DNA of 37,112 nt from a virus. Where the stretch lies: IMG/VR virus record IMGVR_UViG_3300034158_000064, positions 1 to 37,112 of that record. One strand, given 5' to 3'. The number at the start of each line of letters is the position of its first letter. Positions within the stretch are counted from its first letter, which is position 1. Below are positions 1 through 37,112 of the stretch, piece after piece. The translations under genes and the position numbers were made by a program. Below the pieces are notes generated by a model. It worked only from the letters and a program-made list of their open reading frames with translations. It was not told the origin of the DNA and searched no databases.

Positions 1-127
1 GCGCTCCATGGGGACCGACTCAGAAGGCGCGCCCATGACGTGCCAGATAACCCCGCCACGGCGGCGAATTTCCTGGGCCTCATCCGGGGTCATTACGTTG
101 TAAATCACCAGCCCGCCAAGCGCTTTG
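1..127. repeat. Terminal direct repeat, left copy (circular-assembly overlap)
   Basis: These 127 bases are identical to the last 127 bases of the window. The gene crossing this point reads through without a break when the two ends are merged. This indicates a circular molecule of 36,985 bp. The length 127 is a common largest k-mer in de Bruijn assemblers, so an assembly overlap is more likely than a biological terminal repeat. Confidence 0.93.
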
Positions 128-312
128 TTGCTGGCCGAATCATTCAATGCGATTACCAAGTCACGCACTCGCGCAGCGCGCCGCACGTCAGTACCTGCCC
201 AGGTTTTCAACCGGCCAACGCCAAAGCGCTCTAGGCGCTCGGCAATTTCCTTGCGCTGCTCAGGCTTACCGCCGGCCAATCCAATTAAAATCATGCTATT
301 TGTTGCTCCCAT
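1..312 (-). CDS. dNMP-kinase-like protein, N-terminal part (gene crosses the circle join)
   Basis: The gene starts at 312 (ATG overlapping the TGA of the gene before it) and runs off base 1. On the circle it continues at 36985 and stops at 36884, giving 137 aa. The N-terminus MILIGLAGG sits where phage deoxynucleoside monophosphate kinases carry the ATP-binding P-loop, but the usual GxxGxGK[ST] is degenerate (GLAGGKPEQRKE). The later stretch TPDEAQEIRRRGGVIWHV resembles the conserved 'EA..I...GG.vi.V' core of these kinases. The fold is recognisable, but catalysis is doubtful. It is coupled to the 45-aa gene upstream and the Q-like gene downstream in the early operon. Family assignment is by motif only. 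Confidence 0.6.
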   Translation of the reverse strand, partial: MGATNSMILIGLAGGKPEQRKEIAERLERFGVGRLKTWAGTDVRRAARVRDLVIALNDSASNKALGGLVIYNVMTPDEAQEIRRRGGVIWHVMGAPSESVPMER

Positions 313-449
313 CAAAACGGTACGCCGGCAATGCCGGGCAGGTCAGGCCAGGTACGGGGGCCATTGCACAGCCCGCCGCCCTCGCGGTGGTAAAACGGAT
401 ACGCATCACCGTGGCAAGTTTTCGCGCGCCACGGGTGAGACTGGGCCAC
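312..449 (-). CDS. Small hypothetical early protein, 45 aa, GTG start
   Basis: The frame opens with GTG two bases after the TGA of the preceding gene and ends in ATGA shared with the next gene, so it is tightly packed in the early operon. A GGAAAAAG sequence lies upstream as a weak ribosome site. The product is rich in Cys, His, Pro and Trp (AKTCHGDAYPFYHREGGGLC) with no membrane segment. Paired Cys/His residues could bind metal, but this is a guess. A longer upstream start in the same frame would overlap the preceding gene heavily and is unlikely. No function is recognised. Confidence 0.6.
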   Translation of the reverse strand: MAQSHPWRAKTCHGDAYPFYHREGGGLCNGPRTWPDLPGIAGVPF

Positions 450-451
450 GA

Positions 452-1024
452 TCAGGCCCGGGCTTTTTCCAGGCGCATACGACGCACCGCCTGCAGCTGG
501 GCATGCAGTGCGTAGGGTGTTAGTTCGGGGTTGTTGGGCGCAGCCTCTTCGCAGGCTTGGTGCATTTCCGTTACGGTAACGTTTGACGCACACCAGCGGC
601 GGAACAGGGCCAGCACAGCAGGATCGCCAGTAACTTCGCGGCGCATATTCAGCTCTGTTTCACACCAGAAAACCCACTGATCAGCTGCTGTAAAAAGGAT
701 TGGCTCCGACTGGGGCAGGTAATCATCTGCCTGGCAAAAGACCACTACCAGGGGCGCGCCTGGCTCATCACCTTCCGAGTAGGTAAGCCAGCCGAAGCGC
801 ATAAGGGCGCCAAGGAAGTCATAAAGCTCATCATCAGAAACGCCCAGCGCATCGCGCCAATCGCTTTTTGGAAGGGGAACAATACCGCCAGAAGCAATGT
901 CACTAGAGGCCAATATTTCTAGAAGCTTGACCAGGCGCGCAAACCCAGCCAACCCATAACGGCCTTGAATACGGCTCGCAACAGCCGTGCCCGAAAAGTT
1001 GGCAGGAAGACTAAGCGCCGGCAT
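452..1024 (-). CDS. Phage replication/regulatory protein with winged-helix-like N-terminal region, 190 aa
   Basis: The chosen start (MPALSLP) lies inside the 3' end of the Cro-like gene, as is usual for coupled early genes; upstream starts would overlap it more. Residues about 15-80 (RYGLAGFARLVKLLEILAS... SDWRDALGVSDDELYDFLGALMRFGWL) look like the winged-helix region of phage O/DnaD-type proteins, which occur next to cro in many Pseudomonas prophages. The C-terminal half is charged and helical (LHAQLQAVRRMRLEKARA). In such phages these proteins help start lytic replication or regulate early genes. Here they would act beside the plasmid initiator RepA. The role is inferred from position and fold. 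Confidence 0.6.
   Translation of the reverse strand: MPALSLPANFSGTAVASRIQGRYGLAGFARLVKLLEILASSDIASGGIVPLPKSDWRDALGVSDDELYDFLGALMRFGWLTYSEGDEPGAPLVVVFCQADDYLPQSEPILFTAADQWVFWCETELNMRREVTGDPAVLALFRRWCASNVTVTEMHQACEEAAPNNPELTPYALHAQLQAVRRMRLEKARA
569..581. repeat. 13-bp palindrome CGTTACGGTAACG, first of the dispersed family
   Basis: This is one of three 13-bp copies (569-581, 16054-16066, 23830-23842) of the dispersed CGTTAC/GTAACG palindrome; the 14-bp form is described at 6960. It lies inside the coding sequence of the 190-aa early gene. Confidence 0.6.
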
Positions 1025-1274
1025 GGGTATCACCGGCCTTGAGCAATTTGATAGCAAACGGTGCGTAGATGCCGCTCCAGTCAACGGCAGCCCCGGACTT
1101 AAGAACGATATTTACAGCAGACGTAAAAGAGGGGATTCGCTCCTGGCGATACCACGAAAGCACCGTCCGTGGTTTTTCGCCAAGAAGATTGGCAACAATG
1201 CTCATACCTGCAGGACTTAGCTTTCCCGCAGACTCTGCGCCGCCTATGCTTTCAATCCATTTGTTCAGTTCCAC
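1011..1274 (-). CDS. cro: Cro-like/YdaS-like helix-turn-helix repressor, 87 aa, GTG start
   Basis: First gene of the leftward early operon, divergent from the CI-like repressor. The start is GTG, with AAGAG about 10 bases upstream. Residues about 22-52 (GMSIVANLLGEKPRTVLSWYRQERIPS) form a Cro-type helix-turn-helix, and the length is normal for Cro proteins. It should bind the operators at 1289-1305 and 1352-1368 and shut off repressor synthesis during the lytic cycle. Position, orientation and size support the call; sequence similarity is confined to the helix-turn-helix. A YdaS-type prophage regulator is the main alternative. Confidence 0.75.
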   Translation of the reverse strand: MELNKWIESIGGAESAGKLSPAGMSIVANLLGEKPRTVLSWYRQERIPSFTSAVNIVLKSGAAVDWSGIYAPFAIKLLKAGDTHAGA

Positions 1275-1288
1275 GAATAGACGCTCTT

Positions 1289-1305
1289 TTACACGAATGG
1301 TGTAA
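1289..1305. promoter_or_regulatory. Operator O1 (CI/Cro), over the early leftward promoter
   Basis: TTACAC-GAATG-GTGTAA is a perfect 6-bp inverted repeat with a 5-bp spacer. A plausible leftward promoter reads on the minus strand (TTGAGA, 18 bp, TAGACT, about 1312-1341), so O1 would cover the transcription start of the cro operon. Its centre is 63 bp from that of O2, six helical turns, which suits cooperative binding. Confidence 0.75.
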
Positions 1306-1351
1306 GTCTATTTCGACCGTATCCCATTTCTCAAGCTTTTTTTGGCGGCAT

Positions 1352-1368
1352 CTACACTTAAAGTGTAT
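1352..1368. promoter_or_regulatory. Operator O2 (CI/Cro), near the repressor promoter
   Basis: CTACAC-TTAAA-GTGTAT has the same half-sites and 5-bp spacer as O1, and its 15-bp core is a perfect palindrome. It lies about 80 bp before the repressor start, within a possible rightward promoter (TTGGCG ... TATATT, about 1343-1371), so it would control repressor expression. Confidence 0.72.
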
Positions 1369-1444
1369 ATTTCATCGGGTTAAAGATAATATTCAACAAA
1401 TTGCCAAGGCGTGAAACCTCACGACGCCCAATGAGAGATTGCGC

Positions 1445-2110
1445 ATGTCTGAATTAGTAGAGATTGTTGCCCAACGGCTTAAACAGTGTCGCGCGGCCAC
1501 GGGCTGGACCCTTGAGGAAACCGCAAAGCGCCTGTCTGCGCTGTCGGGGACACCTATGAGTTTTTCACGGTTTTCTAACTGGGAACTCGGGCTACGCATG
1601 CCGGGACCAGATCAAATAATCTTGCTTGCAAAGCTATTCGGCAAAACCCCTGCCTGGCTACAGGGCTACACCGATAACGACAGTTTAAACGCCGTAACAT
1701 CCAATTATGTGACGGCTAACCCACCGTTTATTCAGACCAAGAACGGCCTGCTCGCTTTGACGCAGACCACAAGCAATACGGCTTTCAGCATTGAGTACAT
1801 CGAAAGTCGCGGCTTGAACAGGAACAAACTGATATGCATCAAACAGATTGATTCCAGCATGGTCCCGCTCGCTGCAGAAGGGGACGAATTGTTACTTGAT
1901 GGTGAGCAGACCACAGTTCGCGGCGCTGATCTTTTTGGCATTGTTGTAGCTGGCACTATTTGGGTTAGGCGAATTTGCCCGGAACTCAACGGCACCTTTA
2001 CGCTTAAGGCTGGGGACACGCAACAGTACCCCGATAGCATATTGACACGCGAAGCCCTGGACGAACTGGATATCGTTGGGCGCGTGGTACGCATATCCCA
2101 CGATAGATAG
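1445..2110 (+). CDS. cI: CI-like prophage repressor, HTH plus S24-like domain with altered catalytic site
   Basis: Maintains lysogeny by binding the TTACAC-N5-GTGTAA operators. Residues about 8-65 form an XRE-type helix-turn-helix (LEETAKRLSALSGTPMSFSRFSNWELG). Residues about 125-215 form a LexA/S24-like dimerisation domain. The nucleophile region is present (IDSSMVP), but the position of the catalytic Lys (VKRL in LexA) reads VRRI. The linker holds no Ala-Gly or Cys-Gly cleavage pair. RecA-stimulated self-cleavage is therefore unlikely, and induction probably needs another protein. The ATG at 1445 is preferred over an in-frame TTG two codons earlier, with GAGAG about 8 bases upstream. A strong terminator follows. 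Confidence 0.87.
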   Translation: MSELVEIVAQRLKQCRAATGWTLEETAKRLSALSGTPMSFSRFSNWELGLRMPGPDQIILLAKLFGKTPAWLQGYTDNDSLNAVTSNYVTANPPFIQTKNGLLALTQTTSNTAFSIEYIESRGLNRNKLICIKQIDSSMVPLAAEGDELLLDGEQTTVRGADLFGIVVAGTIWVRRICPELNGTFTLKAGDTQQYPDSILTREALDELDIVGRVVRISHDR

Positions 2111-2117
2111 CAAAACC

Positions 2118-2140
2118 GCCCTTAGTATAAGGGCTTTTTT
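2118..2140 (+). terminator. Intrinsic terminator after the repressor gene
   Basis: A perfect 7-bp stem (GCCCTTA / TAAGGGC) with a 3-base loop is followed by six T. It starts 8 bases after the repressor stop codon and isolates the repressor from the next plus-strand genes. Confidence 0.92.
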
Positions 2141-2151
2141 ATTGCTGGAAT

Positions 2152-2168
2152 TTACACTTTACGTGTAA
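2152..2168. promoter_or_regulatory. Operator O3, in front of the 83-aa and LuxR-type genes
   Basis: TTACAC-TTTAC-GTGTAA carries the same half-sites and spacer as O1 and O2. It lies just after the repressor terminator and 37 bp before the next gene, so the repressor or Cro probably also controls the 2205-2905 genes. The overlapping promoter is not clear. Confidence 0.7.
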
Positions 2169-2204
2169 CATGCCACGCAAATCAGGAAAGACAGGTTACT
2201 CATC

Positions 2205-2456
2205 ATGCAAGGCAGCGAAATTCTCACCCCCATCAGCCAGCATCAAGCCGCATCCGGCGGCGCACTTGCTATTCAGCAAAGGCGAGTCGTGGCCTTGAAA
2301 GAAGTGTCAGCGCTCTGTGGAAGCATGCAGAAAATGGCTCTGTACTCCATAGACCAAAACCACGTAACTATAGAGAACATGGAAGACATGGCCGACCTGC
2401 TTGGCCTTCTTCGCCGCCAAGTGGACGCGCTGCGCCTCGACCTGTCCAGCCATTAA
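2205..2456 (+). CDS. Hypothetical protein, 83 aa, under the phage operator O3
   Basis: First gene after the third CI/Cro operator; AGGAAAG and ACAGG lie upstream as weak ribosome sites. The product is soluble and mostly helical: a polar N-terminus (ILTPISQHQAASGGALAIQQ) and an acidic amphipathic C-terminal half (HVTIENMEDMADLLGLLRRQ). There is no membrane segment and no recognisable family. The LuxR-type gene begins 32 bp after its stop, so the two are probably co-transcribed. Its position under a phage operator suggests a role in the lysis/lysogeny choice, which is inference only. Confidence 0.65.
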   Translation: MQGSEILTPISQHQAASGGALAIQQRRVVALKEVSALCGSMQKMALYSIDQNHVTIENMEDMADLLGLLRRQVDALRLDLSSH

Positions 2457-2488
2457 CACCCCCTCTCTATCGCAAGGAAGCGCCCTCA

Positions 2489-2905
2489 ATGAATGCCTTT
2501 GCTCAAATTCACGGCGAAGAGGTGATTGGCTACCCAGGTCAGAACCTGACAGCCAGCGAGCTGTTTGTTCTGGTCAAAACTGCAGAAGGATTCCCTACGC
2601 CGGTCATTGCCGAAGAATTGCAGCTCGACGACACAAGCATGCGCATGGTGGAACGCAATATCTTGAGCAAGCTGGGCGCCAAGAACAAAGCGCACATGAT
2701 CACACGCGGGTTTACCCTTGGCGTTTTGGTACCGCAAGCACTGTGCCTTATGCTTTGTGTCTTGGCTGTGGTGGAAGTTGACTCTGATTTCAACCGTCAG
2801 CGCACCCAGCGCCGTAGCCGCACCCTCTCAGAACATTCCCGCAACGTGCGTAATTGCCCCGCATCAGCCGGCGGCCCGCCGTCGCGACAAGCCCTTTACG
2901 GGTAA
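2489..2905 (+). CDS. LuxR/GerE-type HTH regulator without sensor domain, 138 aa
   Basis: Residues about 20-75 match the GerE/LuxR DNA-binding domain: LTASELFVLVKTAEG, IAEELQLDDTSMRMVERNILSKLGAKNKAHM. No receiver or autoinducer-binding domain precedes it. After the helix-turn-helix comes a hydrophobic stretch (LGVLVPQALCLMLCVLAVV, about 76-94) that could be a membrane helix, then a basic, disordered tail. AAGGAA lies 11 bases before the start. The stop codon is the first base group of the octad array before parA. LuxR-type genes are known in some phage-plasmids (for example VP882) as inducers of lysis, but that receptor has a sensor domain and this protein does not. The role is unproven. Confidence 0.75.
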   Translation: MNAFAQIHGEEVIGYPGQNLTASELFVLVKTAEGFPTPVIAEELQLDDTSMRMVERNILSKLGAKNKAHMITRGFTLGVLVPQALCLMLCVLAVVEVDSDFNRQRTQRRSRTLSEHSRNVRNCPASAGGPPSRQALYG

Positions 2906-2936
2906 TTCGTTATTTCGTTAAATCGTTAATTCGTTA
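2905..2936. repeat. Octad array A: four 8-bp repeats WWTCGTTA left of the parA promoter
   Basis: Four exact-phase tandem octads: ATTCGTTA, TTTCGTTA, AATCGTTA, ATTCGTTA. With array B, which has the opposite orientation, they bracket the parA promoter. Tandem 8-bp repeats are the type of site bound by ParG/omega-family ribbon-helix-helix partition proteins, serving as centromere and operator. Confidence 0.85.
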
Positions 2937-2941
2937 TTTTC

Positions 2942-2970
2942 TTGATCCCAAGCAATGGCAGGCCTATACT
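2942..2970 (+). promoter_or_regulatory. Predicted sigma-70 promoter of parA
   Basis: TTGATC (2942-2947), a 17-bp spacer and TATACT (2965-2970) form a near-consensus promoter. It lies exactly between octad arrays A and B, so a protein loading on both arrays would block it. Transcription should start near 2977 and produce the parA mRNA. Confidence 0.75.
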
Positions 2971-2980
2971 CGCCCTGGGT

Positions 2981-3012
2981 TAACGAAATAACGAATTGAC
3001 GAATTGACGAAA
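2981..3012. repeat. Octad array B: four inverted octads before parA
   Basis: Four tandem octads in the opposite orientation to array A: TAACGAAA, TAACGAAT, TGACGAAT, TGACGAAA. The last ends three bases before the AAGGA ribosome site of parA. Relative to the gene it controls, the sequence reads TAACGAA, as in every other array of the window except A. Confidence 0.85.
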
Positions 3013-3028
3013 AAAAGGAATTCTTACC

Positions 3029-3676
3029 GTGGCGCTAAAAATTGGCTTTGCAACTCAAAAAGGTGGACCCGGCAAATCCACCGACGCACGCGGAACCGCC
3101 GTTGGGTTCGCGCAAAATGGCTGGGCAGTAAAAATTGCCGACTTCGACTTAAACCAATCGACTAGCACGCGCTGGCTCCAGCGCCGTCTAACGCGCGGAC
3201 ACAAGCCAGAAGTATCTGTAGAGCAGTTCGGATCAATGGCGCACGCCTTGGCTCGGGCCGATGATTACGACGTGATTATTTTCGATGGCGCGCCGCGCGC
3301 CAGTAAGGACACTGCAGCAATGGCCGAAGCGTGCGACCTGCTGGTTATTCCGACCGGCCTATCAGTCGACGACCTCGACCCAGCCGTCGAACTGGCGGAC
3401 GCACTCCACTTCAAGCACGGAATACCTATAGAGCGTATTGCCTTTGCCCTCAACCACGTAGGCGATAGCATGGCCGAACTTGAGGAGGCTCAAGAATATT
3501 TGAGCCAGAAGCCCTACCACGTCCTCGCCGGCCACCTCCCGCAGAAGGTCAGCTACAGCCGTGCCATGGATATTGGTCTGTCAGTGATTGAAGTTTCTCA
3601 TAAGGGGCTACGGGCCCAGGCCGAACAACTAATAAGCTCAATCATCAAGCGCGCGACTGCGCTACAATCAAAATAA
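3029..3676 (+). CDS. parA: ParA-family partition ATPase, 215 aa, GTG start
   Basis: Segregates the plasmid form of the genome. It carries the deviant Walker A motif QKGGPGKST (residues 10-18, signature Lys 11), Walker A' with Asp at FDLNQ (about 38-43) and Walker B IIFDGAP (about 83-89). At 215 aa, with no N-terminal helix-turn-helix, it is a small ParA of the ParF/type Ib class, which usually pairs with a ribbon-helix-helix protein, as here. The GTG start has AAGGA 9 bases upstream. The stop codon lies inside octad array C. Alternative: a MinD/Soj-like ATPase, less likely given the partner gene and repeats. Confidence 0.93.
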   Translation: MALKIGFATQKGGPGKSTDARGTAVGFAQNGWAVKIADFDLNQSTSTRWLQRRLTRGHKPEVSVEQFGSMAHALARADDYDVIIFDGAPRASKDTAAMAEACDLLVIPTGLSVDDLDPAVELADALHFKHGIPIERIAFALNHVGDSMAELEEAQEYLSQKPYHVLAGHLPQKVSYSRAMDIGLSVIEVSHKGLRAQAEQLISSIIKRATALQSK

Positions 3677-3697
3677 CGAATTGACGAATTAACGAAT
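3674..3697. repeat. Octad array C: three octads between parA and its partner gene
   Basis: TAACGAAT, TGACGAAT, TAACGAAT in tandem, starting with the TAA stop codon of parA and ending 16 bp before the next start codon. The array could adjust the level of the ribbon-helix-helix protein relative to ParA or add to the centromere. Confidence 0.8.
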
Positions 3698-3713
3698 TGA
3701 AGGACGGCCAATA

Positions 3714-3974
3714 ATGACTGTAGATGCCCCCAAACCACCGCGCAGAGCATCCACCAAAGGAACAGCGCCGGCCTCGCCACTGGCTGCCGAAGCATTGGTT
3801 AAGGCTGGGCACACGCACCAGGCGGCGCCCGATGAATTGGTAACAGCTAACTTCAAGGTCGACGCGCAGTTTAAGCACGAACTAAAAATGTTCGCCGCCA
3901 TGCATAAAATGAGTATGGTGGACGTGTTGCGCCAGGGCTTCGCTTTGCTCAAGGAAGCCAAGGGCGGGAAGTGA
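3714..3974 (+). CDS. Ribbon-helix-helix partition protein (ParG/ParB-like), 86 aa
   Basis: Expected centromere-binding partner of ParA and repressor of the octad-flanked promoters. Residues 1-40 are basic, Ala/Pro-rich and probably disordered, as in ParG, where this tail stimulates the ATPase. Residues about 43-82 look like a ribbon-helix-helix fold: strand TANFKVDAQ, helix FKHELKMFAAMHKM, turn SMVDVL, helix RQGFALLKEAK. The gene is 38 bp after parA with an octad array between, and a terminator follows. The assignment rests on fold, size and context. Binding to WWTCGTTA is inference. Confidence 0.8.
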   Translation: MTVDAPKPPRRASTKGTAPASPLAAEALVKAGHTHQAAPDELVTANFKVDAQFKHELKMFAAMHKMSMVDVLRQGFALLKEAKGGK

Positions 3975-3992
3975 CCCGGATAGTCATCCAAG

Positions 3993-4017
3993 CCCCGCAC
4001 CTGGCGGGGTTTTTTTT
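3993..4017 (+). terminator. Intrinsic terminator after the par operon
   Basis: A 6-bp GC stem (CCCCGC / GCGGGG) with a 5-base loop is followed by eight T. It lies 19 bases after the stop of the ribbon-helix-helix gene and closes the partition operon. Confidence 0.9.
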
Positions 4018-4057
4018 CGCCTGCACTTTTTCCCGTTACCCGTCACAAGGAGCCTCT

Positions 4058-4252
4058 ATGGCTATCACCCTGGAGCTGTCCGCCTTTGAGCTGGAAACCC
4101 TGGCTGACTTCCGCCGGCTGCACGCCGAGTACCAGCGCACCACCTCCAGCACGCCCAGCCTGGAACTAGACAAACTCTACAGCGCGCTCAGTACCTCGGC
4201 GCAGATACTCGCGGAGACCTTGGACAAGGCCGCGCACGCCCAGGGCGTGTAA
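4058..4252 (+). CDS. Small hypothetical protein, 64 aa
   Basis: The start is set by AAGGAG 8 bases upstream; the longer open frame from 3971 crosses a terminator and is rejected. The product is acidic and helical (LELSAFELETLADFRRLHAEY ... ILAETLDKAAHA), with no membrane segment or known motif. It is the last plus-strand gene and converges on the minus-strand 4253-5021 operon, the two stop codons meeting. A copy of the dispersed palindrome (4034-4047) lies directly before its ribosome site. Function unknown. Confidence 0.72.
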   Translation: MAITLELSAFELETLADFRRLHAEYQRTTSSTPSLELDKLYSALSTSAQILAETLDKAAHAQGV

Positions 4253-4501
4253 TCACAGCTCGACGGTAAAGCCGCGCAAGCCAATCCCGTCCGCGAATCT
4301 CCCCACGGCGGTCAGGCTCGCCCAGGTGCGCACCTTCTCCCGGCGCGAGCGCACCGGCACCAGTCGCGAGTTGGGTCCGCCCAGGCGGATCGAAAGCCCC
4401 CAGTCCGGCCCGCCGTCAACCTTGGCCACCACGCATTCGCGCACCGCGTGCTGTTCGACCAGGGCGCGCAGCACCTCTTCTTGGATGCCTTCGCCAATCA
4501 C
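4253..4501 (-). CDS. ParC-like small plasmid protein, 82 aa, GTG start
   Basis: Last of three coupled genes; its GTG overlaps the TGA of the gene before it. The product has the pattern VVAKVDGGPDWGLSIRLG ... RREKVRTWASLTAVGRFADGIGLRGFTVEL. This resembles small proteins annotated as 'ParC family partition-associated' on proteobacterial plasmids, with a conserved 'R.F..L..V..F....G...F.V.L' ending. The exact function of that group is not established. The family match is from memory of the pattern and needs a profile search. Confidence 0.6.
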   Translation of the reverse strand: MIGEGIQEEVLRALVEQHAVRECVVAKVDGGPDWGLSIRLGGPNSRLVPVRSRREKVRTWASLTAVGRFADGIGLRGFTVEL

Positions 4502-4761
4502 TGTTCCAGCACCATCAGCCGCGCCGTGGCCGCGTGTTCAAACGCCAGGTACAGCGCCTCGATGCTCGCCGCGTTCAGAGCCTTGACCGTCTCAATCCCC
4601 AGCCCAAACCCTTCGGCGCGGTCCGCCGCGCGGTGGCAGTCGGCCGCCGTGCGCGCCTGGGCGATGTTTCCCAGCAGTTTCAATGCCTGGGCGTGGATCG
4701 CGTGCGGCAGGTTGTACGCGGCCAACGGGTCGTGGCGTTCGTGACCGTCACGGCCGCTCAT
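4498..4761 (-). CDS. Hypothetical protein, 87 aa, middle gene of a coupled plasmid operon
   Basis: Starts in ATGA with the FtsK-gamma-like gene and ends in GTGA with the ParC-like gene, so all three are translationally coupled. The product is helical and Ala-rich: NLPHAIHAQALKLLGNIAQA, then two further helices (DCHRAADRAEGFGLGIETVKAL, EALYLAFEHAATARLMVLE). No membrane segment or known motif is visible. A larger open frame extends upstream to 5169 but would overlap the winged-helix gene completely. Its neighbours suggest a plasmid maintenance role. Confidence 0.65.
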   Translation of the reverse strand: MSGRDGHERHDPLAAYNLPHAIHAQALKLLGNIAQARTAADCHRAADRAEGFGLGIETVKALNAASIEALYLAFEHAATARLMVLEQ

Positions 4762-5021
4762 CGCTGGCCGCCGAACAGTGACGCCCAGGCGTGCGGGTTG
4801 ACGCGGTACACCCCGCGCCACGCCAGCCCCATGCACACGCGCTGCGCGCGCAATACTTCCAGCAGCTGCGCGGCGTGCCGTCGACCCAGGCCAAAGCGGC
4901 GCACCAGGGCACCGGGGCCTAGGTTCGGCACAGCAGCCGCGTAGCGGGTGACCGCCGGCAACAGCGGGTCGTCGTGCCCAGGTGGTGGGGCAAAGAAGCT
5001 GGGCGGCAAGATCGTGGCCAT
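4758..5021 (-). CDS. Stand-alone FtsK-gamma-like winged-helix protein, 87 aa
   Basis: Residues about 17-65 (DDPLLPAVTRYAAAVPNLGPGALVRRFGLGRRHAAQLLEVLRAQRV) follow the FtsK gamma-domain pattern: DPL...AV..V, a helix, 'ALQRRFRIGYNRAARLID.LE..GIV'. In FtsK this domain reads KOPS sequences, but no translocase is fused to it here. The region after it (GLAWRGVYRVNPHAWASLFG) is not part of that domain. AAGGA lies 11 bases before the start. It heads the three-gene operon behind a terminator. It is probably a DNA-binding regulator of plasmid maintenance. The resemblance is clear in pattern but short. Confidence 0.65.
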   Translation of the reverse strand: MATILPPSFFAPPPGHDDPLLPAVTRYAAAVPNLGPGALVRRFGLGRRHAAQLLEVLRAQRVCMGLAWRGVYRVNPHAWASLFGGQR

Positions 5022-5121
5022 GGGGGGGTGATTCCTTTTCGAGTAAGTGGCGGTCAGTGCGTAAAACCAGACCCTGGGGGTATGGTAGACCAGACATAGG
5101 GGTTGTGGTTTCCGTGGGCAC

Positions 5122-5162
5122 AAAAAAAGGCCCCCACACCTGGCGCAAGTGTGGGGGCCTTT
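5122..5162 (-). terminator. Strong terminator closing the 7.8-5.2 kb operon
   Basis: A 13-bp stem (AAGGCCCCCACAC / GTGTGGGGGCCTT) with a 9-base loop runs, on the minus strand, into seven T. T residues also follow on the plus strand, so it may work in both directions. It separates the 5198-7837 genes from the 4253-5021 operon, whose promoter must lie at about 5030-5120. Confidence 0.92.
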
Positions 5163-5197
5163 TGAACATAAGTGGCGTTATTCGTAACGGGGCGGGC

Positions 5198-5425
5198 TCA
5201 CAGCTCGGCCAGGCGCTCGTCTTCTACGGCATCCAGCTTGGCCCGCCACTGGTCGCCCTCCTTGGTACTGATCAGGTTGCCAGCCAGCGCCGCGTTCAGT
5301 TGGTCCAGGGCGGTCGCGCCCAGGCTGAACAGGTCGGCCAAGGCCGGGGCCGAACGGATCGCCTCGGCGGCTTGGGTTAGCGCGACCAGCTCGGCGGCGC
5401 GGGATTGCTCAAAGGTCGTACTCAT
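5198..5425 (-). CDS. Hypothetical protein, 75 aa
   Basis: Preceded by GAAAGGAACCCCCGCC, a leader shared almost word for word by its neighbours at 5708 and 6285. The product is acidic and helical (RAAELVALTQAAEAI, LADLFSLGATALDQLNAAL, KLDAVEDERLAEL) with no membrane segment. The dispersed palindrome at 5176-5189 and then the 5122-5162 terminator follow. No family recognised. Confidence 0.65.
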   Translation of the reverse strand: MSTTFEQSRAAELVALTQAAEAIRSAPALADLFSLGATALDQLNAALAGNLISTKEGDQWRAKLDAVEDERLAEL

Positions 5426-5474
5426 TTTGGCGGGGGTTCCTTTCTGTTCGGTTCGTTAGGGGTTACGCGCAGAC

Positions 5475-5708
5475 CTACACGGCCTCCGCTGGCAGGCGGT
5501 ACACCCTTGGCACCACTTGCGGATCGGCCAGCCAGTAGCAACTTCGGTTCACATCCTGCACCCACGCCGTGCGCCGCCACCAGTAGGCCGGCGCACGCGG
5601 CCCCTCTAACTTGAGCCAACTAATGGCCGCACCTGGGCGCAACAGCGCATGTGTGGCATCGACCGGCGCGTCGGGCCAGTCACGGACGTGGATCGTCTCG
5701 GCACTCAT
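5475..5708 (-). CDS. Hypothetical protein, 77 aa, Trp-rich
   Basis: Preceded by GGAAAGGAACCCCGCC directly before ATG. The product has many aromatic residues (ISWLKLEGPRAPAYWWRRTAWVQDV, CYWLADPQVVPRVYRL) in an alternating pattern suggesting a small beta-rich fold. No signal peptide, membrane helix or known domain is visible. It is one of a row of small genes between the plasmid replicon and the partition genes. Confidence 0.65.
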   Translation of the reverse strand: MSAETIHVRDWPDAPVDATHALLRPGAAISWLKLEGPRAPAYWWRRTAWVQDVNRSCYWLADPQVVPRVYRLPAEAV

Positions 5709-5725
5709 GGCGGGGTTCCTTTCCG

Positions 5726-5977
5726 TTAGTTGGGAGATAGTCCGGCAGGGCTACTGCTCGCCCCGGCTTCGGCCTCGATCAAAAACGCTTTCGCGCGGCT
5801 CATTGCCGGCTCAACTAGTTCGCTTACGTCCGTATCGCCCTGGACCGCAGCGAAATAGCCAGACCCGGGCAGGTCAGAGCCGGCATAGGTCAATTCCTCA
5901 ATCACCGCGACCAGCTCCCGCACCAGGCGCGCGGTGTCGCGCAGGGTATCGGGCCGCTGTGTGGAATAGTCGGTCAT
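5726..5977 (-). CDS. Hypothetical protein, 83 aa
   Basis: The start MTDYS is chosen over one six codons upstream because AAAGGA lies 9 bases before it and the upstream ATG overlaps the preceding gene's stop. The product is acidic: a helix (LRDTARLVRELVAVIEELTYAG), a Gly-rich turn (DLPGSGYFAAVQGDT) and a second helix (AMSRAKAFLIEAEAGA). No domain recognised. It overlaps no neighbour. Confidence 0.65.
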   Translation of the reverse strand: MTDYSTQRPDTLRDTARLVRELVAVIEELTYAGSDLPGSGYFAAVQGDTDVSELVEPAMSRAKAFLIEAEAGASSSPAGLSPN

Positions 5978-5991
5978 GCCTTGGGTTCCTT

Positions 5992-6285
5992 TCATTTTGA
6001 TTTCGCGTTATTGCGCTCAATGGCCGCCAATGTTTCAGAGCTAAAACCCCAGGTTTCAAACTGTTCGCGTGAGCTTAATTGCTGATAAGCCTTCACCGCA
6101 TCGAGCTGTTCGGGTCGGATCGTCGGCGATCCATAGGCCGAATCCATCGAGACAATCACGCCGCCGGTATCCGTACCCACCTGGCGCGCTTCTTCCAGGC
6201 GACGGCGGGCCGCCTCCCAGCTTTCACCCGGACGGGCACCGGCCTGCACCTGGGCATCGGTCAGCGGTTCCAAGTCGTCCAGCAT
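5992..6285 (-). CDS. Hypothetical protein, 97 aa
   Basis: Preceded by GGAAAGGAGCCCCCGCC directly before ATG. The N-terminus (LEPLTDAQVQAGARPGESWEAARRRLEEARQ) is a charged helix. The C-terminus (PEQLDAVKAYQQLSSREQFETWGFSSETLAAIERNN) is again helical. No membrane segment or catalytic motif is visible. A copy of the dispersed palindrome (6311-6324) sits in the short gap between this gene and the larger gene upstream, where a regulatory protein could act. Confidence 0.65.
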   Translation of the reverse strand: MLDDLEPLTDAQVQAGARPGESWEAARRRLEEARQVGTDTGGVIVSMDSAYGSPTIRPEQLDAVKAYQQLSSREQFETWGFSSETLAAIERNNAKSK

Positions 6286-6330
6286 GGCGGGGGCTCCTTT
6301 CCTGATCTTTCGTTATGTGTAACGCCTGAC

Positions 6331-7587
6331 TTATTCGCCAGGCTGCTTGCGGTAGTCAAACACCAAACCGGCTTTCTTCAAGCGCTCCTGCAGCACAGCC
6401 ACCGCCTCAAATGCCTTGCCACGGTCGGCAACCTCTAGGGCATTCTGCCGCTGCAGGCCGGCAATTTGCTCGCGCAGCTGCGCCTCTACATTATTCGTTG
6501 ATAGTACTGCAGCTGGCGAACCCGTTACCTCCAGGGCAATTTGCTGCATGGCTTCCCGCAAGCGCTGATTTTCTTCCTGCAGACGCTGAACCATCATCTT
6601 CTGCCGCTCCAACTCATTGCGCAGGTACGCTGTAGGCCGGTAAGTACTGCGGTTCGGCTCGGCTAAGTAACGGCCGTTATCACCCTCGGGCCATAGTTTG
6701 ATCAGTAGCGAGTCAAAGCCAGGCTTTTTACTGGTAGCCCAGTCCTTCGGCCTATGATCAAGATCCTCATGCGCTAACAGGCCCAGGCTCAATACCATGC
6801 GCTCAGTGCGGGTCAGCGGGATTACCTTAAGCCCCTCGGTATCGGCCAGCTCTTTCATACGCTGACGGTGCCGGCGCTGCCGCTCGGCATTACTAAATGG
6901 CTTTTTCTCTTCTGGCTCCGGCAAAATCGCCTCACCAGACAGAGGCATATTCAATTGTCCGTTACGCGTAACGCCTTGCAGCGCCGGCACAAGCCACGCC
7001 GGTACCGAAACCTTAGCGCGCTCATCCTCACGGATGGGCTTCGGCTTGAACTCGCCCTGTAGCAGCTGCTCCACCAATTCCCGCACAGCCTGGCCTAAGG
7101 TTTGACCCACATGCTTATCAGGGTGCAGGAACTGGCTCAGGTAGCCAGTCTCGCTGATGAACTTGGCCGAAGCATCCACGGCGTAAAAGCTTAGGCTGTA
7201 AGTGCGGTTCATGCCCCAGGGGTCGACCACTACCCGCAGGCGCATGCCCTCGACCTCTAGCAAGTACTCGCCGGCCTGCCCCCAGCCAGGAACCACACCT
7301 GCAGGCGCTGCCAATTTCTTGCGCAACTGGCCCCCGGCGCCCTCCTTCGCGCCACTGCCCATGAACGTATCGCCGTGGAGCCGGTAGACCACTGCGTTAT
7401 ACCGAAGCGCTGACGTTTCGATATCCCGGGTGCTGGCTGTGATCATGGCGTCGTTGAACAGCTGCAGCATATCGCTTGCCAACTGCTCCAGCTCGCCGCG
7501 ATCAGCAGGCAGAAACTCAAGGGCTTTGAGGAATAGCGGCTGTTTCTCAAGCGGCAAATCCTGGGTGGTGGTTTTCTTCTTGGCCAT
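6331..7587 (-). CDS. Large hypothetical plasmid protein with basic region and C-terminal coiled coil, 418 aa
   Basis: The start MAKKKTTTQD has GGAG 8 bases upstream; longer starts overlap the preceding gene. Residues about 1-190 form a mixed alpha/beta region. Around residue 240 is a strongly basic helix (NAERQRRHRQRMKELADTEG) suited to DNA binding. Residues about 315-400 form a heptad-rich coiled coil (LRNELERQKMMVQRLQEENQRL ... QLREQIAGLQRQ). A DNA-binding part joined to a long coiled coil recalls KfrA-type plasmid proteins, but there is no sequence match that I can name. The perfect palindrome at 6960-6973 lies inside the gene. It is the largest gene of the plasmid-side operon. Confidence 0.78.
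   Translation of the reverse strand: MAKKKTTTQDLPLEKQPLFLKALEFLPADRGELEQLASDMLQLFNDAMITASTRDIETSALRYNAVVYRLHGDTFMGSGAKEGAGGQLRKKLAAPAGVVPGWGQAGEYLLEVEGMRLRVVVDPWGMNRTYSLSFYAVDASAKFISETGYLSQFLHPDKHVGQTLGQAVRELVEQLLQGEFKPKPIREDERAKVSVPAWLVPALQGVTRNGQLNMPLSGEAILPEPEEKKPFSNAERQRRHRQRMKELADTEGLKVIPLTRTERMVLSLGLLAHEDLDHRPKDWATSKKPGFDSLLIKLWPEGDNGRYLAEPNRSTYRPTAYLRNELERQKMMVQRLQEENQRLREAMQQIALEVTGSPAAVLSTNNVEAQLREQIAGLQRQNALEVADRGKAFEAVAVLQERLKKAGLVFDYRKQPGE
6960..6973. repeat. 14-bp palindrome CGTTACGCGTAACG, best copy of a dispersed family
   Basis: The sequence is a perfect palindrome. Copies with at most a few changes to CGTTACNNGTAACG lie at 4034-4047, 5176-5189, 6311-6324, 6960-6973, 11580-11593, 18008-18021, 26028-26041, 28205-28218, 30324-30337, 31468-31481, 33907-33920, 34272-34285 and 35988-36001. 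A 13-bp form lies at 569-581, 16054-16066 and 23830-23842. The copies are both inside and between genes. A defined 10-base pattern is expected less than once in 37 kb, so the family is not chance. Confidence 0.82.
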
Positions 7588-7633
7588 TTTTACAGCTCCA
7601 TCAACAGCCCCGGCTATGCCGGGGCGACCAGGC

Positions 7634-7837
7634 TTAAAGTCCGATTTCATCCATCAGCGCGTCCATGGCTTCGCCGCCGGCCCGCGCTTCATAGGCGGAC
7701 AGCAGGGCTGCACGGGTCATATTTTCGGCCTGGGGCAAAACTGCGCCACCCATAAATCGAATGGCTTCAACAAGGCGGGTAGTCGGCAGCTGATTGGCTG
7801 CTGCTTGCATCTTTTCAGCGAGTTGCGCGGTAGTCAT
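7634..7837 (-). CDS. Small hypothetical protein, 67 aa, octad-controlled
   Basis: First gene of the operon that continues into the 418-aa gene. The product is helical and Ala-rich (AQLAEKMQAAANQL, TTRLVEAIRFMGGAVL, TRAALLSAYEARAGGEAMDALMDEIGL), with a hydrophobic patch but no true membrane segment. A long inverted repeat and octad array D lie upstream, pointing to control by the partition ribbon-helix-helix protein. Function unknown. Confidence 0.68.
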   Translation of the reverse strand: MTTAQLAEKMQAAANQLPTTRLVEAIRFMGGAVLPQAENMTRAALLSAYEARAGGEAMDALMDEIGL

Positions 7838-7840
7838 CGG

Positions 7841-7889
7841 GTCTGCTCCGGGGGATGGCCTTGGGTGAGTCCCCGGCCTTGGAGCAGAC
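7841..7889 (-). promoter_or_regulatory. Structured 5' leader (long hairpin) of the 67-aa gene
   Basis: A perfect 9-bp outer stem (GTCTGCTCC / GGAGCAGAC) encloses an inner GGGG/CCCC pairing. It fills the space between octad array D and the start codon. A related leader with the shared blocks CAAGGCCGGG and CCAAGGCC stands before the gene at 8401-8715. It may be an operator or an attenuating RNA hairpin. Confidence 0.6.
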
Positions 7890-7899
7890 TTTAAAGACG

Positions 7900-7939
7900 T
7901 TTCGTTATTTCGTCAATTCGTTATTTCGTTATTTCGTTA
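7900..7939. repeat. Octad array D: five tandem octads
   Basis: TTTCGTTA, TTTCGTCA, ATTCGTTA, TTTCGTTA, TTTCGTTA in exact 8-bp phase, 63 bp before the 67-aa gene. The TAA stop and last four codons of the upstream gene (7921-8337) lie inside the array. Confidence 0.85.
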
Positions 7940-8337
7940 AACCTATGACTCGGCGCACCCGCGAGCCCTGCATAAATGCAAAGAAGCCGCCACACAGCAT
8001 AAGGCACCTCCCCTTCGCCGCCGGCCCACTTGCGGATTTTTCGAGCATCAACACCGACCAAAAGGCCAGTCTTGCTGGCTGACAAATCAGCTACGCGCAA
8101 CAGCTCACGAAACTCAGTAGCATTTGGCGGCTGCCAGCCTGGCGCGTACTCATCGAAAAGCCCAGGACGACCCAGGGCCAATTCATGCCGCACCTGTTCG
8201 GCAGTCATCGAGCGCGGTGGATCACCTGGCACTTCCAGTTGCGCCGCATCGAGGCGAAGCGCGACGCGCATAGCCTCCCAAAAATCCGGCGCCTCTATTT
8301 CGGTGCGTGACCCGTCACGCAGTAGCAACGCAAACAT
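7921..8337 (-). CDS. Putative helix-turn-helix regulator, 138 aa
   Basis: GGAGG lies 9 bases before ATG. Residues about 1-45 form a small beta/alpha region (FALLLRDGSRTEIEAPDFWEAMRVAL). Residues about 85-130 (FRELLRVADLSASKTGLLVGVDARKIRKWAGGEGEVPYAVWRLLCIYAGL) look like an XRE-type helix-turn-helix followed by the usual 'P..VWRLL' helix. The last residues NEITK are written by octad array D, so the array has been laid over the 3' end of the gene. It probably regulates plasmid or phage genes; the target is unknown. Confidence 0.68.
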   Translation of the reverse strand: MFALLLRDGSRTEIEAPDFWEAMRVALRLDAAQLEVPGDPPRSMTAEQVRHELALGRPGLFDEYAPGWQPPNATEFRELLRVADLSASKTGLLVGVDARKIRKWAGGEGEVPYAVWRLLCIYAGLAGAPSHRFNEITK

Positions 8338-8379
8338 CTATCAGCCTCCAATGCTAAACCGCCGGCAGTGCCGGCGGTC

Positions 8380-8411
8380 TTTCGTTATTTCGTTAAATCG
8401 TTATTTCGTTA
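8380..8411. repeat. Octad array E: four tandem octads
   Basis: TTTCGTTA, TTTCGTTA, AATCGTTA, TTTCGTTA, located 43 bp before the helix-turn-helix gene. A GC-rich inverted repeat (CCGCCGGC / GCCGGCGG, about 8360-8378) lies between array and gene. The stop codon of the 104-aa gene falls in the array. Confidence 0.85.
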
Positions 8412-8715
8412 CCCGGTCAGGACACCAACGGACCTTAACCGAAACGCCTGCATTCCAGCAGGTCCAGCCAGACGGAGAAGCCAGCAGCCCTACACGTCCG
8501 TAATCCTCGCACAGATAGTAGCCTTGATCCTCTAGCCAAATGCCTATGTTTATCAACTGCGAACGGTCTATCTCGGGCCTCTTACGAAACGCCGGCACGG
8601 CCAGTACCAGACAATCGCGCTGCGATGCCCCGGCAATACGCGCATTCAATTGGACTGCATAGCGCTCAAAAAATGCGGCTTTCAAAGCAAGCACACGCGG
8701 CTCTTGTTTGGTCAT
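8401..8715 (-). CDS. Hypothetical protein, 104 aa, octad-controlled
   Basis: The product begins with a charged helix (VLALKAAFFERYAVQLNARIAG), followed by a beta-rich part with several Cys and Trp residues (CLVLAVPAFRKRPEIDR, WLEDQGYYLCEDYGRVGLLA, WTCWNAGVSVKVRWCPDR). No known domain is recognised. Its upstream leader resembles that of the 67-aa gene, and array F precedes it. Its last codons (VTK and stop) are written in array E. It lies between the replicon and the helix-turn-helix gene. Confidence 0.65.
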   Translation of the reverse strand: MTKQEPRVLALKAAFFERYAVQLNARIAGASQRDCLVLAVPAFRKRPEIDRSQLINIGIWLEDQGYYLCEDYGRVGLLASPSGWTCWNAGVSVKVRWCPDRVTK

Positions 8716-8777
8716 CGGTCTACACCCGGATAGCGGCCTTGGCGTAATGCCCGGCCTTGTTGCGAACCTTATTTCTA

Positions 8778-8809
8778 TTTCGTTATTTCGTCAATTCGTT
8801 ATTTCGTTA
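8778..8809. repeat. Octad array F: four tandem octads
   Basis: TTTCGTTA, TTTCGTCA, ATTCGTTA, TTTCGTTA, with a degenerate fifth (TATTTCTA) beside it, 63 bp before the 104-aa gene. The distance from array to start codon matches that of array D. Confidence 0.85.
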
Positions 8810-9439
8810 ACTGATAAATAGCCGTGAAAGCCCAGTGGCGCACCTAAGGGCCGCGCAATGAAAAGCGGACGCAGCCCCTGCAGCATCCCGCCAAAGGGCT
8901 CTGACAGGCGCATGCGGCCCGACAGGACCGTAAATGGCAGAACTTCACCCCCTTGCTGATTACTGGAGCGCTTGCGCGACTGAGTGAGCGTAGCCGGCGC
9001 GTGAAGGAGCGAAGGGGCGCAAGAAGGTCTATGGGGTAGGTCGCCGCCGTTGAACGCCCCACAGCGACTGGAAGGCGCCTTGCTGACGGAACGGCGGCGG
9101 TGCGATGAAGAGGGGTGCCCTTGCCCCGCGCCTAGAGGCGCGAAGTGGGCAGGCATTCTTACTACGTCAGTCTGTCATGCCCACATGGCACGGTTTGTGA
9201 GCTTTAAAGGCTCTTTTCTTTGCCTTGCGGTACCACTACACATCAAAACTTGCAGATTTATAAAAGCTTACCCATTGCCCGGCGCGCGGCCGGCGAATTT
9301 TGGGCGGCGCGGGGCGCGTTTTCTGACAGGGTAGGGGTGAAATAAGGGGGATTTGCAGCGCCTGGGCGGCTACTCGGTCGTTTCCCGAGGTGCAGGCGTG
9401 CGTATGCACCGCCGTGAGCGGTGCGGCCCGTGGCGGGCC
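8810..9439. other. 630-bp gap downstream of repA: candidate replication origin region
   Basis: No convincing gene is visible; the longest open frame (8791-9156, minus) has no good ribosome site and its composition looks random. In IncFII-type plasmids oriR lies just downstream of repA, as this region does. Seen here are two adjacent inverted repeats right after repA (GCCCGCCACGGGC and GCACCGC/GCGGTGC, about 9399-9438), an A+T-rich stretch (about 9240-9272) beside a very GC-rich one (9277-9323), and palindrome GCGCCTAGAGGCGC (about 9128-9141). No clear DnaA box or iterons were found. Origin location is inferred from family layout. Confidence 0.45.
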
Positions 9440-10321
9440 TTACAGGTGGGGGTGTCGACTATTGAAAAGCTTGATCCGCTTAGTGGCCGGCAAAGCCTGA
9501 TTGTCCGGGTCGGCCATGAAGGCCGTCCAAGCAGCCGCACGGGCGCGAGCTTTATCCTCGGCCTTGCGTGCCTCGGCTTCCGCCTCTTGCTGTCGCTGCT
9601 TGCGCTGGGCGTTGTCGTGTGACTGTTTGCGCACCTGGCGCTCGCCCGCTTCCTTGACCAAAGAAGCTACGCGCCGCTTGCCCAAGTTCATCAGTAGCTG
9701 GTCACGCTTGCTCTTCTTCTGCGTGCGCGCCTCGGCCAGCTGATAACCCAGCCCCAGGTCAATAAAGAATCGCGGGCGGACATTGATCGTTACCCGGGTA
9801 ATCCAATACTTCCCGTTGTGGTAAATCCTGCGCATTTTGCGCTTGATGTACTTCGCGTCTTCCAAAGATTTCAGCAGGCGCGAAACGGTCCACTCCTGCA
9901 GGCTGGTGTCTTCGGCCAGGCCTCGTTGGCGGTTTAGGTGGAAGTCACCTGTTTTCTTGTCGATATACCCCAGGACCAGCGTGGCAATGTCCAGGCGGGC
10001 AAGAATCGGTTCAATGATTTCCGCCAAAGAGTCCCACCGGGTCTGATTGGTCCGGTAGCCGCTGGTCTGGTAACAGTCGAAGGGGCGCAGCCATTTGCAT
10101 GTGCGCCCCTGGGCCTCTGCCTTGACTCGCTCGGCGGCGATGCCCAGGAACGTCGCGCGCTGGCTTTCGGTCAGGGCACGCGGCCGGCGCTTCTGTTGTG
10201 AGCGGTCGACGCGCTTTAAACGCTTGGGCGGGGCTTTGGTCTGGACAGCAGAAAGGCCGTTGTAGACGGCAGACTCAGGGGAGCCGGGGAGATAGTGGAC
10301 GGTTGCCGTAACGCGCTTCAT
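9440..10321 (-). CDS. repA: Plasmid replication initiator, IncFII RepA-like, 293 aa
   Basis: Starts replication of the plasmid form. The Arg-rich RSQQKRRPRALTESQRATFL region, the central winged-helix-like section (SLQEWTVSRLLKSLEDAKYIKRKMRRIYHNGKYWITRVTINVRPRFF) and the long basic Ala/Gln-rich C-terminal helix follow the pattern of IncFII/IncB-type RepA proteins, and the length is typical. The ATG at 10321 is chosen because it overlaps the stop of a leader peptide; an in-frame TTG upstream would swallow that leader. Antisense RNA and leader upstream fit the same class. Family assigned by pattern and context. Confidence 0.78.
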   Translation of the reverse strand: MKRVTATVHYLPGSPESAVYNGLSAVQTKAPPKRLKRVDRSQQKRRPRALTESQRATFLGIAAERVKAEAQGRTCKWLRPFDCYQTSGYRTNQTRWDSLAEIIEPILARLDIATLVLGYIDKKTGDFHLNRQRGLAEDTSLQEWTVSRLLKSLEDAKYIKRKMRRIYHNGKYWITRVTINVRPRFFIDLGLGYQLAEARTQKKSKRDQLLMNLGKRRVASLVKEAGERQVRKQSHDNAQRKQRQQEAEAEARKAEDKARARAAAWTAFMADPDNQALPATKRIKLFNSRHPHL

Positions 10322-10431
10322 AGCGAGCCACCGACAGCCAGGGCCTCGCGTGAAACGCAGGCCAGGGGCTGAAAATCTATTCGCCCCCGCATAAGCTCGG
10401 GGCGGCCTTCTACTGAGGCTTCGCCAATCAT
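10318..10431 (-). CDS. RepA leader peptide, 37 aa, translationally coupled
   Basis: A good ribosome site (AGGGAAG, 6 bases before ATG) precedes this short frame (MIGEASVEGRPELMRG...). Its TGA overlaps the ATG of repA in ATGA. The repA start itself has only a weak ribosome site, so RepA synthesis likely depends on ribosomes finishing the leader, as with RepY/RepZ of IncI and Tap/RepA of IncFII plasmids. The peptide sequence itself probably does not matter. Confidence 0.72.
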   Translation of the reverse strand: MIGEASVEGRPELMRGRIDFQPLACVSREALAVGGSL

Positions 10432-10456
10432 CCAAAACTTCCCTAATAGCTAGGGC

Positions 10457-10485
10457 TTGCTTATGCGGTGATCAGCTAATAGACT
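10457..10485 (+). promoter_or_regulatory. Predicted promoter of the repA antisense RNA
   Basis: TTGCTT (10457-10462), a 17-bp spacer and TAGACT (10480-10485) on the plus strand, opposite to repA. Transcription should start near 10491 and end at the hairpin and T-run around 10565. Confidence 0.5.
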
Positions 10486-10490
10486 TCTAC

Positions 10491-10565
10491 CTGCCCGGCG
10501 AGAAGCCTATTTTGTGCTGATCTCCAGAAACCCCCGTCCCGCCAAGGTCGGGGGTTTTCTTTTTT
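10491..10565 (+). ncRNA. Candidate antisense copy-control RNA (RNAI/CopA-like), about 75 nt
   Basis: The 3' end is a strong hairpin: stem AAACCCCCG / CGGGGGTTT (10528-10536, 10549-10557) and a 12-base loop with CGCCAA, followed by TTTTCTTTTTT. The repA mRNA carries the complement UUGGCG in its own loop. This is the hexanucleotide that starts antisense pairing and pseudoknot formation in IncB/I/L/M plasmids. UUGGCG occurs again in the mRNA at 10427-10422, over codons 2-3 of the leader peptide. Size and position suit an RNAI-type regulator of RepA level and copy number. The 5' end is approximate. Confidence 0.62.
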
Positions 10566-10670
10566 AAGCCTGCCTAAAAATTTCTAATTCTTCGTAACTG
10601 CTGTGCCCCTGGGGGCTGACGGCGCTCAGAATAACGCGCCCACTTCGGGTCGTCCACAATTAGTGTAAAT

Positions 10671-10853
10671 TTACACAACTCTCAAAGAAACAATAGCCTG
10701 CCGCAACGTCTCCAGTTGCAGCGCTTCCCCGGGGTGCGCTGTGTCGTCGTTGGCTTTCTGGATGCACAACAACTCCACGAAGTGGTTAATCGCGTCGATA
10801 GTAGACGCTTGGTCACTTTTGATCAAAGGGTTTGCAGAGGGTGTATTCGACAT
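10671..10853 (-). CDS. Small SOS-controlled protein, 60 aa, candidate antirepressor
   Basis: AGGAAGGAA lies 6 bases before ATG. A near-consensus LexA box stands 66 bp upstream (10919-10938), and there is no other gene in that gap. The product is soluble, with an acidic/amphipathic helix (STIDAINHFVELLCIQKAND) and a C-terminal helix (EALQLETLRQAIVSL). Small LexA-controlled antirepressors induce several prophages whose repressor is not cleaved, and the repressor here seems uncleavable. The antirepressor role is inferred from this regulation only. Its stop codon lies in GTGTAAATTTACAC. Confidence 0.68.
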   Translation of the reverse strand: MSNTPSANPLIKSDQASTIDAINHFVELLCIQKANDDTAHPGEALQLETLRQAIVSLRVV

Positions 10854-10897
10854 AGGGGTTCCTTCCTAACAGCAGTCATTCAAATTCAATGGCGACA

Positions 10898-10911
10898 ATT
10901 CTATCTAGAAT
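10898..10911. promoter_or_regulatory. Inverted repeat between LexA box and the SOS gene
   Basis: ATTCTA-TC-TAGAAT lies between the LexA box and the start of the 60-aa gene. It may be a second operator for this gene; the binding protein is unknown. Confidence 0.4.
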
Positions 10912-10918
10912 CGCTCAA

Positions 10919-10938
10919 TACTGGATATATAAACAGTA
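10919..10938. promoter_or_regulatory. LexA-binding site (SOS box)
   Basis: TACTGGATATATAAACAGTA matches the gamma-proteobacterial consensus TACTGTATATATATACAGTA with CTG-N10-CAG intact and an A/T-rich centre. It is the only such box seen in the window and precedes only the 60-aa gene. Host LexA should keep this gene off until DNA damage. Confidence 0.85.
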
Positions 10939-10973
10939 CTGGCCCCGCAACATCACGGGCGCGCGCACTGTAC

Positions 10974-11009
10974 CCGACAGGGGATAATGCTCGGCCAACC
11001 CCCTGTCGG
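10974..11009 (-). terminator. Hairpin after the DUF7338-like gene (possible terminator)
   Basis: A perfect 10-bp stem (CCGACAGGGG / CCCCTGTCGG) with a 16-base loop lies 7 bases after the stop codon at 11016. No T-run follows, so termination may be weak or the hairpin may only protect the mRNA end. It separates the late operon from the SOS gene. Confidence 0.55.
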
Positions 11010-11015
11010 ATAAAT

Positions 11016-11642
11016 TCAGATTCCTTTCCAGGGGTTTACCTCAAATGTGAGCCCCTTCCATTGCGCAGTTTGATCAGCGCTATAGTCCTCCTGCCAGTCG
11101 CTTGGCTCAGGCTTGAAACCAAGCTGAACGACCAGGGCGCGCGTTGCTGACCACTGCCACACCCCATAAAACCCGTAGTACCGCCGGCCGGTGGTTTTGT
11201 GAGTAGCCAGCAGAAAGCGCCGGCCGCCTTGCCCTGGGCGATCCTTGACCACCTCAGCCCCCCAAAAACGATAGTCGCACTCACCTACCGGACAGCTGAA
11301 CCAGGGACTAAAGCGCATGTTGTTCGCGGGGTTGCGGATAGCCAACCACCAGAACTGGGAAAACCAGTGATAGGCGCCCAGGTCGAACGGCGCGTTCAAG
11401 TGCCACCAGCCACGCTTGTCGCCCAGGGCGCCGTCACGGTCGTTAGACCACAGCCAGGCCCAGCCAGGAAGCCGCGCCAGGCCCCAATAGCCAGGTGCCT
11501 GCGTGAACGCTACAGGCGGGTTTTCAATCGTCAGAAAAGGCAGCGCAAGCGGCACCACCAATACCCCCAGCAGAATCAGCGTTACTCGTAACGGTAGAAA
11601 CAGCGCCCACTGCAAAGCAGCGCGCAGAATATGCAACGTCAT
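11016..11642 (-). CDS. DUF7338-like phage membrane protein, 208 aa
   Basis: Residues about 10-38 form one or two hydrophobic segments (WALFLPLRVTLILLGVLVVPLALPF), with the rest outside or inside the membrane. The body is very Trp-rich (DKRGWWHLNAPFDLGAYHWFSQFWWLAIRNPANNMRF; CPVGECDYRFWGAE). This matches proteins found near tail-fibre genes of Pseudomonas and Burkholderia prophages, annotated as DUF7338. Their function is unknown. It lies after a terminator at the end of the tail operon, so it may have its own expression pattern and could be a lysogenic-conversion gene. A palindrome copy is at 11580-11593. Confidence 0.7.
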   Translation of the reverse strand: MTLHILRAALQWALFLPLRVTLILLGVLVVPLALPFLTIENPPVAFTQAPGYWGLARLPGWAWLWSNDRDGALGDKRGWWHLNAPFDLGAYHWFSQFWWLAIRNPANNMRFSPWFSCPVGECDYRFWGAEVVKDRPGQGGRRFLLATHKTTGRRYYGFYGVWQWSATRALVVQLGFKPEPSDWQEDYSADQTAQWKGLTFEVNPWKGI

Positions 11643-11660
11643 AGGTAAACCTCATGTTTC

Positions 11661-11689
11661 AGAAAAGAAAACTCCCCGTCAGTGCGGGG
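11661..11689 (-). terminator. Terminator at the end of the tail operon
   Basis: On the minus strand the 5-bp stem CCCCG / CGGGG with a 6-base loop is followed by AGTTTTCTTTTCT. It comes three bases after the stop of the truncated fibre-assembly remnant and before the 208-aa gene. Confidence 0.7.
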
Positions 11690-11691
11690 CG

Positions 11692-11832
11692 CTATTGGAC
11701 TTGATCAGCGAGCCAGTCCGGCTCTTTTGGGCGCCGGTCTGCACTTGGGAACCCTTCTACGGTCGGCCAATCCCTCAAGGCCTGCCTGTACCTCAATAGC
11801 TCCGAAAATTGCTCAGCCGTATCCCTTCCCCC
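11692..11832 (-). pseudogene. Remnant of a second tail-fibre/tail assembly chaperone (C-terminal part)
   Basis: The minus-strand frame (TAG stop at 11692-11694, upstream TAG at 11833) encodes about 47 residues including QFSELLRYRQALRDWP and GFPSADRRPKEPDW. This is the typical C-terminal 'YRQALRDWP...GFP...RP..P.W' ending of phage tail-fibre assembly proteins. There is no start codon in front, so it is a broken leftover, 80 bp beyond the intact assembly gene. It suggests a past fibre-cassette exchange. Confidence 0.6.
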
Positions 11833-11912
11833 CTACGGTGGTGCTCAGAAGGTGTAAGCGCGCACCGGATTTGGCACCGCGTTGCACGAAAATTGGCATG
11901 GCTTATTTGGGC

Positions 11913-12596
11913 TCAGAACGCAGAGTTTGGCGCATTGATTGGTACTGCAGGCCACTCAATAGCTAGGGGGTAGCCTTGTTGCTCATGCACTCGACTCAGG
12001 GCCACCCGATACTTCTTCCAAGCCTTGAGCGCCACCACGTCGCCGTCTGCTGCTTCGTCGATATCCACGGCGTCCTGAAGGGGGGCAATAGTGTAATCAG
12101 CTACGGCCCGCAAACGGGCAATCTCGCCTTGTGCCTCTTCAGTTGGGCTGGGAACTGGAACAGTGCGCTCTTGATACTCAGTGACAGACTCACCAGCTTC
12201 AATTTTTTCAAGGACTCGCTCGTAAACCTCGGGGGTCTCCAGTCTTGTTGCGTGATACGGAAGGCCGTTGTAGCTGACAACATAGCTTCCGTCTGATCGG
12301 CTTTGAATATTCTCAATCGTTGGCTCTGCGGCAGAGTTCTTCAAATCATCAGAAATATTCGCCCCTTGATACTCTTCAACCTTAGCTCCATCCCCTATGC
12401 TCGCGAGGACCTGAGCGTATAGCGCGGGGGAGTCCTGCTCTGTTACGTGATATGGAGCCCCGTTATAGGTCACCAAGTAGCTCCAGTCGGGCATCCTTTG
12501 AATGTTTTCAATGACCGGATATACCGGGGCTCCCTCCAGACTTTGGGAGTCAGTTAAATTTGACGGTTCTACAGCCGCCTCTTTCTTAGTCGCCAT
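11913..12596 (-). CDS. tfa: Tail fibre assembly protein with duplicated N-terminal module, 227 aa
   Basis: Chaperone that folds and mounts the tail fibre (Mu gpU role). The C-terminal region about 155-219 carries the Tfa signature (ARLRAVADYTIAPLQDAVDID, WKKYRVALSRV, GYPLAIEWPAVP). The N-terminal part holds two similar modules, residues about 27-77 (PVIENIQ ... VTYNGAPYHV ... VEEYQ) and 92-142 (PTIENIQ ... VSYNGLPYHA ... VTEYQ), an internal duplication. The ATG overlaps the TAA of the fibre gene (TAATG). The C-terminus is intact, whereas a remnant of another copy lies downstream. Confidence 0.85.
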   Translation of the reverse strand: MATKKEAAVEPSNLTDSQSLEGAPVYPVIENIQRMPDWSYLVTYNGAPYHVTEQDSPALYAQVLASIGDGAKVEEYQGANISDDLKNSAAEPTIENIQSRSDGSYVVSYNGLPYHATRLETPEVYERVLEKIEAGESVTEYQERTVPVPSPTEEAQGEIARLRAVADYTIAPLQDAVDIDEAADGDVVALKAWKKYRVALSRVHEQQGYPLAIEWPAVPINAPNSAF

Positions 12597-14317
12597 TATG
12601 CGATCCTCCATGCAAAACCATTTGAGCTGCCCGTGAAACCAACAGTTGTGCCCCCCGTTGTAACCCCAGCACCACTTTGAACAATCGTCCCGACGTTGTT
12701 GTAGCTCACGACAAAGTAAGCCCATGTCCCACCCGCTGGGATAGCTGCCGCCCCGCTAAGTGCCACCCACTGTCCGACAACTGGCTTCATGAATGAGGTG
12801 AGGGTATGGACGTCTGTAATGCCGTAACCAGCAGCGGTTGCTGCTCTATCTGCCTTAAAAACAAGCTTGTAGTCGACATCAACGGCGCGATAGCTGTCGG
12901 TGATTCCATATCCCCCCAGCGTGTTCGCCTTGTCGGCCTTGCCATTCAGCTTGTAGTCAATATCGACGACGCGGTACGCATCCGTAATGCCATAGCCAGC
13001 CAACGTAGTAGCCTTGGCTGCTTTGCCGGCTAACAAATTCATTATCGTGGTGGCAAAGTTCGGGTCGTTTCCTAACGCCGCTGCTAGCTCATACACAGCG
13101 TTCAACGACTCCGGTGCCGAACCTACTAGCGCGGCGAATTCGGCAGCGACAAAAGCCGTGCTGGCAGCTTGGGGCGAGTTTGTTCCCCGCGCAGCAGTAG
13201 GCACCTCTGGAATGCCGGTGAACTTAGGGCTTGCCAGATTGGCCTTACCCCCTAACGCGAGGTTGACTGTGACCGCATAGTTATTGACTGCCCTCGTGAC
13301 AAACTCCGTGTTTGCCAACTGTAGGTAGTTGCTATTGACCGCTGCTGTAGGTGCCGTGGGTACTCCAGTAAAGCCAGGGCTCTCCAAGTTTGCTTTTGAC
13401 GCTGGATCAAAGTTCCCATCGTGCCACGTAGCTCGCCACACGTAGGAGCCATCCGGCAATACTCGCCGGAACCCAAAAATATCGTTACCTCCCCCAACGT
13501 GACCGACAATATCGAATGCGGTATTACCACTCGGATATTTCATCCGTAGAAATAACCCACCGCTAGAGGTCGGGGGCTTATCGGTAGTTCCACTTGCGTA
13601 AGTGCCAAGGGCGGTTTTTGGGATATCCAAAATAGCGCCAGCATGCCCCATTTGCGGCGTTGAACTTAAACCATCCTCAATGCCATTGCCTGCGAGTGTC
13701 GTGGGATTGCTGCCAGCCGTTACGCGCCCCAGCTCATCTACAGTGACTTGCTGGTAACTTCCTGCAGAGACCCCGGTTTTACCCATCGCCAACTTAAATA
13801 AAAGCGGTGTAACCCCTACTGTCGGGGCGGTCGTATTTGAAAGCTGCCATACCGAGCCGGCATTGACAGTGCCCGACTGTACCGGCACCAAATGGCCCGG
13901 GGCACACTCAGCATTTTCGTTAGCATCCTGGGCTCGCATCCAAGCACCAGCCGCCGCCGTATAGATCCAGTTCTGCGCGGCGTTGGCTTGATTTTTCACC
14001 AGCACGCGCCCGCCTGCAGGAACTGCCACGCCATCAACCGCCTGCAAACCGCTTAACGCGATAGGCCCGGTAGTCGCCACCAAGACCGATTTTTTAAAAT
14101 CCGACGCCGCAATCGTCAAAACAGCCGTCAACAGCTGACTAACGTTAGCCTCGTTGGGAACCATGCCGGCGCCCTTGATTACGTTAAGCACCTCCTGGGT
14201 AATCGCGTCCCCCCACGCAGCAGGAATCAACGAGCCAACCTGGCCTGTTAGCGGGTTTTCATCAACAAAATGCCCATCCACCAAACCCACGTTTGGCACA
14301 CTCTTTGGATAATCCAT
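12596..14317 (-). CDS. Tail fibre protein (Mu gpS-like), 573 aa
   Basis: Receptor-binding fibre at the baseplate. The N-terminus (MDYPKSVPNVGLVDGHFVDENPLTG) is the baseplate-attachment type seen in Mu/P2-like fibres. The middle has phage-fibre repeats (SPGFTGVPTAPTA, SPKFTGIPEVPTA). Residues about 430-520 hold three copies of a unit 'KA.TL.GYGITD.YR.VD.DYKL', typical of trimeric fibres. The C-terminus is Gly-rich and probably forms the tip. It follows gp48 and overlaps the assembly gene. Host range should lie in the last 60-100 residues. Confidence 0.9.
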   Translation of the reverse strand: MDYPKSVPNVGLVDGHFVDENPLTGQVGSLIPAAWGDAITQEVLNVIKGAGMVPNEANVSQLLTAVLTIAASDFKKSVLVATTGPIALSGLQAVDGVAVPAGGRVLVKNQANAAQNWIYTAAAGAWMRAQDANENAECAPGHLVPVQSGTVNAGSVWQLSNTTAPTVGVTPLLFKLAMGKTGVSAGSYQQVTVDELGRVTAGSNPTTLAGNGIEDGLSSTPQMGHAGAILDIPKTALGTYASGTTDKPPTSSGGLFLRMKYPSGNTAFDIVGHVGGGNDIFGFRRVLPDGSYVWRATWHDGNFDPASKANLESPGFTGVPTAPTAAVNSNYLQLANTEFVTRAVNNYAVTVNLALGGKANLASPKFTGIPEVPTAARGTNSPQAASTAFVAAEFAALVGSAPESLNAVYELAAALGNDPNFATTIMNLLAGKAAKATTLAGYGITDAYRVVDIDYKLNGKADKANTLGGYGITDSYRAVDVDYKLVFKADRAATAAGYGITDVHTLTSFMKPVVGQWVALSGAAAIPAGGTWAYFVVSYNNVGTIVQSGAGVTTGGTTVGFTGSSNGFAWRIA

Positions 14318-14319
14318 TG

Positions 14320-14922
14320 CTACTGCTCCCCATACTTAATAAATTCAACTGCGTGCGCGGGCGCGCTTCGTCGCAACACGCACTCCAGGGCGCCACTGGG
14401 GTTTCCCCCGAACACTTCGCCGAAGTACGCAGCACCAAAACGGCGGCCCAGGCGGTGCCGAGGGCCTGCGTCAAGCGTCCACATAAATTGCGCAGCCCAG
14501 GTGCCAAAGTGCGCCGAGCCAAAACGAGAGCGGCCAAAACGTGGCGCTCTGTGCTCAATCACACGGGCTTGCGGGTAGCCCTGGCTAACAGCTAACTCAA
14601 CGAAATAGGCCGGTGACTGGCCGCCGGCCTCAACCAACCGCCGCCTAACAGCCAACTGCCGGTCTTCAAATTTTGGCGAATCACCAAGACAGGGGTCAGG
14701 CAAGCTCATAACCCGCTCCCAGTCCGGCACCAATTCGCGCACGGTGGCAGGGTCGCTCTCAGCCAGCAGATCCGCTGCGCGCAAGTCTTCACGGGCCAGC
14801 AGCTCAGACGCCACTTTCAGAAGCTCATCAAGCCCCGGATTGAATTCACGATCCCAGGCAGGACCCGGCGGCAATAACGCCCGCAACTGCGCGTGATAGT
14901 CGTCCGCCGTCCTTATCGCCAC
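14320..14922 (-). CDS. Baseplate/tail protein DUF2313 (Mu gp48-like), 200 aa
   Basis: The N-terminus (DDYHAQLRALLPPGPAWDREFNPGLDELL) is the DUF2313/YmfQ pattern. Later parts (ERVMSLPDPCLG, RRRLVEAGGQSPAYFVELAVSQGY) fit the family too. In Mu-like tails this protein links baseplate wedge J (gp47) to the fibre. It overlaps gp47 by ten bases. An unusual run of near-repeats (RAPRFGRSRFGSAHFG) sits in the middle. Confidence 0.88.
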   Translation of the reverse strand: MAIRTADDYHAQLRALLPPGPAWDREFNPGLDELLKVASELLAREDLRAADLLAESDPATVRELVPDWERVMSLPDPCLGDSPKFEDRQLAVRRRLVEAGGQSPAYFVELAVSQGYPQARVIEHRAPRFGRSRFGSAHFGTWAAQFMWTLDAGPRHRLGRRFGAAYFGEVFGGNPSGALECVLRRSAPAHAVEFIKYGEQ

Positions 14923-15953
14923 AGCACACCCCCATAGGTCAGCAACTGGTTGCGTGTGGCCGTAACATCGCCAGGCGGGCTTAACACCACATGATCGCGC
15001 TCACCTGCCGCGCCGCTAATCGCCTCACTAATATGAGTACGCAGCAGGCCGGCGCCCAGGTCTGATTCACGACTGTGCAAGTCAACCAATGCAGCCTCCA
15101 CAGCCCGGCGCACAGCGCTGCTGTCAGGGGTGATTTTTAGTTCGTACTGAACAGGCTTTTCATCCGGCGCCAACACATACAACTCAGCCGTTACAGGCCG
15201 CTCTTGCTCTATGTAGGCCTGCACGACAGCACACGCCTCAGCGCTCGGGATCGGGTCTATGTCGTTATCCCGCATGAAGAAAAGCCCAACCGTACCGGGG
15301 CCCATCCAGTGCCGAACCGGCCAGGCCCGTGTTACACCAGGCACCTCAAGGGCCCACGTTTCGTAGTCGCTGGAGTTACCGCCATGCGGAATAATCCGAT
15401 AGGAGCGGATAACGCGGGCACGCAGCGCCTCGATGCTTTCTTGATCAACGCCACCGGCCAAGCCTGGCGCCTCGACTGTCACCCGCTCATTGACCCCCAG
15501 GACCGGGGAGACAAACCGTAGCGAAGTGCCAGACGGGGTATTGCCCATAGGGCCCGCCTCCAAAGCCTCCAGCTTCACAGTGCCGCTCGCGCTAGAAAGC
15601 TTGACCGTTACCGTCACACGAAAGCTCACCCCGTCATCCCGCTGCAGCAACGTGCCAGCATCAATAAGCGCCGAGACAGAGCCCTTCACCGTTGCGGTTC
15701 CGGTGGCACTTTGCGCGGCCAGTCGGTCGCGCTTGAGCCTGGCGCGGGCCATTTTCCGCAAGGTTTCCTCATCGGCCGTGTCCGGCAAGATTTGCGCCGC
15801 GATGTACTCTTGATGGCCGTATCGGCCATAGGACGAACCACCCAGCACGCGGGCAAGCACCTCAGCATCAGAACGCAGCAACGCGCTCCCGCCGGCCAGG
15901 CTGGACTGCAAACGACTGATTTCTTCCGGTAGGCTTGGGGTTTTAAACGGCAT
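14913..15953 (-). CDS. Baseplate J-like protein (Mu gp47-like), 346 aa
   Basis: Baseplate wedge component. It shows the N-terminal helical part (SRLQSSLAGGSALLRSDAEVLARV), the central beta region ending in GVDQESIEALRARVIRSYR and the typical motif GGNSSDYETWALEVPGVTRAWPV, which is the core of the Baseplate_J family. Length matches Mu gp47. Coupled to gp46 (overlap) and gp48. Confidence 0.9.
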   Translation of the reverse strand: MPFKTPSLPEEISRLQSSLAGGSALLRSDAEVLARVLGGSSYGRYGHQEYIAAQILPDTADEETLRKMARARLKRDRLAAQSATGTATVKGSVSALIDAGTLLQRDDGVSFRVTVTVKLSSASGTVKLEALEAGPMGNTPSGTSLRFVSPVLGVNERVTVEAPGLAGGVDQESIEALRARVIRSYRIIPHGGNSSDYETWALEVPGVTRAWPVRHWMGPGTVGLFFMRDNDIDPIPSAEACAVVQAYIEQERPVTAELYVLAPDEKPVQYELKITPDSSAVRRAVEAALVDLHSRESDLGAGLLRTHISEAISGAAGERDHVVLSPPGDVTATRNQLLTYGGVLWR

Positions 15954-16344
15954 TGATCACCAACCATAGATTTTCAAGTTCAACGTCGACGGTTTGACCG
16001 TCACGTAACGTCAGCCCCACCCGCATTTCCAAACGATCAACGCCGCGCGAAGTCGTTACGGTAACGGCCGTTACTCGGCCATCTTCGAGCATCCAGGCCA
16101 ACGCCTCACGGGCGAAGGCTTCGGCGTCCCGCGCGGTATCAGCGGTCAACTTGCGCCGGCGCAACTGCCAGAGCCTTGACCCTATTTGGTCATCAGCCTG
16201 ACTGGGGAAACTGTCCCCCCACCACCCGAACCGCTCCGCGTCATCGAGGACGTCATCCGCCCCCGCGCGCCGCCAAGTCAACAGACTGATTACAGCCGCG
16301 CGCTGCCAGGCGGCGTCGGTCAACTCCCCTTCAAACAACACCAT
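15943..16344 (-). CDS. Baseplate protein GP46 family, 133 aa
   Basis: The start MVLFEGEL is chosen because it lies directly at the stop of gp45; an upstream in-frame start would overlap it. Motifs WWGDSFPSQADDQIGSRLWQLRRRKL and AFAREALAWMLEDGRVTAV are characteristic of the Mu gp46/gp25-like wedge protein. It stands between gp45 and gp47, as in Mu. A 13-bp palindrome copy lies at 16054-16066. Confidence 0.9.
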   Translation of the reverse strand: MVLFEGELTDAAWQRAAVISLLTWRRAGADDVLDDAERFGWWGDSFPSQADDQIGSRLWQLRRRKLTADTARDAEAFAREALAWMLEDGRVTAVTVTTSRGVDRLEMRVGLTLRDGQTVDVELENLWLVINAV

Positions 16345-16345
16345 G

Positions 16346-16837
16346 TCAGCCCCCTGTAACCGGTTTTTTGTCAGAGCCCTCATGCACATGCAGGGCCTGG
16401 CTGACTCCCATGGCAACTTGATCACCGTCCGAAACTATGCGGCCGGTGGTGCGTATTTCCGGCGTGTCAAACTCGACAGCGGTTTCAGCTTTGATACGAA
16501 AGGTCGCGGTCTCAATCGAGATTTCGCGGCCGCGCTTGAAGTGCAGAAAGTCGCCCTCATCAGTGTGCAAGGCCACCTCACCGCCCTTGAGACCCACCAG
16601 GCGAAAACGGCGATCAGCCACACACACAACAACACCATGCGAACGCCCATCCCCCAGGAATACCGCAATACCTTCGGCCCCCGGATGTGGGCAGGATGTG
16701 AAGCCATAGGGCTCAAAGTGCTCAATTCCGTCCTTTACTTCGTCAGCCTGCAGCCGCATCTGCAGCGCTTGCATCTTGCCGGCGGAATCGACCAGGGCGA
16801 GTTCGCCCCGGGCTACGCTGTTACGAGTCGGTTTCAT
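16346..16837 (-). CDS. Baseplate assembly/spike protein, Mu gp45-like, 163 aa
   Basis: Central spike of the tail (gpV family). The OB-fold region is at about 25-95 (QMRLQADEVKDGIEHFEPYGFTSCPHPGAEGIAVFLG) and a beta-helix at about 100-140 (TATFRIKAETAVEFDTPEIRTTGRI). The C-terminus ends HVHEGSDKKPVTGG; in Mu and P2 spikes the tip His residues bind iron, and this HxH fits. The start overlaps the stop of gp44 in ATGA. Confidence 0.9.
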   Translation of the reverse strand: MKPTRNSVARGELALVDSAGKMQALQMRLQADEVKDGIEHFEPYGFTSCPHPGAEGIAVFLGDGRSHGVVVCVADRRFRLVGLKGGEVALHTDEGDFLHFKRGREISIETATFRIKAETAVEFDTPEIRTTGRIVSDGDQVAMGVSQALHVHEGSDKKPVTGG

Positions 16838-17946
16838 GTGCCGGGCTTCCAGTCAGCGGGGATCAGATATTCAAAGTTGTCAGCCTTCCCGCCCTTCTTG
16901 AGCTTGCGGGTGCTGTGAGGGTCTTTCGGCTCTGGATCGAAGGCATCAGGCGGGGCAACTGTGATGTTTGCTACCGTTCCGGCATCATCAAGGACATATT
17001 CGATTTCACTGATCAGCATGTCTCGATCAATGCCCGCCAAACCGTCCACGACCCTGACAATCATGTTAGGCAGCCACAGGGCGCCGTTAGACTGCCTCCA
17101 GCCTTGAATCTTGTAGTTCAGCGTCAAGGCCTTACCCATTCGGCTCCCGCGCTCCCAATTGGCCCTAGCCGCCGCAAGGTCCGGGGTCATCTGGCCGCTT
17201 TCGTGAATCAGCAGCACCCGCTTGCGCGCGCTTCGCGGGTCAGTCGCCGACGCCTTAATTTCCGAAGCGCTGGCCCCGAAACTGTCATCGGTACCAGAGC
17301 GCTGGCCGGTAACGATGTATTCTGAAAAAACACCAGAAAAGTCAAAATCTGCCGAGCCGGTCAGGATGTTTTCACCCAGTTGCAGGCGGTCAACGGCGCG
17401 ACCTGCACTACCTGGGCGAACTATCACCAGGCGCCCAGCTGCATCGTCAGTGGACAGCAGCCGGGATAGCGTCAACAAACGATCAATTGACTCAAAGACA
17501 GACTCACCAGGCTCAATGCTGTGGTCTGTCAGTTTGGTGGTTTCAGCCGCCTGACTCAGAGTCTTGATGCCGTACTGACTCGCAAGGGCTTGGACAATCT
17601 GCTGGATGCTTTGCCCTTTCCACTGACCAGGCTTGTTAACCGCTGAACAGTCCACCAGATCAGCCGTCAAAGAGCGCCCTTGAATAGAGCGGTTAACCGA
17701 CTTGCTGTCATAGCTAACCGGCGTGCCGAAAATCCAGCCGGTCAGAACCAGGTCACTACCTAGCCGAACCTCGCAAAAGTCGCCCTGCCTGATAGGGATT
17801 TCATCGACCAGGCCGGGCCAATGCCACGTAACGTCGAGCTTAAAGTCACGGCTCTGGCGCTCTATTCCTGCACTAATGCTGACTTTCTTCCAGCCACGGT
17901 AATCCATGCCGTTCACGCTAAGCGTGACGGCGTTTTGATCAGGCAT
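16834..17946 (-). CDS. Baseplate hub protein, Mu gp44/gpP-like, 370 aa
   Basis: Hub protein linking tube and spike. It follows the gpP/gpD pattern: VNGMDYRGWKKVSISAGIERQSRDFKLDV at the N-terminus, GWIFGTPVSYDSKSVNRSIQGRSLTADLVDCSA, and a C-terminal WLPNMIVRVVDGLAGIDRDMLISEIEY. Length equals Mu gp44. Five bases separate it from the gene before it. Confidence 0.9.
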   Translation of the reverse strand: MPDQNAVTLSVNGMDYRGWKKVSISAGIERQSRDFKLDVTWHWPGLVDEIPIRQGDFCEVRLGSDLVLTGWIFGTPVSYDSKSVNRSIQGRSLTADLVDCSAVNKPGQWKGQSIQQIVQALASQYGIKTLSQAAETTKLTDHSIEPGESVFESIDRLLTLSRLLSTDDAAGRLVIVRPGSAGRAVDRLQLGENILTGSADFDFSGVFSEYIVTGQRSGTDDSFGASASEIKASATDPRSARKRVLLIHESGQMTPDLAAARANWERGSRMGKALTLNYKIQGWRQSNGALWLPNMIVRVVDGLAGIDRDMLISEIEYVLDDAGTVANITVAPPDAFDPEPKDPHSTRKLKKGGKADNFEYLIPADWKPGT

Positions 17947-17951
17947 TTGGG

Positions 17952-19388
17952 TTACTCCTGGGCGACGTACAGCGGTCCAGCTGGCAGAAAGCCAGGATGT
18001 GAAACCCTGTTACGCGTAACAATTTCGGCCGCACGCGTGGCATCACCAAAACATTGGTAAGCCAGCACCAGGGCCGGCAAGCTTTCCTTGGTGTCGATCG
18101 CTACCAGGCGAACGCCTGCAGCAGCCACCTCAGACAAATGCGCCTTCACGCGCTTGCGCACCGCCTCCAGCGCTTCAAAGTGGTCGTGAGGCGACACCAG
18201 TGCAATCGACCACAGCACGTCACTGACAGCCTCACGCAGCGCAATAACATCCGAAGTAACAGGCACATCAGGCCTCGTTACCGGCGCACCTACCTGCTGC
18301 GAAACAACTGGAACGCCAGGCAACACGGCCGGCGCCGATACCACTGGCATCGACACCGCGACCCGAACAACCTGCACAACCAGCGCATCCCGCATCAATT
18401 CACGCGCAGCCTTGACTACGGCCGCAGTCTCTTGCCCGCCTGCAGCCGTAGGGGCTTCGCTGTCGCGCTTGATTTCGGCAATCAGCGATTTGACCAGTTC
18501 TATTTTTCTGGTCATATCCCGAGAGGCCGCGACAAAGCTGGTAAACACTGGCTCCGTTCCGTCCAGCGCCGCTACAGTGCGCGCAAACTCTGGATCAGCC
18601 TCAACCACGGAACCGCTGGAGCCGCTGGAACCGCCGCCTCCAGTCGACCCTGACGGAACCCCTGACGGCACCCCAGGCGCCCCCCCTGACGGCGCCCAGC
18701 GATACCCGGACGACCGAGAGCGGCCGCCAACACTGGCAAACTGCGCGCGAATCATTGCAGCGAAATTGCCAGGGGAATTAATCAGCATATCGGCCAGCGC
18801 CTCAACCGAACTGACCAACCCCAGCACCTGGGCCAGCTCTTGCTGAATAGCCATCTGAATGCCGGCGATACCGTTTTGCAGGACCGTTACCGCCATGCGA
18901 GCCCGATTCACCAGGGCCATTGCTGCCTTGTAGCGTGCAATTGCTGACTCAAGAAAGCCTTCCGAGTCTTCCTCAGCCTGGCTAGATTCGCTTTTAACCC
19001 CCTTCGGGTAACCCTTCTCGCCAGCCTCAATAAAGACCAGCTCAAAGCGCACCATGCCGCCCTCACGGCGCTCATGCGACACCTCGCAACCATCACCCGC
19101 CGTAACAGTCATGCGACCAAACCAGGGGTGAACCAGCTCGCCAGAGCCGGGCTTGTCCAAAGCGTTCAGCAGGTTATCCCGCTGGAACAAGCAGTCGTCA
19201 CCGATTACAAACCCGGTTAATTTGACCTCCCGGGTTTTGGCCCCCATGTCCTCCACCAGCGGCTTATCCCGCTGGGGGTATTCATGTAACTGCGTACGCC
19301 GACCGACCGGCGTTGAATCACCATCAACAAAAAACGGCACCCCACGAAAGGAGGCCGTTTGCCGTTTATCCCGCCACGTTTCCGTCAC
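17952..19388 (-). CDS. DNA circularisation protein / tail protein Mu gpN-like, 478 aa
   Basis: Residues about 1-130 (WRDKRQTASFRGVPFFVDG, GRRTQLHEYPQRDKPLVEDMG, VHPWFGRMTVTAGDG) match the N-terminal domain called 'DNA circularisation protein' in Mu gpN. This name is historical; in the virion it is a baseplate/tail hub part. The centre contains a Gly/Ser linker (STGGGGSSGSSGS). The C-terminal helical half is less conserved. The ATG overlaps the tape-measure stop. A palindrome copy at 18008-18021 lies near the 3' end. Confidence 0.88.
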   Translation of the reverse strand: MTETWRDKRQTASFRGVPFFVDGDSTPVGRRTQLHEYPQRDKPLVEDMGAKTREVKLTGFVIGDDCLFQRDNLLNALDKPGSGELVHPWFGRMTVTAGDGCEVSHERREGGMVRFELVFIEAGEKGYPKGVKSESSQAEEDSEGFLESAIARYKAAMALVNRARMAVTVLQNGIAGIQMAIQQELAQVLGLVSSVEALADMLINSPGNFAAMIRAQFASVGGRSRSSGYRWAPSGGAPGVPSGVPSGSTGGGGSSGSSGSVVEADPEFARTVAALDGTEPVFTSFVAASRDMTRKIELVKSLIAEIKRDSEAPTAAGGQETAAVVKAARELMRDALVVQVVRVAVSMPVVSAPAVLPGVPVVSQQVGAPVTRPDVPVTSDVIALREAVSDVLWSIALVSPHDHFEALEAVRKRVKAHLSEVAAAGVRLVAIDTKESLPALVLAYQCFGDATRAAEIVTRNRVSHPGFLPAGPLYVAQE

Positions 19389-21823
19389 GATGCCCTCCCC
19401 AGTGAGCGATAACCCACCTGCGGGCTGACCGTCAGCCCCGGTTGGTTGGTTTGCGCAGGATCAGCCCGCATGCCTGCAGGTGCGTTTTCAAAGCGCACAA
19501 TCATCGACCCTTTCAGGTCTGTACCTTGCGTGGCGGCCGTCTGCTGAACCAGCGACCCACGGCGCTCAGGCAAGCTACCCGCCGTCGCCTCAGGACGAAC
19601 CAAAGGACTCACCGGACGGGTGCCCGCCGACACCTTGAGCAAAGCGGCTTGCGCCTCCGGGCTCACGGTCAGGAACGAAGGTGTTGGGCTTTCGGCCTCT
19701 GGCAGCAAGGCGTTAGCCGGTGGCCTTGGCACGGGCAAAAATGGCTTCACCCCCTCCGGCTGCATCTGCAGTACAGCCTTCACACTTTGCGACTGTTCCG
19801 GCAGTACAGCCTTCACGCTTGGCGGCGGGCCCGGCAGTACAGCCTTCACACTTGGCGGCTGAGCCGGCAGCTTCGGCAGCGACTTCGACGCTTCAAGCGC
19901 TTGACTGGTCTCAGCCGGAAGCGATGGAGGCCGCACCAACTGCAGGGCCGGCGCACGAGCCAAAGCGCCCGCACCGTCATTGGCTGGAGACCGTAACAAG
20001 CTGGCTACCTGGGTAGCTTGCGGCAACAGCTCCGGCATAGGCGCAATCGGCTTAACCAACTGCCCGGGCGCCGGCTGGCCTTCCTCGTTACGTGCCTTTT
20101 GGGCATCAGCCCAGCCCTTGACCTTGCTGGACGCGGCTTTAATGACGCCCTCGCCATCCGAGGTAAACCCAAGAAAACTCATCATCGGTTCAATGAAGGG
20201 CTTCAAGTCGGCCCACAAGCCTTTGAAAAACGCCGTGATTGGCTCCCAGTGCTTAATAACCAGGCCCAAAGGAGACCAATCAAATGCCGTCTTCATAAAA
20301 TCAAAGAACGGCACTGACAGCGCTTGTACAAGCTCCCATATGGAACCAAACAACTCCGTGAGCGGGCCCCAGTTCTCTTGAATCAGCGGGATAGGCGTCC
20401 ACTGAAACGCGCCTTTAAGCCAGCTCCAGACCGCCATAGCGGGCACCCGGATACGGCTCCAAACCTTCTCAAAGAAAGGCGCAACCAAAGACCAGTTCGC
20501 AATCAGAATGCCTGCAGTAATGGCAATCGCCCGAACGACCAGACCAATAGGGCTCATCGTAGATACTGCGTTCATCAACGTAAGTGCGGCAGTAGCCCCA
20601 GCAGTAGCCAGGCGCAGCACAGTGAACCCTACAGCGGCACCAATTAGGCCTTTGATCAGCACCGGGTTAGCGCCGGCAAATGCGCTAACCTCGCTCACTA
20701 GAGGGCCCACAAGTGCCAAGAAGTCATTCAAAGGCGGCAACAGCACAGACCCGACCGTAATCCCCAGTCGGGTTACACGGTTCTGCATAAGCTGCAGGGC
20801 GTTTTGCGTGGTCGCCGCTCGCGCGGTGTACTCGGCCTGCATAGAGCCGGCAAACTTCCCGGCCTTGCCAACTCCCTGGAAATTCGTTTGCAGCGTGTCA
20901 AGACTAGTCAGCAACGGCGCAATAGCCCCTACCGATTCCTTGCCAAACAAGTTTGTAAGCACAGCGGCTTGCTTGCTTTTTTCTACCTTTGCCAAGGTCT
21001 TTAAAACGCGGTTTATCGTCCCCTCACTGTCGGTTTGCATGCCCTTTGAAATTTCGTTGGCATCCAAACGCAGCGCCTTGAACGCCTCCTTTTGCGCCTT
21101 GGTCGCGGCGGTACCGGCCGCAAGTGTCAGCATAAAGTTTTTGATGCCGGTCGCGGCCACGTCCTGGCTGATACCCACGCCTGCCAGAGCCGAACCCATT
21201 GCCGCCAGCTGGCCCGCGTTAACCCCGGCCACTTCGCCCAGGGGGCCGATAGCAGTCACAATCGCAGAGATTTGCGCAGTGCTGGCCGCCCCCGTGTTGC
21301 CCAAGTAGTTGATCTTGTCCGCAAGAGCAACCACCTCTTCTTGGTTCATGTGGAACGCTGTGCGCCACTTCGCCATCATTTCGCCCGACTGCGCGGCGGT
21401 TTGATCAAAGGCGACGCCCATTTTTACCGCGTCTTCGGCAAACTTATTCAGCTCTTCCCGAGCAATGCCCGACTGACCACCGGCCGCGACGATTTGAGCA
21501 ATACCCTCGGCCGCCATCGGCAAACGTTCGGACAAGTCCAAAACGTCATCACCCATAGCCTTGAACTGTTCCGGCGTGTCGAAGTTAACAACCTTCTTCA
21601 CGTCGGCCATGGCACTTTCAAACTTAATGGCAGCCTGGGCACCCATAACAAAGGGGGCCGCAATGGCCCCCCCTTGTAACGCATCCATGAACGTGATTTT
21701 GCCAAGGCCCGAACTATTCAATTGCTTGCGCAAATTGGCCGCGTTCTTACGGACCCCACTCAATACCGGCGACAACTTGTCGACGCCGGTAATGAGCGCT
21801 TTAAGCTGGAACTTATCCGCCAT
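19385..21823 (-). CDS. Tail tape measure protein, 812 aa
   Basis: Sets tail length and fills the tube. Residues about 60-350 match the TP901-type core (GDDVLDLSERLPMAAEGIAQIVAAGGQSG, LGNTGAASTAQISAIVTAIGPLGEVAGV, LFGKESVGAIAPLL). Residues about 390-450 include membrane-like segments (LIKGLIGAAVGFTVL, TMSPIGLVVRAIAITAGILIANWSLV). Residues about 650-700 have an 11-residue Pro-rich repeat (PPSVKAVLPG). A helical start is followed by a disordered end. At 812 aa a tail of roughly 120 nm is suggested by the usual 1.5 Å per residue rule; this is an estimate. Confidence 0.93.
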   Translation of the reverse strand: MADKFQLKALITGVDKLSPVLSGVRKNAANLRKQLNSSGLGKITFMDALQGGAIAAPFVMGAQAAIKFESAMADVKKVVNFDTPEQFKAMGDDVLDLSERLPMAAEGIAQIVAAGGQSGIAREELNKFAEDAVKMGVAFDQTAAQSGEMMAKWRTAFHMNQEEVVALADKINYLGNTGAASTAQISAIVTAIGPLGEVAGVNAGQLAAMGSALAGVGISQDVAATGIKNFMLTLAAGTAATKAQKEAFKALRLDANEISKGMQTDSEGTINRVLKTLAKVEKSKQAAVLTNLFGKESVGAIAPLLTSLDTLQTNFQGVGKAGKFAGSMQAEYTARAATTQNALQLMQNRVTRLGITVGSVLLPPLNDFLALVGPLVSEVSAFAGANPVLIKGLIGAAVGFTVLRLATAGATAALTLMNAVSTMSPIGLVVRAIAITAGILIANWSLVAPFFEKVWSRIRVPAMAVWSWLKGAFQWTPIPLIQENWGPLTELFGSIWELVQALSVPFFDFMKTAFDWSPLGLVIKHWEPITAFFKGLWADLKPFIEPMMSFLGFTSDGEGVIKAASSKVKGWADAQKARNEEGQPAPGQLVKPIAPMPELLPQATQVASLLRSPANDGAGALARAPALQLVRPPSLPAETSQALEASKSLPKLPAQPPSVKAVLPGPPPSVKAVLPEQSQSVKAVLQMQPEGVKPFLPVPRPPANALLPEAESPTPSFLTVSPEAQAALLKVSAGTRPVSPLVRPEATAGSLPERRGSLVQQTAATQGTDLKGSMIVRFENAPAGMRADPAQTNQPGLTVSPQVGYRSLGRAS
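19768..19866. repeat. 33-bp tandem repeats in the tape measure gene
   Basis: GCAGTACAGCCTTCACRCTT occurs at 19768, 19801 and 19834, every 33 bp, encoding the 11-residue unit with SVKAVLP; a fourth, degenerate unit follows (GVKPFLP). Such repeats can change copy number by slippage and alter the disordered end of the protein. Confidence 0.8.
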
Positions 21824-22252
21824 GCTCGCCCCCTACTAACGCCTGTATGCGATGGGCGTTTTCTTCACTCTCGAAAAGAACGTCTAAGCGCCATTCCTTG
21901 ACCTGTTCCGGGTTAGATTTCCAGTACCAGGCCAAGTCATAAGCCAGCTCTATCAGCTCTCCGATTGAGGCGAAGCGGCAGCCATGAAAAAACCCGCGAT
22001 CATCCAGGCCAAAGCGTTGAGGTCCGACAGGTCCAGCTGGTTAACCGAGCTGGGCGGAATAGCGGCGCACACGGCGATATATTTGGTAGCGACATCGAGG
22101 TCGAGTGTTACGGCTTCGTCCTTGTCGATTTTGTAAGGCAGCGCTTTGATGTTGCGGCAGTCCTGCACCGTTGGACGGCGAATTTCCAACGTCGACAAAC
22201 TTTCGCCGTGCGCCTGAATTGGGCTGCTCAGTGTGTGAGTAGTGGTGCTCAT
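21813..22252 (-). CDS. Tail assembly chaperone, -1 frameshift long form (Mu gp41'-like), 146 aa
   Basis: Ribosomes that slip at T TTT TTC (21986-21992) continue in the -1 frame and add about 57 residues (HGCRFASIGELIELAYDLAWYWKSNPEQV ... NAHRIQALVGG), stopping at 21813 inside the tape-measure start. This is the G/GT pattern of tail chaperones that load the tape measure protein. The extension is strongly coding-like and has no start of its own. Upstream part identical to the short form. Confidence 0.85.
21953..22252 (-). CDS. Tail assembly chaperone, short form (Mu gp41-like), 99 aa
   Basis: Zero-frame product of the frameshift gene. Residues about 21-95 (LEIRRPTVQDCRNIKALPYKIDKDEAV, YIAVCAAIPPSSVNQLDLSDLNALAWMIAGFF) match the Mu gp41/phage tail assembly chaperone family. 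It lies between tube and tape measure, the usual place. A few bases overlap the tube gene stop (22252). Confidence 0.88.
   Translation of the reverse strand: MSTTTHTLSSPIQAHGESLSTLEIRRPTVQDCRNIKALPYKIDKDEAVTLDLDVATKYIAVCAAIPPSSVNQLDLSDLNALAWMIAGFFMAAASPQSES
21986..21992 (-). other. Programmed -1 frameshift site T TTT TTC
   Basis: The heptamer is in the correct frame (GGT TTT TTC) near the end of the short chaperone gene, and the -1 frame is open into the tape-measure start. It fits the X XXY YYZ rule. Confidence 0.85.
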
Positions 22253-22599
22253 TATTGCCAGTCTCCTGAAATACCTTCGAAGTTGAGCGAAACCTTTGCG
22301 TCGTCGCCGGTAACGTTCACGTCATCAACCAGATACGCGCCCGACAGCACGTAGCTGCTGCCGTCCTTGAACTCAGCCGTCACCGTCATATTGGTACCGT
22401 TCCCCAGCTTGTTCATTGGAAAACCAGGGGTTTTAACCGCATCGACCTTGAGGAATGGCGTGCGGTCCTCTTCCTTGAAATAACCCTTAACGATGGTTTC
22501 CCGCTTAACCTTGGTAAGCGGCGCCTCCACACCACCGCTGATAACCAACTGCTCGCCATCGACTTTGATGTAGCAGGTGCCTGCGACTTTCTGACCCAT
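22252..22599 (-). CDS. Tail tube protein (Mu gpM-like), 115 aa
   Basis: Inner tube of the contractile tail. MGQKVAGTCYIKVDGEQLVISGGVEAPLTKVKRETIVKG is the standard start of this family, and SYVLSGAYLVDDVNVTGDDAKVSLNFEGISG the typical end. The ATG at 22599 with GGGAG 8 bases upstream is preferred over an in-frame GTG at 22614. A terminator-like hairpin separates it from the sheath gene. Confidence 0.93.
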   Translation of the reverse strand: MGQKVAGTCYIKVDGEQLVISGGVEAPLTKVKRETIVKGYFKEEDRTPFLKVDAVKTPGFPMNKLGNGTNMTVTAEFKDGSSYVLSGAYLVDDVNVTGDDAKVSLNFEGISGDWQ

Positions 22600-22614
22600 G
22601 AATGGGGCTCCCAC

Positions 22615-22638
22615 AAAAAAGCCCGCACGGGGCGGGCT
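22615..22638 (-). terminator. Terminator/attenuator between sheath and tube genes
   Basis: On the minus strand AGCCCGC / GCGGGCT (7 bp with a 5-base loop) is followed by TTTTTT. It lies inside the tail operon, so it probably reduces or processes transcripts, or is read through by an antiterminated polymerase. Confidence 0.75.
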
Positions 22639-22656
22639 GGGGTGAATAGGTAAGGG

Positions 22657-24156
22657 TTACGCCGCGTCTGGGTACTGCAGGCGGAATTGGTACAACAGCG
22701 CGAACACTCGCAACTGATTAACCAGGTCCGGCGGAAACAGCACATTGAGGCGGTTCGGATTATTGGGGTCTCGCTCGACTACCAAATGCTCCTTAAACAA
22801 CTCCATGTTTTCAACTTGGCCGGCGCGCTCCAGCTCGCCATAGGCCGCCACCAGTTCACCGCGGATAACAATCGGCGTGACGATGGCCTGACCGGGGCCG
22901 AAGCTCGTACCGTCATTTGCCAACTTGCTACGGCCGTACTTGCTGGTGATTCGCCCTTGAAGGTTACGAATAACATGGGCCGACTGGTGCAGCGGCTCGC
23001 TGTCGAGATACGAATCGTCAACCTGGCCGAATGCGTTGCGCTGATAGGTCGTAATGCCTCGCTGAATGCGATACGCGCCGCCTTCGTAGTAGGCCGTCGC
23101 AATGCCATTGCTCAGCAGAGATTGCCGCTCTGTTAGCATAAAGCGATCACTTGCGCCCGCCGGGTCAATGCCTGGCAGCGTGCCGGTTTGCGTGGGTCGC
23201 CCTGGGTCCGCACTGATAAACACCGCAGAACGGGCCGCATATTGCGCCGCGACTTCCCAGGAAGGCTGGGGAATGCCACGTTCAAACCCGTGCAGGGTCA
23301 TATGCGGGTCATTGCGCAAACGACCAGCGGCCACCAGCTCACCCACCGTGCCGCGCTTGGCGGTGTAAACATGACCGTACAGCTGTTTCGCCCAGGACCA
23401 GCGACCAACCGAATCATCCATGGTGTTTTTCCAGGCGTCCAGGGTCTCTGGATCGCTCCAGGGCTGACAAATGAACTCAAAAGGCTCATCGCCCAGGGCT
23501 GCCAGCGCTACGGCCATATCAGGGCTACCAACGCCCCCTGTCATCTGGCCCGCAACCAAGGTCAGACCGGCAGGCGCTTCCTCGCCATTGGTACGACCAA
23601 GGCGGTTGAACTCCAGCCGAATATCATTACCCAGGACGCCTTTAAATTTTGCGGTCAGCGTGACAACACCTGCAGTCGCCGCCGCCGTCACCGGCAGGCC
23701 ATCGGCAGCGTTAACGCTGGACACTACGGCAGCGGCCACAGCTTCGACCGACATGGCGGCCGTTACGGTGGTGCGAACCCGCTTACCCGCCACATACAGA
23801 TTTACCAGACCAGGTGCCGAAGGGGTGCCCGTTACCGTAACGGTACCTTTGGCGGCTGTGCCCTCGGCCACTGTCAGAGGCAAGCACCAGACCTCGCCCG
23901 CAATGTCGACCGTGCGGTGTTGCGCGTACATAGCGGCCAGGACCGAACCAGCACCACCAATAGCCACCGCCTCGGCGGGCCGGGATACCAGCACCAGGCG
24001 GCCAACCTCGGGACTGTCTACCCCGTCATTGACCTGACCAACGATCAGGCGGCGCAGCGCGGCGCCGCCGTTGCTGTTAGCCATCGAGTTATCAACCTCG
24101 GCGTAGAACAGCGGCACACGCAGATCAGAAGGAATATTGCTAAAACTTACGCTCAT
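22657..24156 (-). CDS. Tail sheath protein (Mu gpL-like), 499 aa
   Basis: Contractile sheath around the tube. The N-terminus MSVSFSNIPSDLRVPLFYAEVDNSMAN is typical of Mu-like sheaths, and the C-terminal domain (YQRNAFGQVDDSYLDSEPLHQSAHVIRNLQGRITSKYGRSKLANDG) is the conserved sheath core; middle domain variable. Length as in Mu. Overlaps DUF2635 by four bases. A 13-bp palindrome copy is at 23830-23842. Confidence 0.95.
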   Translation of the reverse strand: MSVSFSNIPSDLRVPLFYAEVDNSMANSNGGAALRRLIVGQVNDGVDSPEVGRLVLVSRPAEAVAIGGAGSVLAAMYAQHRTVDIAGEVWCLPLTVAEGTAAKGTVTVTGTPSAPGLVNLYVAGKRVRTTVTAAMSVEAVAAAVVSSVNAADGLPVTAAATAGVVTLTAKFKGVLGNDIRLEFNRLGRTNGEEAPAGLTLVAGQMTGGVGSPDMAVALAALGDEPFEFICQPWSDPETLDAWKNTMDDSVGRWSWAKQLYGHVYTAKRGTVGELVAAGRLRNDPHMTLHGFERGIPQPSWEVAAQYAARSAVFISADPGRPTQTGTLPGIDPAGASDRFMLTERQSLLSNGIATAYYEGGAYRIQRGITTYQRNAFGQVDDSYLDSEPLHQSAHVIRNLQGRITSKYGRSKLANDGTSFGPGQAIVTPIVIRGELVAAYGELERAGQVENMELFKEHLVVERDPNNPNRLNVLFPPDLVNQLRVFALLYQFRLQYPDAA

Positions 24157-24371
24157 GCCTTGGCTCCTTTCACTTGCTTAGGTTCAACAACAATGGCGGG
24201 GGCTGGCTCTGGAACAACGTCTTTCACGATCACCGCATCACCATCGTTAAGGCGACGTTGCCACCAGGCATTAAGCGTCACCGGCTCGCCAGCAACAGGC
24301 AGCAGCGCGCCGCCCTTTTCCGGCATGGGGCAAGCACGCCCCGGGGCCGGCTTTAGGAAAATCTGTTTCAT
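24153..24371 (-). CDS. DUF2635 protein (Mu gp38-like), 72 aa
   Basis: KQIFLKPAPGRACPMPEKGGALLPVAGEPVTLNAWWQRRLNDGDAVI is the DUF2635 signature. In Mu-like tail clusters this small gene always precedes the sheath gene; its role in the tail is not known. It overlaps both neighbours, showing translational coupling. Confidence 0.9.
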   Translation of the reverse strand: MKQIFLKPAPGRACPMPEKGGALLPVAGEPVTLNAWWQRRLNDGDAVIVKDVVPEPAPAIVVEPKQVKGAKA

Positions 24372-24964
24372 TGGGAAAAGTCCTTACGGGTGTGAAACTC
24401 AATGCGACCATCAGGCCCGGTCGGGGAAACGCCCTTGTCGACCAAGGGGTCGATAAAGTCGAAGTTCATGTTGACGCCCTCCAGATTAGGAAGGCCGTTA
24501 AGTGACCATTCTTGCCAGGTTTCCGGGCGTCCCTTTCCCGCTTGAAGCAAGCGGCCAAGTTGGAACTCAGCGACAAATCGGTAACGAAAAACCACCCGGT
24601 CCCGATCCATCACCAGTAACGCGCCGCTTTCGTACTCCAGCCACCCGGAATCATCACCAGGGGAAAATCCCACCAGGGCGCGAAACAGGTTCGCCCGGAC
24701 AACGTGCAGCTGATCCGCCGCGAGCTGCCCGCGCTCATCCGTGTTTTTGAGCACCACGCACACGTCAATTCCGTCACGCACGGTCTGCGTGATTACGTTT
24801 TGATTTTCCGGCGGGTCCGCTTCGTCAATGGTGGGAATCACAAACGCGGCCGGCACGTCGACCAGGGCGCTGGCCTTGGTCGGGTCCCAATCCAAAGCCC
24901 CCGCAACCGCCTTGAAGCCAGTGCAATAGGTGCGCAAATGCGCAACGATTGGGCTAATAAGCAT
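24368..24964 (-). CDS. Tail terminator-like protein (Mu gp37-like), 198 aa
   Basis: The N-terminus (ISPIVAHLRTYCTGFKAVAGALDW, ALVDVPAAFVIPTIDEA) and the motif FRYRFVAEFQLGRLLQAG fit the phage Gp37/Gp68-type family at this place in Mu-like tail clusters, between head-tail proteins and DUF2635. Such proteins cap the tail tube and join it to the head. The last third (residues 150-198) is less conserved. Forty bases separate it from the upstream gene. Confidence 0.75.
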   Translation of the reverse strand: MLISPIVAHLRTYCTGFKAVAGALDWDPTKASALVDVPAAFVIPTIDEADPPENQNVITQTVRDGIDVCVVLKNTDERGQLAADQLHVVRANLFRALVGFSPGDDSGWLEYESGALLVMDRDRVVFRYRFVAEFQLGRLLQAGKGRPETWQEWSLNGLPNLEGVNMNFDFIDPLVDKGVSPTGPDGRIEFHTRKDFSQ

Positions 24965-25004
24965 CGCTGTTACTCGTTCAAATGTGAGGTATGCGCTTAC
25001 AACG

Positions 25005-25526
25005 TCAGCTCAAAGCGTCCGCAAAAGCAGCTTGGAGAATGCGCTGAACCCCTGACTGTGAATCCTGCAGGGCATCGCTCATGTAGTTGTCACGCGGTTT
25101 AATCCGCCAGGCGCTTTGCCGGCGGGATTCCTCCAGCGCTTGCCGCTGACCACGGGCGCGGCGGCCACTCTTGCCATGCCCCTGCCCAGGCGCTACAGCC
25201 CCAATCCTGGCGCCCTTGCGCACCCCGTAATGCAGATACGCCGGGTAAAAGGCCTTCATGTCGCTGGTCATCCTGGGCGCAATGCGTACCAAGAACCCCG
25301 AACGCGAAACCTTGTAATTGATTGACTGCAGCGTGGCTCCCGTTCGATTGACCGGATAGCCAGCCTGCCCCTTCCCTAGCGCCAAATTCATCTGCGCATG
25401 CTGGGTAACGAGCTTGCCCGCCTTTCGCATACCGCCGCGAACCTTGGTTTTGTTGAAGGCGTCACGCTCATAGCTGTCAAAGCCCTCAACATGCACATAG
25501 CCATCAACTGAAACCGAATTGGCCAT
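25005..25526 (-). CDS. HK97 gp10-like head-tail joining protein, 173 aa
   Basis: The start MANSVSVDGYVHVEG is chosen as the first ATG inside the previous gene's end; an upstream TTG would overlap more. It has the usual parts: GGMRKAGKLVTQHAQMNLA, the 'TGATLQSINYKV' strand and YPAYLHYGVRKG. This family connects head and tail. The region about 115-140 is very basic (HGKSGRRARGQRQALEESRRQ), perhaps a DNA-contact loop. Confidence 0.8.
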   Translation of the reverse strand: MANSVSVDGYVHVEGFDSYERDAFNKTKVRGGMRKAGKLVTQHAQMNLALGKGQAGYPVNRTGATLQSINYKVSRSGFLVRIAPRMTSDMKAFYPAYLHYGVRKGARIGAVAPGQGHGKSGRRARGQRQALEESRRQSAWRIKPRDNYMSDALQDSQSGVQRILQAAFADALS

Positions 25527-25884
25527 CGCCTTCCCCCGCTGCCTGGGCGTCCTTGCGCTGCAGTTCCTCAACTTCTACCACTGACCAGATTTTACGGCCG
25601 CGCATGCTGGTCGGGCGCTTCACACGAAACACCCGGCCAGCCTCAACAAGCTCATGCCCACCGTCCAAGTTGGGCAAGAATCGGAAATAAATCCGGTGCG
25701 TAATGGTGTTCCCGGTTTGCACAGTGCCTTGATAGGTTGCGGTGCCCAAAGGCTCGATCTTGGCCCAGCGCTTCGCCACATGGGAAAACTCAGCCTCAAG
25801 CCCAGGACCGTCACGCTGCGCCTTATCAACGCGTCGCCGAACTACCAGGCGGTGCGTCAATTCGCCGGTTTCTGGCTCTTTCAT
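25504..25884 (-). CDS. Head-tail adaptor / head closure protein (phage_H_T_join type), 126 aa
   Basis: The pattern LTHRLVVRRRV, WAKIEPLGTATYQGTVQTGNTITHRIYFRF ... RVFRVKRPTSMRGRKIWSVVEVEEL is that of head closure proteins (SPP1 gp16/HK97 family). The ATG at 25884, with GGTGGA upstream, overlaps the stop of the connector gene in ATGA. Confidence 0.85.
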   Translation of the reverse strand: MKEPETGELTHRLVVRRRVDKAQRDGPGLEAEFSHVAKRWAKIEPLGTATYQGTVQTGNTITHRIYFRFLPNLDGGHELVEAGRVFRVKRPTSMRGRKIWSVVEVEELQRKDAQAAGEGDGQFGFS

Positions 25885-26264
25885 ATGGATATCCACCGAT
25901 AAGGACCAACCAGCGCATCAAACGCCAGAGGCAACGCTTTAGCACCAACGGCGCCCGATTCCGTGACAGGCTCGCGGTTTCGGTACCAGTGCGCGACCAG
26001 CATCAATGCTGCCAAACGCACATCATCCGTTACGGGTAACGCATTTTCTGGAGCGTTAGCGGGCAACAGGCTGCGCAAGTAGTCCTCATCCGCGCCGGCA
26101 TCTGGCGGCGCATCCTCTGGCAAAACCACCTGAATAAGCTTGCGCCCGGTCGAAGTTTCAACCATGCGCCAAGCGGCGCGCCCGTAAAGCATGAGCGCCG
26201 TGTCTTCTTCGGTTTCGTCCAGCTCCAGGCGGCAATGTGCTTTGATTTGCTCAATCGTCAGCAT
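25881..26264 (-). CDS. Head-tail connector protein (HK97 gp6-like), 127 aa
   Basis: MLTIEQIKAHCRLELDETEEDTALMLYGRAAWRMVETSTGRKL is the classical start of the phage_connect/gp6 family, ending VRLAALMLVAHWYRNREPVTE. It forms the ring under the portal. Starts further upstream cross a GC-rich hairpin (26275-26295) and are rejected. Next upstream is the capsid gene. A palindrome copy is at 26028-26041. Confidence 0.9.
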   Translation of the reverse strand: MLTIEQIKAHCRLELDETEEDTALMLYGRAAWRMVETSTGRKLIQVVLPEDAPPDAGADEDYLRSLLPANAPENALPVTDDVRLAALMLVAHWYRNREPVTESGAVGAKALPLAFDALVGPYRWISI

Positions 26265-26302
26265 AAACACACAGGGGCCGCTTGCACGGCCCCGCTCCAG
26301 GC

Positions 26303-27550
26303 TTAACCGGCGGCGGCCGTGCCCTTGCCCTGTAGTGCTTTGATGGCTGCAGTATCCTGCAGGACGATACCGAAGCGCAGGAAGGCCAAGAAGCCGACCT
26401 GGCCGTATTCGGCATAACGCTCGACCAGACGTTTCAGGGTCAGGCTGCGCACGGCACGCAAAATCAGCTCGTTGAAGTCGCCGGCAAACATAAACTTTTT
26501 GCCCGCCGCAATATCGGCAATTGCTTGGTCGATAACGTATTGCTGTTTCAGGATGGTCGCCGGGCGGTCGCTGTCGATCCCTGGCAGCCACAGCGGGCGG
26601 TTATTGCCGTCAACCATTTCTTCCATGGCCTGACAAGTCTTGTCGTTGAAGGCCAGACGGAACTTAGGGGCCGCACGATAGGCAGGATCAACCGAGTGGA
26701 TCAGGCCGTTGACTTCCTGCCAGGTGAATTTGGTTGCACTGGCCGTCACGCTACCCACGCTCACAGCTGCTTCCAGACCTTTAGGCTGGGCAGGCGCACT
26801 ATCCGTCTCCGCTGCCCCAGTGCCTTGCACGATCAGGCGGTTACGGGTGCGACCACAGCGCTTGCTGATACGGCCGGCCAGGAAGGCTTCCATGTCGATA
26901 CCGGAATCCTGCAGCAGTTGTTCAGAGACGCGGATGATTTTCGAACTAATGGTGTGAGAGCCCAGGGTACCCATACCAAACTCAACATCCTTTTCGCCGG
27001 TCTGCTTGTTCTCGCCGATCAACTCGCCCTCTTCTTCAGCGCCGTTGCTCACCGCCCAGGCAATAGGTGCGCCGTTGTCGGTGGGGAGCAAATGACACAC
27101 GGACGCGATACCGCCGTAGGTGTTCAACGCTTCAATTACCCGCGCCTGCAGCGTGGTCGGAACAGTAAAGCCGCCCGCTTCATTTGGGTTAGTGCCCTGA
27201 GCGCGCATGGCAAATACTGCAGAACGTTGCTCAGCGGTCAGCTGCTCAGTGCCACGGCGCAAGAACGCATCGAAGGCGCTGCGCTGCTCGGCCTCCTGAC
27301 CCGTCAGCTCTTGCTGAGGCTGCTGGCCGTGGTTGCCGTTACGGGCGCGCTCTTCGACAAAGGACTGATCATTTTCGCGCAACTCTTCCTCGCGCTCGAT
27401 CTTATCCTTCAAGGCTTTGAGGTCGACTTTCATCGCTTCCCATTTGGCACGAACTTCGCCGTTCCACGCCTCATCCCCTGTACTTTCGTGCAGGTTGCGC
27501 ATTTCGGCGGACTTTTGGGCGTACAGCTCTTTCAGTTGTTGCAGTGTCAT
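26303..27550 (-). CDS. Major capsid protein, HK97 fold, 415 aa
   Basis: Residues about 1-105 are a charged coiled-coil scaffold (delta domain, TLQQLKELYAQKSAEMRNL ... KALKDKIEREEELRENDQ), which the protease should remove. The mature part starts near AQGTNPNEAGGFTVPTTLQARVIEAL and shows the P-domain and A-domain blocks SSKIIRVSEQLLQDSGIDMEAFLA and CQAMEEMVDGNNRPLWLP. The gene order portal-protease-capsid is standard. The Lys/Asn pair for HK97-type cross-links was not established. Confidence 0.93.
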   Translation of the reverse strand: MTLQQLKELYAQKSAEMRNLHESTGDEAWNGEVRAKWEAMKVDLKALKDKIEREEELRENDQSFVEERARNGNHGQQPQQELTGQEAEQRSAFDAFLRRGTEQLTAEQRSAVFAMRAQGTNPNEAGGFTVPTTLQARVIEALNTYGGIASVCHLLPTDNGAPIAWAVSNGAEEEGELIGENKQTGEKDVEFGMGTLGSHTISSKIIRVSEQLLQDSGIDMEAFLAGRISKRCGRTRNRLIVQGTGAAETDSAPAQPKGLEAAVSVGSVTASATKFTWQEVNGLIHSVDPAYRAAPKFRLAFNDKTCQAMEEMVDGNNRPLWLPGIDSDRPATILKQQYVIDQAIADIAAGKKFMFAGDFNELILRAVRSLTLKRLVERYAEYGQVGFLAFLRFGIVLQDTAAIKALQGKGTAAAG

Positions 27551-27565
27551 AAATCCCCCAAGGGC

Positions 27566-28189
27566 TTAAAGGTCGTTCAAATCAAGCAGGCGCTCTCGGG
27601 CGTCACGCTCAAACTGAGCGCGACCCTCAAGGCCTTCGTTTTTCGCCTGTTTCCAGGCGTCCAGGGAGCGCTGTGCAGCGCTTGAATCGGGATAGGCCGG
27701 GAATGACACCGGACCCACGTCGCGCAGCTCGGCGATCTTGTAGATCGTCCGCACTACCACGCCGTCTTCTTCGTGCCAGGTGTCGCCGCCTGGGGCTACA
27801 CGCATGGCGAAGCTGCTACCGCTCATGTCGCCGCGCTTAAGCGGCTCGACAACGAGGTCACGAATGGTTTGCGTGTTCGGTGTATCAATCTCATAGGCCA
27901 GGCCACGCTGGTCTACCGAGAGGCGCAACGTGCCGCTGACCGTGCGCCCCAACAGATAGTTGGGGTCATGGTTGAACAGCCCCCGCACGTCCTGGGTCAG
28001 CACATCATCGAATGCCCCTGGGGCGATCAGCTCGACAAAGAAGCCCCCCAGCAAATCGCTACGCTGGTTGAAAACCGCGCCGTAGCCGGCAATGCGCGGC
28101 GACGCATTTTGCTCGCCGCCCTCTTCCACCGGGACAGCACGAAGCTCGCAGTGCTGCGCGGGCAGCATGCGTTTTTCAAAATCACTCAT
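27566..28189 (-). CDS. Prohead maturation protease, HK97 gp4-like (S78), 207 aa
   Basis: Cleaves the capsid delta domain. FNHDPNYLLGRTVSGTLRL contains the catalytic His (about residue 74), and MSGSSFAMRV the catalytic Ser (about 125). The preceding GYGAVFNQRSDLLGGFFVELIAPGAFDDVL is the family's N-terminal motif. It lies directly between portal and capsid. Confidence 0.93.
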   Translation of the reverse strand: MSDFEKRMLPAQHCELRAVPVEEGGEQNASPRIAGYGAVFNQRSDLLGGFFVELIAPGAFDDVLTQDVRGLFNHDPNYLLGRTVSGTLRLSVDQRGLAYEIDTPNTQTIRDLVVEPLKRGDMSGSSFAMRVAPGGDTWHEEDGVVVRTIYKIAELRDVGPVSFPAYPDSSAAQRSLDAWKQAKNEGLEGRAQFERDARERLLDLNDL

Positions 28190-28192
28190 GGG

Positions 28193-29419
28193 TTATTCCT
28201 TTGGCGTTACGGGTAACGGCAGGCCGTCTGCGCCCAACAACTGCGTATTGACGTTCAGCAACATCGAGTCGAGTCCGGCAAGCGGGTTAAGGTCTTCCAG
28301 CACGCGCACTTCATTGCGGGCCATCCAGCCGTCTTGGATGGCAATGCGGTAGAACTCGGCGCGCTCTTTTGGCGTGCCGCGCAGCAGGCCTGCAAGGTTG
28401 AACTTGACGTAGTAGCCGGCCAGCCTCTCAGCCCGGGTGAACACTCGGCGGTTTAGCTCTTCCTCCCAGTTCTTGACCCACGGCATAACCGAATGCCGCA
28501 CAAATTGGATGGCCTGTTCGCTGATATTGGAAAACGTCGCTTTCTCAAGATCATTGATCATGTGAGAAGGCACGTTAAACATGCTGGCAATCTCGCTTCG
28601 GGTCAGCTTGCGCGTCTCCAGAAACTGAGCATCCTCGGGCGCAATGGTCAGGGCCTTGTAGTCCAAATCCGCCGGCAGTAGCAGGGTCTTGTTATCGGAC
28701 TGCTTGAGCCTGACTACAGCGCTGTTCCAGGCCTTTTTAAGCCGCTCCCATGCATCATTGGAAAGCTTGCCGTCTTTGAGCGAAACAAGTCCCGTAGGCC
28801 TCCCGCCGCCCTCAAAAAACTCTTTGCCGTAACGCACCGCCGCCAAACCAAGCCCAATGGTTTCAGCGTTCTGTCGAATGGGGCTTGTGCCCATTCGGCG
28901 GCCCGAACCGATGGCCCGCAGGTGAACCATGTCCTCGGGCGAAACAGCCAGCGGGTAGCCGTCCTCATCCTGGGTCGAATAGATCCAGCGCTGGCCGTTT
29001 TTGACCAGGTCAGTCACTTGCGGCTCGCACATTTCCAGCGTCTGCAGCTCCCCCTTACGGCTTCGCACAATCCGCGTAAATCCATTGCCCCAACCCAACG
29101 TGTGGGCCTGCTTGGTCTCACGCCAACGGTACGAGGTCTGCCACTGGTTCGGCTCGTCGTGCAGTAAGTAGTGCGCCGGATGGTCCGTCGCCGGCACGAT
29201 ACGGCCGTCTACCTTGCGCAGCACACTTAGCGGTAGTTGCGCCATGGTGCTCGAAAGCACATAGATACAGGCATACACCGCCGTAAGCTTCTGCGCAGTG
29301 GCGGGGCTTACCGCAATACCGTTACCCCCACCCAGTAACTCCCCGAGCGCTTCACTGCTCAACGATGTAGCGGGGCTCTCCAAACTGCTGCGCTGCTCGT
29401 ACAGCGCGCCCAGGATCAT
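28193..29419 (-). CDS. Portal protein, HK97 family, 408 aa
   Basis: The ATG at 29419 overlaps the TGA of the 48-aa gene. It has the usual blocks: VYACIYVLSSTMAQLPLSVLRK, YLLHDEPNQWQTSYRWRETKQAHTLGWGNGF, MVHLRAIGS, LTRSEIASMFNVPSHMINDLEKATFSNISEQAIQFVR. Twelve copies form the DNA entry ring. A longer open frame upstream lacks a ribosome site and overlaps the small gene fully. A palindrome copy is at 28205-28218, in the last codons. Confidence 0.95.
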   Translation of the reverse strand: MILGALYEQRSSLESPATSLSSEALGELLGGGNGIAVSPATAQKLTAVYACIYVLSSTMAQLPLSVLRKVDGRIVPATDHPAHYLLHDEPNQWQTSYRWRETKQAHTLGWGNGFTRIVRSRKGELQTLEMCEPQVTDLVKNGQRWIYSTQDEDGYPLAVSPEDMVHLRAIGSGRRMGTSPIRQNAETIGLGLAAVRYGKEFFEGGGRPTGLVSLKDGKLSNDAWERLKKAWNSAVVRLKQSDNKTLLLPADLDYKALTIAPEDAQFLETRKLTRSEIASMFNVPSHMINDLEKATFSNISEQAIQFVRHSVMPWVKNWEEELNRRVFTRAERLAGYYVKFNLAGLLRGTPKERAEFYRIAIQDGWMARNEVRVLEDLNPLAGLDSMLLNVNTQLLGADGLPLPVTPKE

Positions 29420-29562
29420 CGCTGAACCAACTTGATGGCGGCGCCAAGCAGCAGCGCACCACCGACGATCATTGCTACGCCGGGACCGAACTCGACGTGC
29501 AGGCCGGCAACAAACAGGCAAAAGCCTGCCGTCCCGACTAGTTCAGGAAGCATCTTTTTCAT
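29416..29562 (-). CDS. Small membrane protein between terminase and portal, 48 aa
   Basis: A small frame MKKMLPELVGTAGFCLFVAG, then a short loop and VAMIVGGALLLGAAIKLVQR: two hydrophobic helices with a short turn. The stop is shared with the portal start (ATGA), so it is translated. Similar tiny membrane genes occur at this place in HK97-like head clusters. Function unknown. Confidence 0.72.
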   Translation of the reverse strand: MKKMLPELVGTAGFCLFVAGLHVEFGPGVAMIVGGALLLGAAIKLVQR

Positions 29563-29566
29563 AGGT

Positions 29567-31270
29567 CTATCCGACTAAGAGGTCATCGTCCTCAAGGGTG
29601 TCAAGCACTGAACGCGCCGCACCATCCGCCAATAGGGCTCGGCTCATCGCCATCAAAATGGCAACCATGCCGTCTATCTTTTTAGGGCTGCTTTCCTTGG
29701 TCGGGGTAATGCAGCCTTTGTACTCATGGGCGACCACGTTACTAGCCATCCAGGCCAGGACAGGATCACCGTTGTGGCGAACTCGACCGGAAACCAGGGC
29801 GGCTTCCAGCTCGCGCATGGCAAGGTTCATGGTTTGGATACCGCCGCCGACCTCAACGACCTCGGCACCGTCTCTCATCAGTTGATGAGCGAGCTGGGTA
29901 GCGCGCCACTTGTCGTAAGCTATTTCCTCGACTTGATGCGCTCCAGCAATGTCCTTGGTGTCCTCGCGTATCACGTCAAAATCCAGCTCTTCGCCATCGG
30001 TCGTAATCAGGTGCCCCTCAATTACCCAGCGTTCGTAGGCCTCCTGATTTGGTCCATCGCCTTGCACCGCGCCTTCGGGCAGATAGTGACGGTTGAAGAA
30101 TGTCCACAGGTCGCGGCCGGTTTCGTCCTTTTCGCGGAACACCACGGCAATATCGGCAATGTCGCACTTGCTGGCTAAGTCGATACCCGCGTAGCAAGAG
30201 CGACCTTTAAAGTCGTCCAGGCTCAAGCCTGGAACGGCCGCACGGTCCCAATCCAACTGGTTAAGCCAAGCCATTTTCGCGTTCACCCATAGATTGCAAT
30301 GTTTCGTTTTAAATCCGTTCTGCCGTGACGGGTAACGGATAGCGTCGGCCAAGTCGCGCTGTAGGTTGTCGGGAAAGATCGAAACCCCGTAATTTGGATT
30401 CGCCTTTTTCAGAGCCTGCAGGTCTCGCCAGTCGTCTTGCTCATCAAGGGTGTAGATCAGGCCGAAAATCTCATCATTGGCGACGGTCTGATCTAGCATC
30501 GCGCACACCTGCTTGCGCTTCTCATAGCAAGGCCCGGCGATATTGGAGCCGGCCGTTGTGATGGTGAAAATCAACGGCTGCTCACGGGCACCCATGCCGG
30601 TCAACATCGTCTCGTAAAGGTCGTCGCTTTCGTGTTCGTGGTACTCGTCGACCAGAGAACAGCTCGGCGATGAACCGTCGCCAGGGTCGCCAATGATTGG
30701 CTCAAGACGACTTCCGTCATCGGGGATAGACAGGCTGCGCGCATTGATTTCAACGCCTGCAGCTTCGATCAGATCAGGCGTTTTCAGCATCATCAGGCGA
30801 GCCGGGCGGAACACCTCCCAAGCTTGTTTCTCAGTGGTCGCACCGCAATACACCTCGGCGCCGAACTCGCCATCCGCGCACAGCATGTACAGCGCGACAC
30901 CGGCCGCAATGACGCTCTTTCCGTTCTTGCGGGGTATCTCGCAATACACCTCACGGAAACGACGAAGGCCCGTTTTCTTGCTGACCCAGCCGAAAACACA
31001 GCAAAAAATGAACTTCTGCCAGGGCTCCAGCTTTAGCCGGCGGCGCTCCCTAGCCCACTTGCCTTTAGTGTGTGGTAGCAGCTCGACAAAGGCGCAGACC
31101 CTTTCAGCCTCAGCCTTGTCAAACTTCCACTTAAATCCCTTGCTCTTGCTGGCCGCAAGGTCATCTAAGTGACGCTGGCAACATAGCCGCACCCACTTGC
31201 ACGCCTGGACCTTGCCGGCCACCACGTCGCGGGCGTACTTGTTCGCCGCATTAACGCTGTAGTTGGCCAT
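29567..31270 (-). CDS. terL: Terminase large subunit, 567 aa
   Basis: Packaging motor with an ATPase and a nuclease domain. Walker A is PRKNGKS (113-119), Walker B SLVDEYHEH (205-213), and the coupling motif ITTAGSN lies about 237-243. The RNase-H-like nuclease has Asp at GIDLAS (364) and KIDG (533). Length and motifs match the phage P27/HK97-type terminases. It is 3 bp after the small subunit. A palindrome copy at 30324-30337 is inside the gene. Confidence 0.95.
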   Translation of the reverse strand: MANYSVNAANKYARDVVAGKVQACKWVRLCCQRHLDDLAASKSKGFKWKFDKAEAERVCAFVELLPHTKGKWARERRRLKLEPWQKFIFCCVFGWVSKKTGLRRFREVYCEIPRKNGKSVIAAGVALYMLCADGEFGAEVYCGATTEKQAWEVFRPARLMMLKTPDLIEAAGVEINARSLSIPDDGSRLEPIIGDPGDGSSPSCSLVDEYHEHESDDLYETMLTGMGAREQPLIFTITTAGSNIAGPCYEKRKQVCAMLDQTVANDEIFGLIYTLDEQDDWRDLQALKKANPNYGVSIFPDNLQRDLADAIRYPSRQNGFKTKHCNLWVNAKMAWLNQLDWDRAAVPGLSLDDFKGRSCYAGIDLASKCDIADIAVVFREKDETGRDLWTFFNRHYLPEGAVQGDGPNQEAYERWVIEGHLITTDGEELDFDVIREDTKDIAGAHQVEEIAYDKWRATQLAHQLMRDGAEVVEVGGGIQTMNLAMRELEAALVSGRVRHNGDPVLAWMASNVVAHEYKGCITPTKESSPKKIDGMVAILMAMSRALLADGAARSVLDTLEDDDLLVG

Positions 31271-31273
31271 TGA

Positions 31274-31762
31274 TCAGTTCCCGCGCTTGCCTCCGAGCAA
31301 CGCGGAAAAGGCATTTGATTTCTTGGACTTGGGCACCACCAGGCGCGACCGGCTCGCAGGGTCCAAACCCAGGGCGGCTCCGTAACTGGTCATTTGCCGC
31401 ATAGCCTCATTAGCCACGGTGCAAGCGGGGTTCTTCACGCGCCCCATAGCGGTGGTGATGGTGATGCCGTTACGCATAACGTCCGCCTCAGCCTCACGCC
31501 ACCGGCTGTACGCCAGACAGAAACCTTCCAAGACATGCAAGTCGGTCAGGTTTAACACCTTGGCGTCGATCAGCTCGGGGGCGATCTTGTCCCACATGAC
31601 GCAGGCGTGTTCGCTCATCCAGTCAGGCGCAGACGGCGCAATCAGTAACGTTGAGTAATCCGGCTCGGCGTCATTGAGCTTTCGTTTTCCTGGGTTGCCG
31701 GCACTACGCTTTTGCACGGTCGGCTTGGGTTTGCGGCCGCCACCTGGCGCACGAGTTGCCAT
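31274..31762 (-). CDS. terS: Terminase small subunit, P27 family, 162 aa
   Basis: GGGRKPKPTVQKRSAGNPGKRKLNDAEP is the typical P27-family start, followed by PDWMSEHACVMWDKIAPELIDAKVLNLTDLHVLEGFCLAYSRWREAE and the C-terminal GLDPASRSRLVVPK. It recognises the packaging site and loads the large subunit. A palindrome copy lies at 31468-31481. Confidence 0.93.
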   Translation of the reverse strand: MATRAPGGGRKPKPTVQKRSAGNPGKRKLNDAEPDYSTLLIAPSAPDWMSEHACVMWDKIAPELIDAKVLNLTDLHVLEGFCLAYSRWREAEADVMRNGITITTAMGRVKNPACTVANEAMRQMTSYGAALGLDPASRSRLVVPKSKKSNAFSALLGGKRGN

Positions 31763-31938
31763 GAAAATCCCCGTTTATGCTGCCGAGCTGCCCGGCACAC
31801 CTGGGCAACCCTGATTTTTTTATTTCGCGGTCGCGTAAGAAAGGCTGGGCGATCGGTGGAGAAGGCGAAAAGGTGCAGAGATTTGCACCCGCCCCCCTCC
31901 ACGGTCATTTTTTTGACGATTTTCGCCACTTTTTCGCC
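31763..31938. other. Intergenic region between HNH and terminase genes: candidate cos/packaging site
   Basis: This is the only real gap in the head cluster. It carries a hairpin GGTGCA-GAGATT-TGCACC (31872-31889), followed at once by GCCCCCCTCC, and T-rich blocks (TTTTTTT, 31808-31822 and 31908-31914). HNH plus P27-type terminases are known to cut cos sites beside the small terminase gene. A small minus-strand open frame here (31642-31929) is not supported. The exact cut is unknown. Confidence 0.45.
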
Positions 31939-32307
31939 TCACGTTCGCCGACGCGCTGCCTGGGCCTCGCGTTGCGTTTTTTCCTTGTGGCAGTCCTCAT
32001 TTATGGCCGCCAAATTGTCAAAATCATCAGTTCCGCCAAGGTGTTTTGGCGTTATGTGGTCAACTTCTGACGCAGGAAGGCGACAACCCTTGCAGTTTTC
32101 GCACTGGCACAGGTATCGGTCACGCTTAAGAACAGCCACCGCCTTCTTGCGCCATTCCCAGCCATAACCCCGCTGCTCTGCAGTGCCACGGGCGGGGCTA
32201 TTCCAGCCGCTTGCAAGATGCTCATGCACCTCACAGAAGCCGTGTTTACTTTGTGTCTTGCCCGGGCACATTGGAGCCCTGCAAGGTCTCTTTGCCTTTG
32301 GTGGCAT
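31939..32307 (-). CDS. HNH endonuclease, 122 aa
   Basis: The HNH core is complete: VDHITPKHLGGTDDFDNLAAINEDCHKEKT with the paired His, Asn and His. Two Cys groups (CRAPMCPG...HGFC, CQCENCKGC) should bind zinc. HNH genes next to terminases assist cos cutting in HK97-like phages (HK97 gp74). It sits just before the candidate cos region and small terminase. Confidence 0.92.
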   Translation of the reverse strand: MPPKAKRPCRAPMCPGKTQSKHGFCEVHEHLASGWNSPARGTAEQRGYGWEWRKKAVAVLKRDRYLCQCENCKGCRLPASEVDHITPKHLGGTDDFDNLAAINEDCHKEKTQREAQAARRRT

Positions 32308-32575
32308 GGGTAGCAGCCTCCTGCTTTGCGATGCAATCCAGAACCTGGGCGGCGCACTTGGCTAGTTCGCCTTCGACCTCATCCAGGGCGAGATAGGCAG
32401 ACTCAGTGACTACCAGCGGCGGCCGTCCCGGAAGTCGGCACGGCGTCAAGCTGCACACCTGAGGCAGCGGCGGCGCCGCGCCAACTGGCGGGGTCGGTGG
32501 TTTCTGGCCGGGCGTAGCGCAGCCCGAGAGCAACAGGAACAAGGCCATCCAAGTAATCAGCGACTGCTTTGTCAT
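32246..32575 (-). CDS. Rz1: Outer-membrane spanin lipoprotein (Rz1-like), 109 aa
   Basis: The N-terminal signal (LITWMALFLLLSGCATPG) carries a lipobox LSGC, so the mature protein starts at that Cys in the outer membrane. A Pro-rich stretch (PGQKPPTPPVGAAPPLP) is typical of Rz1. The gene starts inside the i-spanin gene in another frame and runs beyond it. With the i-spanin it fuses both membranes at lysis. The length is somewhat longer than lambda Rz1, and the C-terminus overlaps the HNH gene. Confidence 0.85.
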   Translation of the reverse strand: MTKQSLITWMALFLLLSGCATPGQKPPTPPVGAAPPLPQVCSLTPCRLPGRPPLVVTESAYLALDEVEGELAKCAAQVLDCIAKQEAATHATKGKETLQGSNVPGQDTK

Positions 32576-32864
32576 TGCGTTTCATCTCAGCGAAGTTGCG
32601 ATTGATCAGGGCTGATTGCCCGTCGAGAGCTGAATTGAGCTGCTGGGTTAAACGACTGATATCGGTTAACTGCCGCTGCAGCTCAGTTCGATTTTCAAGG
32701 TCGGCCTGCAGGTAGGCATAGTCATCTGCCAGCTCATCCCAGCGGGATTTAATGGCCTGGGTGGACTCAATCGCTGCATCGCGCGTAAGGCGAGAATGAT
32801 CCGCAGACCAAAGCGACAACACGACAACAAGGCCGCCAACGGCAGCCCAGGGACTAAACGACAT
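32403..32864 (-). CDS. Rz: Inner-membrane spanin (Rz-like), 153 aa
   Basis: The N-terminal membrane anchor (PWAAVGGLVVVLSLWSADH) is followed by a long periplasmic coiled coil (DELADDYAYLQADLENRTELQRQLTDISRLTQQLNSALDG), as in Rz/LysB. Start chosen by the membrane segment; an upstream extension has no ribosome site. The Rz1 frame is nested in its 3' part. It overlaps the small upstream gene's stop. Confidence 0.85.
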   Translation of the reverse strand: MSFSPWAAVGGLVVVLSLWSADHSRLTRDAAIESTQAIKSRWDELADDYAYLQADLENRTELQRQLTDISRLTQQLNSALDGQSALINRNFAEMKRNDKAVADYLDGLVPVALGLRYARPETTDPASWRGAAAASGVQLDAVPTSGTAAAGSH

Positions 32865-33006
32865 GGATAACCTCCAGCACTTGGCCGGGCTTAAAGAACG
32901 TGGCGAGCCACTCAATGATTTCCGCAGGGTCTTCACCGTCCATATCAAGGGCGGTGGCTGTACGGCCATCAGCGAAGCGGATTAGGTACCGCTGGATAAT
33001 GATCAA
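32854..33006 (-). CDS. Small conserved-looking protein in the lysis cassette, 50 aa, TTG start
   Basis: The TTG overlaps the TGA of the endolysin gene (TTGA) and the stop overlaps the i-spanin start. The product (IIQRYLIRFADGRTATALDM, DPAEIIEWLATFFKPGQVLE) is a compact alpha/beta protein with no membrane segment. It is too short for the usual ORF cut-off but fits exactly between its neighbours. Its role is unknown; similar small genes stand in Pseudomonas phage lysis cassettes. Confidence 0.62.
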   Translation of the reverse strand: MIIIQRYLIRFADGRTATALDMDGEDPAEIIEWLATFFKPGQVLEVIHVV

Positions 33007-33491
33007 GGCGCGACAAGGCAAAGCTCTCGCCTTACCTGCTGTCGGGTTACTACGCCGCCGCAGTTGGACTCAGCCAGCCGGCAGTCCTTGCCGCCGGTAT
33101 AGACCCACCTCAAGAACTCATCCGGTGCGCCGTAACGGTCGCCGGCATTGAAACGAGCCAGCAGGGTCGACCGCCGATACTTCGTCTCACCCATCTGAAA
33201 AGCAAAGTCCACATTGGCAACACGACAGAGCCAGCCAACATCGGTTTTCAAATGCTTGTCGACGGCCGTTATGGATATCTGCAGGTCCTCGCGAAGCCAG
33301 GCCACGCACTGGGCGCGTGTAGCAACGTCGCCAGGCCGGACGCCGGCAGTGTGGCCGTAACAGATCGTCCAGACTCCAGCACCGTCCTGATACGCCTTTA
33401 AGCTAATGCCCTCGAAGAACATCACCAGGGCCAGCAGGACCGGCATAAAGCCGGCCGCCAGTGGCAAAACTAACCCGCGCGGTAGCTTCAT
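33003..33491 (-). CDS. Endolysin, T4-lysozyme type (GH24) with SAR-like N-terminus, 162 aa
   Basis: Cuts the peptidoglycan glycan strand. The catalytic triad is in the right spacing: Glu27 (FFEG), Asp36 (YQDG), Thr42 (WTICYGHT). The N-terminal segment LVLPLAAGFMPVLLALVMFFEG is weakly hydrophobic and Gly/Ala-rich, as in SAR (signal-anchor-release) endolysins; there are six Cys residues that may regulate it by disulfide exchange. The ATG at 33491 overlaps the holin stop. Later motif FQMGETKYRRSTLLARFNAGD is typical. Confidence 0.92.
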   Translation of the reverse strand: MKLPRGLVLPLAAGFMPVLLALVMFFEGISLKAYQDGAGVWTICYGHTAGVRPGDVATRAQCVAWLREDLQISITAVDKHLKTDVGWLCRVANVDFAFQMGETKYRRSTLLARFNAGDRYGAPDEFLRWVYTGGKDCRLAESNCGGVVTRQQVRRELCLVAP

Positions 33492-33742
33492 CAGGCGGCC
33501 TCTTGCTTCTTGTTGAGCCATTTGGTCTTGACGTGCCAAGCAAGCATTGAAAGGGCATAAAGCAGCATTACCCACTGCGTCAGGCTGGTTACAGGCGCGC
33601 CAAACAGGGTTGCGCCTGCATAAGTGGCAGGGGGCACCATCAAGGCCTTTTCAACCGTTTCCGCTTTGGCTCGCCGGCACCCGGCAACGATCACAACCAG
33701 CAGGGCTGCCATTGCGAGCTTTGCCCGTTTGATTCTGTTCAT
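33491..33742 (-). CDS. Holin (class II-like, two membrane segments), 83 aa
   Basis: Two membrane segments: residues about 8-22 (LAMAALLVVIVAGC) and about 48-69 (PVTSLTQWVMLLYALSMLAW), then a basic C-terminal tail (HVKTKWLNKKQEA). This is typical of small holins or pinholins that release a SAR endolysin. It is the first gene after the late terminator and is followed by the endolysin. The first segment ends VAGC, resembling a lipobox, but the context favours a holin. Confidence 0.82.
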   Translation of the reverse strand: MNRIKRAKLAMAALLVVIVAGCRRAKAETVEKALMVPPATYAGATLFGAPVTSLTQWVMLLYALSMLAWHVKTKWLNKKQEAA

Positions 33743-33760
33743 TTGCGGGCTCCAGACAGC

Positions 33761-33791
33761 AAAAAGCCCCGGCAGGTGGCCTGCCAGGGCT
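33761..33791 (-). terminator. Terminator before the lysis/late operon
   Basis: On the minus strand an 11-bp stem with one mismatch (AGCCCTGGCAG / CTGCCGGGGCT, 5-base loop) is followed by TTTTT, 19 bases before the holin start. Late gene transcription must start after it or read through it. A Q-type antiterminator is encoded upstream. Confidence 0.85.
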
Positions 33792-33915
33792 TCGTAAGTA
33801 ATTGATTGTTAGGGCCGTGAACGCAAACACGCCACGATAGGTGGAAAGGTACGGAACTGGGCCAACCAAGTCGAGCCAGCCGGCGTCCAACCGAAACAAC
33901 CCCTAGCGTTACCTG

Positions 33916-34284
33916 TCACGCGTCTACAGTTGGAATGCGCAGCTTCCAAGCTGCAGGGGTGTGCAAGCAAGCAAGCTCACCCTTGAAGGCGCCACCACAA
34001 CCACCTGGCAGCGTCTTCCCGCACTGGCCGCACGGATACCGCTGCGCGTCCGCTATTTGGCCCTTGAGCCTGGCCGCGTCCTCGCGCACCAGGGCGGCAA
34101 TGTATTCCTCTACATCGTATGGGCCATCCACCCCACCGCGAATTGTTCGGGACTCATCGAGCAAGGCCAGAAGGCCCGGCCCAAGCTTGGCAGTCACTTC
34201 CTTTACGCCTTGCTCTTTAAGGCGCTCCCGGCGGCGCTGCTGCCGCTTGGTGCCCGCCTTCTTTTCTTTGGCGTTACCCGTCAC
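33916..34284 (-). CDS. Hypothetical protein with C-terminal zinc-finger-like motif, 122 aa, GTG start
   Basis: The start GTG lies in a copy of the dispersed palindrome (34272-34285), and another copy (33907-33920) covers its stop. The N-terminus is very basic (KEKKAGTKRQQRRRERLKEQG). The centre (KEVTAKLGPGLLALLDESRTIRGG, YDVEEYIAALV) resembles small DNA-binding proteins. The C-terminus holds CGQCGKTLPGGCGG, a possible zinc site. Between the integrase region and the lysis terminator. Function unknown. Confidence 0.68.
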   Translation of the reverse strand: MTGNAKEKKAGTKRQQRRRERLKEQGVKEVTAKLGPGLLALLDESRTIRGGVDGPYDVEEYIAALVREDAARLKGQIADAQRYPCGQCGKTLPGGCGGAFKGELACLHTPAAWKLRIPTVDA

Positions 34285-34286
34285 GG

Positions 34287-34466
34287 CTAATACTCCTGCG
34301 CTTCTGCCAGGCGTTCCCGGCGCTGCTGCTCGTACCCTTCGATATCCAAGCTATCGGCCTCGCGCTCCCAGGTTTCGCAGTCGTCGCAGACCCACCCTTC
34401 TGACCTCTTGATCATGCTGCATTCATCATCGCCGCACCTGCAGCATTTGATTCTCGGCTGGCTCAT
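34287..34466 (-). CDS. Small zinc-ribbon-like protein, 59 aa
   Basis: The frame starts with MSQPRIKCCRCGDDECSMI and continues GWVCDDCETWEREADS: two CxxC-type pairs (CRCGDDEC and CDDC) give a zinc-ribbon pattern. The ATG overlaps the TGA of the 95-aa gene. The rest is acidic/Gln-rich helix (YEQQRRERLAEAQE). It is too short for the usual ORF cut-off but well placed. A role in transcription or nucleic-acid binding is possible. Confidence 0.68.
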   Translation of the reverse strand: MSQPRIKCCRCGDDECSMIKRSEGWVCDDCETWEREADSLDIEGYEQQRRERLAEAQEY

Positions 34467-34750
34467 TTGCTAAGCCTCCCGGTGATTCGCTCGCGCCAGG
34501 TCAGACGGCGGGGCTGCGCCAATTTCGACTTGCTCATAATCAGAAGCATATAGCGCAGCTCTGTATAGAGAATCCGCCCGTCTTCGTTCTTGTTGAAAGC
34601 GCTCCGGTACGCCATCCCCTCAAGCATGGGTCGCAGCCTCTTAGCGCTATTGATCAGAAAGTCATCCGGCCGCAAAGCGCTCCACTTGTCATGCCACAAC
34701 TCTAAAAGCGGGGCCTGCTGAGCTTTAAGCTTATTCTGTTCGTTGCTCAT
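34463..34750 (-). CDS. Hypothetical protein, 95 aa
   Basis: The start (MSNEQNKLKAQQ) is preceded by AAAGGAGGA, a perfect ribosome site. The product is basic and helical (PLLELWHDKWSAL, LINSAKRLRPMLEGMAYRSAF, ELRYMLLIMSKSKLAQ). No known domain is recognised. It follows the recombinase and is coupled to the zinc-ribbon gene, so probably the same operon. Confidence 0.68.
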   Translation of the reverse strand: MSNEQNKLKAQQAPLLELWHDKWSALRPDDFLINSAKRLRPMLEGMAYRSAFNKNEDGRILYTELRYMLLIMSKSKLAQPRRLTWRERITGRLSK

Positions 34751-34791
34751 ATCCTAAAATCCTCCTTTGTAATGGATTGGTGGACGGGGCT

Positions 34792-36069
34792 CTAGGCCGC
34801 GCCGCTGCTGGTGTCTAAGGGTGTCGCTGTTGCGGTCTGTCTCGGTGTCGTCTCGGCGGCAAAAAAAGAGAGCCCCTGCGCCTCAAGCCACAGATGCCAC
34901 CGCTCCAGCGCTTGGCGCTTAAGGGTTTCGGCGTGGGTATGGATGTACGCGGCCTGCAGGTCGTCCATGGCGTGGTTAAGCAGCATTTCGCCTATGAAGT
35001 ACTCAACGCCCAGGTCTAACCACATGCTTCGTGCGATCTTTCTCAGGTCGTGACTGGACCACTCACCAGCCGTCAAGGACGCGATCATTTCTTGGGATTG
35101 GTTGTCGGTTATCGGGTCGCCATCACCACGCGGGAACAGATAGGCGCCGGTATATCCGGTTTGTTTCTGGCGGGTACGGTAGGCCTTGAGCAATGCGACG
35201 GTGTGCCGGGTCAACGGTAGACGGTGGTCGTTGTCGGTCTTGGTGTCGGCCGCTGGCAAGAACCATTCGCCCTCCCCTTCAAGGGTCAGGTTTTGCCATT
35301 TTGCCAAGCGGGTTTCGCCTATCCGGGTGCCATGGCAAAGGATCATCAGCGGCAGCATGCAGATGGCCGTTAAGCGTACCTCGCCTGCAGACAAGCGCTT
35401 AACCAGCTCGGGCAACTGGTGCGGTCGAAGGGCGCAAGGCTTTGGACGAATAGGCGTATCAATGAAGTCAGAAAACACCACCTCGGCCAGTGGGTTTTGG
35501 CTCAGCATGTCGAGGCCCGCCGCTTGCTTAAAGGCCTTTTTCAGTAGGCCGAACGCTTGGCGGGTATAGGCAAGGCTGCGCACTTCCTGCATAGGCCAGA
35601 TAAGACGGTCGTCCAGCGCTTGACGGTCGACCATCTGCAGACTGAGCGAGCCCACACGCGGCAGCAGTTGGCAGGCCACCGCCGAACGCACGGTTCCTTT
35701 CCACTTCACTGACAGCTTTCGGGTGCGCTCGATACGGTCGGTATACCAGCGCAATAAATCCTCGACACGCTCCCAGGACGACACAGAGACCAGGGCCTTA
35801 GGGTCGGCCGTCAGCTCGGCCAGCTTCTTGGGCAACAGCTCCAGAGCGGTTTTCGCGGAAAGGTCGGGCCAGTTGCCTAGCTTCCGCGACGGACTCTTGC
35901 CGTCGATATGGCGGACCACATGCCAGGAACCACGGGACCGGTCTTTACCAAATCGAAAGTGCAGAGCCGGGTATCGGTGGTCGCGCACGTTATGCGTAAC
36001 GGATTGCTCGGCCAGGCGCCTCAACTCAGCGTCGGTGAACTTGATATGAAGGGTTTTTTTGTCGGTCAT
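34792..36069 (-). CDS. int: Tyrosine recombinase (phage integrase family), 425 aa
   Basis: The catalytic set is complete: Arg249 (HGTRIGE), Lys277 (DTKTDNDHRLPL), His340-x-x-Arg343 (SSHDLRK), His366 (LLNHAMDD), Tyr375 (AAYIH). The N-terminus (residues 1-95) is the arm-binding/DUF4102-like type (FRFGKDRSRGSWHVVRHIDGKSPSRKLGNWP), followed by the SAM-like core-binding domain. An integrase in a phage that replicates as a plasmid may serve multimer resolution or alternative integration. The start MTDKKTLHIKF is chosen by homology; upstream sequence is not protein-like. A palindrome copy at 35988-36001 lies near the 5' end. Confidence 0.93.
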   Translation of the reverse strand: MTDKKTLHIKFTDAELRRLAEQSVTHNVRDHRYPALHFRFGKDRSRGSWHVVRHIDGKSPSRKLGNWPDLSAKTALELLPKKLAELTADPKALVSVSSWERVEDLLRWYTDRIERTRKLSVKWKGTVRSAVACQLLPRVGSLSLQMVDRQALDDRLIWPMQEVRSLAYTRQAFGLLKKAFKQAAGLDMLSQNPLAEVVFSDFIDTPIRPKPCALRPHQLPELVKRLSAGEVRLTAICMLPLMILCHGTRIGETRLAKWQNLTLEGEGEWFLPAADTKTDNDHRLPLTRHTVALLKAYRTRQKQTGYTGAYLFPRGDGDPITDNQSQEMIASLTAGEWSSHDLRKIARSMWLDLGVEYFIGEMLLNHAMDDLQAAYIHTHAETLKRQALERWHLWLEAQGLSFFAAETTPRQTATATPLDTSSGAA

Positions 36070-36205
36070 GTCTGGCAACCAATCAAGGCGGCCAGGCACT
36101 GATAAGAGCGCTAGGCCGCGTTTTGGGCGTAGCCATCCCCTACCCACACGAAAGGTGGAAACATTACTGCTGCAGGGATGGAGATAGGTGGCATACGGGT
36201 TTCTG
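36070..36205. other. Gap upstream of the recombinase gene: possible attP/int control region
   Basis: No gene is seen in these 136 bases. They hold an inverted repeat (GCGGCC...GGCCGC) and the ten bases CTAGGCCGCG (about 36110-36119) that recur at the 3' end of the recombinase gene (34792-34801). Nearness to int makes it a candidate attachment site. No direct evidence. Confidence 0.3.
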
Positions 36206-36469
36206 TTAAGCCCTGGCCGGCACTGCCAGCGACGGCAATGGGCGCTCAAACTCACTGATCAGCGCTTCTATACGGCTCATCAGTTGGTAATGTTCGGCGG
36301 TCTTTTCAGGGGATGGCCCGGGGGATTTGTGGTGGTCAGCAAGGGCCAAGACGAATTTCTGCAGGCTGGCCGTGTGACTGACCAGGCGTCGTATGGCCTG
36401 GCACTCCGTACAGTGCGGCTGCTCATGCAGCAAGTGCGCCTCAAGACGGTCTATTTCATCGCTTCGCAT
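36206..36469 (-). CDS. Hypothetical protein, 87 aa
   Basis: The start MRSDEIDRLEAHLLHEQP overlaps the end of the Q-like gene. The product has HEQPHCTECQAIRRLVSHTASLQKFVLALADHH, a small His/Cys cluster (possible metal site), and a helical C-terminus (SRIEALISEFERPL). Function unknown. It is followed by a 136-bp gap before the recombinase that holds an inverted repeat (GCGGCC...GGCCGC, about 36092-36117) and could be the attachment site region. Confidence 0.65.
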   Translation of the reverse strand: MRSDEIDRLEAHLLHEQPHCTECQAIRRLVSHTASLQKFVLALADHHKSPGPSPEKTAEHYQLMSRIEALISEFERPLPSLAVPARA

Positions 36470-36884
36470 ACGCTTCCAGCCTCTCAACAATTGTTTCGCG
36501 GGCCACAGCCAGGCGCCGCTTGTAGGTTCTCCAGCTAAGCCCTAGAGCGCGCGCGCGGTCCAGTTGCGAAGCCGTTGCAGGGTCATAGTCTTTAATCTTG
36601 CGGCGGTTGCAGACCTCCCAGCAGCCGGCGGCGTACTCCAGACGCAGTACGTCAGCCTGATCAAGACTTTTAGCTGCCATTTCCATGACAACCCCTTCAA
36701 TTCGCTGCTCAATGCCATCAGCGGGGCCGATAGAGCCTGTAGACCCGCCAAAAAATATTTCGCCCTTTTTGTCGATCAACTGGGCAAGCATGCTGCTGCC
36801 AGAACCAAGCCCCCCAAGCCCCCCGAAGCACCAGGCCGCCCAAGCATGAAGCAACTTGTCCAGTGCTGTGTCAGGGGCGGCCAT
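36456..36884 (-). CDS. Antiterminator Q-like protein, 142 aa
   Basis: Expected activator of late genes. The N-terminal LDKLLHAWAAWCFGGLGGLG is the start pattern of Q-type antiterminators, and the C-terminal part (QADVLRLEYAAGCWEVCNRRK, DRARALGLSWRTYKRRLAVARETIVERLEAY) is the sigma-4-like helix-turn-helix of this family. Position at the end of the early operon and the terminator before the holin support this. The ATG overlaps the stop of the dNMP-kinase-like gene. Its binding site is not identified. Confidence 0.78.
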   Translation of the reverse strand: MAAPDTALDKLLHAWAAWCFGGLGGLGSGSSMLAQLIDKKGEIFFGGSTGSIGPADGIEQRIEGVVMEMAAKSLDQADVLRLEYAAGCWEVCNRRKIKDYDPATASQLDRARALGLSWRTYKRRLAVARETIVERLEAYAKR

Positions 36885-37112
36885 CAGTGAGCCTCGGCGA
36901 TGCTCAGCAGATGCTCTTTCAGCGCATCAATAGCGTCGAGAAAGTGACGGCACCCGCCCTGCATATGGGTGACTTTAGGGTCGTTGCGCTCCATGGGGAC
37001 CGACTCAGAAGGCGCGCCCATGACGTGCCAGATAACCCCGCCACGGCGGCGAATTTCCTGGGCCTCATCCGGGGTCATTACGTTGTAAATCACCAGCCCG
37101 CCAAGCGCTTTG
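36884..37112 (-). CDS. dNMP-kinase-like protein, C-terminal part (gene crosses the circle join)
   Basis: This is the end of the gene that starts at 312 near the left end. An internal Met at 37093 makes it look like a separate 69-aa gene, but joining the ends gives one 137-aa frame. This part holds EAQEIRRRGGVIWHVMGAPSESV and a C-terminal helix (FLDAIDALKEHLLSIAEA). The first 127 bases of this stretch (36986-37112) duplicate bases 1-127. Confidence 0.6.
   Translation of the reverse strand, partial: KALGGLVIYNVMTPDEAQEIRRRGGVIWHVMGAPSESVPMERNDPKVTHMQGGCRHFLDAIDALKEHLLSIAEAH
36986..37112. repeat. Terminal direct repeat, right copy
   Basis: Identical to bases 1-127 and to be removed once when closing the circle. 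Confidence 0.93.

Follow-up and report, generated by a model that had tools for sequence, protein, structure and literature searches.

A REx-C-like replication control module with a putative antisense-triggered start-codon switch in a tailed phage-plasmid

Replication control regions of the REx-C type were described for Pseudomonas plasmids in 2017, with no example outside Pseudomonas (PMC5304414). RepA-Pa is one of the four Rep families found behind REx-C modules, and the gene on plasmid pPsv48C encodes RepJ, an initiator newly described in the same paper. The REx-C/REx-R RepJ replicons (pPsv48C, pA506) share with the locus reported here a RepJ-family initiator, a coupled leader gene, a putative antisense-terminator stem-loop with flanking A runs, further stem-loops, a putative antisense promoter downstream, and exchange of the module with RepA-Pa, with or without the leader (PMC5304414). 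They differ in that our locus and its relatives reside on tailed phages, are far diverged in sequence, and occur outside Pseudomonas too; a start-codon switch is not described in that paper.

IncI-alpha plasmid ColIb-P9 (repY/repZ with Inc RNA), IncB plasmids, and IncL/M plasmids (RNA I) likewise combine a 5'-UUGGCG target loop, a short antisense RNA, and a leader whose translation rep needs, with an unrelated Rep. The hallmark of the IncI/L/M type is a pseudoknot partner lying next to the rep ribosome site. The UUGGCG motif is named in the title of Asano, Niimi, and Yokoyama (1998). IncFII plasmid R1 (CopA/CopT with the Tap leader) also has an unrelated Rep and a coupled leader, against whose translation the antisense RNA is directed (Blomberg 1992, as cited in PMC5304414). 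Extrachromosomal prophages of mycobacteriophages are plasmids as well, replicating by RNA control or RepA (PMC7157519), although the accessible part of that account describes an initiator RNA or an actinobacterial RepA and no leader/antisense module of the present kind.

Here, we analyze a stretch of viral DNA of 37,112 nucleotides (IMG/VR record IMGVR_UViG_3300034158_000064; hereafter, the window). Its first and last 127 bases are identical direct terminal repeats (1-127 and 36986-37112), and the record therefore covers a whole genome of 36,985 bp that is circular (or terminally redundant). Genes for terminase, portal, protease, capsid, sheath, Mu-like baseplate, tail fibre, and endolysin are accompanied by a CI-like repressor, a ParA-like ATPase, and a tyrosine recombinase. 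The terminase, portal, capsid, sheath, and baseplate genes and the repeats bear out the first-pass annotation, which had called this a phage genome; this tailed phage has plasmid functions and appears to persist as a plasmid. The ParA/MipZ-like ATPase (3029-3676, plus strand) is likely its partition gene. In this genome with a plasmid replicon of its own, the tyrosine recombinase (34792-36255, minus strand) may act either as a resolvase of dimers or as a genuine integrase. Tails differ among phages with the same replicon type: late-control-D/VgrG-type tail genes are found in the Aeromonas and P. aeruginosa elements L002, L003, and L006, against the Mu-like baseplate of the window. L006 is pACil-blaVCC-1, a related phage-plasmid of Aeromonas caviae with, going by its name, a carbapenemase gene; in L004 (CP124676), a related phage-plasmid of P. 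aeruginosa, a mercury operon adjoins rep.

The rep gene (9440..10321, minus strand; 293 amino acids) encodes a RepJ-like replication initiator of predicted winged-helix type, identified by tblastn and alignment. The hits comprised P. aeruginosa phage-plasmids (plasmids with phage tail genes; 50%, E 1e-60) and P. syringae-group plasmids (34%, E about 1e-20), among them the RepJ locus of pPsv48C (34%, E 3e-20, 70% of the protein covered; 31% in global alignment). Since this pPsv48C relative is RepJ, the window Rep is, as judged from these alignments, a diverged and distant RepJ of Pseudomonas rather than a Rep of the IncFII/I/L/M type. At curated score, neither Pfam nor NCBIfam gave a family match, and helix-turn-helix and replication-initiator profiles matched weakly; an IncFII-type RepA profile was absent from the Pfam search even at E 5, and NCBIfam gave none. 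DNA and protein searches of an annotated phage collection returned no match. Structures were predicted at pLDDT 62 for Rep and 49 for a RepA-Pa-type protein, and Foldseek with the predicted structure (best E 0.016, mostly winged-helix proteins) supports a description no more specific than winged-helix-like. The likely rep ribosome site, GGTGG (10328..10332, minus strand), is predicted to be mostly paired in free mRNA. Upstream, minus-strand TATTCT (10628-10633) may be the -10 element of the promoter for the rep message, and several relatives have a similar sequence. A perfect 14-bp palindrome also lies upstream of the rep message (10663-10676, minus strand, GTGTAAATTTACAC); ACACAAAAAGTGTAAA occupies a comparable position in Aeromonas relatives, which suggests a regulator operator.

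On the plus strand, positions 10531-10554 fold as CCCCCG-u-CC-CGCCAA-GG-u-CGGGGG, followed by TTTTCTTTTTT (hairpin and T run, 10531-10565); the terminator-type hairpin with loop CGCCAA that had been placed opposite the rep leader is thus present. It would end a predicted antisense RNA of about 70 to 75 nt (10492..10566, plus strand, from promoter and terminator positions), the transcription and binding of which we infer. The candidate promoter, TTGCTT-17-TAGACT (10457..10485, plus strand), is read directly from the sequence and has a conserved architecture and spacing; a generic promoter scan found no site at its cut-off, this promoter falling below threshold, so the case for it is one of conservation. 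The mRNA strand forms SL1 (10527..10558, minus strand), the target hairpin, with loop UUGGCG at 10540-10545; a loop of this type facing a complementary antisense terminator hairpin is also a trait of IncI/IncB/IncL/M systems. Next to it is SL2 (10466..10526, minus strand), its 5' arm within the antisense target and its 3' arm (10467-10476, GCUGAUCACC, with segment GCUGAUCA in the same arm) proposed as the switch strand. Rfam covariance models, those of antisense families included, gave nothing at gathering score; the best sub-threshold match was to the rnk leader (E 0.03), and its end falls on the terminator hairpin.

The leader peptide ORF (10318..10431, minus strand; 37 codons) runs from ATG 10431 to TGA 10318 and overlaps the rep ATG (10321) in ATGA. 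Its Shine-Dalgarno sequence, AGGGA, lies 8 nt upstream of the ATG and is part of a ribosome-site hairpin, CCCTA...TAGGG (10440..10455, minus strand), with an Aeromonas counterpart of CCTTTGC/GCAAAGG. The leader with its ribosome site and the ATGA common to leader and rep, as previously claimed, are thereby confirmed. Among RepJ-type elements, leaders have 25 to 45 codons, and wherever the leader is complete its stop overlaps the rep start as NTGA (ATGA, GTGA, or TTGA); in RepA-Pa-type elements, Rep is itself the first ORF and a separate leader is lacking. Amino acids vary at 18 leader codons, compared with 8 codons with silent changes only, as expected if translation rather than the product matters.

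Relatives were sought with a pattern combining the SL1 loop and the antisense promoter, which matched 18 viral contigs (most of 34-43 kb) and four 36-40 kb contigs from Pseudomonas and Aeromonas genome assemblies. Two further matches, in a cyanobacterium (L039) and a member of the Bacillota (L043), were chance-like, with no rep-like ORF behind either. The alignment of 22 modules (20 distinct) comprised three lineages: A (the window), B (P. aeruginosa type), and C (Aeromonas type). Loop UUGGCG, the antisense -35 element TAAGCAAGCC, and the 17-nt spacing were invariant across all 22, while stems changed with compensation. The antisense promoter was kept as TTGC..-17-TANACT in all three lineages; every parsed module had spacer 17 and -10 TANACT, and as the parser demanded a -10-like hexamer at 16-18, only the exact value of 17 is informative. 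In SL1, SL2, and the closing helix, 91.8% of cells were paired (22.7-49.9% when slid by 1-3 columns), and six pairs had changed on both sides; the covariation score was reached by 0 of 500 shuffles. A covariance model built from the aligned modules located about 45 additional loci in which the module immediately precedes rep (E to 1e-22 and below). Across about 60 related modules, SL1 and SL2 are conserved through compensatory changes. Dozens of related loci share the hairpin, its stem altered with compensation, and the leader/rep overlap, which puts both far beyond chance, and an antisense RNA with a translationally coupled leader peptide is well supported as a reading of these alignments. 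SL1 loops vary in distant modules upstream of rep (L046, L064, L066, and L112; e.g., CCGGCAAG) with the architecture kept, and these are possibly distinct incompatibility groups. An 18-kb P. aeruginosa plasmid with a RepJ-like gene (L008) has an upstream TTGGCG in a hairpin of quite different make-up.

Modules and Reps are exchanged among relatives. Module identity was 88% between the window and L033 and 85% between L003 and L042, compared with about 73-78% across these pairs. The Reps of the window and L003 are both RepJ-type (48% identity); those of L033, L042, and the Aeromonas elements belong to another family (34-43% among themselves) with no similarity to RepJ, which includes plasmid pP27494_2 (44% identity), the type of RepA-Pa. 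Each of two module lineages is found with each of two Reps, making four combinations, and therefore module and rep recombine. RepJ and the unrelated RepA-Pa thus sit behind closely similar modules, in line with the several non-homologous Reps of REx-C, and an antisense-terminator stem-loop flanked by A runs, further stem-loops, and rep start signals are present as in REx-C. Matches of the module model to REx-C regions were obtained on pP27494_2 (E 0.0003) and on P. syringae pB26-2 (E 0.004), in each of which the loop is UUGGCG; pPsv48C, alike in architecture, was matched weakly (E 0.06, 15 bits). Because of this Rep-family exchange and these matches, the control region is placed as REx-C type, putatively a divergent REx-C module on a RepJ-type rep. 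The IncB/I/L/M or IncFII layout proposed in the first-pass annotation is not supported, given the RepJ-like Rep, a closest module that is Pseudomonas REx-C, and the lack of a pseudoknot partner beside the rep ribosome site.

We consider it probable that this phage-plasmid replication control unit works through an antisense-triggered switch at the leader start codon. The rep message would start upstream of SL1. With antisense RNA scarce, SL2 would form, leaving the leader start codon free; the leader would be translated, and a ribosome ending at the overlapping ATGA would start Rep by coupling. At many copies, the antisense RNA (10492 to about 10566, plus strand) would bind SL1 via CGCCAA/UUGGCG and then cover the SL2 5' arm, and the freed 3' arm (GCUGAUCACC) would pair with the leader start (GGAUGAUYGGC), hiding the start codon so that no Rep is made. 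Hairpins, antisense promoter, leader overlap, co-varying complementarity, and module exchange are supported by sequence comparison; switch, coupling, and copy-number effect we infer from them.

The complementarity comes from folding the mRNA without its antisense-covered part, in which the SL2 3' arm pairs with GGAUGAUYGGC; the start-codon segment involved (10423..10433, minus strand, GGATGATTGGC) is complementary to that arm. Corresponding pairings are GUUUAGC with GCUAAAC in L003, GUUUAGCC with GGCUAAAU in L042, CUGGCCAUC with GAUGGACAG in L002 (one mismatch), and GUCGGUCA with UGACCGAC in L057. With one module per family (n = 14), own arm/start pairs were more stable than permuted pairs (-13.9 versus -10.9 kcal/mol, p 1e-4), as with a longer start window (-18.0 versus -13.9, p 5e-5), compared with p 0.40 for a control window further downstream; a larger set of 23 modules agreed (p 5e-5). 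Part of the shared ancestry among modules remains in this permutation test, and per-sequence shuffles of the start region were significant in only 6 of 23 modules. The switch is favored because the complementarity is specific to each module's own arm across the 14 families. In the thermodynamic model of the window, the start codon was paired with the SL2 arm 0.00 of the time in free mRNA and 0.43 when antisense bound; the model gave a clean switch in some modules, the unpaired fraction of the AUG falling from 0.93 to 0.55 in the window and from 0.47 to 0.03 in L042. Several module-A leaders showed no clean switch in the free-energy model, the AUG being poorly accessible in the free state too, and three Aeromonas-type leaders had a poorly accessible AUG in both states. 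Modelled Shine-Dalgarno accessibility of the leader changed little and unevenly with antisense RNA. Complementarity of the SL2 arm tail to the rep ribosome site (p 0.011, 7 families) is a lead.

Plain CopA/CopT-type control, in which a long antisense duplex sterically blocks leader initiation with no specific alternative helix, fits the architecture of antisense RNA, leader, and overlap, and all other steps would be identical. The predicted duplex, however, ends about 50 nt upstream of the leader Shine-Dalgarno sequence, and the co-varying SL2-arm/start complementarity would be left unexplained; we regard it as unlikely. The proposed OFF state differs from that of R1 in being an alternative helix over the start codon.

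Slightly less likely still is pseudoknot-dependent control as in IncI/IncB/IncL/M, in which leader translation exposes CGCC to pair with GGCG of the SL1 loop and activate rep, and antisense RNA blocks this. The loop is exactly UUGGCG, and all 16 of 16 aligned RepJ-type leaders retain a possible partner, CGCC (10401..10404, minus strand), as CG[CU]C, but a predicted local hairpin with GGCG 10422-10425 also accounts for its conservation and is the better explanation. Rather than adjoining the rep ribosome site, CGCC sits about 70 nt upstream, where the leader ribosome would cover it early, and REx-C chimeras function with foreign leaders, the authors' evidence against a pseudoknot (PMC5304414). 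No partner of the IncI/L/M type was found near 10328-10332, the only CGCC in the leader being that at 10404, and the mRNA strand of the leader holds no CGCCAA, as had been noted from the sequence; the suspicion of a variant mechanism was right.

Antisense-induced transcription termination upstream of rep (pT181/pIP501 type) could draw on the alternative helices in the leader, but the rep strand at 10280-10900 has no terminator-like hairpin with a T run, making it very improbable. TTGGCG occurs on the mRNA strand at 10545 and again at 10427-10422, over leader codons 2-4; with 33 copies on the minus strand in 37 kb, the second alone is not beyond chance. Present as the first-pass annotation had said, this exact hexamer repeat fails as a second antisense target, the least probable of the readings, in that it is retained in only 6 of 16 close relatives, counting the window, whereas 10 of 16 have UCGGCG through a synonymous change of the Ile codon, and nothing comparable is present in other module lineages. 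It is better explained as part of the putative alternative helix with SL2, because the start segment holds most of it and U or C at the Ile wobble position pairs with G of the SL2 arm, which makes the change neutral for the proposed start-codon switch.

Some leaders may derive from displaced rep genes. In L099, whose rep is RepJ-type, the leader shares 90% identity with L056 repA-Pa over the initial 90 nt of both, dropping to chance level soon after, and the L099 peptide is the only leader with a significant match to the RepA-Pa N-terminal profile (E 3e-6); on this DNA-level evidence, the L099 leader is a stub of repA-Pa. In the window leader, MIGEASVEGRPELMRGRI has 7 of 17 identities to RepA-Pa N termini in fixed register (p 0.003), with no significant profile match for the leader (E 4.8); this leader is likely a repA-Pa relic, a weaker case than L099, resting on the fixed-register test. 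Capture of a new rep behind the module would leave the first 20-35 codons of the old one as the "leader peptide."

The picture is of a conserved REx-C/RepJ replicon in a phage-plasmid, as far as sequence can tell, together with the proposed start-codon switch and evidence that a leader gene can be the remnant of a displaced rep. With the module in phage contigs, Aeromonas, Edwardsiella, Delftia, and Halomonas, the REx-C range widens from Pseudomonas plasmids to many phages and to plasmids of these four genera. The chances are about even that a portable antisense start-codon switch, in which a displaced hairpin arm occludes the next ORF, is common to many phage-plasmids of Pseudomonas, Aeromonas, and other Proteobacteria, with some leaders being relics of displaced reps. 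The model offers a specific, testable OFF state for antisense control, as well as a source from which a leader peptide gene arose, at the DNA level in one locus (L099). From two aligned RNA segments, incompatibility and copy control would become predictable in a group of phage-plasmids, a number of them with resistance genes.
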